Source: Planctomycetota bacterium (GTDB lineage: Bacteria; Planctomycetota; Planctomycetia; Pirellulales; Pirellulaceae). Taken from it: a stretch of 43,672 nt of DNA. Made by a program: the position numbers and the translations under genes. Shown here one piece after another: positions 1 through 43,672 of the stretch. The stretch is taken from the NCBI GenBank assembly GCA_024276655.1, contig JAJRWU010000246.1, positions 1 through 43,672 on the forward strand, written 5' to 3'. Below the pieces are notes generated by a model. It was given only the letters and a program-made list of their open reading frames with translations. It searched no databases and was not told the origin of the DNA. How positions within the stretch are numbered: position 1 is the stretch's first letter; the number at the start of each line of letters is the position of its first letter.

Positions 1-1006
1 AGTGCGACCACGTCGGAAATCGCCGCAGCACCTCCGGCAATGCTTGGTAGATCTGCTCGACTTCCTCCATTTCTCCCAGCCGTCCGCCGTACGGCGGGTT
101 GGTAATCAGGCAGCCATATTCGCGTTGGCTGCTGATGCGGGGGAAATCTTGCTCTTGAAAATGGACGCTGCCGTCCACCCCGGCGGTTGCGGCGTCGCGG
201 CGGGCGGTGTGCAAAATAGGGCCGTCAATATCGCTGCCGATGAGCCGCGTGGCGAGATCGGGTCGGATGACGTCCCGCGCTTCTTGGCGAGCTTCTTGCC
301 AGAGCGCGGCTGCGAGCGTGGGCCAACTCTCGGCGACGAACGAGCGTTGCAACCCCGGCGCGATATTGCGGCCTAGCATCGCCGCTTCAATCGGAATGGT
401 TCCGCCGCCGCAGAAAGGATCCCAGAGCGGCCGCTCGGCTCGCCAAAAACTGAGCAGCACCAGCGCCGCGGCCAGGGTTTCCTTGAGCGGCGCCGGGCCG
501 ATGTACGAACGGTAGCCGCGTTTGTGGAGCCCGGCGCCGCTGGTGTCGAGCGTGAGCGCGGCTTGGTTACCGAGCAGGCTGACTTCCACGGTGTAAGTGG
601 CGCCGTCTTCGGGAAGATTCTCCACGCCGTGCGCCGCCTTGAGCTTTTCGACAATCGCCTTCTTCACGATCTTCTGGCAAGCCGGTTCGCTCGACAAATC
701 CGATTTGTGCGAACGGCCTTTCACGGGAAAGGCGCCGTTGGGCGGAATCCATTGCTCCCAGGGCAGGGCGTGGGTTTGATCGAACAGTTCGCCGAAGTCG
801 GCGGCGGGAAAAACGCCCAGTTGCAACAGCACCCGTTCGGCCGACCGCAGCCAAAGGTTCGCCCGGCAGATATCCGCCGCGTCGGCCGAAAAAAGCACGC
901 GGCCAGGACGAACCACGCGTCCCTGGTAGCCCAAGCCTGTGAGTTCTCGCGAGACCACGGCTTCCAGGCCGAAAGCGGCGGTCGCGAGCAAGTCGAATTG
1001 GGGCAT
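1..1006 (-). CDS. THUMP-domain class I SAM-dependent rRNA methyltransferase (RlmL/YpsC type), 3' end cut by window
   Basis: A continuous minus-strand frame of 335 codons opens at the ATG at 1004-1006 and runs off the left edge without a stop, so the C-terminus is missing. The N-terminus (about residues 1-60) has the FGLEAVVSRE opening typical of this family. A THUMP-like RNA-binding region follows (about 60-165), then a Rossmann methyltransferase domain with the SAM-binding motif DPFCGGGTIPIEAA (about 196-209) and the target-base motif NPPYG (303-307). The family methylates N2 of a guanine in 23S rRNA, as in the N-terminal half of E. coli RlmKL and in Bacillus YpsC. The NPPY motif fits an amino-methyltransferase. 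An AGGA lies somewhat far upstream of the ATG. The family call is secure; the exact rRNA position is inference. Confidence 0.9.
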   Translation of the reverse strand, partial: MPQFDLLATAAFGLEAVVSRELTGLGYQGRVVRPGRVLFSADAADICRANLWLRSAERVLLQLGVFPAADFGELFDQTHALPWEQWIPPNGAFPVKGRSHKSDLSSEPACQKIVKKAIVEKLKAAHGVENLPEDGATYTVEVSLLGNQAALTLDTSGAGLHKRGYRSYIGPAPLKETLAAALVLLSFWRAERPLWDPFCGGGTIPIEAAMLGRNIAPGLQRSFVAESWPTLAAALWQEARQEARDVIRPDLATRLIGSDIDGPILHTARRDAATAGVDGSVHFQEQDFPRISSQREYGCLITNPPYGGRLGEMEEVEQIYQALPEVLRRFPTWSH

Positions 1007-1148
1007 GAGCGGGAAAATTCCTGGTTAAGCGGATTTTCCTTTATAGTCGCTGAGCCAGGTTTTCGGTAGGCGCCGGAGTAACCGTTCACGGCGCCGCGAG
1101 AATTTGCGACACCAATCTATCCCGCAGCGAATAACCGATATACCGTTT
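1007..1148. other. Intergenic, upstream of the methyltransferase
   Basis: No gene is visible. This stretch must carry the promoter of the minus-strand methyltransferase, but I see no convincing -35/-10 pair. Confidence 0.4.
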
Positions 1149-1356
1149 CTAAGTACCTGTCCAAGAACGATTCCGTGTTTTTCAAATGCGAGCAAGGCTG
1201 AGGTTAGGCGTATTTGGTTTCATATCCTGAAAGGATTCAAGCCATTAGCCGGTGGTGTTCGCTGCGCTCGACCACCGGCTAATGGCTGGCAAGCCTCCGG
1301 CTTGGCGAGGATTTCATAACACCATTGCACGGAATAGTTCTTGGACAGGTACTTAG
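1149..1356. mobile_element. MITE-like element with 29-bp terminal inverted repeats
   Basis: The ends, 1149-1177 and 1328-1356, are inverted copies that both begin CTAAGTACCTGTCCAAGAAC and differ at one base. The roughly 150 bp between them hold no credible ORF. They contain a perfect 16-bp stem (GCCATTAGCCGGTGGT at 1241-1256 pairing with 1271-1286), then a short CAAGCC/GGCTTG stem near 1289-1305. The same 16-bp module recurs inside the elements at 15.7 kb and 33.5 kb. Size, terminal repeats and lack of coding capacity fit a non-autonomous transposable element. The right end overlaps the stop codon of the neighbouring minus-strand gene, so that gene now takes its TAA from within the terminal repeat. 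A clear target-site duplication is not visible, and the parent transposase family is unknown. Confidence 0.7.
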
Positions 1357-2039
1357 CGGGCGAGCATCAGCATGAGGAACATGAACACCACGAATGCAAC
1401 AATGTCGATGATCGAAATGACCATGCCGAGAATCATGCCGCCCTTGGTGATTCCCAGGCCTTCGGGGTCCATCCGCCCTTGCCGCATCTGGCGAAGATCG
1501 GCGGCGCCCATGGTCCAGGCGAAAATGGCGGCCACGGGACACACGGCCAATAAACCAGCCAAACCGAGCACCAAAATCAACCCGCCGCGATGGGGCTTCA
1601 TGTAATTCGCTTGTTCGGTTGATTGGGTTCCCCTTGATGCGGCGGCAGCGGCAACCGCCCCCGTTTCGCCCCGCGGAGCAAACGGACTTCCCCCCGCCTG
1701 ATGCGGCGGCGGCTGGAGAATGGGATAGCGTTCGTCGGCGGGGCGCCAGCCGGCTGTTTCGCCTTCTCGCAGACTGCAATCGGCCGTGACCCTGCCTTCG
1801 CTCACCCAGCGATCAAGGTGGTCGGGATCGACAGGGCCAAAAATTTGCCCCTCCGGCGTGAGCATATACCACTGCGGTTGGTCGTTCTGGGTGGCGGCGG
1901 CGAGTTGGAAATCGCCGCCGGAGGGGATAGCAACAATCGCCTCGCAAGCCGGACACCGCGCCTTCTTGCCGCGGTGCTCCTCCGCGACGCGCAACACCCG
2001 ACCGCACTCTGTGCATGGCAAATCTAACGTGGCCGACAT
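1353..2039 (-). CDS. Zinc-ribbon + GYF_2 (DUF4339) + two-TM membrane protein
   Basis: A 228-residue protein. The ATG at 2037-2039 is preferred over the ATG 17 codons upstream because GGAGG and GGAGA sequences precede it and the protein then starts directly with the zinc ribbon. That ribbon is CTEC...CPAC (about residues 9-34), a common planctomycete N-terminal module. A GYF_2/DUF4339-like region follows (WYMLTPEGQIFGPV...W, about 57-95), then a Pro/Ala-rich linker. Two hydrophobic segments close the protein (about 150-175 and 200-227), resembling a DUF4190-type tail. It probably sits in the cytoplasmic membrane with the zinc ribbon and GYF part in the cytoplasm. No specific function is known. 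The stop codon lies in the terminal repeat of the adjacent MITE-like element, so the C-terminus may have been reset by the insertion. Confidence 0.85.
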   Translation of the reverse strand: MSATLDLPCTECGRVLRVAEEHRGKKARCPACEAIVAIPSGGDFQLAAATQNDQPQWYMLTPEGQIFGPVDPDHLDRWVSEGRVTADCSLREGETAGWRPADERYPILQPPPHQAGGSPFAPRGETGAVAAAAASRGTQSTEQANYMKPHRGGLILVLGLAGLLAVCPVAAIFAWTMGAADLRQMRQGRMDPEGLGITKGGMILGMVISIIDIVAFVVFMFLMLMLAR

Positions 2040-2215
2040 TTCTCCAAGCCCTCCAGCGGCGTACCCAGCCTTGCAGTGTAAGCAACGCACCGCCGGCCTT
2101 CAACAGACCGCCGCTTCCTCGGCGCGCTCTTTGTTCGCTACGGGCCATTCGTTGCGGGGCGGGAAATCTCGGCAGCGTTTTTTCGCCCGCTTGGAGGAGA
2201 TCGCTTGTAATACCA

Positions 2216-2239
2216 CTACCACACGATATAGTGTTGTAG
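2216..2239. promoter_or_regulatory. Probable operator of the ArsR-family regulator
   Basis: An interrupted palindrome, CTACCACAC-N6-GTGTTGTAG (8 of 9 positions pair), ends 20 bp before the ATG of the ArsR gene. Its length and AT-rich centre are typical of sites bound by dimeric winged-helix ArsR/SmtB repressors. This suggests autorepression. Binding is inference. Confidence 0.6.
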
Positions 2240-2259
2240 CTATTATAAGGGAGCAGCCC

Positions 2260-2634
2260 ATGAAAACGCCGCCGGAAAGCGTCTCGCCAGATTTGGCCAT
2301 TTTTTCTTCCAAGCCGACCGTCCAGCAGCGGCCATTGCTTTCGGCCGACCAAGCGAGCCAACTTGCTCGTTTGTTCAAAATTTTCGCCAACGACACACGT
2401 CTTCGCTTGCTGCACGTTCTCGTGCGGGAAAACGAAATGTGTGTTGGAGGTTTGGCGGATGCGGTCGGTATGAAACCTCAAGCGGTCTCGAACCAACTTC
2501 GGCTTCTGGTAGACAGAGGCATCGTGGGTTCGCGGCGCAGCGGCAACAAAATCTATCACCGCATTGTCGATCCGTGTGTTCCCGTCTTGCTGGAGCGCGG
2601 GCTATGCCTCATCGAGTGTTGCCCGGAATCGTAG
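2260..2634 (+). CDS. ArsR/SmtB-family winged-helix regulator
   Basis: A 124-residue protein with an ATG at 2260 preceded by AAGGGAG. The longer in-frame reading upstream overlaps the opposite-strand gene and is not used. After about 25 unstructured residues comes the ArsR fold: a helix (QASQLARLFKIFANDTRLRLLH, cut here by description only, about 31-52), the recognition helix-turn-helix (about 62-83, with KPQAVSNQL) and a beta wing (about 88-102, GSRRSGNKIYH). The helix-3 segment reads EMCVGGLA. It resembles the ELCVCDL metal site of ArsR/SmtB/CadC but keeps only one of its cysteines (C61). Further cysteines lie at 106, 116, 120 and 121. The protein may therefore sense a metal, arsenite or thiol-reactive signal through a non-classical cysteine set. 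It is followed 61 bp downstream by the large exported protein, which may be its target. Confidence 0.88.
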   Translation: MKTPPESVSPDLAIFSSKPTVQQRPLLSADQASQLARLFKIFANDTRLRLLHVLVRENEMCVGGLADAVGMKPQAVSNQLRLLVDRGIVGSRRSGNKIYHRIVDPCVPVLLERGLCLIECCPES

Positions 2635-2695
2635 CAGCGAGAATCCAGCAGTGTCGCGGCGCACCTATGAAAATCAGTCAAGAAAGAATTAAACG

Positions 2696-4879
2696 ATGAA
2701 ACTGATACCGGTGAGTTCCCGATCCACGAGCAGAAACAAACAAGCGTTATGCTGCGGCGGAATGGGGCGTTTTCGTGGCATCGCTAGAAAAACGGCATTG
2801 GTTTTCGGCTTGTTAATCGTGAGCAGCCGCGCGTCGGCCCAGCCAAACCAAGACGCCCTCCCGCCGACCGACGCCGCCGTGGCATCGGCAGACGCCGCAT
2901 CGGGCGCTGCTGCCAGCCCGCAACAGGTCCGACGAGCGACGGTGCGGGGGTTGCAGTTTGTGGAACAGAAGGCGGTCGCCTGGATCAAAACCAAAAAGTG
3001 CGTGGCCTGCCATCACGGTCCCTTTCTACTCTGGGCCCACGATGAAGCTAAAAAATCCGGACTTGCCGTCGATCAAGAAAAACTCAGCGAGTGGACCCAA
3101 TGGGCGCTGAAAAACGCATCGCCTCAAAGGATGGACAAGGCCTGCAAGGACGATCTCGACGCCCACCACCAATTGCGTTTGAGCCGCTCGCCCAGCCTGC
3201 TCGACCAGAAGACCGAGGAGGCGTTCCAGGCTATCTCGAAACATTTGCTAGGACGGCAACAGCCCGACGGATCCTGGATTCCGGGAAACCGATTCCGCAC
3301 CCAACAACGGAGGCCGCAGCAGGAAAGCAAGGAAGTCACGACGATGTGGTCGGTGCTGGCGTTGGGAACCGTGGAGAAGGACACCGCAGAACGAACTGAA
3401 AGCCGTCAAAAGGCCTTGGCGTGGCTGAAGGAGACGCGTCCCGGCAAGAGCAACGAATCGCTGGCCTTGCATCTTTTGATCCAACATGCATTCGGCGAGG
3501 CGGATCGGAAACAGGAGTTGCTCAAGGAACTGCTAAGTCACCAGAATGAAGATGGCGGCTGGAGTTGGTTGCACGGCGAGGCGAGCGACGCCCTGGCCAC
3601 GGGTCTCAATATGTACGCACTGAGCATCGTCGAACCGGCCAACGACAAACCAGCCGAGAACAGTGCAATCGGCCGCGCCGTTCGGTTTTTGGTCAACACG
3701 CAACAGCCCGACGGTTCGTGGGTCGTGCCGACAACGCTGACCAAGTCGAAGCGGCCCGCATGTGGTGTTCCGGCGTACTGGGGAACCGCCTGGGCGACGA
3801 TCGGCCTAGCGAGGACGCTACCAAAACCTCTCGCTGGCAAAAAGGCGAACACTCCAGCCGACGCGGCGCCGCCTCTCGGTAAAACTCCGTTCGATACCGA
3901 ACAGGCAAAAGAATTCCAACGGCAATGGGCCAAACACCTCGACAAGCCCGTCGTCGAGACGAATTCCATCGGCATGAAAATGACGCTCATTCCGCCGGGC
4001 GAATTCCTCATGGGCGGCACGCAGAACGAAATCGATGAGGCGCTGGCCGAAGCGAAAAACCGTTGGAAAAAGCGAGACTGGTTCACACTGTGGGCCGGCT
4101 GGGTGAAAAGTGAGGCGCCGCAACATCGGGTGAAAATCACGCGGCCGTTTTATTTCGGATCGACCGAAGTTACGGTCGGTCAGTTTCGTCATTTTGTCGA
4201 AGCCACCAACTACAAGACGGCCATCGCGCGAGCTCCCAACCCCAAAAAAAGGCGGGCGGAGTTTCCAAAACTCTGGATGCGAGGGAAATTCGTTGATCCG
4301 CCGAGCGAAGATTGCCCCGCGTCGTACATCAGTTGGACCGACGCGGTCGCCTTTTGCCAGTGGCTGAGTGAGAAGGAAGGCGTGCGTTACCGTCTGCCGA
4401 GCGAAGCCGAATGGGAATATGCCTGCCGCGCCGGCACGCAAACGAAATGGTTTTTCGGCGACGACGTCAAGCTCTTTCCCCAATACATGCAATTCGCCAC
4501 AGACCCCGCCAAGGGGCCGATGTTTGTCGTTGGCCGCAAAAAGCCGAACCCGTTCGGCCTGTTCGACATGCACGGCGGCGTATACGAATGGTGCTCCGAT
4601 TGGTTCGCCGGCGACTATTATCAAAACTCGCCGGTTGACGATCCTCAAGGTCCCGAATCGGCCAATCCCACCTATTGGCCGGAACAACTGCCGATGCTCG
4701 ACCCCGGCCTTGATCGCGAACAGGCGTCGCGCGTGACGCGCGGCGGCGCCTTCAATTTCACCGACACATTGCGACTACGCAGCGCCCACCGCATTGGTCT
4801 GGGCACAACCGGCGGCCACTGGCATCTTGGTTTCCGCATCGTGAAGGCCATTCCCGAAGACAATTCCCGCTGCGAGTGA
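2696..4879 (+). CDS. Exported CxxCH / alpha-alpha-toroid / SUMF1-like three-part protein
   Basis: A 727-residue protein. An N-terminal basic and hydrophobic stretch ending in RASAQ (about residue 49) is a probable signal peptide. A start at the internal ATG at 2762 would give a tidier one. A single haem-type motif CVACHH lies at 102-107. Residues about 110-390 contain repeated QQPDGSW and NEDGGW motifs (near 185, 284 and 337), the signature of squalene-cyclase/prenyltransferase alpha-alpha toroids. From about 423 to the end is a formylglycine-generating-enzyme/SUMF1-like fold: MTLIPPGEFLMGG, WEYACRAGT, GLFDMHGGVYEWCSDW, RVTRGGAFNF, HLGFRI. The catalytic cysteine pair of true FGE, normally just after the RGGSW element, is absent. 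This domain is therefore more likely to bind a ligand or act otherwise than to make formylglycine. The toroid need not be a cyclase. Function unknown. Confidence 0.85.
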   Translation: MKLIPVSSRSTSRNKQALCCGGMGRFRGIARKTALVFGLLIVSSRASAQPNQDALPPTDAAVASADAASGAAASPQQVRRATVRGLQFVEQKAVAWIKTKKCVACHHGPFLLWAHDEAKKSGLAVDQEKLSEWTQWALKNASPQRMDKACKDDLDAHHQLRLSRSPSLLDQKTEEAFQAISKHLLGRQQPDGSWIPGNRFRTQQRRPQQESKEVTTMWSVLALGTVEKDTAERTESRQKALAWLKETRPGKSNESLALHLLIQHAFGEADRKQELLKELLSHQNEDGGWSWLHGEASDALATGLNMYALSIVEPANDKPAENSAIGRAVRFLVNTQQPDGSWVVPTTLTKSKRPACGVPAYWGTAWATIGLARTLPKPLAGKKANTPADAAPPLGKTPFDTEQAKEFQRQWAKHLDKPVVETNSIGMKMTLIPPGEFLMGGTQNEIDEALAEAKNRWKKRDWFTLWAGWVKSEAPQHRVKITRPFYFGSTEVTVGQFRHFVEATNYKTAIARAPNPKKRRAEFPKLWMRGKFVDPPSEDCPASYISWTDAVAFCQWLSEKEGVRYRLPSEAEWEYACRAGTQTKWFFGDDVKLFPQYMQFATDPAKGPMFVVGRKKPNPFGLFDMHGGVYEWCSDWFAGDYYQNSPVDDPQGPESANPTYWPEQLPMLDPGLDREQASRVTRGGAFNFTDTLRLRSAHRIGLGTTGGHWHLGFRIVKAIPEDNSRCE

Positions 4880-4885
4880 CAAGCG

Positions 4886-4917
4886 AAAAGCCGGGCTTTT
4901 TGAAAAAGCCGGGCTTC
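4886..4917. terminator. Hairpin, first copy of a three-copy element, after the toroid/SUMF1 gene
   Basis: An imperfect palindrome built on AAAGCCGGGCTTTTT and AAAAAGCCGGGCTT begins 7 bp after the stop at 4879. Closely related perfect hairpins lie at 38778-38810 and 40402-40434, each also just beyond a gene end. The GC stem with a T-run fits an intrinsic terminator. The one-base arm mismatch weakens the stem slightly. Confidence 0.6.
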
Positions 4918-4947
4918 TGAAAGAGGGATCTATTTTGGAGCGATTTC

Positions 4948-5451
4948 CTAGTGCCCCAGTCGTATCGAAAAACCTGGCGTGGAAATACTCAAGCCAGAAT
5001 TGTTGTGCGCGGGCTGGGGGTATCCGTAGTTCGGCGTGTAATTTCGCCCGAAGTTCGGTGCGTAGTTCCCATGGCTCGGCGCCGCGTTCTGAAAACTCGA
5101 ACCGGAAAAACGATACTGCTGTGCTCGGATTTGCTGTAATCGCGGATTGTGCGCCGCGCCCGTGGAGCTGTAACTTGGTATCGCGTTATAACGGGTGGCG
5201 TTCCGCGTGGCGGAGCGGTGCGTCTGTTGGTCGTCTCGCTGCTGATGTTGCAGCGTGTTGGTCAGCCGGTCGGTCTGGGAATGGCTGAGTCCGAGGCTGC
5301 GAGCGGTCTGGTAGGTCTGCTGTCGATCAGCGTTTCGGTGGGCCAGATTTGCGTGAGAGAGTCCCGCCGAAGGATCGGAAGCAAATGCCGTGCTGGTCGT
5401 GATCAGTGCGAGAGCGGCAACGGCGAGGACTGCGAATGATGTGCGTTTCAT
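4948..5451 (-). CDS. Small exported Gln/Asn/Tyr-rich protein of unknown function
   Basis: A 167-residue protein. The ATG at 5449-5451 is chosen because GGAAGAG precedes it and the protein then begins with a clear signal peptide (MKRTSFAVLAVAALALITTS..AFA, about 24 residues). The reading frame extends 24 codons further upstream without support. The mature part is low in hydrophobicity and rich in Gln, Asn, Ser, His and Tyr (HQQRDDQQTHRS, FGRNYTPNYGYPQ). It ends in SISTPGFSIRLGH. The last residues resemble the end of the exported repeat protein at 14960-15307 (RNFSLHLGY), so a shared C-terminal motif G/N-F-S-(I/L)-x-L-G-(H/Y) is possible. I recognise no domain. Confidence 0.75.
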   Translation of the reverse strand: MKRTSFAVLAVAALALITTSTAFASDPSAGLSHANLAHRNADRQQTYQTARSLGLSHSQTDRLTNTLQHQQRDDQQTHRSATRNATRYNAIPSYSSTGAAHNPRLQQIRAQQYRFSGSSFQNAAPSHGNYAPNFGRNYTPNYGYPQPAHNNSGLSISTPGFSIRLGH

Positions 5452-5852
5452 GGGTCTCTTCCTTTTTTCGGGTGACAGTAAGTTTAACTTTCTGATACAC
5501 CGATAACGCACGGGCCGTGCCAAAACCTCTCGTTTCTATCGCAACATGTAACTATCACACAGCTTACGGTTTTCATGGTATTCAGGGCGGCAACTGAATG
5601 TGTAGTCATTGCGATTTTCGCTAGCCATCTATTTGATCCAGCGTTCCCCTGAACCGCCCTTTTTCGTAACCGTATATAGGTCATTCGCTGTCGGACAGAT
5701 TGTTATCGCCATTTTCTGCGCACCGTGAACCTCATTTCCCCCCAAAAAAATAGCCGACTTTTCAACAATGAGATGTGCGGAAAACAAGGTTCGCAGGTAC
5801 GAAACGCCCGCTCTCCCTGTGTATGCTTTTTTTCGCGACCGACGGCGGCCAA
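5452..5852. other. Intergenic region between two minus-strand exported proteins
   Basis: About 400 bp without a credible gene. It must hold the promoter of the minus-strand small exported protein and the 3' end of the HEAT gene. An A-tract follows a C-run near 5740-5753. No repeat shared with the rest of the window is seen. Confidence 0.4.
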
Positions 5853-7046
5853 CTATTCGCCACGGCGAAGCGTCAGGCCGGCGGGCGCCGTGCTGCGCGT
5901 GTACCAGCGCCGCCAAGCGGCTTTGTCGTATCCCAGATTCGCGCCATCGGTGAGCACCACGAGCGCCGCCAATACGGCCCGATTTTGGTAGAGTTGCGTA
6001 ACGATTTTGGGCTTGTTCCCGCCGGTGGAAAGCCCAGAGCCGCCGTTGCCGAAAGAGGTGGTCATTCCAGCGCCGCCGCCGCCGACCTTGTACTTGTGGG
6101 TCGTGACCAGCGCGTCGATGAGCGGCAACACGGCGTTGCGGTCTCCGACGCTGGCCAGCGCGGCCGCGGCCCGATTCACACGGTAGTTCTCGCTGCTGGA
6201 AAGCGCTTTGATGAACGAATGCATGGAGGCTCGCCCGCCCCGCCGCTTGAGAGCATCTCGACATAAATCACGAATGCGTTCGTCGCGTTGTTCGAGGCTG
6301 TGCTTGACCAGCGCCGACGTCGCCACGGAGCTGTTCATCGTGGCCAGCGCTCCAATATAGGCCTCCTTGAGTTGTGGGTTACTTTCATTGTCGAGCAAAT
6401 AGGCCATGGCGGGCGCGGCGAAGGGGTCGCGAACGCTGCTGATTCGCTCCAGCGCTCCGGCGCCGCGTCGCTTGCCGATCTGACCTCGCCAGATTTTTAG
6501 ATCGTGCCGCCATTTTTTTTCCACTTCCTCGACGCTCTTTTTTTGTTGCTCGCGTTGCACATCGAGCGGCAAACGCCAGGAGCCTCGATAGCGCACGAAG
6601 CCTTGCTCGCGCATGTATTCGTCGGTTTTGATCCAGCGGTCGTCCCGTCGGCTGAATCCTAAACCACGACGCGCTTCGACGTGTTCAGGATCGGCTTTGA
6701 GAATAGCTTCGAGGTGCGTCTGACGCTGCTTCTCCAGCCCATTCTTCTTGCACCACTGCGCCATTTTCCACTGCCCCTCGATCGTATCGGGCATGTTGGG
6801 TAGGAATTTCGCATACCGCTGCTCGGCCAGCGTGAGTTGCAACACACGATCGACCTGCTCGCCGGCGATCGTGAGTTGGCCGCCAGCGGCGACCCGAAAC
6901 AGATACGACTTCCGCGGCGATTGATCAGGATTCAACCAATCACCATGGATTTTTCCGCCGCTCTTGAGAACTAATACTTCCGCACACAACGCAGCATTCG
7001 GCGCCAGAATTGCAAACATCAGCAATGTGGAAAAAACGCGGTTCAT
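5853..7046 (-). CDS. Exported HEAT-repeat protein
   Basis: A 397-residue protein. The start is the ATG at 7044-7046. The open frame continues 212 codons further upstream, but those residues show no domain, while the chosen start gives a good signal peptide (MNRVFSTLLMFAILAPNAALCA). The next segment (about 22-75) reads EVLVLKSGGKIHGDWLN...LTIAGEQVDRVL, a small beta domain often found at the start of planctomycete exported proteins. A TPR-like helix pair follows (HLEAILKADPEHVEARRGLGF, about 105-125). HEAT-like helices follow from about 190 to 310 (DPFAAPAMAYLL, NPQLKEAYIGALA, RVNRAAAALASVGDRNAVLPLIDAL). A Gly-rich loop (about 320-345) precedes the C-terminus. Such proteins are thought to be scaffolds in the periplasm; the partner is unknown. 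Confidence 0.85.
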   Translation of the reverse strand: MNRVFSTLLMFAILAPNAALCAEVLVLKSGGKIHGDWLNPDQSPRKSYLFRVAAGGQLTIAGEQVDRVLQLTLAEQRYAKFLPNMPDTIEGQWKMAQWCKKNGLEKQRQTHLEAILKADPEHVEARRGLGFSRRDDRWIKTDEYMREQGFVRYRGSWRLPLDVQREQQKKSVEEVEKKWRHDLKIWRGQIGKRRGAGALERISSVRDPFAAPAMAYLLDNESNPQLKEAYIGALATMNSSVATSALVKHSLEQRDERIRDLCRDALKRRGGRASMHSFIKALSSSENYRVNRAAAALASVGDRNAVLPLIDALVTTHKYKVGGGGAGMTTSFGNGGSGLSTGGNKPKIVTQLYQNRAVLAALVVLTDGANLGYDKAAWRRWYTRSTAPAGLTLRRGE

Positions 7047-7490
7047 CGTCGCCCTGATCGGTTGTTGCCTGAGGAGATTGTTCGCCTGAGGAAGTTGACC
7101 AACGAGCTCATCGGGAAAATGAGAATGAGTGAACTTCGCTAGGTTTCCATCGCTAATACACAAACACGCAGTCTCGAAACCCACTCCCTTTAGTATACGA
7201 ACCTCGCGCCGTCTGGCCAAAGAAATTATCGGCGTCTTGCGTCGTCGCCGGCGGCGCCAGCCCTCTAATCGGCCCAAACCGGCGGCTTTCAGTGTTTTTA
7301 ACGCAACGGTTAACGATACCGAATTCGTGCGGTTCACACAGCGTGGCCCTGAGGGCGCGTGAACTCCACATTCACGCCCCGCCCTATCCCGAAGCGGAAG
7401 CCTGGCCGGCGGAGCGGCTTGTCGAAACGGCCATTTTGCAGGATGATAAGCAAATACTAGCAACATCCCCTTGAGTTTTGAGGTTTTTTC
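7047..7490. other. Divergent intergenic region before mqnD
   Basis: 444 bp between the divergently transcribed HEAT gene and mqnD, so both promoters should lie here. A weak hairpin (GTTCAC...GTGAAC, 7332-7364, with an inner GCCCTGAGGGC) is present. The frame open on the minus strand through this region encodes Arg-rich, domain-free sequence and is judged non-coding. Confidence 0.4.
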
Positions 7491-8351
7491 GTGACCGCCA
7501 CCAAGCAACTCATTCGCGTGGGCCACAGCCCCGACCCCGACGACGCCTTCATGTTCTACGCCCTGGCCAAAGACAAAATCGATACCGGCGAATACCGGTT
7601 CGAGCATGAGTTGGTCGATATCGAGACGTTGAATCGCCGCGCCTTTGAGGGGGAGCTTGAGCTCACCGCGATCAGCTTGCATGCCTACGCGTATCTGTCC
7701 GATAAATACGCTATCTGCTCCAGCGGCGCCAGCATGGGCGACAAATACGGCCCGATGGTGGTGGCGCCCAAGGAGCTAACGCGCCAGCAACTGCGCGAAG
7801 CAACGATCGCCATTCCCGGCGAACTGACCACCGCCAACCTCGCCTTGAGAATGTGCCTCGGCTGCGAATTCAAACACGTGCTCGTTCCGTTCGACCAAAT
7901 CATCGAAGCCGTGGTGGCGGGTGAGTGGGAAGGCCAAACGCTCGACGCCGGGCTGATCATTCACGAAGGGCAACTCACCTACGCCGATTCCAACCTGCGG
8001 CTCATTCTCGACATGGGCCAGTGGTGGTTCGACGAAACCGGGCTGCCGCTGCCCTTGGGCGCCAACGGCATTCGCAAGGACCTCGGCGCCGAAACCATCG
8101 CCGAAGTGCATCGGCTATTGAAACAGAGCATTCAATACGGACTGGAGCATCGTGACGACGCCCTCGATTACGCCCAGGAATTCGGTCGCGGGCTCGACCG
8201 CGCCAAAGCCGATAAATTCGTGGGGATGTATGTCAACGACTGGACACTCGACTTCGGTCCTCGCGGACGGCAAGCCGTAACCGAACTGCTCGCCCGCGGC
8301 CACAAAGCCGGAGTGATTCCGAATTTGGTGATTCCTGAATTCGTTGGCTAG
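7491..8351 (+). CDS. mqnD: 1,4-dihydroxy-6-naphthoate synthase MqnD
   Basis: A 286-residue protein with a GTG start at 7491, supported by GAGG about 10 bp upstream. The length is normal for the family. The sequence carries the family's signature segments: VGHSPDPDDAFMFYAL near the N-terminus, AISLHAYAYL (about 61-70), GPMVV, IPGELTTANLALRM (about 105-118), the histidine-bearing GLIIHEGQLTYAD (about 155-167) and LPLPLGANGIR. MqnD cleaves cyclic dehypoxanthine futalosine to 1,4-dihydroxy-6-naphthoate in the futalosine route to menaquinone, in the cytoplasm. No other mqn gene is in the window, so it appears as an isolated pathway gene. This is among the surest functional calls here. Confidence 0.95.
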   Translation: MTATKQLIRVGHSPDPDDAFMFYALAKDKIDTGEYRFEHELVDIETLNRRAFEGELELTAISLHAYAYLSDKYAICSSGASMGDKYGPMVVAPKELTRQQLREATIAIPGELTTANLALRMCLGCEFKHVLVPFDQIIEAVVAGEWEGQTLDAGLIIHEGQLTYADSNLRLILDMGQWWFDETGLPLPLGANGIRKDLGAETIAEVHRLLKQSIQYGLEHRDDALDYAQEFGRGLDRAKADKFVGMYVNDWTLDFGPRGRQAVTELLARGHKAGVIPNLVIPEFVG

Positions 8352-8722
8352 GCGTTGCTCATTGCTCGAACGCTCGTAGGTTCCGGTGGTAAGGAATCGT
8401 CCTGAAATAACTTCCGTATTTCATCTCGGTCTGAGCGGGGTGATAGTCCTGGGTTATTCTCGCCAAAAACGCCGCGCAGATCAGCCGGAACGCGTTAGCG
8501 TCCGGTTCTCCGAGAATGCGGTAAACCGTGAGCTAGCGCTCATCGGCTGAGGGATCTTATTTCGGGACTGCCCCTTACCCGCACGTAGCGGGAGTCCGTG
8601 AGTTTTTTTGGGGGGGTTCCCGCCTGCGCGAGAATGACGGTGCGCGCGAAACCCGATTCGCACGCGAAGAAAGCGAAGGGAAAATAGAAACGGTTTGTTG
8701 AACAGCAAGCCGACAGCGGCGG
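8352..8722. repeat. Intergenic region with dispersed-repeat-like sequences
   Basis: 371 bp without a gene. Around 8489-8549 lies GCGTTAGCGTCCGGTT, then CCGTGAGCTAGCGCTCATCGG. The second contains a near-palindromic AGCTAGCGCT core and resembles intergenic repeats of planctomycete genomes. Around 8620-8645, TTCCCGCCTGCGCGAGAATG resembles the palindromic intergenic repeats seen in many bacteria. Only one copy of each is in this window, so repeat status rests on general familiarity. Convergent genes flank the region. Confidence 0.4.
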
Positions 8723-10891
8723 TCATTTTCGCTTTGCTGCATTGCGGCGTTGTTCCTGGCGAATTTGTTCGTCGCGAAGTTTATCGAGAAATTTCGCCAC
8801 TTTGTCATGAACATAGTTCGACTGCATGATCGTCAGTTGATTGGCGGCCGAAATTTGTATGCGGCCTGTTCCGCCCGCTCCCTCCCAAGTTCCCGGCTCG
8901 ACAGCCTTGGTAATTAAGTCCGCCATACTGCGGACAGGCCCGAAGTCGGCTACATTATTGTATGTCCGCTCGACAGAGCCATTTTTATAGGTAAATTCCG
9001 CCTTTGCCCGATGCGAGGCGCGGATTTCATAGAGGAATTCGTCCACTTTTTCATGGACGCGCTGCGTTTGGCGAATAATCAAGCGTGATGGATCTCCGGG
9101 GAATTCCATGGCCACGCCGTGGCCTCCCAGTTCCTCCCAGGTGTCCTGCTCCACCAATTGCGTGAGCATCTTCACGAGATCCTTGGCGGGAACAAAGTCG
9201 TCGCTTGAAGGCGACGTGTCGCTGGTGAAATAGATTCGCGTATCAAGTTGCTCCGCAGCCTCATCCGCCGAAGTAATCATTAGTACTTCATCGTGGATGG
9301 TGTAGGCAAGATCAAGCGGTTCGAGTATCAGGTGCAAGGCGGATCGCAGGCTGACATCGTCGAGAGACATCGTGATCGGCTCGTCCGTCGCGACGCCTAT
9401 TTCGTCCAGGGCGTTTCCATCAATTATAATAGAAATATTGTGTTCTTCGGAGATGAAATCGCAGGCGTCGCTGAGAGGCGTTTCGAGGAAGTCAAAGCCA
9501 CTCTTTTTATCGAGTTTCCTGTTAATCTCATTGGCCACACTACGGCTGTGGCCAGGAGCGGTAAGGCGGGCCTCGGCACCGCTTGCCGAAGTAATGACCA
9601 GCACTTCATCGCGGATGGTGAAGTCAAGATTGAGCGGTTCGAGTATCAGGTGCAAGGCCGATCGCAGGCTCATGCCAGAGACAGCCCGCGTGATCGCACT
9701 GTCCTTCGTGATACCCACTGTTTTCATGGATTTGATGTCAAACGCAATAGGAATATTGTGAAGTTCGGCGATGTAGCCGAAGGCTTCCTTGAGTGGTGTT
9801 AGCTTGAATTCAAGAACAGTCTGTTCATCGAGCGCACTCAAAATGTTTTTGACAGCCTCGCGAGTGGGTAAGCTACCGGTTACGGGCGGTTTGTTGGCGG
9901 CCCGCTGTTGTAGGCGAGCGGCGGCGGCTTTGGCCTCTGGAGTGGCGCCGAAGGGATCGTCGGCTTTCAAGACAACGGCTTTTTTGCCGCCTGCAACGCC
10001 GCCGCCTGCAACGTTACCCTCTTCCTGTGCGTAAACCAACACGCCGAGGCCGTAAACGCCGAACGCCGTGGCAAGTACGGCGGAAGCCGAAAGGGCGGTG
10101 AGTTTCCTGGCGAATAATGTCATCTCGGTAATCTCCGAAAGAGCCAATTGTTGCGAACCGCCGGCGGACGCCATTTCTCCGGCCGCTATTTCCCCGCGAG
10201 CAAACGCAATGCTCGCTTCGACGGTTGATTGAATCAGCGCCGGCGGAATACTTGCCGCCGCTACGTTTTGCCCCAAGCCGAGCAGCGCCGCGAAACAGGA
10301 AAGCGAAATACCGCGTTTGACCAACCGCCGCCGCAATTCGGCGCGGCCCCGTTTGAGGCGGCCATCCACCGCCGACGCGCTCAGGTGAAGTTGGTCGGCA
10401 ATTTCCTGATGGGTTCGATTTTCCAGGTAGTAGAGAATCAAGGCGGCTCGATATTTCTCGGGCAGCGCGTGCAGTTCTTCATCGACGGCGCGCTCATCGC
10501 CCCGCTTGCTCAAGCGTTCGAGAGGATCGGCTTCCGATGCTGCGTGGTCAATCAAGGGAATTTCTCGATATCGGTGTATTTTTCTGAAAGCCTTTACCGC
10601 CACCCGATAAGCCACGCCGTACAGCCAACTCGCCAGCGCCGCCCGCCGGCGAACTTTGGCCGCGTTGCGCGCCAGCACCATGAAGGTGGCTTGAAAGGCG
10701 TCTTCCTCGTCGTGTGGGTTGGCCAGCACGCGCCGGCAAACGCCCCACACCAGCGGGCCATGCCGCTGAACGATTTCCGCGAAGCAGGCTTCATCTTGCT
10801 CCACCGCAAAGCGGCGCACGAGTTCGCTGTCGGCGAGATCTTTCACCTTCGTCTCGCCGGGAGCGTCATTTTTTTGGGGGTCAACAAGCAT
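8723..10891 (-). CDS. ECF sigma factor fused via a TM segment to duplicated secretin-N-like domains
   Basis: A 722-residue protein with an ATG at 10891 preceded by AGGGGAG. Residues about 22-95 are sigma-70 region 2 (DAFQATFMVLARN, ASWLYGVAYRVA). Residues about 138-190 are region 4 (LPEKYRAALILYYLENRTHQEIA). A hydrophobic stretch at 264-288 should span the membrane. The rest, about 290-722, would then be extracytoplasmic. It holds two STN/secretin-N-like copies (about 359-436 and 466-543) sharing SLRSALHLILEPL and DEVL.ITSA. Two further related units follow (about 563-624 and 650-706: TWE..GG.G....., VH.KV..FL). A normal ECF factor is about 180-200 residues, so this is a membrane-tethered sigma factor with its own sensory tail. 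Release by proteolysis or signalling through the tail is inference. No separate anti-sigma gene lies beside it. Confidence 0.85.
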   Translation of the reverse strand: MLVDPQKNDAPGETKVKDLADSELVRRFAVEQDEACFAEIVQRHGPLVWGVCRRVLANPHDEEDAFQATFMVLARNAAKVRRRAALASWLYGVAYRVAVKAFRKIHRYREIPLIDHAASEADPLERLSKRGDERAVDEELHALPEKYRAALILYYLENRTHQEIADQLHLSASAVDGRLKRGRAELRRRLVKRGISLSCFAALLGLGQNVAAASIPPALIQSTVEASIAFARGEIAAGEMASAGGSQQLALSEITEMTLFARKLTALSASAVLATAFGVYGLGVLVYAQEEGNVAGGGVAGGKKAVVLKADDPFGATPEAKAAAARLQQRAANKPPVTGSLPTREAVKNILSALDEQTVLEFKLTPLKEAFGYIAELHNIPIAFDIKSMKTVGITKDSAITRAVSGMSLRSALHLILEPLNLDFTIRDEVLVITSASGAEARLTAPGHSRSVANEINRKLDKKSGFDFLETPLSDACDFISEEHNISIIIDGNALDEIGVATDEPITMSLDDVSLRSALHLILEPLDLAYTIHDEVLMITSADEAAEQLDTRIYFTSDTSPSSDDFVPAKDLVKMLTQLVEQDTWEELGGHGVAMEFPGDPSRLIIRQTQRVHEKVDEFLYEIRASHRAKAEFTYKNGSVERTYNNVADFGPVRSMADLITKAVEPGTWEGAGGTGRIQISAANQLTIMQSNYVHDKVAKFLDKLRDEQIRQEQRRNAAKRK
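9266..9670 (-). repeat. Intragenic duplication in the sigma-factor fusion gene
   Basis: Segments 9266-9352 and 9584-9670 encode the matching ends of the two secretin-N-like domains, 106 residues apart. They share long nearly identical DNA blocks, for example GCGGTTCGAGTATCAGGTGC in both. Identity at synonymous sites points to a recent duplication or gene conversion. Confidence 0.75.
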
Positions 10892-11266
10892 GGCTCCCCT
10901 AATAGTTCCGCTACAGCGACCGCTCGGGCGCTAATTCTGAAGAAATCTGAAAGTGACGCCGCCTTCACTCGTCGAATTGACAAACCCGCCGTCTAGACGC
11001 CAAAACCTTGGGCGTCCCCACATTATAAGGAAATCGAATGGCATGCGGCCAATAAGTACCGCTCGATAAATAACTGTCGCATTTGTGTAGCCATCGTCGC
11101 CAAACGCTGGGTGAGCGGTGAACCATCCCACGCTCTGGCGAGCATGGCTACGACACTAATTTTCCGCTCGATGCTAAGCGGAAACGCCGGCTGGAATTTG
11201 CGGCCCCATTGGGCCTACGGAGCAACTGCCGCTGGTGGCGCGTTTGTTAAACGCCTTGGAGCGGAG
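10892..11266. other. Intergenic region upstream of the sigma-factor fusion
   Basis: 375 bp holding the promoter region of the minus-strand sigma gene and the 64-bp repeat at 11111-11174. No gene is seen. Confidence 0.4.
11111..11174 (-). repeat. 64-bp dispersed repeat, copy 1
   Basis: This matches the reverse complement of 15308-15371 at 62 of 64 positions. It contains an imperfect stem around CCACGCTCTGGCGAGCATGG and lies downstream of the MlaF-MlaE gene cluster's end region and upstream of the sigma gene. Confidence 0.8.
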
Positions 11267-12946
11267 TCAGCTGGATTTGGCAATATCGAATTCCCAAAAG
11301 GCGAATACGAAATGCACCACCAGCACCAACAGCGTGGCCCACAGAATGGTGGTCGTGATGCCTCGGCTGACATCGCGGCTGCTCTTTTTTTCCGCCATGC
11401 CCCGATGATACGCCACCAGCGCGATTCCCGTCGCACAGACCAGCGTTTTGGCCAGCAACCACCCGGTTCCGCTGAAAAACCATCCGTCCGATTGCCGCAG
11501 CATACGATGGAAATGATGCTGCCAAAATGCGGGGCCGTGCGTGGCGTGCGTGGCGGTGAACACCACTAGGCTTGTCGCCTCGGCGGCGAGATATCCAACA
11601 GCCAACAGCAGCGGGGCGCCTAATAAAAATGCGTACAAGATTGGCGTGAGTAGATACCGATGCGGCGGCGCGGCGAATGTGCGCAGGGCGTCGGTCTGGC
11701 GCGAATACACCTTGCCGCCTACGTCGGAAGCCACGGCCGCGCCGCAGCGGGCGGCGATCAGAATGGTGATCAAAATCGGGGCCAGCACCCGGTAAAGCGC
11801 GAAGCCGATCGATTGCAACAATTCCTCCAGCAGCAGTGGCTCGGTGTAGTTGGCGTAAGGCAGGAAATGAAAGGTGAAATAGGTCGACACGAATCCTAAA
11901 ATGGCGCCGGCAATCGCGATGTACAACCAAGCCGAAGGGCCCGCCACCAAATTCAAATAGTGCAAGAGAAAACGTAGGCCCCATTTCCAGCGTTTCCAAA
12001 TTGGCAGCAGGCGCAGCGGCAACGCCGCCGTTTCCTCCACCGCTCGCGACGTGCCGATGAGCAGTTTATCGAGCGCCTCTTGCAGCTTGTTGACGGCTCG
12101 CCGCGGCCAAAATTCCATGCCGCCGGTATCGGGCGGTTCGGGAAGATCGGGCGGCTGTAACTGTTTGTGCAACGCCGGCCACTGGCTGGGCGGCGATTCT
12201 CGCAACGACTTTGTTTCGGGGTCGACCAGATAGATGCGGTCGGCGATTGGCGCCAGCGATGCATAGTCGTGCGTGACGATGATCGAAATGGCGGGGTGCG
12301 AATCATGCGTGCGTTTGATCAGCGCCGCGACGTTGCGTCCGGTGGCTGGGTCGAGCCCCGACGTGGGTTCATCATACAGGAGCACGTCGGGCCGATAGCT
12401 CAGTGTGCGGGCAATCGCCAGACGCTGCTTCTGACCCCCGCTAAGATGTGCGATGGGCGTGTGGCGAGGCACGTTCAATTCCGCCAAAATCGCCAAGACA
12501 TCGTCGGCTGCGGCTTTGTTTGTGGAACGCCCGCCTGTTGAACGGCCGCCTGTGGAACGGCTGCGCGGCGGGCGATGATCGCGCGCGAAACGCACGTTGT
12601 CTTGCGGAGAGAGTTCGTCGAAGAGAGCAAATTCTTGAAACACGACGCCCACCGAATCGCCGCTCGTACGTAGAACGATGTCGTCTTCGCCGATCAACAC
12701 CGACCCCGAAATATTGAATCCGGAACGTGCATTGTGAATAAGTCCGGCCAAGATCCCCAACAATACCGATTTCCCCACGCCGCTGGAGCCGACGATCAAG
12801 GAGATTTCACCCGGCCGAAAATCCGCCGCCGCATGATCGAACAGCACCCGCCCGTCAACGTCGACATGCAAGCCGCGAATACGAACAGCGGCGCCCTGTT
12901 CCTTTTTCTCGGGAGCGTGATCGTCGTTAAACGAAAAATGTGCCAT
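11267..12946 (-). CDS. Single-chain MlaF-MlaE-type lipid ABC transporter (ATPase fused to permease)
   Basis: A 559-residue protein. The ATG at 12944-12946 is chosen because homology to ABC ATPases begins just after it; a 92-codon upstream extension overlaps the DUF1501 gene and is Arg-rich noise. ATPase domain: about 20-250, with Walker A GSSGVGKS (53-60), signature [10 protein letters not shown] (168-177), Walker [13 protein letters not shown] (188-199) and H-loop THD. A repeated RSTGG insert sits between the Q-loop and the signature (129-142). Permease domain: about 300-559, MlaE-like, with several hydrophobic helices and the conserved [17 protein letters not shown] (395-411). MlaFE normally consists of two polypeptides that move phospholipids between inner and outer membranes; here both are one chain. 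No MlaD-like substrate-binding gene is adjacent. The function as a lipid transporter follows from the family. Confidence 0.9.
12518..12562 (-). repeat. 15-bp tandem repeat (RSTGG)3 in the ABC ATPase domain
   Basis: Three 15-bp units, each close to TGTGGAACGCCCGCC, encode [15 protein letters not shown]. Such in-frame microduplications can vary in copy number between strains. Confidence 0.7.
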
Positions 12947-12987
12947 TTTCAACCGTGCGCAGTATAACGCGGAACCGGAAACGAGCC

Positions 12988-14367
12988 TTAAACCAATTCT
13001 CGGATCGGCGTTCCGTACGGAAGAATCGTGGTTGGCCGGCCGCTGAGGTCGGCGAAAGGAATATTCTGATCGATCCCCAAGTGGCGGTAGACCGTCGATA
13101 ACAAATCGTTGGGATCGAGCTTGCGGTCTTTGGCGTAGGCGCCTTTGTCGGTTGTGGAGCCGATCACCTGCCCCATGCGCATGCCGCCGCCGGAAACCAG
13201 CACCGACATCGCACCGGGCCAATGGTCGCGACCGGGCTGCATCACTTTGGAGCCGGTGCCCTTCTGAGGATTGATACGCGGCGAGCGGCCAAATTCACCC
13301 GACACAATCAGCATTACTTTTTTGTCCAACCCGCGTTGGTAAATATCTTCGATCAAGGCCGATACCGCTCGATCAAATGCGGGCAGGCGAGCACGTGCGT
13401 CGACGAAAAGGTGGCCGTTGACGGCGTGTATGTCCCAATTCCCGATAGCGCCGGGAATGACCGGGTTTTGCATTTGCATGGTGACAAAACTCGCGCCTGC
13501 TTCAACCAACCTCCGGGCCAGCAACGCGCGTTGCCCCCACTTGTGGCGTCCATAGCGTTGGCGCGTTTTTTCGTCTTCGAGCGATAAGTCGAACGCTTTG
13601 AGCGCCCGGTCGCTGGTGAGCAGATCGACCGCCTTGCGGTTGAATTTGTCGAGCGAATCCATGGAATCGGTGCGTTCGATATCTCGGCGGCAGTTGTCGA
13701 ATGATTCGAGCAGTTGCAAACGATCATCGAGTCGACCGGCCAATTGCGGCGCCAACGAGAGGTTGGGCACTTTGAAGCTGTCTAGGTTTGGGTCTCCTCC
13801 GACCACGAACGGCAGGCACGATTCGCCCAGGTACGCGCTGCCGCCGCCGTACACGCGGGGCTGGTTGCCGATGTAGTTCGGCAGCCCGACGTTACGATCT
13901 TGCCGCACGCGCGCCACGATCGGACCAATCAGCGGGTATTGGGCCAGCGGGTCGAGCAGCCGCTTCGGTTTTTGACCGGAAAGAAATCGGCCGGCGCCCG
14001 CCGCATGGTTGGCGAAACCGTGGGAAATCGAACGAATGAGCGTGAATTTATCGGCCACCTTGGCGTGCAGCGGCAGTAATTCGCAAATGTCCATTCCCGG
14101 AACATTCGTTGAAATCGGCAACATTTCGCCCCGGTAATCGGCGGGCGCGTCGGGTTTGAGGTCGTAGGTTTCCATGTGGCTGGGACCGCCCTGCAGCCAA
14201 ATCAGAATAACCGACGTATCGGGCGAGGCGTGCTTCGAGGCGGCGCGGGCCTGCTCCCGGAAACGAAGTAGGTCGCCCAAACCCATGCCGCCCAGCGCCA
14301 AGGCGCCTGCTTGCAGAAAGCTGCGGCGAGAAGTTGTCGCGGCGAGTTGGATCGAAGAGTTTGACAT
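12988..14367 (-). CDS. DUF1501 Tat-exported protein
   Basis: A 459-residue protein. The ATG at 14365-14367 lies 9 bp after AGGAG; another in-frame ATG at 14376 is too close to that site. The N-terminus has a twin-arginine signal (SRRSFLQAGALALGGMGLGD). The body matches DUF1501, an alkaline-phosphatase/sulfatase-superfamily-related fold that is abundant in planctomycetes: LIWLQGGPSHMETYDLKP early, GESCLPFVVGG mid-protein, ARRLVEAGASFVTM, then VSGEFGRSP and GRDHWPGAMSVLVSGGG near the C-terminus. Its substrate and reaction are not established. It lacks a partner DUF1549/DUF1553 gene here, unlike the two other DUF1501 genes of the window. It is transcribed in the same direction as the MlaF-MlaE gene, 41 bp upstream of it. 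Confidence 0.9.
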   Translation of the reverse strand: MSNSSIQLAATTSRRSFLQAGALALGGMGLGDLLRFREQARAASKHASPDTSVILIWLQGGPSHMETYDLKPDAPADYRGEMLPISTNVPGMDICELLPLHAKVADKFTLIRSISHGFANHAAGAGRFLSGQKPKRLLDPLAQYPLIGPIVARVRQDRNVGLPNYIGNQPRVYGGGSAYLGESCLPFVVGGDPNLDSFKVPNLSLAPQLAGRLDDRLQLLESFDNCRRDIERTDSMDSLDKFNRKAVDLLTSDRALKAFDLSLEDEKTRQRYGRHKWGQRALLARRLVEAGASFVTMQMQNPVIPGAIGNWDIHAVNGHLFVDARARLPAFDRAVSALIEDIYQRGLDKKVMLIVSGEFGRSPRINPQKGTGSKVMQPGRDHWPGAMSVLVSGGGMRMGQVIGSTTDKGAYAKDRKLDPNDLLSTVYRHLGIDQNIPFADLSGRPTTILPYGTPIRELV

Positions 14368-14959
14368 GTCATGCATCTCCTAAAAGCCACTGCGTCTTTG
14401 GCGCTTTGTCTCGACCGCTCTCTTGTCTCGACGGGCCCTCTTGTCTCGACGGTTCGTCGGAACGCAGGCATACCCTTGCAGTGAAACAATTCCTTGTTTT
14501 CTTTCCGGCGCCGCCGGCAAGGAAAATGGGCGCCGTAAGCAAGGGGGACGAATATCGACCCGGCACACGAGGCAGGAGGGTTTGAGGTAGGACCAATAAC
14601 AGCGGGAAACTCATTCGCGTGCGTCTGAAGTTCGCGGTTGCATTGTAGCAAAAAACTAAGCGGGCGGCAAAAAACAAAACCTCGCCCGAGATAATTCGGG
14701 TCCAGCCAGATTGAAAGCGAGAATAGTCGCACAGATTGACGACAGAATGGCATCAATCGGACCACATCTCTAAACCAAGGCGACCAATCTCCTGTTGCCA
14801 AGGAATCCTTAACGCGTTTATATCACACGACTTGCGAAACATGCCCTTGAAACCGGCGCAATATTTGCACTAAAACTAAGGCGACACGTTGGCTCGAAGA
14901 AGAGGCAATGATTGTTTTTTGACCCAGGTTTGCCCAGTTTGATACAAGGAGAATTCAAA
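14368..14959. other. Divergent intergenic region with an 18-bp tandem repeat
   Basis: 592 bp between the divergent DUF1501 gene and the exported repeat protein. Three copies of TTGTCTCGAC stand at 14406, 14423 and 14441 (period 17-18 bp), just upstream of the DUF1501 start on its promoter side. A possible promoter for the plus-strand gene is TTGAAA at 14847-14852, 17 bp before CTAAAA, but the -10 match is poor. No gene is seen in the rest. Confidence 0.45.
14406..14450. repeat. Three-copy short tandem repeat near the DUF1501 promoter
   Basis: The 10-mer TTGTCTCGAC occurs at 14406, 14423 and 14441 with similar CT-rich spacers. It could be regulatory or simple slippage. Confidence 0.6.
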
Positions 14960-15307
14960 ATGAAGACTCTCACACTCGTCATGGCGGCCGTCGTCTGCTT
15001 CGCATTCATTTCACCCGCCATGGCCGGACGCGGCCATCGCCGCAGGGCGCATCGAGGCGTTTATCTCCAGACGCAGGCCTACTACGCGCCAACACACCGT
15101 TATTACCCCTCCTATTCCCACGGCTACCATCACGGTTATGGCGGTTACGGTCACGGTTATGGACACGGTTATGGACACGGCTATGGACACGGCTATGGAC
15201 ACGGCTATGGCGGCTATGGACACGGCTATGGACACGGCTATGGCGGCTACGGACACGGCGGTTTCGACTACCACGGTCGAAACTTTTCGCTCCACCTCGG
15301 CTACTAA
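14960..15307 (+). CDS. Exported Gly/Tyr/His tandem-repeat protein
   Basis: A 115-residue protein. The ATG at 14960 follows AAGGAG, and a textbook signal peptide (MKTLTLVMAAVVCFAFISPAMA) supports it. After an Arg/His-rich stretch comes a run of GYGHGYGH and GYGGYGHG units (about residues 55-100), coded by 12-bp repeats such as GGTTATGGACAC between about 15138 and 15260. The end, FDYHGRNFSLHLGY, is non-repetitive and resembles the end of the protein at 4948-5451. The histidines could bind metal, and the Tyr/Gly pattern suggests a disordered, perhaps cell-surface or matrix polypeptide. Both are inference. The stop codon is followed immediately by a 64-bp dispersed repeat. Confidence 0.85.
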   Translation: MKTLTLVMAAVVCFAFISPAMAGRGHRRRAHRGVYLQTQAYYAPTHRYYPSYSHGYHHGYGGYGHGYGHGYGHGYGHGYGHGYGGYGHGYGHGYGGYGHGGFDYHGRNFSLHLGY

Positions 15308-15371
15308 GCATCGAGCGGAAAACTAGTGTCGTAGCCACGCTCGCCAGAGCGTGGGATGGTTCACCGCTCAC
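15308..15371 (+). repeat. 64-bp dispersed repeat, copy 2, with terminator-like stem
   Basis: This is the reverse complement of 11111-11174 with two differences. It contains the perfect stem CCACGCTC-GCCA-GAGCGTGG (15335-15354) and begins directly after the stop codon of the exported repeat protein, so it may serve as its 3' hairpin. Confidence 0.8.
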
Positions 15372-15817
15372 CTGTTGTTTATACATAAGGCATTCGACAA
15401 CCGGCCAGGTTTTTTTCACCAGGGACGCACAATTCACGCCATCGATTGAAGCAAGACGGCGTTCGTATCAGGCAAGAGTTCGTTGCAAGCCGGAGGCTTG
15501 GCAGCCACTAGCCGGCGGTCAGCGCAACGCCACCGCCGGTATCGGCCGCGCAATAACTCCCGCATCCCGGCGGGATGCGAGGATGCAGCGGTCGAAACGG
15601 CGGCTATCGGCGGCGCCCCATTGCCGACGCCGCTGGCATCGTCGCCGGGATGCGGTGTTTCAGCAATTCGATCCTCCGGTGGTGTTCGCTGCGCTCGACC
15701 ACCGGCTAATGGCTTTTATCCCGCCGGGATAGATTTTCAGGCGAACGCCGCCGCTTGGATGACCTTCCGACCCGGCGCCAACAAAACTTATGCATAAACA
15801 ACAGGGCATCGCCCCAG
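15372..15817. mobile_element. MITE-like TIR element, long copy
   Basis: The inner terminal repeats, CTGTTGTTTATACATAAG at 15372-15389 and its inverted copy at 15787-15804, agree at 17 of 18 positions. On the right the repeat continues to CGCCCCAG at 15817. The outer part of the left repeat is missing because the 64-bp repeat abuts it. The interior holds no gene. It contains palindromic modules: GCATCCCGGCGGGATGC near 15572, and the GCCATTAGCCGGTGGT-type stem at 15676-15713. A shorter copy lies at 33410-33671, with its interior reverse-complemented relative to this one and about 190 bp absent. Confidence 0.75.
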
Positions 15818-15839
15818 GAATAATCGCGACATTCAATTG

Positions 15840-15900
15840 TTTGGCCGAAGGCCGAGTTCAACCGCCATCTTGTAGGATATGAATAAGGCCTTCGGCCAAA
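15840..15900. repeat. 14-bp inverted repeat downstream of the AraC-type gene
   Basis: TTTGGCCGAAGGCC (15840-15853) and its exact inverse (15887-15900) flank 33 bp just past the stop of the minus-strand regulator. Its GGCCTTCGGCC core recurs at about 33687. The loop is long for a terminator, so it may be part of the dispersed repeat that follows the TIR element in both copies. Confidence 0.6.
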
Positions 15901-15912
15901 AAATGAATACTT

Positions 15913-16866
15913 TTACCGTTGTTTGCGAAACTCCGAGGGCGTCGCTCCGGTGTGTTTGCGAAAGGTCCGGCTGAAGTAGGTCGGCGAGGAGAACCCCAGC
16001 TTGCCACTCACTTGGTCGATCGTCAACGAAGGGTCGCAGAGCAATCGTTTGGCCTGCCAAATTTTAAGTTCGTTGAAATAGGTCATGATGCCGCAGCCGA
16101 AAGCGGCGGTGAAAACTTCCTTGGCGTGCGTGGCGCTAACGCGCACTTCGCCAGCCACTTCGGCAATCGTTAGCCGATCGTTGACGCGGCTGAGCAGCAG
16201 GCGACGAATCTGCTGCGCGACGTCGTGCTGTGCGGCGGCGCTCGACGTGCGAGACATACGCTCCAACACGACCGACAAAAAAGTCCACAGTCGGCCCGTT
16301 ATCGCCAACTGTTGGCGAGGACGCTCCGCCGTGAGCTGATCCGCCATTTGCCAAAACGCGTGTTGCAAATCGGGATCTCCCGAGGAATTCAACCTCGCCA
16401 CGCCATGCACCAACCGTTGTAATTCATTGCAAGCATCGGCGATTCCCAAACTGGCTGGCCAGCGTCCTGGTTGTTGGGCGTTGATCAGAAAGGCGAGCGT
16501 GGCGGCGGAGTGTGAGCCGGTGTTCGACCAATGGTGATCGACGCCCGGCGCGATAAAGCAGAAGTCGCCGGTGTCGAGGGTGTATTCGCCAACGGCGGTC
16601 AGCAAGGTCAGCGGTCCTTGAAGACTCCCATGCATCGCGATCATGGGGTGGCTGTGCCGTTGCGTGACCGCACCGACCGGAAAGTGGCCCGACGTGAGCC
16701 GCACGAACGGCCGTGGAACGGGCAGGTAGTAGGCCAAATAGCTCTGGTCCACATCGATCGCTTCAGCGGCCTGGTTTCGGGCGTCTTCTGGCGAATGGGG
16801 AGCGAGTGTTTTCTTCATCGCGGTGCGCCACGGCCTTTTCGGCGCGTGTCCGATTTCACCAGACAT
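15913..16866 (-). CDS. AraC-family transcriptional regulator with cupin-type sensor
   Basis: A 317-residue protein (ATG at 16866; a second ATG 16 codons in is possible, and neither has a strong ribosome site). Residues about 55-115 look like a cupin/AraC ligand-binding domain (GHFPVGAVTQRHSHPMIAM, TLDTGDFCFIAPGVDHHW). The C-terminal hundred residues are the double helix-turn-helix DNA-binding domain: LTIAEVAGEVRVSATHAKEVF, then LTIDQVSGKLGFSSPTYFSRTF ending in the classic GATPSEFRKQR. AraC regulators of this form usually activate carbohydrate catabolism on binding a small ligand. The gene is divergent from the lactonase-NHL pair, 92 bp apart, so that pair is the likely target. Confidence 0.92.
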   Translation of the reverse strand: MSGEIGHAPKRPWRTAMKKTLAPHSPEDARNQAAEAIDVDQSYLAYYLPVPRPFVRLTSGHFPVGAVTQRHSHPMIAMHGSLQGPLTLLTAVGEYTLDTGDFCFIAPGVDHHWSNTGSHSAATLAFLINAQQPGRWPASLGIADACNELQRLVHGVARLNSSGDPDLQHAFWQMADQLTAERPRQQLAITGRLWTFLSVVLERMSRTSSAAAQHDVAQQIRRLLLSRVNDRLTIAEVAGEVRVSATHAKEVFTAAFGCGIMTYFNELKIWQAKRLLCDPSLTIDQVSGKLGFSSPTYFSRTFRKHTGATPSEFRKQR

Positions 16867-16958
16867 CCGGCTGATACTGCATTCAATTCACGCCGCCGCC
16901 AACCTAGAATACTTAACAACGGCGTTGGCAAGTATAGATTCTTCCGAGGGATTCTGAA

Positions 16959-18068
16959 ATGCGTTGGCTCATTTTGACCAGGATGCTCATTTTGAGCAGC
17001 ACCCTGTCGGTTTGCATATGCTTGGCGCCGGAGTTCGCTCGCGGCGAGAAAAACCAAGGCAATCCCATCTTTCCAAACGGCGCCCAACTGGAGCTACTGT
17101 ATACGCGAACCGCGAAACTCAACAGCGGCTTGACCGAAGGGCCGGCCGTCGCGGCGGACGGCAGTGTTTACTTCACCGACATACCTTTCGGGGAAAAAGA
17201 AAACGGCATGATCCTCCGTTTTAATCCCCAAACGCAACGCACATCAGTCTTCACGAACAACAGCGGCAAGTCGAACGGACTGGCCTTCGACTCTCAGGGA
17301 TTCTTAATATCGTGTGATGGAGCCGACGGCGGCGGTCGGCGGATTGTTCGTTGGAACACGAAAACCGGCCAGGGAACAACCATCGTTGATCGCTTTCAAG
17401 GGAAACACTTCAACGCTCCCAACGACCTTTGTATCGACGCCAAGGGCCGCATCTATTTCACCGACCCGCGCTACCTGGGCAATGAGCCGCGAGAACTCAA
17501 ACACCGCGCGGTGTATCGTGTCAACCAAGATGCATCGGTTATCGAGATCACGCACGCCGTGGAAAAACCGAACGGCATCACCCTCAGCCCAGACGAACGC
17601 ACCTTGTACGTGGGAGACCACAACAACGGCAGTGATGGCCTGAACCCCGACCCCAACGCCCCGCCGCCGAACAAGGGCGCCATGAAGGTTTACGCCTTTC
17701 CCTTGAACGCCGATGGATTGGTTTCGGGGCCGCCGCGCACGCTGGTTGACTTCAGTCCACAAGCCGGCTGCGACGGCATGACGGTCGATTCGCAAGGCAA
17801 TATTTATCTGGCTTGTCGAAGTCTGGCCAAACCAGGAGTGCTCGTGATCGCTCCTTCCGGCAAGGAGTTGGCGTTTTTGCCCACCGGTCCGCCCAACCAA
17901 AGCGGCGGTTTTGAAGACTGGCGGGGCATTCCCAGCAACGTGGCGTTTGGCGTCGGCGCCGAGCAGCACGTGCTGTATGTCACGATTGATAAAAGTTTGT
18001 ATCGGGTGCGCGTCAAAACCACCGGGCGCCGCCGTGCGCTGAAGAACAAGCCGTTGAGGAGTAACTGA
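16959..18068 (+). CDS. Exported SMP-30/gluconolactonase-like protein
   Basis: A 369-residue protein with an ATG at 16959 and GAGGG upstream. A signal peptide (about residues 1-30, ILSSTLSVCICLAPEFARG) is followed by a six-bladed beta-propeller of the SMP-30 type. Family hallmarks are LTEGPAVAADG (metal-binding Glu, about residue 60), SNGLAFDSQG, FNAPNDLCIDAKGRIYFTDP (metal-binding Asn region) and NGITLSPDERTLYVGD (metal-binding Asp). Enzymes of this family hydrolyse lactones of sugar acids or related esters with a divalent cation. Its stop overlaps the next gene's ATG by one base, so the two are translationally coupled. Substrate unknown. Confidence 0.92.
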   Translation: MRWLILTRMLILSSTLSVCICLAPEFARGEKNQGNPIFPNGAQLELLYTRTAKLNSGLTEGPAVAADGSVYFTDIPFGEKENGMILRFNPQTQRTSVFTNNSGKSNGLAFDSQGFLISCDGADGGGRRIVRWNTKTGQGTTIVDRFQGKHFNAPNDLCIDAKGRIYFTDPRYLGNEPRELKHRAVYRVNQDASVIEITHAVEKPNGITLSPDERTLYVGDHNNGSDGLNPDPNAPPPNKGAMKVYAFPLNADGLVSGPPRTLVDFSPQAGCDGMTVDSQGNIYLACRSLAKPGVLVIAPSGKELAFLPTGPPNQSGGFEDWRGIPSNVAFGVGAEQHVLYVTIDKSLYRVRVKTTGRRRALKNKPLRSN

Positions 18069-19129
18069 TGACCAAACCTTCTCTCACCGGCAACACCGAT
18101 GCGGCCGTCGAAGTTGGCGCGAAAGAATTTCGCTATCGGATTGCCGCCGATTGGCCGGCGCTGCCAGCGGGCTGGAGTTTTGTGGAAGTCACGGCGGTGG
18201 CCGCCGATTCGCACGACCGCGTTTATGTTTTCAATCGGGGCGAACATCCTGTCGCCATCTTCAGCCTGGAAGGCGACTTCATCTCTTCGTGGGGTGAAGG
18301 CGTGTTCACGCGAGCGCATGGAATCACGATCGGTCCTGGCAATAACGGTCTTGACGATGCAGTTTACTGCGTGGATGACTTGGACCACACCGTGAAAAAA
18401 TTCTCCACCGATGGCCGGTTGTTGCTGACGTTGGGCGCCAGCGGTCGTTTCTCCGACACCGGAGCGACGAGCGTCGATTACCGCAACATTCGGCGTGCGG
18501 GCGGGCCGTTCAATTTCCCCACGAATCTGGCGTTGGCGCCGTGCGGCGATCTGTACGTGGCTGATGGCTACGGCAATGCGCGAATTCATCGTTTTTCCGC
18601 CGACGGCAAACTGCTGCACTCTTGGGGCGAACCCGGCGCCGGACCGGGCCAGTTTCACATTCCACACGGAATCGCCATTGATCAAAACGGCGTGGTCTAC
18701 GTGGCCGACCGCGAGAATAGCCGGCTGCAACTCTTCACCGCCGATGGCCAGTACCTATCCGAGTGGCGTGATATTGCCCGGCCTTGCGAAGTTTTCATTG
18801 ATAAAAACTCCAACGTGTATGTCGCGGAGCTGGGCTACCGCGCCGGCATGTGGCCGGGTGCGCATCCGCCATCGCCGACCGCCACCGGCGGGCGCATGAG
18901 CGTGTTCAACTTGCAGGGTGAACTTCTGGCGCGTTGGGGCGGCGGCGACAACCCCTGTTCACCGGGCGATTTTTTCGCCCCACACGATGTTTGGGTCGAC
19001 GCGCGAGGCGACGTTTACGTCGGCGAAGTCACGATGTCGGCGGGCGGCAATCGAGGCTTGGTTTCCTCCGATTGCCATTGCCTGCAAAAGTTCATTCGCC
19101 AACCGCAAAAGGAACATAACCGTTCATGA
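18068..19129 (+). CDS. NHL-repeat protein, peptidylglycine lyase-like
   Basis: A 353-residue protein. The ATG at 18068 shares its A with the TGA of the lactonase gene. No signal peptide is visible. The sequence is a series of NHL-type propeller repeats: DRVYVFNRGEHPVAIF, DLYVADGYGNARIHRFSADGKLLHSWG, FHIPHGIAIDQNGVVYVADRENSRLQLF, DFFAPHDVWVDARGDVYVGEV. These give the pattern of the peptidyl-alpha-hydroxyglycine alpha-amidating lyase-like family, common in planctomycetes. True lyase activity is unproven. Coupling to an SMP-30 protein suggests a shared substrate pathway. Confidence 0.9.
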   Translation: MTKPSLTGNTDAAVEVGAKEFRYRIAADWPALPAGWSFVEVTAVAADSHDRVYVFNRGEHPVAIFSLEGDFISSWGEGVFTRAHGITIGPGNNGLDDAVYCVDDLDHTVKKFSTDGRLLLTLGASGRFSDTGATSVDYRNIRRAGGPFNFPTNLALAPCGDLYVADGYGNARIHRFSADGKLLHSWGEPGAGPGQFHIPHGIAIDQNGVVYVADRENSRLQLFTADGQYLSEWRDIARPCEVFIDKNSNVYVAELGYRAGMWPGAHPPSPTATGGRMSVFNLQGELLARWGGGDNPCSPGDFFAPHDVWVDARGDVYVGEVTMSAGGNRGLVSSDCHCLQKFIRQPQKEHNRS

Positions 19130-19193
19130 TTTTCACCGGTCGTAAGAACGCAACCCTCCGTTCTCGCTCGCGTTCACTCCGGGTGACACGAAT

Positions 19194-19477
19194 GGAACAG
19201 GAGAGAACGGAGGAAACAGAGAAAAGTGCGGAATCATTTGGTGTTGGCGCCGGGCAGGATCAATCTGGAAACGCCGTCTTGGAAACGCTGCCCGTCATTT
19301 TCAAAACATTAAAGTTGATGATCAGTCCCAGCGGAATATCGAGGAGTTTCATGTAACTTAGTAATTGATCTTTGTGGATGGGATGAACCGTCTCCACGGC
19401 TTTGACGTCGACGATCACACACTTGTAGACCAGGATATCAAGAGGAAATAAGCAGGATCCTCCGTTCTCTCCGTTCC
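19194..19477. repeat. Inverted repeat flanking the GxxExxY remnant
   Basis: GGAACAGGAGAGAACGGAGG at 19194-19213 and the inverted form (19458-19477) agree apart from a one-base indel. They bracket the GxxExxY remnant. Confidence 0.65.
19260..19440 (-). pseudogene. C-terminal remnant of a GxxExxY-family protein
   Basis: The minus-strand frame reads DILVYKCVIVDVKAVET, then IHKDQLLSYMKLLDI, then GLIINFNVLKM, and stops with TGA at 19260-19262. These match the conserved C-terminal half of the GxxExxY family, small proteins related to PD-(D/E)XK nucleases (V-D-V-K motif, LLSY, GLLINFN). The N-terminal half, including the GxxExxY motif itself, is missing; the frame upstream turns into low-complexity Asn/Gly codons. 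It is therefore a fragment, not a functional gene. Confidence 0.8.
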
Positions 19478-19550
19478 CTCCTGTAAAATCAAGCCGGCGT
19501 AACGATGAACATTCCAATCAAACTCCGCGAACGGCCACAAAGGAACAAGG

Positions 19551-19880
19551 ATGAAGTTTCAGTACGAACATAATCGAAGGAAGCCAGTGGGGAGCGTTGC
19601 CGTGCAGCGATTGGCGGCATGTTTTCTGGTGGTGGGTGTGCTGTTTTGCGGTTCCGCCGGCGCTGCCGACAAGCCGAACATTGTGATCGTTCTCGTCGAC
19701 GATATGGGCGATGGCGATCCAGGCTGTTACAACGCCGACTCGAAGATTCCCACGCCGAAACGAAGAATCTTTACCAGCAGAGGCCCGACATTGTGAAGCG
19801 TTTGCTAGCCGAGCTGGCCCGCATTCTCAGCCAGAAGAAGAGCCGCCCCCGATGCCGCATCGTGTTTGCAGGCTCACGAA
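19551..19880 (+). pseudogene. Sulfatase pseudogene with large internal deletion
   Basis: The ATG at 19551 opens a signal-peptide-like N-terminus (FLVVGVLFCGSAGAADKPN), then the sulfatase start IVIVLVDDMGDGDPGCYN...SKIPTP. Immediately afterwards, in a different frame, the DNA encodes AETKNLYQQRPDIVKRLLAEL, which matches the last 30 or so residues of sulfatases (E-T-x-N-L-Y...). The whole catalytic middle, about 350-450 residues including the C-x-P-S-R formylglycine motif, is gone and the frame is broken at the junction near 19757-19765. It sits just upstream of the dehydrogenase, whose first 20 bases it partly resembles (ATGAAxTTTCAxTACGA). Confidence 0.8.
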
Positions 19881-19919
19881 GTCCATTCAGCAATTCATCC
19901 ATCGGGAAGAGGAACAAAA

Positions 19920-21041
19920 ATGAATTTTCAATACGAGGAGCTAATCTCGCTGGCGGAGGAAATATTTTCCACGGCCGGTTGCGAACGAGAAGAGGCCAGA
20001 AGAGTTGCCGGCCATCTGGTCGAGGCGAATGTGGTCGGACACGATTCGCATGGACTCATTCGCATCCCTTCGTACGTCGAATGGTTGCGAGCCGGTAAAG
20101 TGCTGGCCCACCAGTCTCTTCAAATCGTGAGCGAGAACGACGCAATGGCCGTGGTCGACGGGCAATTCGGCCTGGGGCAAACCATCGGCGAAGAGGCGAT
20201 GCAGTTGGGCATCGAGAAAGCGGCCAAGCATGGCGTCGCTATCATCGCACTTCGGAACGCCGGGCATTTGGGCCGCATCGGCGATTGGGCCGAAATGGCG
20301 GCCAAAGCCGGGATGATTTCGCTTCACTTCGTCAACACCAGCGGCGCGGGAATGCTGGTGGCGCCGTTCGGCGGCATCGACCGCCGGCTCTCCGCCAACC
20401 CTTTCGCGGCGGGAGTACCCACGGCAAACGGCCAGCCGATCATTCTGGATATGTCGGCCTGCACGATGGCCGAAGGCAAGATTCGCGTCGCGCTCAATCA
20501 AGGCAAGAAAGTTCCCGATGGTTGCCTGATCGATTCGGAAGGCAATCCCACCAACGACCCTGAAGTTTTTTATGGCGACCCGCCCGGCGCCATTCTCCCC
20601 ATTGCCGCACACAAAGGCTCCGGCCTTTCACTGATCATTGAAATGCTGGCCGGCGCGCTCACCGGCGGTTCATGCACGAACCCTGAAAACGCCTGGCGCG
20701 TGGCCAATGGCATGTTGTCGATCATTATCGACCGTAGCTTCTTCGGCGCCGCAGCGGATTTCTTTCCGGAAGTCGAGCGGTATGTGGCCTTCGTGAAGAG
20801 TTCGCGAACCGTGAACAACGATGGCGAAATCCTCATGCCCGGCGAAATGGAACAGCGCACCAAGGCCCTGCGTTTGCAGCAGGGGATCGATCTCGACGAC
20901 GCCACATGGCGGCAGATCTGCGATACCTGTCGCCTCCTCAACGTAAAACACGGCTTCGCCGAACCCGAAGCGAAGCAAGCGTCGTCGGCCGACGGCGTAT
21001 CTATTCCAGGTTGCGAACCGGCGCCGCTGGGTCGCGAATAG
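19920..21041 (+). CDS. Ldh2 family NAD(P)-dependent dehydrogenase (malate/L-lactate type)
   Basis: A 373-residue protein. The ATG at 19920 follows GAAGAGG; a frame open 18 codons upstream has no site. Family motifs are GHDSHGLIRIPSYVEWL (about 40-56, with the conserved His44), NAGHLGRIGDWAE (about 117-129), APFGG...RLSANPFAAGVP, LDMSACTMAEGKIRVA, and HKGSGLSLIIEMLAGALTGG (about 233-252). The Ldh2/MDH2 superfamily reduces 2-oxoacids or oxidises 2-hydroxyacids in the cytoplasm with NAD(P). Members act on malate, lactate, ureidoglycolate, sulfolactate and 2,3-diketogulonate. The real substrate is open. It is followed after 9 bp by the Nramp-like gene, so the two are one transcription unit. Confidence 0.92.
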   Translation: MNFQYEELISLAEEIFSTAGCEREEARRVAGHLVEANVVGHDSHGLIRIPSYVEWLRAGKVLAHQSLQIVSENDAMAVVDGQFGLGQTIGEEAMQLGIEKAAKHGVAIIALRNAGHLGRIGDWAEMAAKAGMISLHFVNTSGAGMLVAPFGGIDRRLSANPFAAGVPTANGQPIILDMSACTMAEGKIRVALNQGKKVPDGCLIDSEGNPTNDPEVFYGDPPGAILPIAAHKGSGLSLIIEMLAGALTGGSCTNPENAWRVANGMLSIIIDRSFFGAAADFFPEVERYVAFVKSSRTVNNDGEILMPGEMEQRTKALRLQQGIDLDDATWRQICDTCRLLNVKHGFAEPEAKQASSADGVSIPGCEPAPLGRE

Positions 21042-21050
21042 AAGGGCCTG

Positions 21051-22535
21051 ATGACTAAGGACTCAAAAAAACAACCAGCCGGAATGCTGTTCGGCTCTCT
21101 GCCGCCTTGGGAGCAAGACGACCTGCCCGCGCCGCCCCCGTTCTCGTTGCGCAACGTGGTTCGCACCATTGGCCCCGGCGCCATTTTGCTGGCCGGTTCG
21201 ATCGGCGGCGGCGAGTGGGTGATTGGCCCCGCCATCGCGGTTAAATACAGCACCGACATTCTCTGGATCGCGACGGTGGCTATCGCTTTGCAGCTTATCT
21301 TGAATCTGGAGGGGATTCGTTACACGCTCTACACCGGCGAGCCCATTCTGGTGGGCGTTATGCGTCTGCGGCCCGGCTCCAAGTTTTGGGCCGGCAGCTA
21401 CCTGTTCGCCACGGTTGCACAGTTGGGCGTTCCGGCTCTGGCCGCCAGTTGTGCTTCGGTTCTCTTCGCCACGTTTATCGGCCGCTTGGCGGGCGATACG
21501 GACGCCGTCATGGTTCACTACCTGACCTACGCCGTAATTCTACTCGTCGTTTGTATATTGCTTTCAGGTAAAACGATCGAGCGAATGTTGGAGTATTTTT
21601 CCTGGGTGATGGTGGTGTTCATCTTTTCGTTCTTGCTGGTGGTCAATGTGCTGTTCGTTCCGCTCGACCATTGGCTCAACACACTCTCTGGTTTCTTTCA
21701 GTTCGGCGCGATTCCGGCCGATGTCGACCTTTTATTACTCGCCGCCTTCGCCGCCACCGCCGGTTCGGGCGGCGTGGGCAATTTGGTGATCACGAATTGG
21801 TATCGCGACAAAGGCTTCGGCATGGGCGCGAAAGTCGGGGCGATCACCGGCGCGTTCAGCCACAGCGAAATACAGCTCTCGCCGGTCGGCAAGGTGTTTC
21901 CCATCAATGAAGAGAACTTGAACCGTTGGCGGATGTGGTGGAAGTATGTCTCGGTGGATCAAGTCTGGCTTTGGGGGGCGGGCTGCTTCGTGGGCATGTT
22001 TCTGAATGTAAACATCGCCACGTCGGTAATTCCTCCAGGCACGGATATGGAAGGCATGGCCGCCGGCGCTTTTCAAGCGCGTTTCATGGCCGAACAGCTT
22101 TGGAGCGGCTTTTGGTTTTTGGCTCTCTTGAACGGGTTTTGGGTGTTGATGTCGACCCACCTGGGCAACACCGATATTTTGATTCGCACCGTTACCGATA
22201 TCGTCTGGGTGGCGAGCCCTCGATTGCGTGAACATCGGAGGATGAATATCAGTCGGCTCTATTACTTTTTTCTGGCGGCGGCCACGGTTTGGGGCATGAT
22301 TGCCGTCAACTTCGGCCGCGCTATGACATTGTTCAAAATACTGGGCGCTGTTGCGGGGCCGGTTCTGGCCATTGCCGCGGTGCAAATTTTGATCGTCAAC
22401 ACGACGCTGCTTCCCGTGGAATTGCGGCCACGACTTTGGCGCCGCGGCGCTTTGGTGTTATGTACAATATTTTATGGATGCCTTTCGATCGCACTGCTGT
22501 GGAAACTGTTTCAAACAATTGACCTCCGGCAGTGA
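21051..22535 (+). CDS. Nramp-like membrane transporter
   Basis: A 494-residue protein with an ATG at 21051 preceded by AAGGG. The N-terminal 35 residues are soluble; about eleven hydrophobic segments follow. The start of the first helix, GPGAILLAGSIGGGEWVIGPA (20 residues plus one, about 43-63), corresponds to the DPGN helix of Nramp transporters but lacks that Asp-Pro-Gly-Asn. The later metal-binding MPH motif of helix 6 is also not evident. It therefore belongs to the broad Nramp-related group but probably does not carry Mn/Fe in the classical way; a small organic acid is possible given its neighbours. It is 9 bp from the genes on both sides, so it is part of the same operon. Confidence 0.8.
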   Translation: MTKDSKKQPAGMLFGSLPPWEQDDLPAPPPFSLRNVVRTIGPGAILLAGSIGGGEWVIGPAIAVKYSTDILWIATVAIALQLILNLEGIRYTLYTGEPILVGVMRLRPGSKFWAGSYLFATVAQLGVPALAASCASVLFATFIGRLAGDTDAVMVHYLTYAVILLVVCILLSGKTIERMLEYFSWVMVVFIFSFLLVVNVLFVPLDHWLNTLSGFFQFGAIPADVDLLLLAAFAATAGSGGVGNLVITNWYRDKGFGMGAKVGAITGAFSHSEIQLSPVGKVFPINEENLNRWRMWWKYVSVDQVWLWGAGCFVGMFLNVNIATSVIPPGTDMEGMAAGAFQARFMAEQLWSGFWFLALLNGFWVLMSTHLGNTDILIRTVTDIVWVASPRLREHRRMNISRLYYFFLAAATVWGMIAVNFGRAMTLFKILGAVAGPVLAIAAVQILIVNTTLLPVELRPRLWRRGALVLCTIFYGCLSIALLWKLFQTIDLRQ

Positions 22536-22544
22536 GGAGAACCC

Positions 22545-25535
22545 ATGGCCATGCAAAGCCCAACCCAATTGATGGCGAGAATGATATCACGCTCGGTGTT
22601 TCATAGCGTTTCGATGGCGGCTCTTTCCGCGGCGCTGCTGTTAGGCGCTGCTGGAAATTCAAACTTGCTCGCCGCCGATGGCGAAACATCGGCGAAGGCG
22701 GTTGTTTATGAGAGCGCCGCCAAGGCGATCATCGAATCCAACTGTGCGCGTTGTCATAATGCGAAAACACGAGAGGCGGGGCTCGACCTCAGCACGCCGC
22801 AATCGATTCTGCAAGGCAGCGATTCAGGCCGCATCGTGCAGGCCGGCCAGCCAGAGGAAAGCCTCTTGTTCGAAATGCTCGAATCCGAGGAAATGCCGCC
22901 CGATGAAGAAGACCGCCTGAGTAAAGACCAGTTGGAAAGCATCCGCCAATGGCTCGCCGCCGGCGCCAAATTTCGCCACGCCGTAAAATCGGGGCCGGAA
23001 CTGACCCAGCACGATATTATCCCGCTGTTGCATCTGCGGTGTGTTGCCTGCCATGGGGGGCGGCGGCGGGAATCCGGGCTTGATTTACGAACCAAGCAGG
23101 CGATGTTGAAGGGCGGAAAGTCGGGCCCGGCGGTGGTTCCGGGCAAGCCGCTGGAAAGCCTCGTCATCCGCAGAGTGGAGTCCGGCGAGATGCCGCCGCG
23201 GCGCAAGTTGGTGTCGGTCAGCGTGAAGCCGATGCAAACGAACGAACTCGAAAAACTCTCCAGGTGGATCGAACTCGGGCTTCCCGAAGTTACCGCAGAG
23301 GCAAATGCGTCGCAACCGAATACGCTCGTCACCGAGCAAGATCGTAACTTCTGGGCGTTTCAACCGCCGAAACGACCACCCGTTCCGCAGGTGAACGCCC
23401 AGAACCGCGTCCGAAATCCGATCGATGCGTTTGTTCTGCGAAAACTGGAATCCAACGGGCTCTCGCTTTCTCCCGACGCCGCCAAGGCAACGCTCCTGCG
23501 CCGCGTATACTTCGACCTGACCGGCCTGCCGCCCACGCCCGAAGAGATAGCCGCCTACCTGAACGACCCCGATCCGCTGGCTTATGAGAAGTTGGTCGAC
23601 CGACTGTTGGAATCGCGGCGTTATGGCGAACGTTGGGCGCGGCACTGGTTGGACGTCGCCGGGTACGCCGACTCCGAAGGCGCCCAAAACGAAGACCGCC
23701 TACGGCCTCACATGTATCGCTACCGCGACTACGTGATTCGCGCCTTCAATGCCGACAAACCGTACTCGCGTTTTTTGTTGGAGCAACTCGCCGGCGATGA
23801 ACTCACTGATTACGAACGCACCAATGCCGAACATGCCAATGCCACTGACCAACAACGCTACGATAATCTGGTCGCAACCGGCTTCCTCCGCACGGCGCCC
23901 GACCGCACGTTCGCCAATATTACGAACTTCGTGCCTGATCGGCTGGCGGTCATCGCCGATGAGATGGATATTCTCGGAACCGCTGTCATGGGGCTGACGC
24001 TCAAATGCGCCCGCTGCCATTCCCACAAGTTCGACCCCATCCCGCAGCGAGATTACTACCGGCTCACCGCTATTTTCAAGGACGCTTACGACGAACACGA
24101 TTGGCTGAAATCGCAAGGGCCTCGTACGTTGCCCAACGTGATGCCGAACGAGCGCCACGCGTTCGAAAGCCATGAAAAACAGATCACAGCCCAGTTGGAA
24201 ACTATCAAGATCAGCTTGCGGCAAAAAACCGCAGCGGCAAAAAAAGAACAGATCGAAAAAGTGCTGGCCTCACTGGAGGACGATGTTCGCGAACGCGTCA
24301 AGGCGGCCTTAAAGACGCCAAAAACCGCTCGCACCGAGCAACAAAACAAGCTGCTCGCCGAGCATGCGCAAACTTTAATGCTTGACGCCGAGGAACTCAA
24401 AAAGCTCAACCCGAAGTTTCGCGGCGAATGCGAACAGCTTGAGCAACAAATCAAAAACTGTGCGAGCCAGCACATGCCGGAGCCGCGCATTCGGGCTTTG
24501 TGGTCGCGTGGCGAGCCGTCGCCATCGTATGTTCTCAAACGCGGAAACTATCTGACGCCCGGCCGGCCAGTTGCTCCCGGAGTGCCGGCGGTTCTCACTG
24601 ATGGAAAAACACCGTTCGTGGTGCGGCGTCCTGGGAAGAATGCAAAATCGACCGGTCGCCGGTTGGCGTTCGCGCGCTGGCTGACACAGCCCGAACATCC
24701 GCTCACGGCGCGGGTGATGGTCAATCGTATCTGGCAGCATCATTTCGGCGATGGCATTGTCAGTACGACGGGGAACTTCGGTAAGGCCGGCGCGCGGCCC
24801 ACGCATCCTGAACTGCTCGACTGGCTGGCCACGGAGTTTGTTCGATCCGCTTGGAGCGTGAAGGCCATGCATCGGCTGATCCTAACCTCCAGCACCTACC
24901 GCCAAAGTTCTCAAGTGCCCGACCAAGCAATGCGTCTCGATGCCGAAGGAAGCCTGCTCTCTCACATGCGGCTCAAACGGATGGACGCCGAAGTCTTGCG
25001 CGACACGCTGTTGTACGTGGCGGGTCGGCTGGATGAAACGCCGTACGGCCCGGCCGATGCGGTCGATGTGCGGGCCGATGGGCTGGTTACCTCGAAGCCG
25101 ACGCCCAAAGGCTGGCGGCGCAGCATTTATGTGCTGCAACGTCGCACGCAAATTCCCACGCTGCTCGAAAATTACGACTATCCCCAGATGGGGCCAAACT
25201 GCATCCAACGCGGCGAATCGCTGGTAGCGCCGCAGGCGCTGCATCTGATGAACAACAAAATGGTCTACCAACTGGCCGAACAGTTCGCCAACCGCATTCG
25301 GGCCGAAGCCGGCGATGCGCGCCCGGCGCAAGTTGAATCGATCTACCTGCGGGCGATGGGGCGGCGGCCAACAAGCGAAGAGAGCGCCGCGGCTGTTGCG
25401 GCGCTGCAACAATTGACCGCGCGGTGGCTGGAAAAGAACGTCGGCGCCAATAACGAAACACTCGCGGCCCAACAGGCCTTAACGACGTACTGTCATGCCG
25501 TGATGAACCTAGCCGAGTTTCTTTATCTCGACTAA
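22545..25535 (+). CDS. Exported cytochrome-like DUF1549/DUF1553 protein
   Basis: A 996-residue protein with an ATG at 22545 after GAGGAG. It has a signal peptide (about 12-44). Two CxxCH haem-type motifs, CARCHN (67-72) and CVACHG (166-171), lie in planctomycete-type cytochrome domains with DLSTPQSILQG and DLRTKQAMLKGG. Then come DUF1549 (about 300-530, with RYGERWARHWLDVAGYADSEG and YRDYVIRAFNADKPYSRFLLE; also MGLTLKCARCHSHKFDPIPQ) and, after a charged coiled-coil linker (about 545-640), DUF1553 (about 690-985, with RWLTQPEHPLTARVMVNRIW and RRSIYVLQRRTQIPT). This architecture is characteristic of planctomycetes and Verrucomicrobia and is usually partnered by DUF1501, as here 50 bp downstream. 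Function is unproven; an exported redox role is inferred. Confidence 0.93.
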   Translation: MAMQSPTQLMARMISRSVFHSVSMAALSAALLLGAAGNSNLLAADGETSAKAVVYESAAKAIIESNCARCHNAKTREAGLDLSTPQSILQGSDSGRIVQAGQPEESLLFEMLESEEMPPDEEDRLSKDQLESIRQWLAAGAKFRHAVKSGPELTQHDIIPLLHLRCVACHGGRRRESGLDLRTKQAMLKGGKSGPAVVPGKPLESLVIRRVESGEMPPRRKLVSVSVKPMQTNELEKLSRWIELGLPEVTAEANASQPNTLVTEQDRNFWAFQPPKRPPVPQVNAQNRVRNPIDAFVLRKLESNGLSLSPDAAKATLLRRVYFDLTGLPPTPEEIAAYLNDPDPLAYEKLVDRLLESRRYGERWARHWLDVAGYADSEGAQNEDRLRPHMYRYRDYVIRAFNADKPYSRFLLEQLAGDELTDYERTNAEHANATDQQRYDNLVATGFLRTAPDRTFANITNFVPDRLAVIADEMDILGTAVMGLTLKCARCHSHKFDPIPQRDYYRLTAIFKDAYDEHDWLKSQGPRTLPNVMPNERHAFESHEKQITAQLETIKISLRQKTAAAKKEQIEKVLASLEDDVRERVKAALKTPKTARTEQQNKLLAEHAQTLMLDAEELKKLNPKFRGECEQLEQQIKNCASQHMPEPRIRALWSRGEPSPSYVLKRGNYLTPGRPVAPGVPAVLTDGKTPFVVRRPGKNAKSTGRRLAFARWLTQPEHPLTARVMVNRIWQHHFGDGIVSTTGNFGKAGARPTHPELLDWLATEFVRSAWSVKAMHRLILTSSTYRQSSQVPDQAMRLDAEGSLLSHMRLKRMDAEVLRDTLLYVAGRLDETPYGPADAVDVRADGLVTSKPTPKGWRRSIYVLQRRTQIPTLLENYDYPQMGPNCIQRGESLVAPQALHLMNNKMVYQLAEQFANRIRAEAGDARPAQVESIYLRAMGRRPTSEESAAAVAALQQLTARWLEKNVGANNETLAAQQALTTYCHAVMNLAEFLYLD

Positions 25536-25585
25536 CGTCGACGCATTGGCGAGATGATCGGAACAAGCGTGCAAAGGACAAAACC

Positions 25586-27028
25586 ATGAATCCAACCGAA
25601 GCTAACAATCTGATCGCTCGCCGAAGTTTTTTTCAGCACGTCGGCGCCGGGATGCATGGCGCCGCCCTAACATGGCTGTTGGGTCGCGATCTTTACGCCG
25701 CCGGAAAGACTCCGCTCGGCGCCGCCCCGCGAAAGCCTGCTCTCGAACCGCGGGCGAAATCGGTCATTCATTTGTTTATGAATGGCGGGCCCAGCCAGAT
25801 GGATCTGTTCGATCCCAAGCCAATGCTTGATAAACACCACGGCCAGGAACACTTCGACGAAATTGCCGGAGAGGTGGAGTTTCCCGAATCGGCGGGCGCC
25901 TTGATGCGAAGTCCTTTCAAGTTCGCCCAGCACGGCGGTTGCGGCATGTGGGTCTCGGAGGCGCTGCCGCATCTGGCCCGGCAGGTCGACAAAATCGCCC
26001 TGATCCGATCGATGCACACCACGAATCTAACGCACGAACCGGCCTTGTACAAAATCCAATCGGGTAGCGAATTCATTGGGCATCCGTCGCTCGGCGCCTG
26101 GGTTTCGTTTGGACTTGGCAGCGAAAATCAGAATCTTCCGGCGTATGTCGTGCTGGAAGATCCACTCGGGTTGCCGGTCAACGGGATCGACAACTGGCAG
26201 TCGGGTTTTCTGCCGGCGGTGCACCAGGGAACCCGTTTCCGCGCCACCGGTTCGCCCGTGTTGAACTTAAAACCCGACTACGACCAGCCGGATTCCGTTT
26301 CGCAATTCGAGCGGGATCTGATCACGCGGTTGGATCGCGTCCATGCGAAGCGCCGTGCGCATCGGCCTCAGTTGGATGCTCGCATTTCCACGTATGCACT
26401 GGCGGCGCGCATGCAAATGGAGGCTTCCGACGCATTGGATTTGTCGCAGGAAACAATTGCCACCCAGCGGATGTACGGAATCGACAAAAAAGAAACCGAA
26501 TCGTACGGCCGCCGCTGCCTGATCGCGCGGCGCTTGGTGGAGCGGGGCGTTCGCTTAGTGCAACTGTTTATCAACAGCCAAATCTGGGACAACCACAGCG
26601 CAATTGCAACTTCGCTCAAAGGCGCCTGCCAACGCACCGACCAACCGATCGCGGCGCTGCTGCAAGATTTGCAGCAGCGCGGCTTGCTCGATGAAACGCT
26701 GGTCGTCTGGGGCGGTGAAATGGGGCGGCTCCCCATCGCTCAGCTTCCCGCCGACAAGGACGAACGCAAAGCCGGCCGCGATCACAACAAAAACGCAATG
26801 GTCAGTTGGTTGGCCGGCGGCGGGATCAAAGGCGGAACGACGCTCGGCCAGACCGACGAACTCGGCTTCGCCGCCGTGGAAGACCGGGTCAGCATTCCCG
26901 ACTGGCACGCCACGCTCCTGCACCTGCTCGGCTTGCACCACGAAGAGCTGTTCCTCGAACGCAACGGCCTGAACGAACGACTAACGGGCGTCGTCGAGCC
27001 GCGAATCATTCGCGAAATTCTCGCCTAG
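25586..27028 (+). CDS. DUF1501 Tat-exported protein (partner of the upstream cytochrome gene)
   Basis: A 480-residue protein with an ATG at 25586. The twin-arginine motif ARRSFFQHVG sits at the N-terminus. It carries DUF1501 landmarks: HLFMNGGPSQMDLFDPKP, RSPFKFAQHG, SEALPHLARQVDKIALIRSMH, ARRLVERGVRLVQLF, WDNHSAI, VVWGGEMGRLPIAQ, GRDHNKNAMVSWLAGGG and DWHATLLHLLGL. It differs from the DUF1501 protein at 12988-14367 and is closer to that at 38848-40350. The tight linkage to the DUF1549/DUF1553 protein implies that the two act together outside the cytoplasmic membrane. Confidence 0.93.
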   Translation: MNPTEANNLIARRSFFQHVGAGMHGAALTWLLGRDLYAAGKTPLGAAPRKPALEPRAKSVIHLFMNGGPSQMDLFDPKPMLDKHHGQEHFDEIAGEVEFPESAGALMRSPFKFAQHGGCGMWVSEALPHLARQVDKIALIRSMHTTNLTHEPALYKIQSGSEFIGHPSLGAWVSFGLGSENQNLPAYVVLEDPLGLPVNGIDNWQSGFLPAVHQGTRFRATGSPVLNLKPDYDQPDSVSQFERDLITRLDRVHAKRRAHRPQLDARISTYALAARMQMEASDALDLSQETIATQRMYGIDKKETESYGRRCLIARRLVERGVRLVQLFINSQIWDNHSAIATSLKGACQRTDQPIAALLQDLQQRGLLDETLVVWGGEMGRLPIAQLPADKDERKAGRDHNKNAMVSWLAGGGIKGGTTLGQTDELGFAAVEDRVSIPDWHATLLHLLGLHHEELFLERNGLNERLTGVVEPRIIREILA

Positions 27029-27415
27029 TGCTTTGATATGCGACCCTCCAGTACAACGGCCTTCCAATGCCGTCGATTTGCAGACGTTCGAGATACACGA
27101 GGGCCTTTCACGGGCATCGTACTTTCGTTTCAAAACACCTAGTGGTATCGAGGCGTTTTCTAGGCCGCTCCTCTGCATCCTGCCGGGATGCATCGCGCTG
27201 GCGGCGCTAGTCAACCGGTGGCGGCGTTCCGCTTCCTTGTTCCGGTGGAGTGCAAAACGCGAATCGCGAATGCTAGCACGGTTTCGGCTTGCCGGGTTAT
27301 TGGCGTTGCTGGTATACTCGCTCGCGTTCGCCGGTCGGTCCTGACTCCGCGTGGAAAAGGAATTCCCGCCCGACATGGCTGAATGACGGAATGGTCGAAC
27401 GACAAGGAGGTCGTC
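27029..27415. other. Intergenic region with a degenerate palindromic repeat
   Basis: 387 bp between the DUF1501 gene and the histidine kinase. Around 27175-27235, GCATCCTGCCGGGATGC followed by AACCGGTGGCGGCGTT resembles, in reverse, the module at 15525-15590 of the long TIR element. The rest contains no recognisable feature. Confidence 0.45.
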
Positions 27416-29047
27416 GTGCTTTCGCATTGGCGGATTTTACACAAACTGCTGACAGGCGCCGCGCTCTTGGGTCTGATTCTGGCTCTGCTGGCTTTCACGA
27501 GTTTCCAAGGCGGCTATTCGTATCGGGGCGTGGCGCGCAGTGTTAGCAAGCGTGCCACCGAGTTTCCGCTGGCGGCCGACTTCGCCCTCCGCGTGGCTGA
27601 TTTACGCGCCACCCTGATCAGCGCTCACCCTTACTACTCGCTCCCCGGCAAGCCGGTAGGACGCGTTTTTGAGCAATCGGCTTTCGAGCAATCGTTGCTG
27701 CGTGAAGAGTTCAACTCCGGATTCGCGGAGGTGAAAAACTCACTGCGGAATTATCGGGAGCAGCTTGACAACAACACCGTGGCGGAAACCTATATTGACG
27801 ACAACCGCAAGGAACGCGACACCGTTCGGCAAATCGAGGAGTCGCTCGAACGCATCGCGGGGCTGAACCGCAACGAAGACTGGATGCTCGACAACCTCAA
27901 ACTGGTTGATCTAGACGCCGAACTCGAACAACTGCATCGGTTGGCAAACGCGTTGCCCAGCTATTTGCAAGCGCGCATGCACAATTTTGCCGGCGAAGTG
28001 CGAGGGCGTTACCGCACCTGGATCATACTCACTTGGGTTTCCACGATTATTTCCTACGCCTTATTGGTCGTGATTGGGTTCCTGTTTGACCGCTGGATTT
28101 TCCGACCGCTCCGAGTTTTGGTGCGGGAGTCGCGGCGAGTGGCCGGTGGTGAATTCAGCCACAGAATCCAACTCCACACACACGACGAAATGGCGGAGCT
28201 GGCCAATGCCATGAACGCCATGACCGCGCGCTTTCAAGAAATCCGAGACGACCTTAATCAACAGGTGAAGCTGCGCACCAAGGAAGTGGTGCGTAGCGAA
28301 CAGTTGGCCAGCGTTGGTTTTTTGGCGGCCGGCGTGGCGCATGAAATCAACAATCCCCTGGCCTCGATTGCCTGGAGTGCGGAGTCGATCGAGCGGCGTC
28401 TGCATTGTGTTATTAGCGACGACGACGCCCTCCCCGATGCGGAGCACAATCCGGAAGTCGGCGTGTTGCGAAAGAACCTGCGGCGTATTCAAGACCAGGC
28501 CTTTCGTTGCAAGGGCATCACCGAAAAGCTACTCGATTTTTCCCGCATGGGGCATGTCGAGCGAGAAACCACCAACCTCGCGCAGTTGGTCCAGGATGTC
28601 GTCGAGATGGTGCAACACCTCGGCGACTACCGCGAAAAAAGGGTGGTCTTTGAGAATACGCACGCGGTTTTTGCGTCGATCAATCCTCAGGAAATCACAC
28701 AGGTGGTGCTGAACCTGATCACCAACGCATTAGATAGCCTAGACGCCGACGGCGCCGTCCACGTTCAGCTCAGCCAGTCTGACGACGCGGCGGAACTGAA
28801 CGTCGTGGATAACGGTTGCGGCATGACCGACGAAGTGCTGGAGCACCTGTTCGAACCGTTCTTCACCCGCCGCCGCGGCGGCAAGGGAACGGGCATCGGC
28901 ATGTCTATTACGTATCGCATTATCGAAGACCACGGCGGCCTCATTCAAGCCGCGAGTTCGGGGCATGGGTGCGGTTCCACCATACGCGTTACACTCCCGC
29001 TGAAACACGATGAACAATCTACAAACCATGAAAAACAAGCCGCCTAG
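27416..29047 (+). CDS. Membrane histidine kinase with HAMP domain
   Basis: A 543-residue protein. The GTG at 27416 is preferred because AAGGAGG ends 5 bp before it; an ATG 11 codons upstream lacks a site. One TM helix (about 7-30) opens the protein, a helical periplasmic domain follows (about 35-195), and a second TM helix (about 205-230) leads to HAMP (RPLRVLVRES..., about 233-285). The H-box GVAHEINNPLASIAW (phosphorylated His about 309) is followed by an ATPase with NLITNALDSL, NGCGM, FEPFFTRR and GKGTGIGMS. The protein should autophosphorylate and pass phosphate to the sigma-54 regulator whose ATG overlaps its 3' end by 38 bp. The signal sensed is unknown. Confidence 0.92.
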   Translation: MLSHWRILHKLLTGAALLGLILALLAFTSFQGGYSYRGVARSVSKRATEFPLAADFALRVADLRATLISAHPYYSLPGKPVGRVFEQSAFEQSLLREEFNSGFAEVKNSLRNYREQLDNNTVAETYIDDNRKERDTVRQIEESLERIAGLNRNEDWMLDNLKLVDLDAELEQLHRLANALPSYLQARMHNFAGEVRGRYRTWIILTWVSTIISYALLVVIGFLFDRWIFRPLRVLVRESRRVAGGEFSHRIQLHTHDEMAELANAMNAMTARFQEIRDDLNQQVKLRTKEVVRSEQLASVGFLAAGVAHEINNPLASIAWSAESIERRLHCVISDDDALPDAEHNPEVGVLRKNLRRIQDQAFRCKGITEKLLDFSRMGHVERETTNLAQLVQDVVEMVQHLGDYREKRVVFENTHAVFASINPQEITQVVLNLITNALDSLDADGAVHVQLSQSDDAAELNVVDNGCGMTDEVLEHLFEPFFTRRRGGKGTGIGMSITYRIIEDHGGLIQAASSGHGCGSTIRVTLPLKHDEQSTNHEKQAA

Positions 29048-30407
29048 CAGCCTGAAAATTCTCTTCGCCGACTACGAAGAGGAACTCCAGGAAATCATGA
29101 AAGACGAACTGCCCTGCATGGGGCATGAGGTGACGGTGTGTCCCGACGGCGCCACCGCGATAGCCGCCCTGGATGTCAATACCTACGATTGCATTTTGGT
29201 CGATCTCGACATGCCCGGCATGTCGGGGCTGGATGTGATCGAACGCTGCAAGGCGGTTTCGCCAGACACCGAGGCTATTGTCCTGACTGGCAAGTCGTCG
29301 CTGGAATCGGCCGTCAAGGCGCTGCGTTTTGGCGCGTTCGATTACCTCACCAAACCTTGCAAGCTGGTCGCTCTGGAAGCGCTGTTGCAACGCGTGGCCG
29401 ACAAACGCGAACTCACTAACAAATACCGCGCCGTGAAACGACGCCTGGAGCATGTCGAGGGCGGCACGCGGTTGCTCGGCGAAAGCACTCTGATGCAACG
29501 CGTCCGAGCCATGATCGATAAGGTGGCGCCGACCAACGCCACGGTGCTCATTCAAGGCGAGACCGGCGTCGGCAAGGAACTGGTGGCGAGGTCGTTGCAT
29601 GAAAAAAGCTTGCGGCATGAAGGACCGTTCGTGGCCATCAACTGCGGCGCGCTGCCCGAAAGCCTGATCGAAAGCGAACTCTTCGGACATCGCAAGGGCG
29701 CCTTCACCGGGGCCGACGAACAACGCCAGGGTTTGTTTGAAATGGCTCAGGGCGGTACGGTTTTTCTCGATGAAATCGCCGAGTTGCCCAAGGCCATGCA
29801 AGCCAAACTATTGCGTGTGTTGGAAGACGGGGAGGTGCGCCGCGTGGGCGATAGCGATTCTTTTCAGGTCGACGTGCGCGTGGTGTGCGCCACGCACAGG
29901 AATCTGAAACAAATGGTTGACGACGGCGATTTTCGTCAAGATTTGATGTATCGCGTCAACGCCATCGAAATTCATACGCCGCCGCTCCGCGACCGCACCG
30001 AAGACATCGCCGAGTTATCGCAACATTTGTGTCGCCGCTTCGCCGCGTCGCCGCACAATGGCGCGCAGTGTGTCTCGCCCCGGGCGATTGAACGATTGCA
30101 AGCCTACGATTGGCCGGGTAACGTGCGCGAACTTGCCAATGTGTTGGAGCATGCCAGTATTTTTTGCGAGCAGTTTCCGATCACCGCCGACGATTTACCG
30201 CCGCAGTTTCGCGCACAACTGGCCAGCGGAAACGTCGCCCGTTCGCGGGGTCCTATTTCCCTCAAAGACCTCGAATTACAAGCGATCCATGAGGCGATTG
30301 AACGCCATAACGGCTCCAAACCGCTGGCGGCGAAGGAACTTGGAATCAGCCTGAAAACACTCTACAATCGGTTGAATCAAGAGCTTACCAGCAGTAAGTC
30401 GGCGTAG
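29010..30407 (+). CDS. NtrC-type sigma-54 response regulator
   Basis: A 465-residue protein whose ATG at 29010 lies inside the kinase gene; M7 at 29028 is an alternative start. Receiver domain: about 15-130, with phospho-acceptor D65 (LVDLDMPG), T93 and K115. The acidic pocket reads ADYEEE, so one of the usual two aspartates is replaced by Tyr22. AAA+ domain: about 155-390, with Walker A GETGVGKE (183-190), the sigma-54 contact motif GAFTGA (230-235) and Walker [14 protein letters not shown]-terminal Fis-type [24 protein letters not shown]. It should drive sigma-54 promoters when phosphorylated. Which genes it controls is unknown. Confidence 0.95.
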
Positions 30408-30436
30408 CGCTAAACTTCCCCCTTGTGAGTGAAATC

Positions 30437-30934
30437 ATGAAAAAAGCGACCTTTGGCGCAGGATGTTTCTGGGGCGTTGAGGCTGATTTCCATGCGCAAA
30501 AGGGCGTGCTTGCTACAGCCGTTGGCTATGAAGGCGGCGATTTCGAAAACCCCGCTTACGAAGATGTGTGCGGCGGTCGGACCGGCCACGCCGAGGTGGT
30601 GGAGGTCGATTTCGATCCTGAAATGATCTCCTACGAGCAATTGCTCGATCTTTTCTGGCGGCTCCACGACCCCACGCAAGTCGACCGTCAAGGGCCCGAC
30701 ATCGGCTCGCAATACCGTTCGGCCATTTTTTATCACGACGAAGAACAACGCGCCGCGGCCGAAGCTTCCAAACAACGCCAAAACGAATCAGGCGCCTTCG
30801 CTCGCCCCATCGCCACGGTCATTGAAGCGGCGCGAATCTTTTATCGCGGCGAGGAATACCACCAGCAGTACTTGGCGAAAACCGGCCGGCCGCATTGCCG
30901 AACTGTTCTGCCCCAGCAGGACGTTGACGCGTGA
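30437..30934 (+). CDS. msrA: Peptide-methionine (S)-S-oxide reductase MsrA
   Basis: A 165-residue protein. The ATG at 30437 is preferred; a GTG 4 codons upstream has no site. The catalytic motif GAGCFWG puts the nucleophilic Cys at residue 10. Other family marks are [37 protein letters not shown] and [10 protein letters not shown]. The enzyme reduces methionine-S-sulfoxide in oxidised proteins, taking electrons from thioredoxin. A further Cys near the C-terminus (RPHCR) may act in resolving. It begins 29 bp after the response-regulator gene on the same strand and could be cotranscribed. Confidence 0.95.
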
Positions 30935-30961
30935 GTTGTTGACGCCGACGTATCGCGAAGG

Positions 30962-33313
30962 TCATTCCAGGGTGGTCGACACCAAGACGGTTCGCGATTG
31001 GAGTTCGACCGACGTCACCAACGACGATTCGTCCGATTGCAGTTGCGCCACCACGGCCGGCATGGCCGCCGATAGAAACTGTAGCTCGGCAACTTCGAGC
31101 GGCCGCAATTCGCCATCGGATACGAAATACGCCACGGGCCAAGCCTCTGGAGCGGCAACCGGCCAGCCAAACTGTTCCGCGGCGGCAACATCGCGAGGAT
31201 GCACTGCCTGCTGCTCGTTCAAGGAAAATGCGATGCCGCGCATTTTCGTGGCGCCGGATTCAATATCATCGTCGGGGCCTAACCCGAGGAGCGATTCGAG
31301 CGAGTCGCGGTCGTCGAAGAGCATGAGGCCAAGTTCTTCGCCCATTTGTCCCATGATCACCGCATACCAAAGCCCGTGAATCAGTTCGCTGCAGCGCACT
31401 GCAACCACGGTGTCGGATGGCGTAAAAGACCACGCCTTCGCCTGATAGAAAGCCGCCGAAGAGTCATAAAAACCGCCGACCATCTGGGGGACAACCTCAG
31501 GAATTGCCACCATGGGGGGCGCTCCTGCAGCTGCCCCGTCCATATGCTCCGACAGACTCTCAAACAGTTCGTTGAGAATCGAGCATTCGCCCACAGCGCA
31601 CTCGGCGCCGATGGCGCCGGCCGCCAATTTCAAATCTAGAAGATGTTCGGTGGAAGGCGTCAGGATGATCGCGGGCCGTTGGGGCGCTCCCACCGCCGGA
31701 GTCAATACGGCCTTTCCGATCACACCGAGTATCTCCTGGGGATTAGGCGGCTCAAACGATATGTCCTGCGATAGCACCAATCCCTTCTCATTGGCCACCA
31801 GTATGGTCCAGGGCTGCACGGGTTCGCCATCGCGGTTGGGAATCCACATTTCAAGCCGCCGCCAATCGATTTCCCAGGTCGCGGTCGACGCGGGCGTTTC
31901 TTGGACGGCGTCGAGGTCTATCTCGGTGGCTGGCCCCTCGCCAGTCATGGTGCGATCAATGAAGTTGAGTAACGCGGGTTTTTCGTCCACGAGATGGGCG
32001 GCAATCCCCAACCGTTGGAGCCGATTTACTAGCGACTGCCAAAGTTCAGCGTCAGTAAAATTCACGGCCGTCGGTCGGCGAGGCGGCCCGAATTCCGGCG
32101 CGAGCATGGAATTGAGCAAGCCGTGGAGCACGGAGTCCGCCTCCAAATCGCCATCTCCCGGGTCCATGTAGATCGCCTCCTCGGTTTCCTCATCAATAAT
32201 GGAAAGCATCCAGCCCTCGGCCGTGTCCTGCGAGAGATGGCAGGCGTCGCAGAACCAGGTTTCGGCGCACGGCTCCAGTTTTTTTGCTTTCGTGCGGAGC
32301 TTCTGGATTTTGTTTTTCACATTGCGGTTGAACGACGCATCGGGCGACGCGCCGCCGTCGTCCGAAGGAAGATCTCGAGCAGCGGAGCGCAGCCAAGTGA
32401 TTGCTCCCGGGGTCGACTTCCAGATGGAAAGAAACTGCTGGCAATACAAATCGGCCTCTTCCGGCGAACCAGGCGAAAACAGGCTGTAATCCTCGCGAAC
32501 GATCAGGGAGGGCTCCAATAATCGCGGAACAATATGGGGGTTCCGCTCCGCCTGCTCACAGAGCGCCGCTCGTAATTCGGGAGAGTCGCCTTCTTTTTTG
32601 AATCGAATCAGCAAGCCCGTAAATGGCAAAAAGGGCATGGCGTCATCTGGATACGCCCGCAAGAGTTTTTCGGCGCCGTCAAGGCGATCAAGGCGGCAAT
32701 AACCTTCCATGAGCAACCACCGCATGCCTTGGTTGTCGTTCGGGTTCAGCCTCAGCATCTGTTCGATTTCGTCTACGGCGTCATGCCATAACCCGATTTC
32801 AAGCAAATGCTCCACCAGCGCCTGTTTCGCACGCATGAATGGGCGCGTATGGTGCATGCCCCAAAAGTGGCCGACGTCGTCGCGGAGTTCGTTTTGCAAA
32901 TCTTCTTCGCCATATTCCAGAGCTTGGTGAAGAATGTCGAACGCGGTATCTTCGTCGCAAAACTCGGTGATCTCGACCAGGGCGTCGATATGACGAGGGT
33001 TCACTTCCAGCGCCTCTTTTAGAAGCTCTAGCCGAGCCTCCGGGTCGGCAACCTCCAACGCCTCAAAGAAGAGTTCGTTTGCTTCGGATTCGTCGTCGGA
33101 AAGGCCGGCGTCGAGCCCGATAGCCTGCGCCATGACACGCTCCAAAATGCGCCGATCTGGCGCTGCTCCGATAGAGAATTCGGAACCGCCCTGAGTGATG
33201 ACATCGCCCCGCCGATTGACCGATGACTCAAATTCGGCCTGTTTTTCTTGCCGTTTCTTTCGGGATTTTTGTTTTTGGGCTCGTTTTCGTCCAGCTTTCT
33301 TTTTCGGCGCCAT
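30962..33313 (-). CDS. Large TPR-type protein with DUF6930-like central region
   Basis: A 783-residue protein. The ATG at 33311-33313 follows GGAAGGA; the frame open 10 codons further up is not needed. The N-terminus is a strongly basic tail (MAPKKKAGRKRAQKQKSRKK), so the protein likely stays cytoplasmic and may touch nucleic acid. Helical repeats cover about 70-260 (AEEALEVNPRHIDALVEI-like, IEQMLRLNPNDNQGMRWLL), in the style of TPR/ST7 proteins. A central part (about 440-640) with WRRLEMWIPNRDGEPVQPW and RPAIILTPSTEHLL resembles DUF6930-type sequences. The C-terminal part has another mixed domain. Function is not known. It converges on msrA, with 27 bp between. Confidence 0.85.
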   Translation of the reverse strand: MAPKKKAGRKRAQKQKSRKKRQEKQAEFESSVNRRGDVITQGGSEFSIGAAPDRRILERVMAQAIGLDAGLSDDESEANELFFEALEVADPEARLELLKEALEVNPRHIDALVEITEFCDEDTAFDILHQALEYGEEDLQNELRDDVGHFWGMHHTRPFMRAKQALVEHLLEIGLWHDAVDEIEQMLRLNPNDNQGMRWLLMEGYCRLDRLDGAEKLLRAYPDDAMPFLPFTGLLIRFKKEGDSPELRAALCEQAERNPHIVPRLLEPSLIVREDYSLFSPGSPEEADLYCQQFLSIWKSTPGAITWLRSAARDLPSDDGGASPDASFNRNVKNKIQKLRTKAKKLEPCAETWFCDACHLSQDTAEGWMLSIIDEETEEAIYMDPGDGDLEADSVLHGLLNSMLAPEFGPPRRPTAVNFTDAELWQSLVNRLQRLGIAAHLVDEKPALLNFIDRTMTGEGPATEIDLDAVQETPASTATWEIDWRRLEMWIPNRDGEPVQPWTILVANEKGLVLSQDISFEPPNPQEILGVIGKAVLTPAVGAPQRPAIILTPSTEHLLDLKLAAGAIGAECAVGECSILNELFESLSEHMDGAAAGAPPMVAIPEVVPQMVGGFYDSSAAFYQAKAWSFTPSDTVVAVRCSELIHGLWYAVIMGQMGEELGLMLFDDRDSLESLLGLGPDDDIESGATKMRGIAFSLNEQQAVHPRDVAAAEQFGWPVAAPEAWPVAYFVSDGELRPLEVAELQFLSAAMPAVVAQLQSDESSLVTSVELQSRTVLVSTTLE

Positions 33314-33738
33314 GGCAATCCTTCCCAATAAAGCATGTTTCAATCACTCGTCAAAAAAAACGAGGCCAGTCGATTTCCGCGAACCCCCAGATTTTTACGG
33401 AAAGATAGTCTGGGGTCAACGGCTGTCGTTTATACATAAGTTTTGTTGGCGCCGGGTCCGAAGGTCATCCAAGCGGCGGCGTTGGTCTGAAAATCTATCC
33501 CGGCGGGATAAAAGCCATTAGCCGGTGGTCAAGCCTCCAGCTTGTATCGAACTCTTGCCTGCAACGAACGCCTTCTTGCTTCAATCGGCGGCGCGAATCT
33601 TGCGTTCCGGGTGAAAAAAACCTGGCCGGTTGTCGAATGCCTTATGTATAAACAACAGGGCGACGCCCCAGGCTACGGTGATAAATGGCCTTCGGCCAAG
33701 GTGGTGTGTGCTGTCAACCTCTTGCCCCATTCGAAAAT
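33314..33738. other. Intergenic region dominated by a TIR element
   Basis: 425 bp upstream of the TPR gene and downstream of the zinc-ribbon gene. 33410-33671 is the short TIR element; about 33684-33699 holds TGGCCTTCGGCCA, the core of the inverted repeat next to the long copy. The remaining 95 bp before 33409 should carry the TPR gene's promoter. Confidence 0.5.
33410..33671. mobile_element. MITE-like TIR element, short copy
   Basis: The ends are 31-bp inverted repeats (33410-33440 and 33641-33671) with 24 matching positions. The inner 18 bp (CTGTCGTTTATACATAAG) match best and the outer part begins CTGGGG. The interior carries the GCCATTAGCCGGTGGT module (about 33508-33523) and two blocks homologous to 15390-15510 and 15700-15786 in reverse complement. 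Compared with the long copy about 190 bp of the centre is absent. No coding capacity is seen. Confidence 0.75.
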
Positions 33739-34335
33739 CTATTGCTGCGCTCCGGCTTCCATGGCCACTTGAATCAAGCCAATCACCACGCCAATAGCAA
33801 TAGCGACAGCATATACTATCACGACGACAACAAACATTTTCTTTCCCTTGGGGTTGCCCATCACGAGCCAAATAAGGGCTAGAATGCACGCAATATTTGT
33901 GCAGAGAATCGCGAATAAGATCTCGACGATGGTTAAGTTTTCTTCCGTCGATGAACTTCCACGTTTTCCACTGGCCGCCCCGCCCGCCTGTGGGCTCTTG
34001 TAGGGAGAACCCACTTCCAACGAAGGCCGGGGCGCTTCCTTAATGCGCGTGACCGCGACTTTTTTTCCGCTGCGGCGGTCCAAGCCGCAGTGGACGCATA
34101 TCACGGCGTCGGCCCGGAATTCCTTGCCACATGAAGGGCAGGCGTTTTCGGCGGTGGGCGGCGCGACGTAACCTTCTTCGTCCAGCAAGTCGCCGATGCC
34201 GCCGGCCAGCGGCTCCGCTTGCGGGGCGCGAATGACCAACGGCTGTTTGCACTGAGGACAGCGAACCGTTTTTCCCGCCAATTCGTCCTTGGCAACCAAT
34301 TTCTTTCCACACTGGCAAACAACGTCTATGGGCAT
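33739..34335 (-). CDS. Double zinc-ribbon membrane protein
   Basis: A 198-residue protein with an ATG at 34333-34335. The first zinc ribbon has two knuckles, CQCGKKL...VRCPQC (about 8-29); a second, CPSCGKEFRADAVICVHCG (about 66-84), follows a Pro/Ala linker. After a low-complexity Ser/Gly stretch come two hydrophobic segments (about 130-155 and 163-190) separated by a basic GNPKGKK turn. The design, N-terminal zinc ribbon and C-terminal membrane hairpin, parallels the protein at 1353-2039, and both are common in planctomycetes. Function unknown. Confidence 0.85.
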   Translation of the reverse strand: MPIDVVCQCGKKLVAKDELAGKTVRCPQCKQPLVIRAPQAEPLAGGIGDLLDEEGYVAPPTAENACPSCGKEFRADAVICVHCGLDRRSGKKVAVTRIKEAPRPSLEVGSPYKSPQAGGAASGKRGSSSTEENLTIVEILFAILCTNIACILALIWLVMGNPKGKKMFVVVVIVYAVAIAIGVVIGLIQVAMEAGAQQ

Positions 34336-34481
34336 GGCTCATCCCGATGAGAAGAGGGGTTCGTGGTCAATCTCGTGGTCAATCGCTCCGGAATTCGGAG
34401 ATAAAGAAGTTGCTATTGTGTACGCACCCGCGGGGAATCACAAGCGTCTGGCGCGTTTGCCGGCGTTTTGAGATTTGCCAC

Positions 34482-35981
34482 TCAAGAACGGGCCGATGCG
34501 TCGGCCGAGCGGTGGCGGTGCAAGGTGAGTTCGTAGAGTTGCTCGTACTTTTCGGCGCTGGCGCTCCAAGACCAATCTTGCCGCATGCCGTTCTCGATAA
34601 TGGCCCGCCATTCGTCGGTGCGATGGCGGTAGCAATCGAGGGCGCGGCCCAGCGTCCAGGCGAATGCTCCGGGGTCGAACGGTTCAAAAACATAGCCGTT
34701 GGCTGTTCCGGCGGCCAGCGTTTCAGGACCGGCGTCGGTGATGGTGTCGGCCAGTCCGCCGGTTTTTCGCACCACCGGCGTGGCGCCGTACTTCAAGCTG
34801 TAGAGCTGGTTCAGGCCGGAAGGTTCATATTGACTGGGCATCAGGAACACATCGACTCCGGCTTCAATCTGGTGGGCCAGCTTGTTGCTGAATTCCAAAC
34901 GCACGCCGCAATGTTGGGGGAATTGGCGTCCCAGTTCGGCTAAGGCTTCGTGATAGCGTTGTTCGCCCGTGCCGAGAATGGCCCATTGCGTGTCATGGCC
35001 GGGGAGCCAGTTTCGCATGGTTTCCACGATGAGTTCAATGCCCTTTTGCTCCGCCAAGCGGCCGACAAAACCGAGCAACGGCGTATTGGGTTCATCGGCC
35101 AACCCCAACTCTTGTTGCAAGGCGCGTTTGCAGGCGGCCTTGCCTTCGACAAAAGTTTCGGCGTCGTATTGGCGTTGCAGGAGGTCGTCAGTGGCAGGAT
35201 TCCAAACCCGGTAGTCGACGCCGTTCATGATGCCCGAAACCACATCGCCGCGATACCGCAAGGTTTCCTCCAAGCCGCAGCCGTACTCGCTGGTTTGAAT
35301 TTCTTCGGCGTACCGACGACTCACCGTGCTGATCGAATCGGCGAACACGATGCCGGTCTTCATGAAATTCAATTGGCCGTGGTGCTCCATTTGCCGCCAG
35401 TTGAAATGCCGCCAGTCGAGCCCGGTGAGGAGCATGTCCCAGTGCCAAAAAACGCCCTGGTAGGCCAGATTGTGAATCGTGTAGAGCGACGCAATTTGCT
35501 CGTAACCGGGAGTCTTGGCGTATTCGATGTCGAGATACGCTGGAATCAGACCGGTGGGCCAATCGTTACAATGGATTAAATCCACCGGCAAATCCAACAG
35601 CCGAATCGCCTCCAGGACGGCGCGGGAGAAAAATGAAAACCGCTCGCAATTGTCTTGGTAATCGACCCCCGATTCGACATACAACTCAGGGCGACTGAAA
35701 TAGTCGTCTTGAGCGATGAAATAAATCGGAACATCACTCCCCGGAAGCCGACTTTCGAGCAACTTCCCCGAAACCACCTTGCCGCTGATCGGAACATCGA
35801 ACTCAATGTTCAAATCTCGCAAAGGCATTCCGCTGGAATGAATCTGGCGAAAGGCCGGCATGATGACGCAAATATCCAGCCCTCGCTGCTTCAGAGCAAT
35901 CGGCAGCGAACCGCAAACGTCGGCCAAGCCGCCGGTCTTGGCGAACGGAGCAACTTCACTCGTGGCGAGAACAATATTCAA
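34482..35981 (-). CDS. glgA: Glycogen (starch) synthase GlgA
   Basis: A 499-residue protein, normal length. The only start that preserves the family N-terminus is a TTG at 35979-35981, with AGAGG about 11 bp upstream; the first residues are then MNIVLATSEVAPFAKTGGLA. K15-T-G-G is the ADP-glucose-binding motif. Other family marks are DLIHCNDWPTGLIP, YTIHNLAYQG, NFMKTGIVFAD, ISTVSRRYAEEI, GIMNGVDYRVWNP, LGFVGRLAEQKG and MPSQYEPSGLNQLYSLKYGA-type acceptor loops. GT5 retaining enzyme that adds glucose from ADP-glucose to glycogen in the cytoplasm. No other glg gene is adjacent. A TTG start hints at modest expression. Confidence 0.95.
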   Translation of the reverse strand: MNIVLATSEVAPFAKTGGLADVCGSLPIALKQRGLDICVIMPAFRQIHSSGMPLRDLNIEFDVPISGKVVSGKLLESRLPGSDVPIYFIAQDDYFSRPELYVESGVDYQDNCERFSFFSRAVLEAIRLLDLPVDLIHCNDWPTGLIPAYLDIEYAKTPGYEQIASLYTIHNLAYQGVFWHWDMLLTGLDWRHFNWRQMEHHGQLNFMKTGIVFADSISTVSRRYAEEIQTSEYGCGLEETLRYRGDVVSGIMNGVDYRVWNPATDDLLQRQYDAETFVEGKAACKRALQQELGLADEPNTPLLGFVGRLAEQKGIELIVETMRNWLPGHDTQWAILGTGEQRYHEALAELGRQFPQHCGVRLEFSNKLAHQIEAGVDVFLMPSQYEPSGLNQLYSLKYGATPVVRKTGGLADTITDAGPETLAAGTANGYVFEPFDPGAFAWTLGRALDCYRHRTDEWRAIIENGMRQDWSWSASAEKYEQLYELTLHRHRSADASARS

Positions 35982-36381
35982 GGAACGGCGGCCTCTTTGA
36001 TTATTGAAGCTGAAGGGTTTATTGAAGCTGAAGGCTCTTTATTGGACGACGCTGAAGGCTCTTTAGAGAACATCGGCACTCTGTATGATGCCGAAGCGGC
36101 GGCGAAAAAGAAACCTATCCAACAACATTATAACGATTTTTCGGCGCGAAAACGCCAGCCTTCCCGCTGCCAGCCCCCGCCTGCAAGGGGCGCCGCGCGC
36201 ACGAATTGCGGGTTCAGCGCCGTTTGCAGAGCGTACAATGCAGCCTGCTGTCCTTTCTGACTTATGTGAAGCATGAAACGCCACGCGAAGAAAACAGTTT
36301 GTTCGACTGACGACGCACTTACGCCTGCCGAGTGTTTCGTCGTGAGAAATATCACGACATCGAAACCGTTGAGAATACCAA
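35982..36381. other. Intergenic region with an 18-bp tandem repeat, divergent promoters
   Basis: 400 bp between glgA (minus) and the unknown gene at 36382 (plus). ATTGAAGCTGAAGG recurs at 36003 and 36021, with a degenerate third unit to about 36065, lying right at the glgA 5' side. The remainder becomes AT-richer toward 36380 and shows no gene. Confidence 0.45.
36003..36065. repeat. 18-bp tandem repeat upstream of glgA
   Basis: ATTGAAGCTGAAGG starts at 36003 and again at 36021. GCTGAAGGCTCTTTA then recurs in a third, diverged unit. It lies within about 25-85 bp of the glgA start codon, where it could affect transcription or the leader. Confidence 0.65.
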
Positions 36382-37080
36382 ATGAAAAAATTTACTCTGC
36401 TTATAGCATTCTGCTTTGCGGGCTGCATGCCAACGATGGCTGAGTTGCCGGAAAAGAGCAGGCAACACCAAATACGCTTCGTGGAAATGGAGCTTGAACT
36501 TGGGCCCTATATTCGGAAAATCAAGACCGGCAAAGTTGCCGCAAGTCGCACCGCTATCTTGTACGCCATTCTGCAAAACACCTTCGAGGTCTGTATACAC
36601 CAGCAGCAGGGCGCGAAAAACAACAAGGTGTATGTTCATCAGGATGGACATTCCGAAGGCGTGTATGACAAAAATGGAAAGCTGGTTCAAGACGGCGTGA
36701 ATGATGGCTCCTACAATTATTTTCATCCCTCGAAGGAGCCTCTCCGCCATTTCACGTTCGATATTTCCCCTTGGATAATGCTGGGCCAGTCTGGAACCGA
36801 CAACACAACGGTGAAGTCACGCATCTATGCCTATATGGGAGATCTGGAGGGCGGAATCCGAAGAGCCGCGAATCGGGAGCAAGGCCGAAAAGAGAAGTGG
36901 AAAAACGATGGCCAGCTTCAAGCCCTGGCGATCTTCGGCAGAGCCATCGAAGAAGGCGAAGCCGAATCGATTTACGAATTGTTTGAGCCCGACGCAGAGC
37001 TAACCGACAAACAATTGATGGAAGTACTTACAAAATTGAACCGAGGGTTGGAAAAAGTATATTCGGTCCTTGGCGAGTAA
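36382..37080 (+). CDS. Unknown exported or lipoprotein
   Basis: A 232-residue protein I do not recognise. The N-terminus MKKFTLLIAFCFAGCMPTMA is a signal peptide. C15 in FAGC could be a lipobox cysteine, otherwise cleavage after TMA is likely. The middle has the aromatic, asparagine-rich stretch DGVNDGSYNYFHPSKEP followed by LRHFTFDISPWIMLGQSG. The C-terminal third is charged and helical (EEGEAESIYELFEPDAEL). The DNA is more AT-rich and its codon choice less GC-biased than the neighbours, which hints at recent acquisition. It stands alone between divergent glgA and the convergent sulfatase. Could equally be an envelope protein or part of a toxin/immunity pair; nothing decides this. Confidence 0.75.
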   Translation: MKKFTLLIAFCFAGCMPTMAELPEKSRQHQIRFVEMELELGPYIRKIKTGKVAASRTAILYAILQNTFEVCIHQQQGAKNNKVYVHQDGHSEGVYDKNGKLVQDGVNDGSYNYFHPSKEPLRHFTFDISPWIMLGQSGTDNTTVKSRIYAYMGDLEGGIRRAANREQGRKEKWKNDGQLQALAIFGRAIEEGEAESIYELFEPDAELTDKQLMEVLTKLNRGLEKVYSVLGE

Positions 37081-37118
37081 ATGCAAATCCGGCAATTGTC
37101 GAAACTTGGTCGCTAAAC

Positions 37119-38690
37119 CTACTTCCGCTTCCCTTTGCGAACGCGTTTGGGGTGGGCGGCGGCGGCGGTAATGAGGGCCTGCACCTGTTGCAGATACTTT
37201 TGATATTCCGGGCTGATGCCGGGGGAGGCGAGTTGGCCGGCCACGGTTTGGCGGACATCGGCCAGTTGCTTGGCAGGCAGTTTGCGGAGCGCGTCTTGCA
37301 TCACCTGGAGGCCAATCGCGGGATCTTCCCGCGTGCGGCCTTGATCGCCCGTGCGTTCGATCCAAGCGTTGAGTTCGCCGCGCAGGCGAGCCAGCGCCGC
37401 GCGGTGGCGGGGGTCGGTTGCATTCGCCAGATTGTTGATTTCGTCGGGGTCGTGGTCGATGAAATACAGTTCTTCCGCCGGACGCGTCATGGCAAACAGC
37501 CGAGCTTGCACCGCGTTGAGTTTGCCTTCGGCGTGCATTTTTCGCATCAGGCCGATCATCGGGTAGCTCCGCTCCTTGTACAGATTGATGTTCAAAAACG
37601 GATACTCCGGCATGAAGTTGCGAATGTACCGGTAGTGTTTATCTCGAACGGTGCGAATGCGGAAGGTCGTCATATCGCAGCGGTCGCGGGAGGCAAACAC
37701 ATACTCGCGCGGCGGCTGGGAATTGGGCCCTAGAAAAATGCGGCCTTGCATTTTTGGCGGCTTGGCCACGCCCGCCAGATCGAGCGTGGTGGCCGTGATA
37801 TCGATCGAGGCGATCAGTTGGTTGTTGACGGCGCCGGGCTGGAAGTTTTTGGGCCGGACCAGGCCGGGCGGAAAGTAGGCGATCATCGGAATGTGCAGGC
37901 CGGAATCGTAACACCACTGTTTGCCCCGCATGTGAGCCCGGCCGTGATCACCGAAGATGAATATGATGGTGTTCTCGGCCAAGCCATCTTTTTTCAACGA
38001 TTCGAGCACGCTGCCGATTAGGCCGTCGACCTCCGTGATTTCATCCAAATACTGGGCCCAGTCTTGGCGAATGGGCGGCGTGTCGGGGTAGTAGGCCGGC
38101 AGCACGACCTTGGCGGGATCGGCCTTTTTCGGCGCCTGCCAACCACGGTGCGACTGGCTGAAGTTGATCTGGGCGTAGAACGGTTGATGCGTTTTGAGAG
38201 CCTCCCAGTTATCTCCCTGAAAGGGCTGGCCTTCGACGAGAAAATCCCAATCGACCTTGCCGGTGCCGAAGCGGCGGCGGCCGCGTTTGCGAATGTTGGC
38301 CGTGTAATAACCGGCGTCTTGCAGCCAATGCGTGATCGGCCGTACGCCATCGGGCAGCTTGCGTTTGTATTGTTCGTCGGTGCGATGTTGGTGCGCGCCG
38401 ATCGTGGTGGGATACATGCCGGTGCAAAAACCGGAGCGGCTGGTGGAGCAGACGGGCGTTACGGTGAAGGCACGCGAATATCGAACGCCGCGCCGGGCGA
38501 GGTCATCCAAGACGGGCGTAAACACTTCGGGCGTTCCGTAACACGCCAATTCGGGGCCCATGTCTTCGGTGATCAACCAAAGAATATTCGGCCGCTGGGC
38601 CGCGCTGAGCGAGGTTGCAGAAAATGTCGCAAGCAAGATCAAGGCTATTGCGCTGCAAAGCCCTTTAATAATCTTTATCTGACCGTACAT
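37119..38690 (-). CDS. Exported sulfatase
   Basis: A 523-residue protein. The ATG at 38688-38690 is used; a TTG 18 codons upstream only lengthens the signal peptide. Signal peptide about 1-31. Sulfatase N-terminus: QRPNILWLITEDMG (metal ligands E42-D43). The formylglycine site is C81-S-T-S-R85, so the usual proline of C-x-P-S-R is threonine, a variant seen in some sulfatases. Later motifs are IIFIFGDHGRAHMRGKQWCYDSGLHIPMI and PAEELYFIDHDPDEINNL. It hydrolyses a sulfate ester, probably of a polysaccharide, in the periplasm. It follows the DUF1501 gene in the same direction, with a hairpin between, as one of three genes of an exported locus. Confidence 0.93.
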   Translation of the reverse strand: MYGQIKIIKGLCSAIALILLATFSATSLSAAQRPNILWLITEDMGPELACYGTPEVFTPVLDDLARRGVRYSRAFTVTPVCSTSRSGFCTGMYPTTIGAHQHRTDEQYKRKLPDGVRPITHWLQDAGYYTANIRKRGRRRFGTGKVDWDFLVEGQPFQGDNWEALKTHQPFYAQINFSQSHRGWQAPKKADPAKVVLPAYYPDTPPIRQDWAQYLDEITEVDGLIGSVLESLKKDGLAENTIIFIFGDHGRAHMRGKQWCYDSGLHIPMIAYFPPGLVRPKNFQPGAVNNQLIASIDITATTLDLAGVAKPPKMQGRIFLGPNSQPPREYVFASRDRCDMTTFRIRTVRDKHYRYIRNFMPEYPFLNINLYKERSYPMIGLMRKMHAEGKLNAVQARLFAMTRPAEELYFIDHDPDEINNLANATDPRHRAALARLRGELNAWIERTGDQGRTREDPAIGLQVMQDALRKLPAKQLADVRQTVAGQLASPGISPEYQKYLQQVQALITAAAAHPKRVRKGKRK

Positions 38691-38777
38691 CGTGTGTGTT
38701 TTCCTCACTGCGGAGTCGTCCTCTTTGCAACAGATGTCAACCAATACTATTCGTGTGGAAAAACTACTTCCCGGTTC

Positions 38778-38810
38778 AGAAGCCCGGCTTTTTCAAAAAG
38801 CCGGGCTTCT
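38778..38810 (-). terminator. Hairpin, copy 2, downstream of DUF1501
   Basis: The palindrome AGAAGCCCGGCTTTTT/AAAAAGCCGGGCTTCT lies 38 bp past the stop of the minus-strand DUF1501 gene. It sits in a segment of about 75 bp (38757-38834) that recurs inverted at about 40375-40455, so it is a mobile or repeated terminator element. Confidence 0.65.
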
Positions 38811-38847
38811 CAGGCGCCAATTCCAAATTGAATGGCTCCACAAGTTC

Positions 38848-40350
38848 TTACGCCAGAATTTCGCGAACGACGCGTGTTTCCCATTGATGCGTGAGGCGAT
38901 CGTTCAACCCGTTGCGGGCACACGAGAGTTGCTCGTGGTTCATGCCCAGCAGATGCAGAATCGTGGCGTGCCAATCTTGAATGCTGACCCGATTTTCCAC
39001 CGACGCATAACCCAGTTCGTCGGTGCTTCCGTAAACGGTTCCGCCTTTCACGCCGCCGCCGGCCATCCAGGTGGTGAATCCATAGGGGCCGTGGTCGCGG
39101 CCGGCTGTTTTCAATTCGCTCTTCGATTTTACCTGGGCCATCGGCAAACGGCCAAACTCACCGCCCCAAACAACGAGCGTGGAATCGAGCAAACCTCGGC
39201 GGCGCAGGTCTTGCAACAGGCCGGCGATCGGTTTGTCGGTGCTCTTGCAAATGCTCGCCAGGGAACTCTTGATGTTGGTATGGTTATCCCAGGCTTGGCC
39301 GCGAGGATAAAGCTGAATGAAACGCACGCCGCGTTCGACCAAACGCCGCGCCAACAGACATTGCCTACCAAAATTCTCCGTCTCCTTTTCGCCGATGCCA
39401 TAAAGCTGCGAGGTTTCCGGCGTTTCCCCCGATGTATCGAGCGCCTGCGTGGCCTCCAACTGCATGCGGGCCGCCATTTCATAGTTGCTGATGCGCGCCG
39501 ATAACACAGCCCGACCCGGCCGCCGATTCTGGTGGATGGCGTCGAGCCGTGCGATAAAATCTCGCTTGGCCGCCGTTACCGATTCCGGCTCCTGGTACGC
39601 CGGCTGCAAGTTCAGCAGCGGCGAACCGGTGGTGCGCATGGGCGTTCCTTGGTAGAGCGGCGAAAGAAAACCAGAAACCCAATTCTCCACGCCGTTGGTC
39701 GGCAGCCGACTGGTGGGATCGGCCAGCACGACATACGCCGGCAGGTTTTGGTTTTCGGCGCCAAGGCCGTAGGTCACCCAAGAGCCAAGCGTGGGGTGCC
39801 CGGGGAAAGTTTGGCCCGACTGCAACTTGTAAATCGCCGGTTCATGGTTCGGGTGTACATTATACATCGAGCGAATGATCGCCAGTTGGTCGACTTCCCC
39901 CGCGATATGCGGCAGCGCTTCGGAAACCCACGCCCCCGACTGCCCATGCTGCGCGAACTTGAATGGACTGCGCATCAGCGTACCGGTGCGGTCGGTTTCG
40001 AAGACGGCGTTTTTGGTCAATTCGCGGGGCGGCGTTTGGCCATCGTATTTGGTCAACGCCGGTTTGGGGTCGAACAGGTCGACTTGGCTCGGTCCGCCCT
40101 GCATGCAAAGGTGAATCACGGCCTTGGCTTGGGCGGGAAAATGTGGCGCCTTCGGCCGCAGATCAAAACCTCGCGGTTGCGAAAACGCGCCGTGCGCCTC
40201 CTCCTCCGCCGCATGAAGATTTCCACCGGCGAAATCCGCCCCCAGCAGTTGGGCCAGCGCAGCGCCACACAGTCCATCGCCGATGCGGTCAAAAAAACTT
40301 CGGCGAGAAAGCGTGGCGGTTCGAGGGGAGTTTGGTGTGTGTGGCTTCAT
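38848..40350 (-). CDS. DUF1501 Tat-exported protein (locus with sulfatase)
   Basis: A 500-residue protein with an ATG at 40348-40350. The twin-arginine signal is ATLSRRSFFDRIGDGLCGAAL. DUF1501 marks are KAVIHLCMQGGPSQVDLFDPKP, SPFKFAQHGQSGAWVSEALPHIAG, QLAIIRSMYNVHPNHEPAI, ARRLVERGVRFIQLY, WDNHTNI, VVWGGEFGRLPMAQ and DWHATILHLLGMNHEQL. It is closely similar to the protein at 25586-27028, and both sit directly after a DUF1549/DUF1553 gene. It likely acts with that protein, and the sulfatase after it suggests a sulfated-polysaccharide role; this is inference. Confidence 0.93.
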   Translation of the reverse strand: MKPHTPNSPRTATLSRRSFFDRIGDGLCGAALAQLLGADFAGGNLHAAEEEAHGAFSQPRGFDLRPKAPHFPAQAKAVIHLCMQGGPSQVDLFDPKPALTKYDGQTPPRELTKNAVFETDRTGTLMRSPFKFAQHGQSGAWVSEALPHIAGEVDQLAIIRSMYNVHPNHEPAIYKLQSGQTFPGHPTLGSWVTYGLGAENQNLPAYVVLADPTSRLPTNGVENWVSGFLSPLYQGTPMRTTGSPLLNLQPAYQEPESVTAAKRDFIARLDAIHQNRRPGRAVLSARISNYEMAARMQLEATQALDTSGETPETSQLYGIGEKETENFGRQCLLARRLVERGVRFIQLYPRGQAWDNHTNIKSSLASICKSTDKPIAGLLQDLRRRGLLDSTLVVWGGEFGRLPMAQVKSKSELKTAGRDHGPYGFTTWMAGGGVKGGTVYGSTDELGYASVENRVSIQDWHATILHLLGMNHEQLSCARNGLNDRLTHQWETRVVREILA

Positions 40351-40401
40351 GGGAATCGTCTTTAGGAAGCGTGGTGCAATTAAATTCTGAGTTGGCGCCC
40401 G

Positions 40402-40434
40402 AGAAGCCCGGCTTTTTCAAAAAGCCGGACTTCT
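40402..40434 (-). terminator. Hairpin, copy 3, downstream of the cytochrome gene
   Basis: AGAAGCCCGGCTTTTT pairs with AAAAAGCCGGACTTCT (one mismatch), 31 bp past the stop of the minus-strand DUF1549/DUF1553 gene and before the DUF1501 start. It would separate the two genes if it terminates fully; partial read-through may set their ratio. Confidence 0.65.
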
Positions 40435-40464
40435 GAACCGGGAATTAGTTTCCCCACTACTTTC

Positions 40465-43446
40465 TTAGTCCAAGTACAAAAACGCCGCTGAGTTGACCAA
40501 CGCATGGCAAAAATCAGCCAGCGACTTTTGCGAAGCAGTCTCTTTTTGCTTCGCTACTTCATTTTCATTCTGCTCTGTTTTACCGCGCTCTGCTGAAAGC
40601 TCCAGCATCCAGCGGTGTTGCAAATCGGCCAGCGCTTGGGCGCCGGCTGCCTGCTCTTCGGGAGTGGGGCTACGATTCAAGGCAATCAGCCAAGCACGCT
40701 CCAACTGCTGCGCCGGGTCGTTACCGACCTCTTGGCGAACCCGCTCGGCGAACGACGCAGCCAGAGTGTGGACCATCTCATTGTTGAGCAAATGCAACGA
40801 CTGCGAGACGATCGTGGAGTCCTGGCGTTGGATGCAGTTCGGATTCATGGCCGGCAGATCGAACGTTTCTAGAATGGTGGGCATCTCCTTGCGCCGCTGC
40901 CGCACATAAACACTCCGCCGCCACTTTCCAGCTTCCGCCTTGGAAGTGACCAAGCCGTCTTTGCGAACCTCCACGGCGTCGGGCGGACCGAACCGGCGCT
41001 CGTTCAAACGGCCGGCCACCAACAATAACGAATCTCGCACTTCTTCGGCGGCCATGCGGCGCAGCGGCATTCGCGACAGCAACCGATTTTCAGGATCGCG
41101 CAGCATGTGTTTTTCGGTGAGCGCCGAACTCTGCCGGTAGACGCGGGAGTTCATCATTTTCCGATGCAGGCGTTTGATGCTCCAGCCGTGCTCCATGAAG
41201 TCGACCGCCAACGTATCGAGCAGTTTGGGGTGCGACGGCGGCGTTCCCTGCGTGCCGAAGTCGCCCAGACTTTTGACGATGCCCACTCCAAAGTGATGCT
41301 TCCAAACTCGGTTTACAATCACTCGCGCCGTGAGCGGATGGCTGGGTTGCGTGAGCCAACGCGCCAGCGCCAGCCGCCGCCCTGTTTTGGGCGTGGAATG
41401 CCCGACTGGCTCGATGTTGAACGGCGTTTGTTTGGTCGTCAAGACGGCAAGCGGCGCCGGTTCGACTTGGCGCGCGGGTTGGTTTTCATCGCCCCGGCGG
41501 TAGAGATACGCCGGCGAAGGATCTCCCCGGTCCCAGAGGGCGCGAATTTGCGGCGGCGGTTGCAATTTTCCGCGTTCGGTTTTTAACTGTTTTTCAAGTT
41601 TCTTTTTTTCTTTCGCACTAGCTGCTTTTTTCGCGGCGGTGTTTTTGCCGGCGGTGTTTTCCGCCTCTGAGTTCTTTTTGCCGAGTTGTTTAAGTTCGGC
41701 TTCCAGACGTTTGATTTCTTTTTCGATGGGTTGGTTGTGTTTATCGAGCGATTGTTTCTCCTCGGCCGTCATCACGTTCAGAAAACGTTGTTGGGCTTTA
41801 TCCCATTGGTTGCCGAACACCTGCGGCACCAGCCAATCGTATTCGTCGTAGGCGCCTTTGAAGAGCGCGGCGAAGCGGTAATAGTCGCGTTGCGGGATCG
41901 GATCGTATTTGTGGCTGTGGCAACGGGCGCACTTCATGGTCAGGCCCATGACGCCCCGGCTGAGCACATCGATTTCGTCGGCGATCACCTCCACGCGGTC
42001 GGGCAGACGATTCACCGGGTTGGCCGAAGTGCCATCGGGCGCCATGCGAAGAAAACCGGTGGCCACCAGCGGCTCGATGATTTCTTCCGGAACGACGCCC
42101 GCTTCGGCGTTCTCTCCAGCGCCCCGTTTGGCGTTGTAGTCGACCAGTTCATCGCCGGCAATTTGCTCCAGGAGAAAGCGGTCGTACGGTTTGTCGGCGT
42201 TGAAGGCGCGAATCACGTAGTCGCGATACCGCCAGGCCCAGGGGCGAATCGTATCGGCGTTGCGCTTGCCTTCGGAGTCGGCGTAGCCGGCCAAGTCGAG
42301 CCAATAGCGGCCCCAACGTTCGCCATAACGGGGCGACGCCAGCAGTCGATCAATCAAACGGGCGTAGGCTTGCGGGGAATCGTTGTGGAGAAACCGCGTT
42401 ACCTCCTCGGGCGACGGCGGCAGACCGGTGAGGTCGAACGTCGCGCGGCGCAGCAAGCTGAGTTTGTCGGCGGGCGGCGAAAAATCGAGCCCCGCCGATT
42501 CCAGTTTCGCCAATACAAATGCGTCGATCATACCGGGCGCCGCATCTGATGCTTGTTCCACATGTTTGCGCACCGGCGGCGGGCTCTTCCGTGGCGGCTG
42601 GAACGACCAAAACCGCCGCTCCTCCGTTTCGATCAGCGGGTCGCTTTCCAATACGACGACATCTTGCGGCTCTTCAACCAGCGGCGCGCCGAGCGCGATC
42701 CATCGCTCCAGCGTTTGCAGTTCTTCCGACTTCATCGGTTCGATGCCGGCGCGGCTGAGGTCGGCCTTGGGCGGACATTCCCTGGAGCGGATTCGCAATA
42801 CCAGCGGGCTGGCGTCTGGCTGGCTAACGACCAACGCGGGCCCGCCAACGCCGCCCTTGAGCATCGCCGCCTTGGTGCGTAAATCGAGGTCGCCGTCTTG
42901 ATAGGAACGGCCGTGGCACATGGTGCAGCGCCGCAACAGAATGGGTGTGATATCGTGCTGCGAGATTTTCAATTCCGCCGAGGAATCCAGAAAGCCGCCC
43001 GCTGCCAACGGCGCGCCGGCGTCGATCCAGCGGCCCATCATTTTGATTTCTTCCGCGCTGAGCGGTTCGCCGTCGTCGGGCGGCATGAGTTCCTCGAACA
43101 CCTGTTCATAGAGCGTGCTTTCCGCCGTTTTGTGCGGCGCGACCACGGCGCCCGATTCTCCGCCCGCGCGCAGCCCCGCCAAGCTGGCAAGATTCAATTC
43201 GCCCTTGCGTGTTTTGTCGCCATGGCAGCGCACGCATTTGGCCTTCAAAATGGACAGGATATCGCGTTCGTAAACCGGCGGCGCGTCTGAAGTAGACGCT
43301 CCGCTGTTTTTCTTGGCGGTATTTTTCGCGTTATTTTTCTCAGCGGCGGTGGCCGTGACGAAGGGAACCAATATCCCCAGCAGGCAACAGAAAAACATTG
43401 CCGGCGAAAAAGAAAATTTGGTCCAATATATTCGTAGACGGTTCAT
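40465..43446 (-). CDS. Exported cytochrome-like DUF1549/DUF1553 protein, second paralogue
   Basis: A 993-residue protein if begun at the ATG at 43444-43446 (GAGGG just upstream, close to the start); ATGs 4 and 12 codons higher are alternatives. Signal peptide about 1-35. Two CxxCH motifs, KCVRCHGD and RCTMCHGRS, sit with DLRTKAAMLKGGVGG. DUF1549 carries RYGERWGRYWLDLAGYADSEG and YRDYVIRAFNADKPYDRFLLE, and MGLTMKCARCHSHKYDPIPQ. A Lys/Glu-rich coiled coil (KKNSEAENTAGKNTAAKK) links to DUF1553 with RWLTQPSHPLTARVIVNRVWKHHFG. It shares the family layout with the protein at 22545-25535 and leads a minus-strand series with DUF1501 and sulfatase. Confidence 0.93.
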   Translation of the reverse strand: MNRLRIYWTKFSFSPAMFFCCLLGILVPFVTATAAEKNNAKNTAKKNSGASTSDAPPVYERDILSILKAKCVRCHGDKTRKGELNLASLAGLRAGGESGAVVAPHKTAESTLYEQVFEELMPPDDGEPLSAEEIKMMGRWIDAGAPLAAGGFLDSSAELKISQHDITPILLRRCTMCHGRSYQDGDLDLRTKAAMLKGGVGGPALVVSQPDASPLVLRIRSRECPPKADLSRAGIEPMKSEELQTLERWIALGAPLVEEPQDVVVLESDPLIETEERRFWSFQPPRKSPPPVRKHVEQASDAAPGMIDAFVLAKLESAGLDFSPPADKLSLLRRATFDLTGLPPSPEEVTRFLHNDSPQAYARLIDRLLASPRYGERWGRYWLDLAGYADSEGKRNADTIRPWAWRYRDYVIRAFNADKPYDRFLLEQIAGDELVDYNAKRGAGENAEAGVVPEEIIEPLVATGFLRMAPDGTSANPVNRLPDRVEVIADEIDVLSRGVMGLTMKCARCHSHKYDPIPQRDYYRFAALFKGAYDEYDWLVPQVFGNQWDKAQQRFLNVMTAEEKQSLDKHNQPIEKEIKRLEAELKQLGKKNSEAENTAGKNTAAKKAASAKEKKKLEKQLKTERGKLQPPPQIRALWDRGDPSPAYLYRRGDENQPARQVEPAPLAVLTTKQTPFNIEPVGHSTPKTGRRLALARWLTQPSHPLTARVIVNRVWKHHFGVGIVKSLGDFGTQGTPPSHPKLLDTLAVDFMEHGWSIKRLHRKMMNSRVYRQSSALTEKHMLRDPENRLLSRMPLRRMAAEEVRDSLLLVAGRLNERRFGPPDAVEVRKDGLVTSKAEAGKWRRSVYVRQRRKEMPTILETFDLPAMNPNCIQRQDSTIVSQSLHLLNNEMVHTLAASFAERVRQEVGNDPAQQLERAWLIALNRSPTPEEQAAGAQALADLQHRWMLELSAERGKTEQNENEVAKQKETASQKSLADFCHALVNSAAFLYLD

Positions 43447-43531
43447 GCCCTCTACCATAAGCATCAATCGTCGTCGATGCAACGCTGAACGCCCGGCGGA
43501 CCGCCTGTGTTTTTACAGAAAGAATATTACA

Positions 43532-43672
43532 CTACCGTAAGCGTTCGGTGCGACTATCTGTGGTTGGTGATTTTTCTGCGGCGGGCGCGGCGGGTTTTTG
43601 TTTTTGCTTGGCGCGCGGCTTGTTCGGTTTGACGATAAGTGCGAATCGATGCGGGATGCGCAGTTGCCCAGC
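43532..43672 (-). CDS. C-terminal tail of an unidentified gene, cut by window edge
   Basis: A minus-strand frame runs from the window edge to a TAG at 43532-43534 for 46 codons: about AGQLRIPHRFALIVK, then a Lys/Ala/Pro-rich tail (KPRAKQKQKPAAPAAEK). No stop interrupts it and it ends 85 bp before the cytochrome gene's start. It may be real, and in such loci the neighbour is often a WD40 or secreted protein, but nothing in the tail identifies it. Confidence 0.45.
   Translation of the reverse strand, partial: AGQLRIPHRFALIVKPNKPRAKQKQKPAAPAAEKSPTTDSRTERLR

Follow-up and report, generated by a model that had tools for sequence, protein, structure and literature searches.

Locus and gene architecture

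The gene analysed here lies in a window of 43,672 nucleotides, comprising positions 1 to 43,672 of contig JAJRWU010000246.1 (assembly GCA_024276655.1) from a planctomycete of the Pirellulaceae. It encodes an extracytoplasmic function (ECF) sigma factor joined in one reading frame to a predicted membrane segment and a tail of repeated STN and N1-like units, with the following features (window positions):

8723..10891, minus strand: full-length gene, ECF sigma, linker, TM and STN-STN-N1-N1, 722 aa (open frame with ATG start; Pfam)
10894..10900, minus strand: AGGGGAG, Shine-Dalgarno sequence of the upstream (sigma) start, 2 nt 5' of the ATG (sequence; duplex energy -5.2)
10577..10774, minus strand: sigma region 2, residues 40-105 (PF04542, Sigma70_r2, 44.6 bits, above cut-off)
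10334..10492, minus strand: sigma region 4, residues 134-186 (PF08281, Sigma70_r4_2, 52.8 bits, above cut-off)
10124..10333, minus strand: cytoplasmic linker, residues 187-256, predicted helical (sigma-linker-TM model, pLDDT 90.6)
10028..10123, minus strand: TM segment or predicted signal peptide, MTLFARKLTALSASAVLATAFGVYGLGVLVYA (hydrophobicity)
9575..9829, minus strand: STN unit 1, residues 355-439 (fold; Pfam STN 21.3 bits, below cut-off)
9254..9511, minus strand: STN unit 2, residues 461-546 (fold; 46% identity with unit 1)
9002..9250, minus strand: N1-like unit 1, residues 548-630 (fold; GspD Z 7.4 over 65 residues)
8747..9001, minus strand: N1-like unit 2, residues 631-715 (37% identity with N1-like unit 1; low model confidence)

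The protein is assigned to the ECF (group IV sigma-70) factors, as regions 2 and 4 are present and the region-3 family is absent from its Pfam matches, and it also matches TIGR02937 with 87.6 bits. Past the sigma part there is one hydrophobic segment, at about residues 268-286 (Kyte-Doolittle 19-mer mean 1.76), flanked by R and K on its N-terminal side and by EE on its C-terminal side. A preliminary description made from the sequence had proposed both sigma regions and this single segment, and the profile matches and the hydrophobicity peak agree with it.

The linker of about 70 residues has no FecR, zinc-finger (ZAS) or other anti-sigma family among Pfam matches to E 1, and a hidden anti-sigma domain within it was rejected for that reason. 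Aligned as a whole, the sigma-linker-TM model differs from the anti-sigma-bound ECF structures CnrH-CnrY by 6.7 Å over 153 residues and SigW-RsiW by 8.2-8.4 Å over 155-156 residues, from AlgU-MucA by 11.5 Å and BldN-RsbN by 13.1 Å, and from RNAP-bound ECFs by 22.5-28.4 Å. Single-chain models are frequently compact, and these values suggest no more than weakly that the linker might keep the sigma factor closed.

An artefact in which a frameshift joins two genes, one of the conditions named earlier as refuting a fused architecture, is unlikely because relatives are single frames too: one in the same genus (L027) shares 82% identity across residues 1-443, and sigma-TM-STN chains in one frame also occur in other genera (L028, L031, L038, L042 and L046). 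The two-gene reading of 8723-10891 was thus rejected, and the architecture, which the preliminary description had proposed to look for across planctomycetes, was found elsewhere among them. Among the matches listed in a profile search, those rows that extend to at least position 260 of the 279-position model contain no stop, except for two G535 rows with one TAA apiece.

Nearby ORFs tested encode menaquinone biosynthesis (VitK2_biosynth), ABC/MlaE permease and DUF1501 proteins; no anti-sigma gene was recognised among them, in keeping with the earlier observation that none adjoins the gene, and neither was a TonB-dependent transducer gene. A promoter scan of 8300-11300 returned no minus-strand site. 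When ORFs of at least 100 aa were compared across 34 STN-type loci, the largest flanking cluster that could be placed outside the sigma gene comprised 6 loci, and larger clusters (21, 9 and 7 loci) lay antisense inside the sigma gene, as judged from one example each.

The repeated tail

Pfam detects the tail weakly, with STN at residues 399-435 (21.3 bits against a cut-off of 28.4) and, weaker still, Secretin_N at 567-619 (12.5 bits against 28.2). In a structure model of residues 257-722, two STN folds are predicted with confidence, together with one N1-like fold; the second N1-like unit is partly of low confidence, with model residues 385-435 below pLDDT 50. Among solved structures, the model matches the C-terminal domain of a FecR-type anti-sigma factor (4m0h/4m0n) with Z 10.3 and an rmsd of 1.6-1.8 Å over 73-74 residues, its STN fold matches PupR (6ovk) with Z 9.0, and the tail also matches the N0 domains of the secretins PilQ, GspD and EscC. 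Residues 292-373 of the same model, which are N1-like, match GspD with a Z of only 7.4.

The two STN copies are identical at 45 of 97 protein positions (46%) and at 71% of 248 nt of DNA, identities from which the duplication is taken to be real; the third and fourth units, both N1-like, share 37% identity across 60 residues. The preliminary reading of this region as two STN-like copies with two further related units is therefore borne out by the internal identities and, in the fold check that it had proposed, by STN and N1-like folds with FecR-type and secretin N0 matches, the fourth unit being modelled at low confidence. Pfam finds no secretin channel domain (PF00263) in the 722-aa protein and no plug or beta-barrel of a TonB-dependent transducer to E 1, and the chain stops after the N1-like units. 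Elsewhere in the genome, one protein (L153) combines an STN-like match with PF00263, and two paralogues of the tail (L156 and L158) are encoded by ORFs of their own, with N-termini that by eye resemble signal peptides.

A probable internal translation start

Three further features lie at the junction between linker and tail:

10133..10136, minus strand: internal Shine-Dalgarno core GGAG, 9 nt 5' of the internal ATG (sequence; duplex energy -6.6; class-wide tests)
10121..10123, minus strand: internal start codon ATG, Met257, in frame and directly before the hydrophobic segment (Met kept in most members of both sets)
8723..10123, minus strand: nested in-frame ORF, 466 aa, predicted signal peptide and STN-STN-N1-N1, sharing its stop codon with the full gene (sequence, model)

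The proposal that sigma factor and sensor share a single chain was correct in so far as the sigma factor and a predicted extracytoplasmic STN module are joined through a single TM segment, but it overlooked the conserved Shine-Dalgarno sequence and ATG before that segment, because of which the gene should also yield the tail alone. One gene thus probably gives two in-frame products, a tethered sigma factor and an exported tail translated from the internal start.

Two sets of sigma-TM-tail ORFs were compared. Set 1 consists of 80 ORFs left from 109 distinct sigma ORFs after removal of 12 short-tailed ORFs and 17 of different architecture; these exclusions were chosen after hydrophobicity had been inspected, and the set was drawn from hits picked for long open frames. 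For set 2, 7 of 114 loci with tails shorter than 150 aa and then 6 of 107 that lack a hydrophobic segment were removed, leaving 101, a count that includes three repeats from set 1 (L163, L164 and L193, dropped from the random-window test) and a locus, L194, that seems to be the same as L058. Set-2 loci found with profile A1, which was made from ATG-bearing members, are slightly biased; the remainder were found through a sigma region 2 pattern. Alignment A2 omits 13 of the 74 tails in the STN cluster, which was defined by single-linkage BLAST.

An in-frame ATG lies near the TM segment in 75 of 80 set-1 ORFs and beside it in 89 of 101 set-2 members, whereas one occurs in 35-38% of random 27-codon windows. 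Shine-Dalgarno-like sequences can pause ribosomes, and the stretch sits immediately 5' of the hydrophobic segment, so that pausing might aid membrane insertion without any initiation. Such pausing needs no nearby ATG, yet the ATG is present at the frequency given above; moreover, 14 of the 17 sigma ORFs that had been excluded for their different extensions served as a contrast group, and 4 of these 14 have within the window an ATG with a duplex energy of -4 or below, its distance from the core being -13 to -19. Pausing is accordingly considered very unlikely.

In set 1, the median duplex energy is -5.7 at the internal start and -1.3 at 329 control positions, which are in-frame ATGs elsewhere in these genes. 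The first energy comparison for set 2 set the best ATG per window against single control ATGs, which favours the internal start, and the random-window test is the like-for-like one: an ATG with an energy of -4 or below occurs in 63 of 70 members with a hydrophobic segment from named genomes, compared with 13.8% of 2800 random windows of the same genes, and in 19 of 28 members from the remaining genomes of the phylum, compared with 16.1% of 1120 windows. A Shine-Dalgarno core of at least 4 nt precedes 134 of 161 internal starts, as opposed to 22 of the 329 control ATGs from set 1.

In set 1 the late linker is most conserved at L (61/80), G (59/80) and M (58/80). This would be expected if a protein motif, LxxGxxxxM, were kept before the TM segment to bind sigma or to dock onto the membrane, the DNA pattern being secondary. 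Codon choice speaks against such a motif, since GGA is the codon used for Gly at -4 in 37 of 42 cases, with 10.1 expected from codon use in the same genes, and the stretches carrying the core translate into 38 different peptides, each of the three codon phases being represented. There is also a peak of codon conservation: among identical amino acids, the synonymous codon is kept at a rate of 0.79 at codon -6 and 0.78 at -5, against 0.42 outside -6 to -3, and codons -4 (0.53) and -3 (0.34) show no comparable excess over background. A conserved protein motif as the primary cause is therefore highly improbable. A synonymous-shuffle test of duplex energy preceded those of codon choice and codon conservation. 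For single genes its result is weak (median p 0.24; 37% below 0.2), and combined over the genes it is significant with a p of 4e-6 that, as for all p-values here, overstates independence because the members are related. As the core is encoded by many peptides in every phase and the synonymous codons are best kept at -6 and -5, selection acts, on this comparative evidence, at the DNA level on the internal Shine-Dalgarno sequence.

Distribution across the class

The gene belongs to a planctomycete class whose constant sigma-linker-TM front end is joined to varied tails; among the non-STN tails, 6 of 87 match the WD40 repeat (PF00400). The second product is not universal in this class as sequenced, because some members and families are without the ATG: 12 of the 101 set-2 members have none, and no convincing GTG or TTG substitute was found in those 12; within family f31 some loci have it and others do not, and it is missing from single loci of f84, f97 and f67. 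By eye, a Shine-Dalgarno-like sequence also precedes a non-ATG start in L070 (TTG) and L072 (GTG).

These exceptions fit the view of the preliminary description, in which only the full-length protein matters. It would be a membrane sigma factor made in one piece, with its STN sensor in the periplasm, and be released by regulated proteolysis, the internal start being unused or the leftover of an old operon of two genes that fused. The frame is continuous in the members kept, and proteolytic activation has been shown or is thought to occur in the tethered sigma factors IutY and ECF52 (PMC8999054). A leftover should decay, yet the internal Shine-Dalgarno sequence is stronger than that of ordinary starts (median -2.9 for 95 unambiguous starts of other genes at the fetched loci, 36% of which reach -4 or below), two of its codons are the best-kept synonymous codons of the region, and it persists beside unrelated tails. 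The full-length-only account is thus unlikely, and two products from one gene remain the favoured reading.

Predicted export of the nested product

The short product is predicted to be exported because the TM segment would then serve as an N-terminal signal peptide. Here it has an n-region without acidic residues, a hydrophobic core and a possible signal peptidase I site after Ala288, the site being judged by inspection only; across the class, the first 10 residues are net positive in 129 of 161 cases and net negative in none of the 161. Signal peptidase I motifs are barely enriched, at 0.47 compared with 0.42 in shuffled sequences for AxA and 0.80 compared with 0.76 for [AVST]xA, and an extended motif devised for this analysis gave 0.31 compared with 0.14. 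The motif was dropped as decisive evidence since it hardly exceeds shuffled sequences, and for the same reason the nested product could remain membrane-anchored.

The exported STN protein might instead be the main output, with the fused sigma factor acting as an autoregulator that tunes expression and the tail sensing nothing. A constant front end with diverse tails would suit this arrangement, as would tail paralogues that stand as separate ORFs with signal-peptide-like N-termini. It leaves unexplained why sigma and tail are fused in frame instead of merely co-transcribed, and very little credence is given to it.

Proposed mechanism and significance

With two products from one gene as the preferred reading, initiation at the upstream start would produce a membrane-tethered ECF sigma factor, with sigma in the cytoplasm, one TM helix and STN-STN-N1-N1 outside, and initiation at the strong internal Shine-Dalgarno sequence and ATG would produce the STN-STN-N1-N1 module alone, predicted to be exported. 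A speculative and rather doubtful extension is that association of free and tethered tails controls sigma release through proteolysis. Free and tethered tails would associate through STN/N1 surfaces, like the STN domains of secretins and of the FoxA-FoxR system, and the tail-tail complex would retain sigma at the membrane. An envelope event that strips, titrates or blocks export of the free tail would expose the tethered copy to cleavage, first by a protease in the periplasm and then by one within the membrane, and sigma might thereby be set free.

Because the same internal start occurs with unrelated tails, this may represent a general device in which a membrane sigma receptor is co-produced with its own soluble sensor domain. 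It is conceivable, at somewhat less than even chances, that such two-in-one ECF genes occur throughout Planctomycetota, with a signal that lies in the proportion or assembly of the tethered and free forms, swappable tails and no need for an anti-sigma factor; a family size of hundreds to thousands is an extrapolation.

ECF sigma factors that carry a long C-terminal extension are numerous in planctomycetes, and PMC8999054 counts 15 of 26 ECF groups with extensions as unstudied. For their control the conserved internal start offers a concrete handle, a predicted second, exported product of one gene. Annotation as single products may overlook a number of exported proteins, and the tails of this class, those with WD40 repeats among them, are suggested to face outward. 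If true, receptor and soluble sensor from one gene would constitute an additional sigma pathway. Each ingredient is already known, and the combination is apparently unreported: no report of internal starts in planctomycete sigma genes was recognised among the open-licence papers searched.

Comparison with known systems

The closest parallels are sigma factors tethered by their own extensions. IutY (ECF243) of Pseudomonas putida, a sigma factor fused to a membrane anti-sigma factor, likewise places sigma, TM segment and periplasmic region in one chain without a separate anti-sigma factor, and the tail here matches the STN-fold periplasmic C-terminal domain of FecR-type anti-sigma factors, the structures compared being 4m0h/4m0n and PupR 6ovk. 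In contrast, the present protein has no recognised FecR anti-sigma domain in its linker and no TonB-dependent transducer among the neighbours tested, and it has repeated STN and N1 units and an internal translation start. The tethered actinobacterial factors ECF52 (SCO4117), ECF48 and ECF53 also carry a C-terminal extension with a TM segment and an extracytoplasmic region, and proteolytic activation is proposed for this type (PMC8999054); the present gene differs in its tails, in its internal start and in having no recognised ZAS anti-sigma domain.

Planctomycete ECF sigma factors with WD40 tails fall within the class described here, which includes WD40 propellers. WD40 sigma factors are counted among predicted cytoplasmic proteins in PMC8567305, whereas the tail here follows a TM or signal segment and should therefore be extracytoplasmic.

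The tail shares N0 (STN) and weaker N1 domains, below the Pfam cut-offs, with secretins, unlike which it is not followed by PF00263, and it differs from TonB-dependent transducers in that no plug or beta-barrel follows the STN units. Cell-surface signalling of the FoxA-FoxR or Fec type similarly sets an STN fold alongside a sigma pathway, and the free STN domain of FoxA binds that of FoxR and shields FoxR from proteolysis (PMC11637429). Those systems use a separate sigma factor, anti-sigma factor and outer-membrane receptor, whereas here there is one gene and no recognised anti-sigma factor.

Two-polypeptide phage endolysins offer a precedent for an in-frame internal start with a shared stop; in the example given in PMC9430671, the full-length and C-terminal polypeptides of one endolysin gene form a 1:5 complex. 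Those products are cell-wall enzymes, whereas the internal start described here would convert a membrane anchor into a signal peptide.

Architecture of the window gene and its class

The preliminary description proposed that an ECF sigma factor and an STN-type sensor share one chain, and the reading frame bears this out, with a single hydrophobic stretch lying between the sigma part and the tail. The principal features are listed below.

8723-10891, minus strand: window gene, one open frame, 722 aa
Residues 40-105 of the window gene: sigma region 2, Pfam match above cut-off
Residues 134-186 of the window gene: sigma region 4, Pfam match above cut-off
10121-10123, minus strand: internal ATG of the window gene, residue 257

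Both sigma regions had been claimed earlier and are recovered by Pfam, and the protein matches TIGR02937 (sigma70-ECF) at 87.6 bits; Pfam matches to STN and Secretin_N also occur, both below cut-off. A linker of ∼70 residues leads to the one hydrophobic segment (TM) previously described (19-mer mean 1.76), which is flanked by R and K before and EE after, charges that fit a sigma part inside and a tail outside. Elsewhere in the window, 11267-13222 (minus strand) encodes an ABC ATPase and an MlaE-type permease in one frame (PF00005 and PF02405), the 5′ end of which, with its start as listed, overlaps a DUF1501 gene at 12988-14376, and 14912-15307 (plus strand) is a 131-aa ORF with a glycine/histidine/tyrosine-rich GHGYGHGY repeat run after an apparent signal peptide.

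Recurrence of the architecture across planctomycetes, also raised in the preliminary description, was found as a common sigma-linker-TM front end joined to varied tails in a search of 60 relatives and 199 family genomes. EF-hand-, discoidin-, thioredoxin-, peptidoglycan-binding-, and SLBB-like tails were recognized by eye among the first members (loci L029, L033, L034, L039, L041, L037, and others), with a Pfam result among these types only for the EF-hand of L029. Because the same front end carries such different tails, the outside domain appears freely exchangeable. Single-linkage BLAST clustering placed 74 of 161 tails with that of the window gene; Pfam searches of 61 of these 74 found STN in 16, FecR_C in two, and Secretin_N in one, and WD40 (PF00400) was found in 6 of the 87 tails outside the cluster. 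A front-end profile matched 367 of 392 phylum genomes at 1e-15; short-frame, plain sigma factors are among the hits. Two class members of one genome (G535, contigs C63 and C224) are broken by an in-frame TAA in the sigma-linker-TM region.

A putative internal start before the membrane segment

The upstream start of the window gene has AGGGGAG directly before its ATG (Shine-Dalgarno/16S-tail duplex energy -5.2, lower being stronger), and the internal start, TTTCGGAGATTACCGAG-ATG, has an energy of -6.6. The same-genus sister gene, L027, shares the GGAG and the ATG and differs at two bases in the stretch separating them. Across 80 sigma-TM-tail ORFs (set 1), Met lies just before the TM at one alignment column in 58 and within -4 to +7 of that column in 75, and the preceding DNA resembles a ribosome-binding site, with the consensus A-G-G-A-R at -13 to -9. 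Median energy at these internal starts was -5.7, versus -1.3 at 329 other in-frame ATGs of the same genes. Two set-1 members have GTG (L072) or TTG (L070) at this position, each behind a sequence that looks Shine-Dalgarno-like by eye.

A second set of 110 further loci yielded 107 sigma ORFs with tails of at least 150 aa, with a hydrophobic segment in 101 and an in-frame ATG beside it in 89 of those; best energies had a median of -7.5, versus a mean of -3.1 at 303 control ATGs. With three recognized set-1 repeats left out, an in-frame ATG with an energy of -4 or lower was found in 63/70 ORFs from named genomes, versus 13.8% of 2800 random windows drawn from those genes, and in 19/28 from other phylum genomes, versus 16.1% of 1120 random windows. 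The internal start is present in Singulisphaera, Zavarzinella, Limnoglobus, Aquisphaera, Gemmata, and Aeoliella records, among others, and absent from several set-2 members, family f31 being mixed and single loci of f84, f97, and f67 being without it. Ordinary gene starts show less favourable energies: among the retrieved loci, 95 unambiguous starts had a median of -2.9, with 36% at or below -4, and the sigma genes' own upstream starts (n = 75) had a median of -2.9, with 35% at or below -4. A contrast group, 14 of the 17 set-aside planctomycete sigma ORFs (L130-L138, L140-L142, L145, and L112), has other, often multi-TM, C-terminal extensions and mostly no internal Shine-Dalgarno/ATG beside the TM; four had an ATG with energy of -4 or lower in the scanned interval, farther from the core.

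Conservation at the nucleotide level

At codon -4 (counted back from the internal ATG), 37 of 42 glycines use GGA, versus 10.1 expected from codon use in the same genes, and codon -5 ends in A in 43 of 67 cases, versus 25.5 expected. A Shine-Dalgarno core of at least 4 nt precedes 134 of 161 internal starts, versus 22 of the 329 set-1 control ATGs, and is encoded by 38 different peptides in all three codon phases (92, 34, and 8). Among 456 member pairs, which overlap and are not independent, the codon is kept where the amino acid is identical at a frequency of 0.79 at -6, 0.78 at -5, 0.53 at -4, and 0.34 at -3, with 0.42 outside -6 to -3. A synonymous-shuffle energy test gave little signal in individual genes (median p 0.24) and reached significance only when genes were combined. 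Jointly, codon choice, varied peptides and phases, codon keeping, and shuffling indicate that the nucleotide sequence of the putative internal Shine-Dalgarno is itself conserved.

Tail fold and repeats

The tail (residues 257-722) was modeled from a 61-sequence alignment with mean pLDDT 78 and pTM 0.54. Two STN-like copies and two further related units had been described; the model predicts two STN units with confidence, plus one N1-like unit, and the fourth unit, like the region ahead of the first, is partly uncertain. Among solved structures, the second STN unit is matched best by a putative anti-sigma factor C-terminal domain (4m0h/4m0n, Z 10.3, 1.6-1.8 Å), PupR (6ovk, Z 9.0), and the N0 domains of the secretins PilQ, GspD, and EscC; for residues 292-373, the match to GspD reaches only Z 7.4. 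Matches at Z 8-9.5 also include baseplate and spike proteins from phages and contractile injection systems, so this small fold is widely shared and no function can be inferred from it. No secretin channel domain was found in the window protein by Pfam; a secretin (L153, PF00263) is present elsewhere in the same genome.

The two STN copies share 46% protein identity and 71% DNA identity over 248 nt, and the third and fourth units share 37% identity over 60 residues. The sister gene (L027/L122, G001:C350) has one STN and one N1 unit, versus two of each in the window gene, and by eye its STN is a hybrid, with a front half like the window's first copy and a back half like the second. Because of this single hybrid STN and single N1 unit, repeat number seems to expand and contract, as if by recombination between repeats. 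Tail paralogues in the window's own genome (L156, L158) stand as ORFs of their own, and by eye their N-termini resemble signal peptides. A 1434-aa VWA-domain protein (L152, 3475-7776, plus strand, G000:C121) includes a segment with 50% identity to residues 455-558, the second STN region, and among the matches listed, similar long frames matching that region recur in many relatives.

Nested product, proposed mechanism, and known systems

Initiation at the internal ATG would give a 466-aa product comprising MTLFARK, a hydrophobic core, VYA, and then QEEG and the tail. Of 161 such nested products, 129 carry a net positive charge over their first ten residues and none a net negative one, a pattern that would match signal peptides and also the positive-inside rule; signal peptidase I motifs are hardly more frequent than in shuffles.

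There are separate precedents for tethered ECF sigma factors, for planctomycete sigma factors with WD40 tails, and for in-frame internal starts. For an internal start in planctomycete sigma genes of the present class, no report was found in the open-licence papers searched, and the main planctomycete ECF papers, which lie beyond that set, may contain one. Sequence evidence supports a one-chain protein that keeps sigma inside and places the STN tail outside, together with a conserved internal ribosome site from which the tail by itself would be made. STN domains bind one another in secretins. The free tail may be exported and bind the tethered tail, acting as a shield that envelope trouble would strip away, whereupon proteases would free sigma. 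Alternatively, within the same scheme, signal peptidase may act on the long form too, which would leave sigma tethered but without its tail.

Parallels to the proposed mechanism come from three systems. IutY is a tethered sigma factor freed by proteolysis (PMC8999054), and Fox signalling offers a free STN domain, that of FoxA, which binds the FoxR STN domain and protects it from proteolysis (PMC11637429). Some endolysin genes have the coding design proposed for the window gene, with an in-frame internal start, and their full-length and several C-terminal polypeptides can assemble (PMC9430671).
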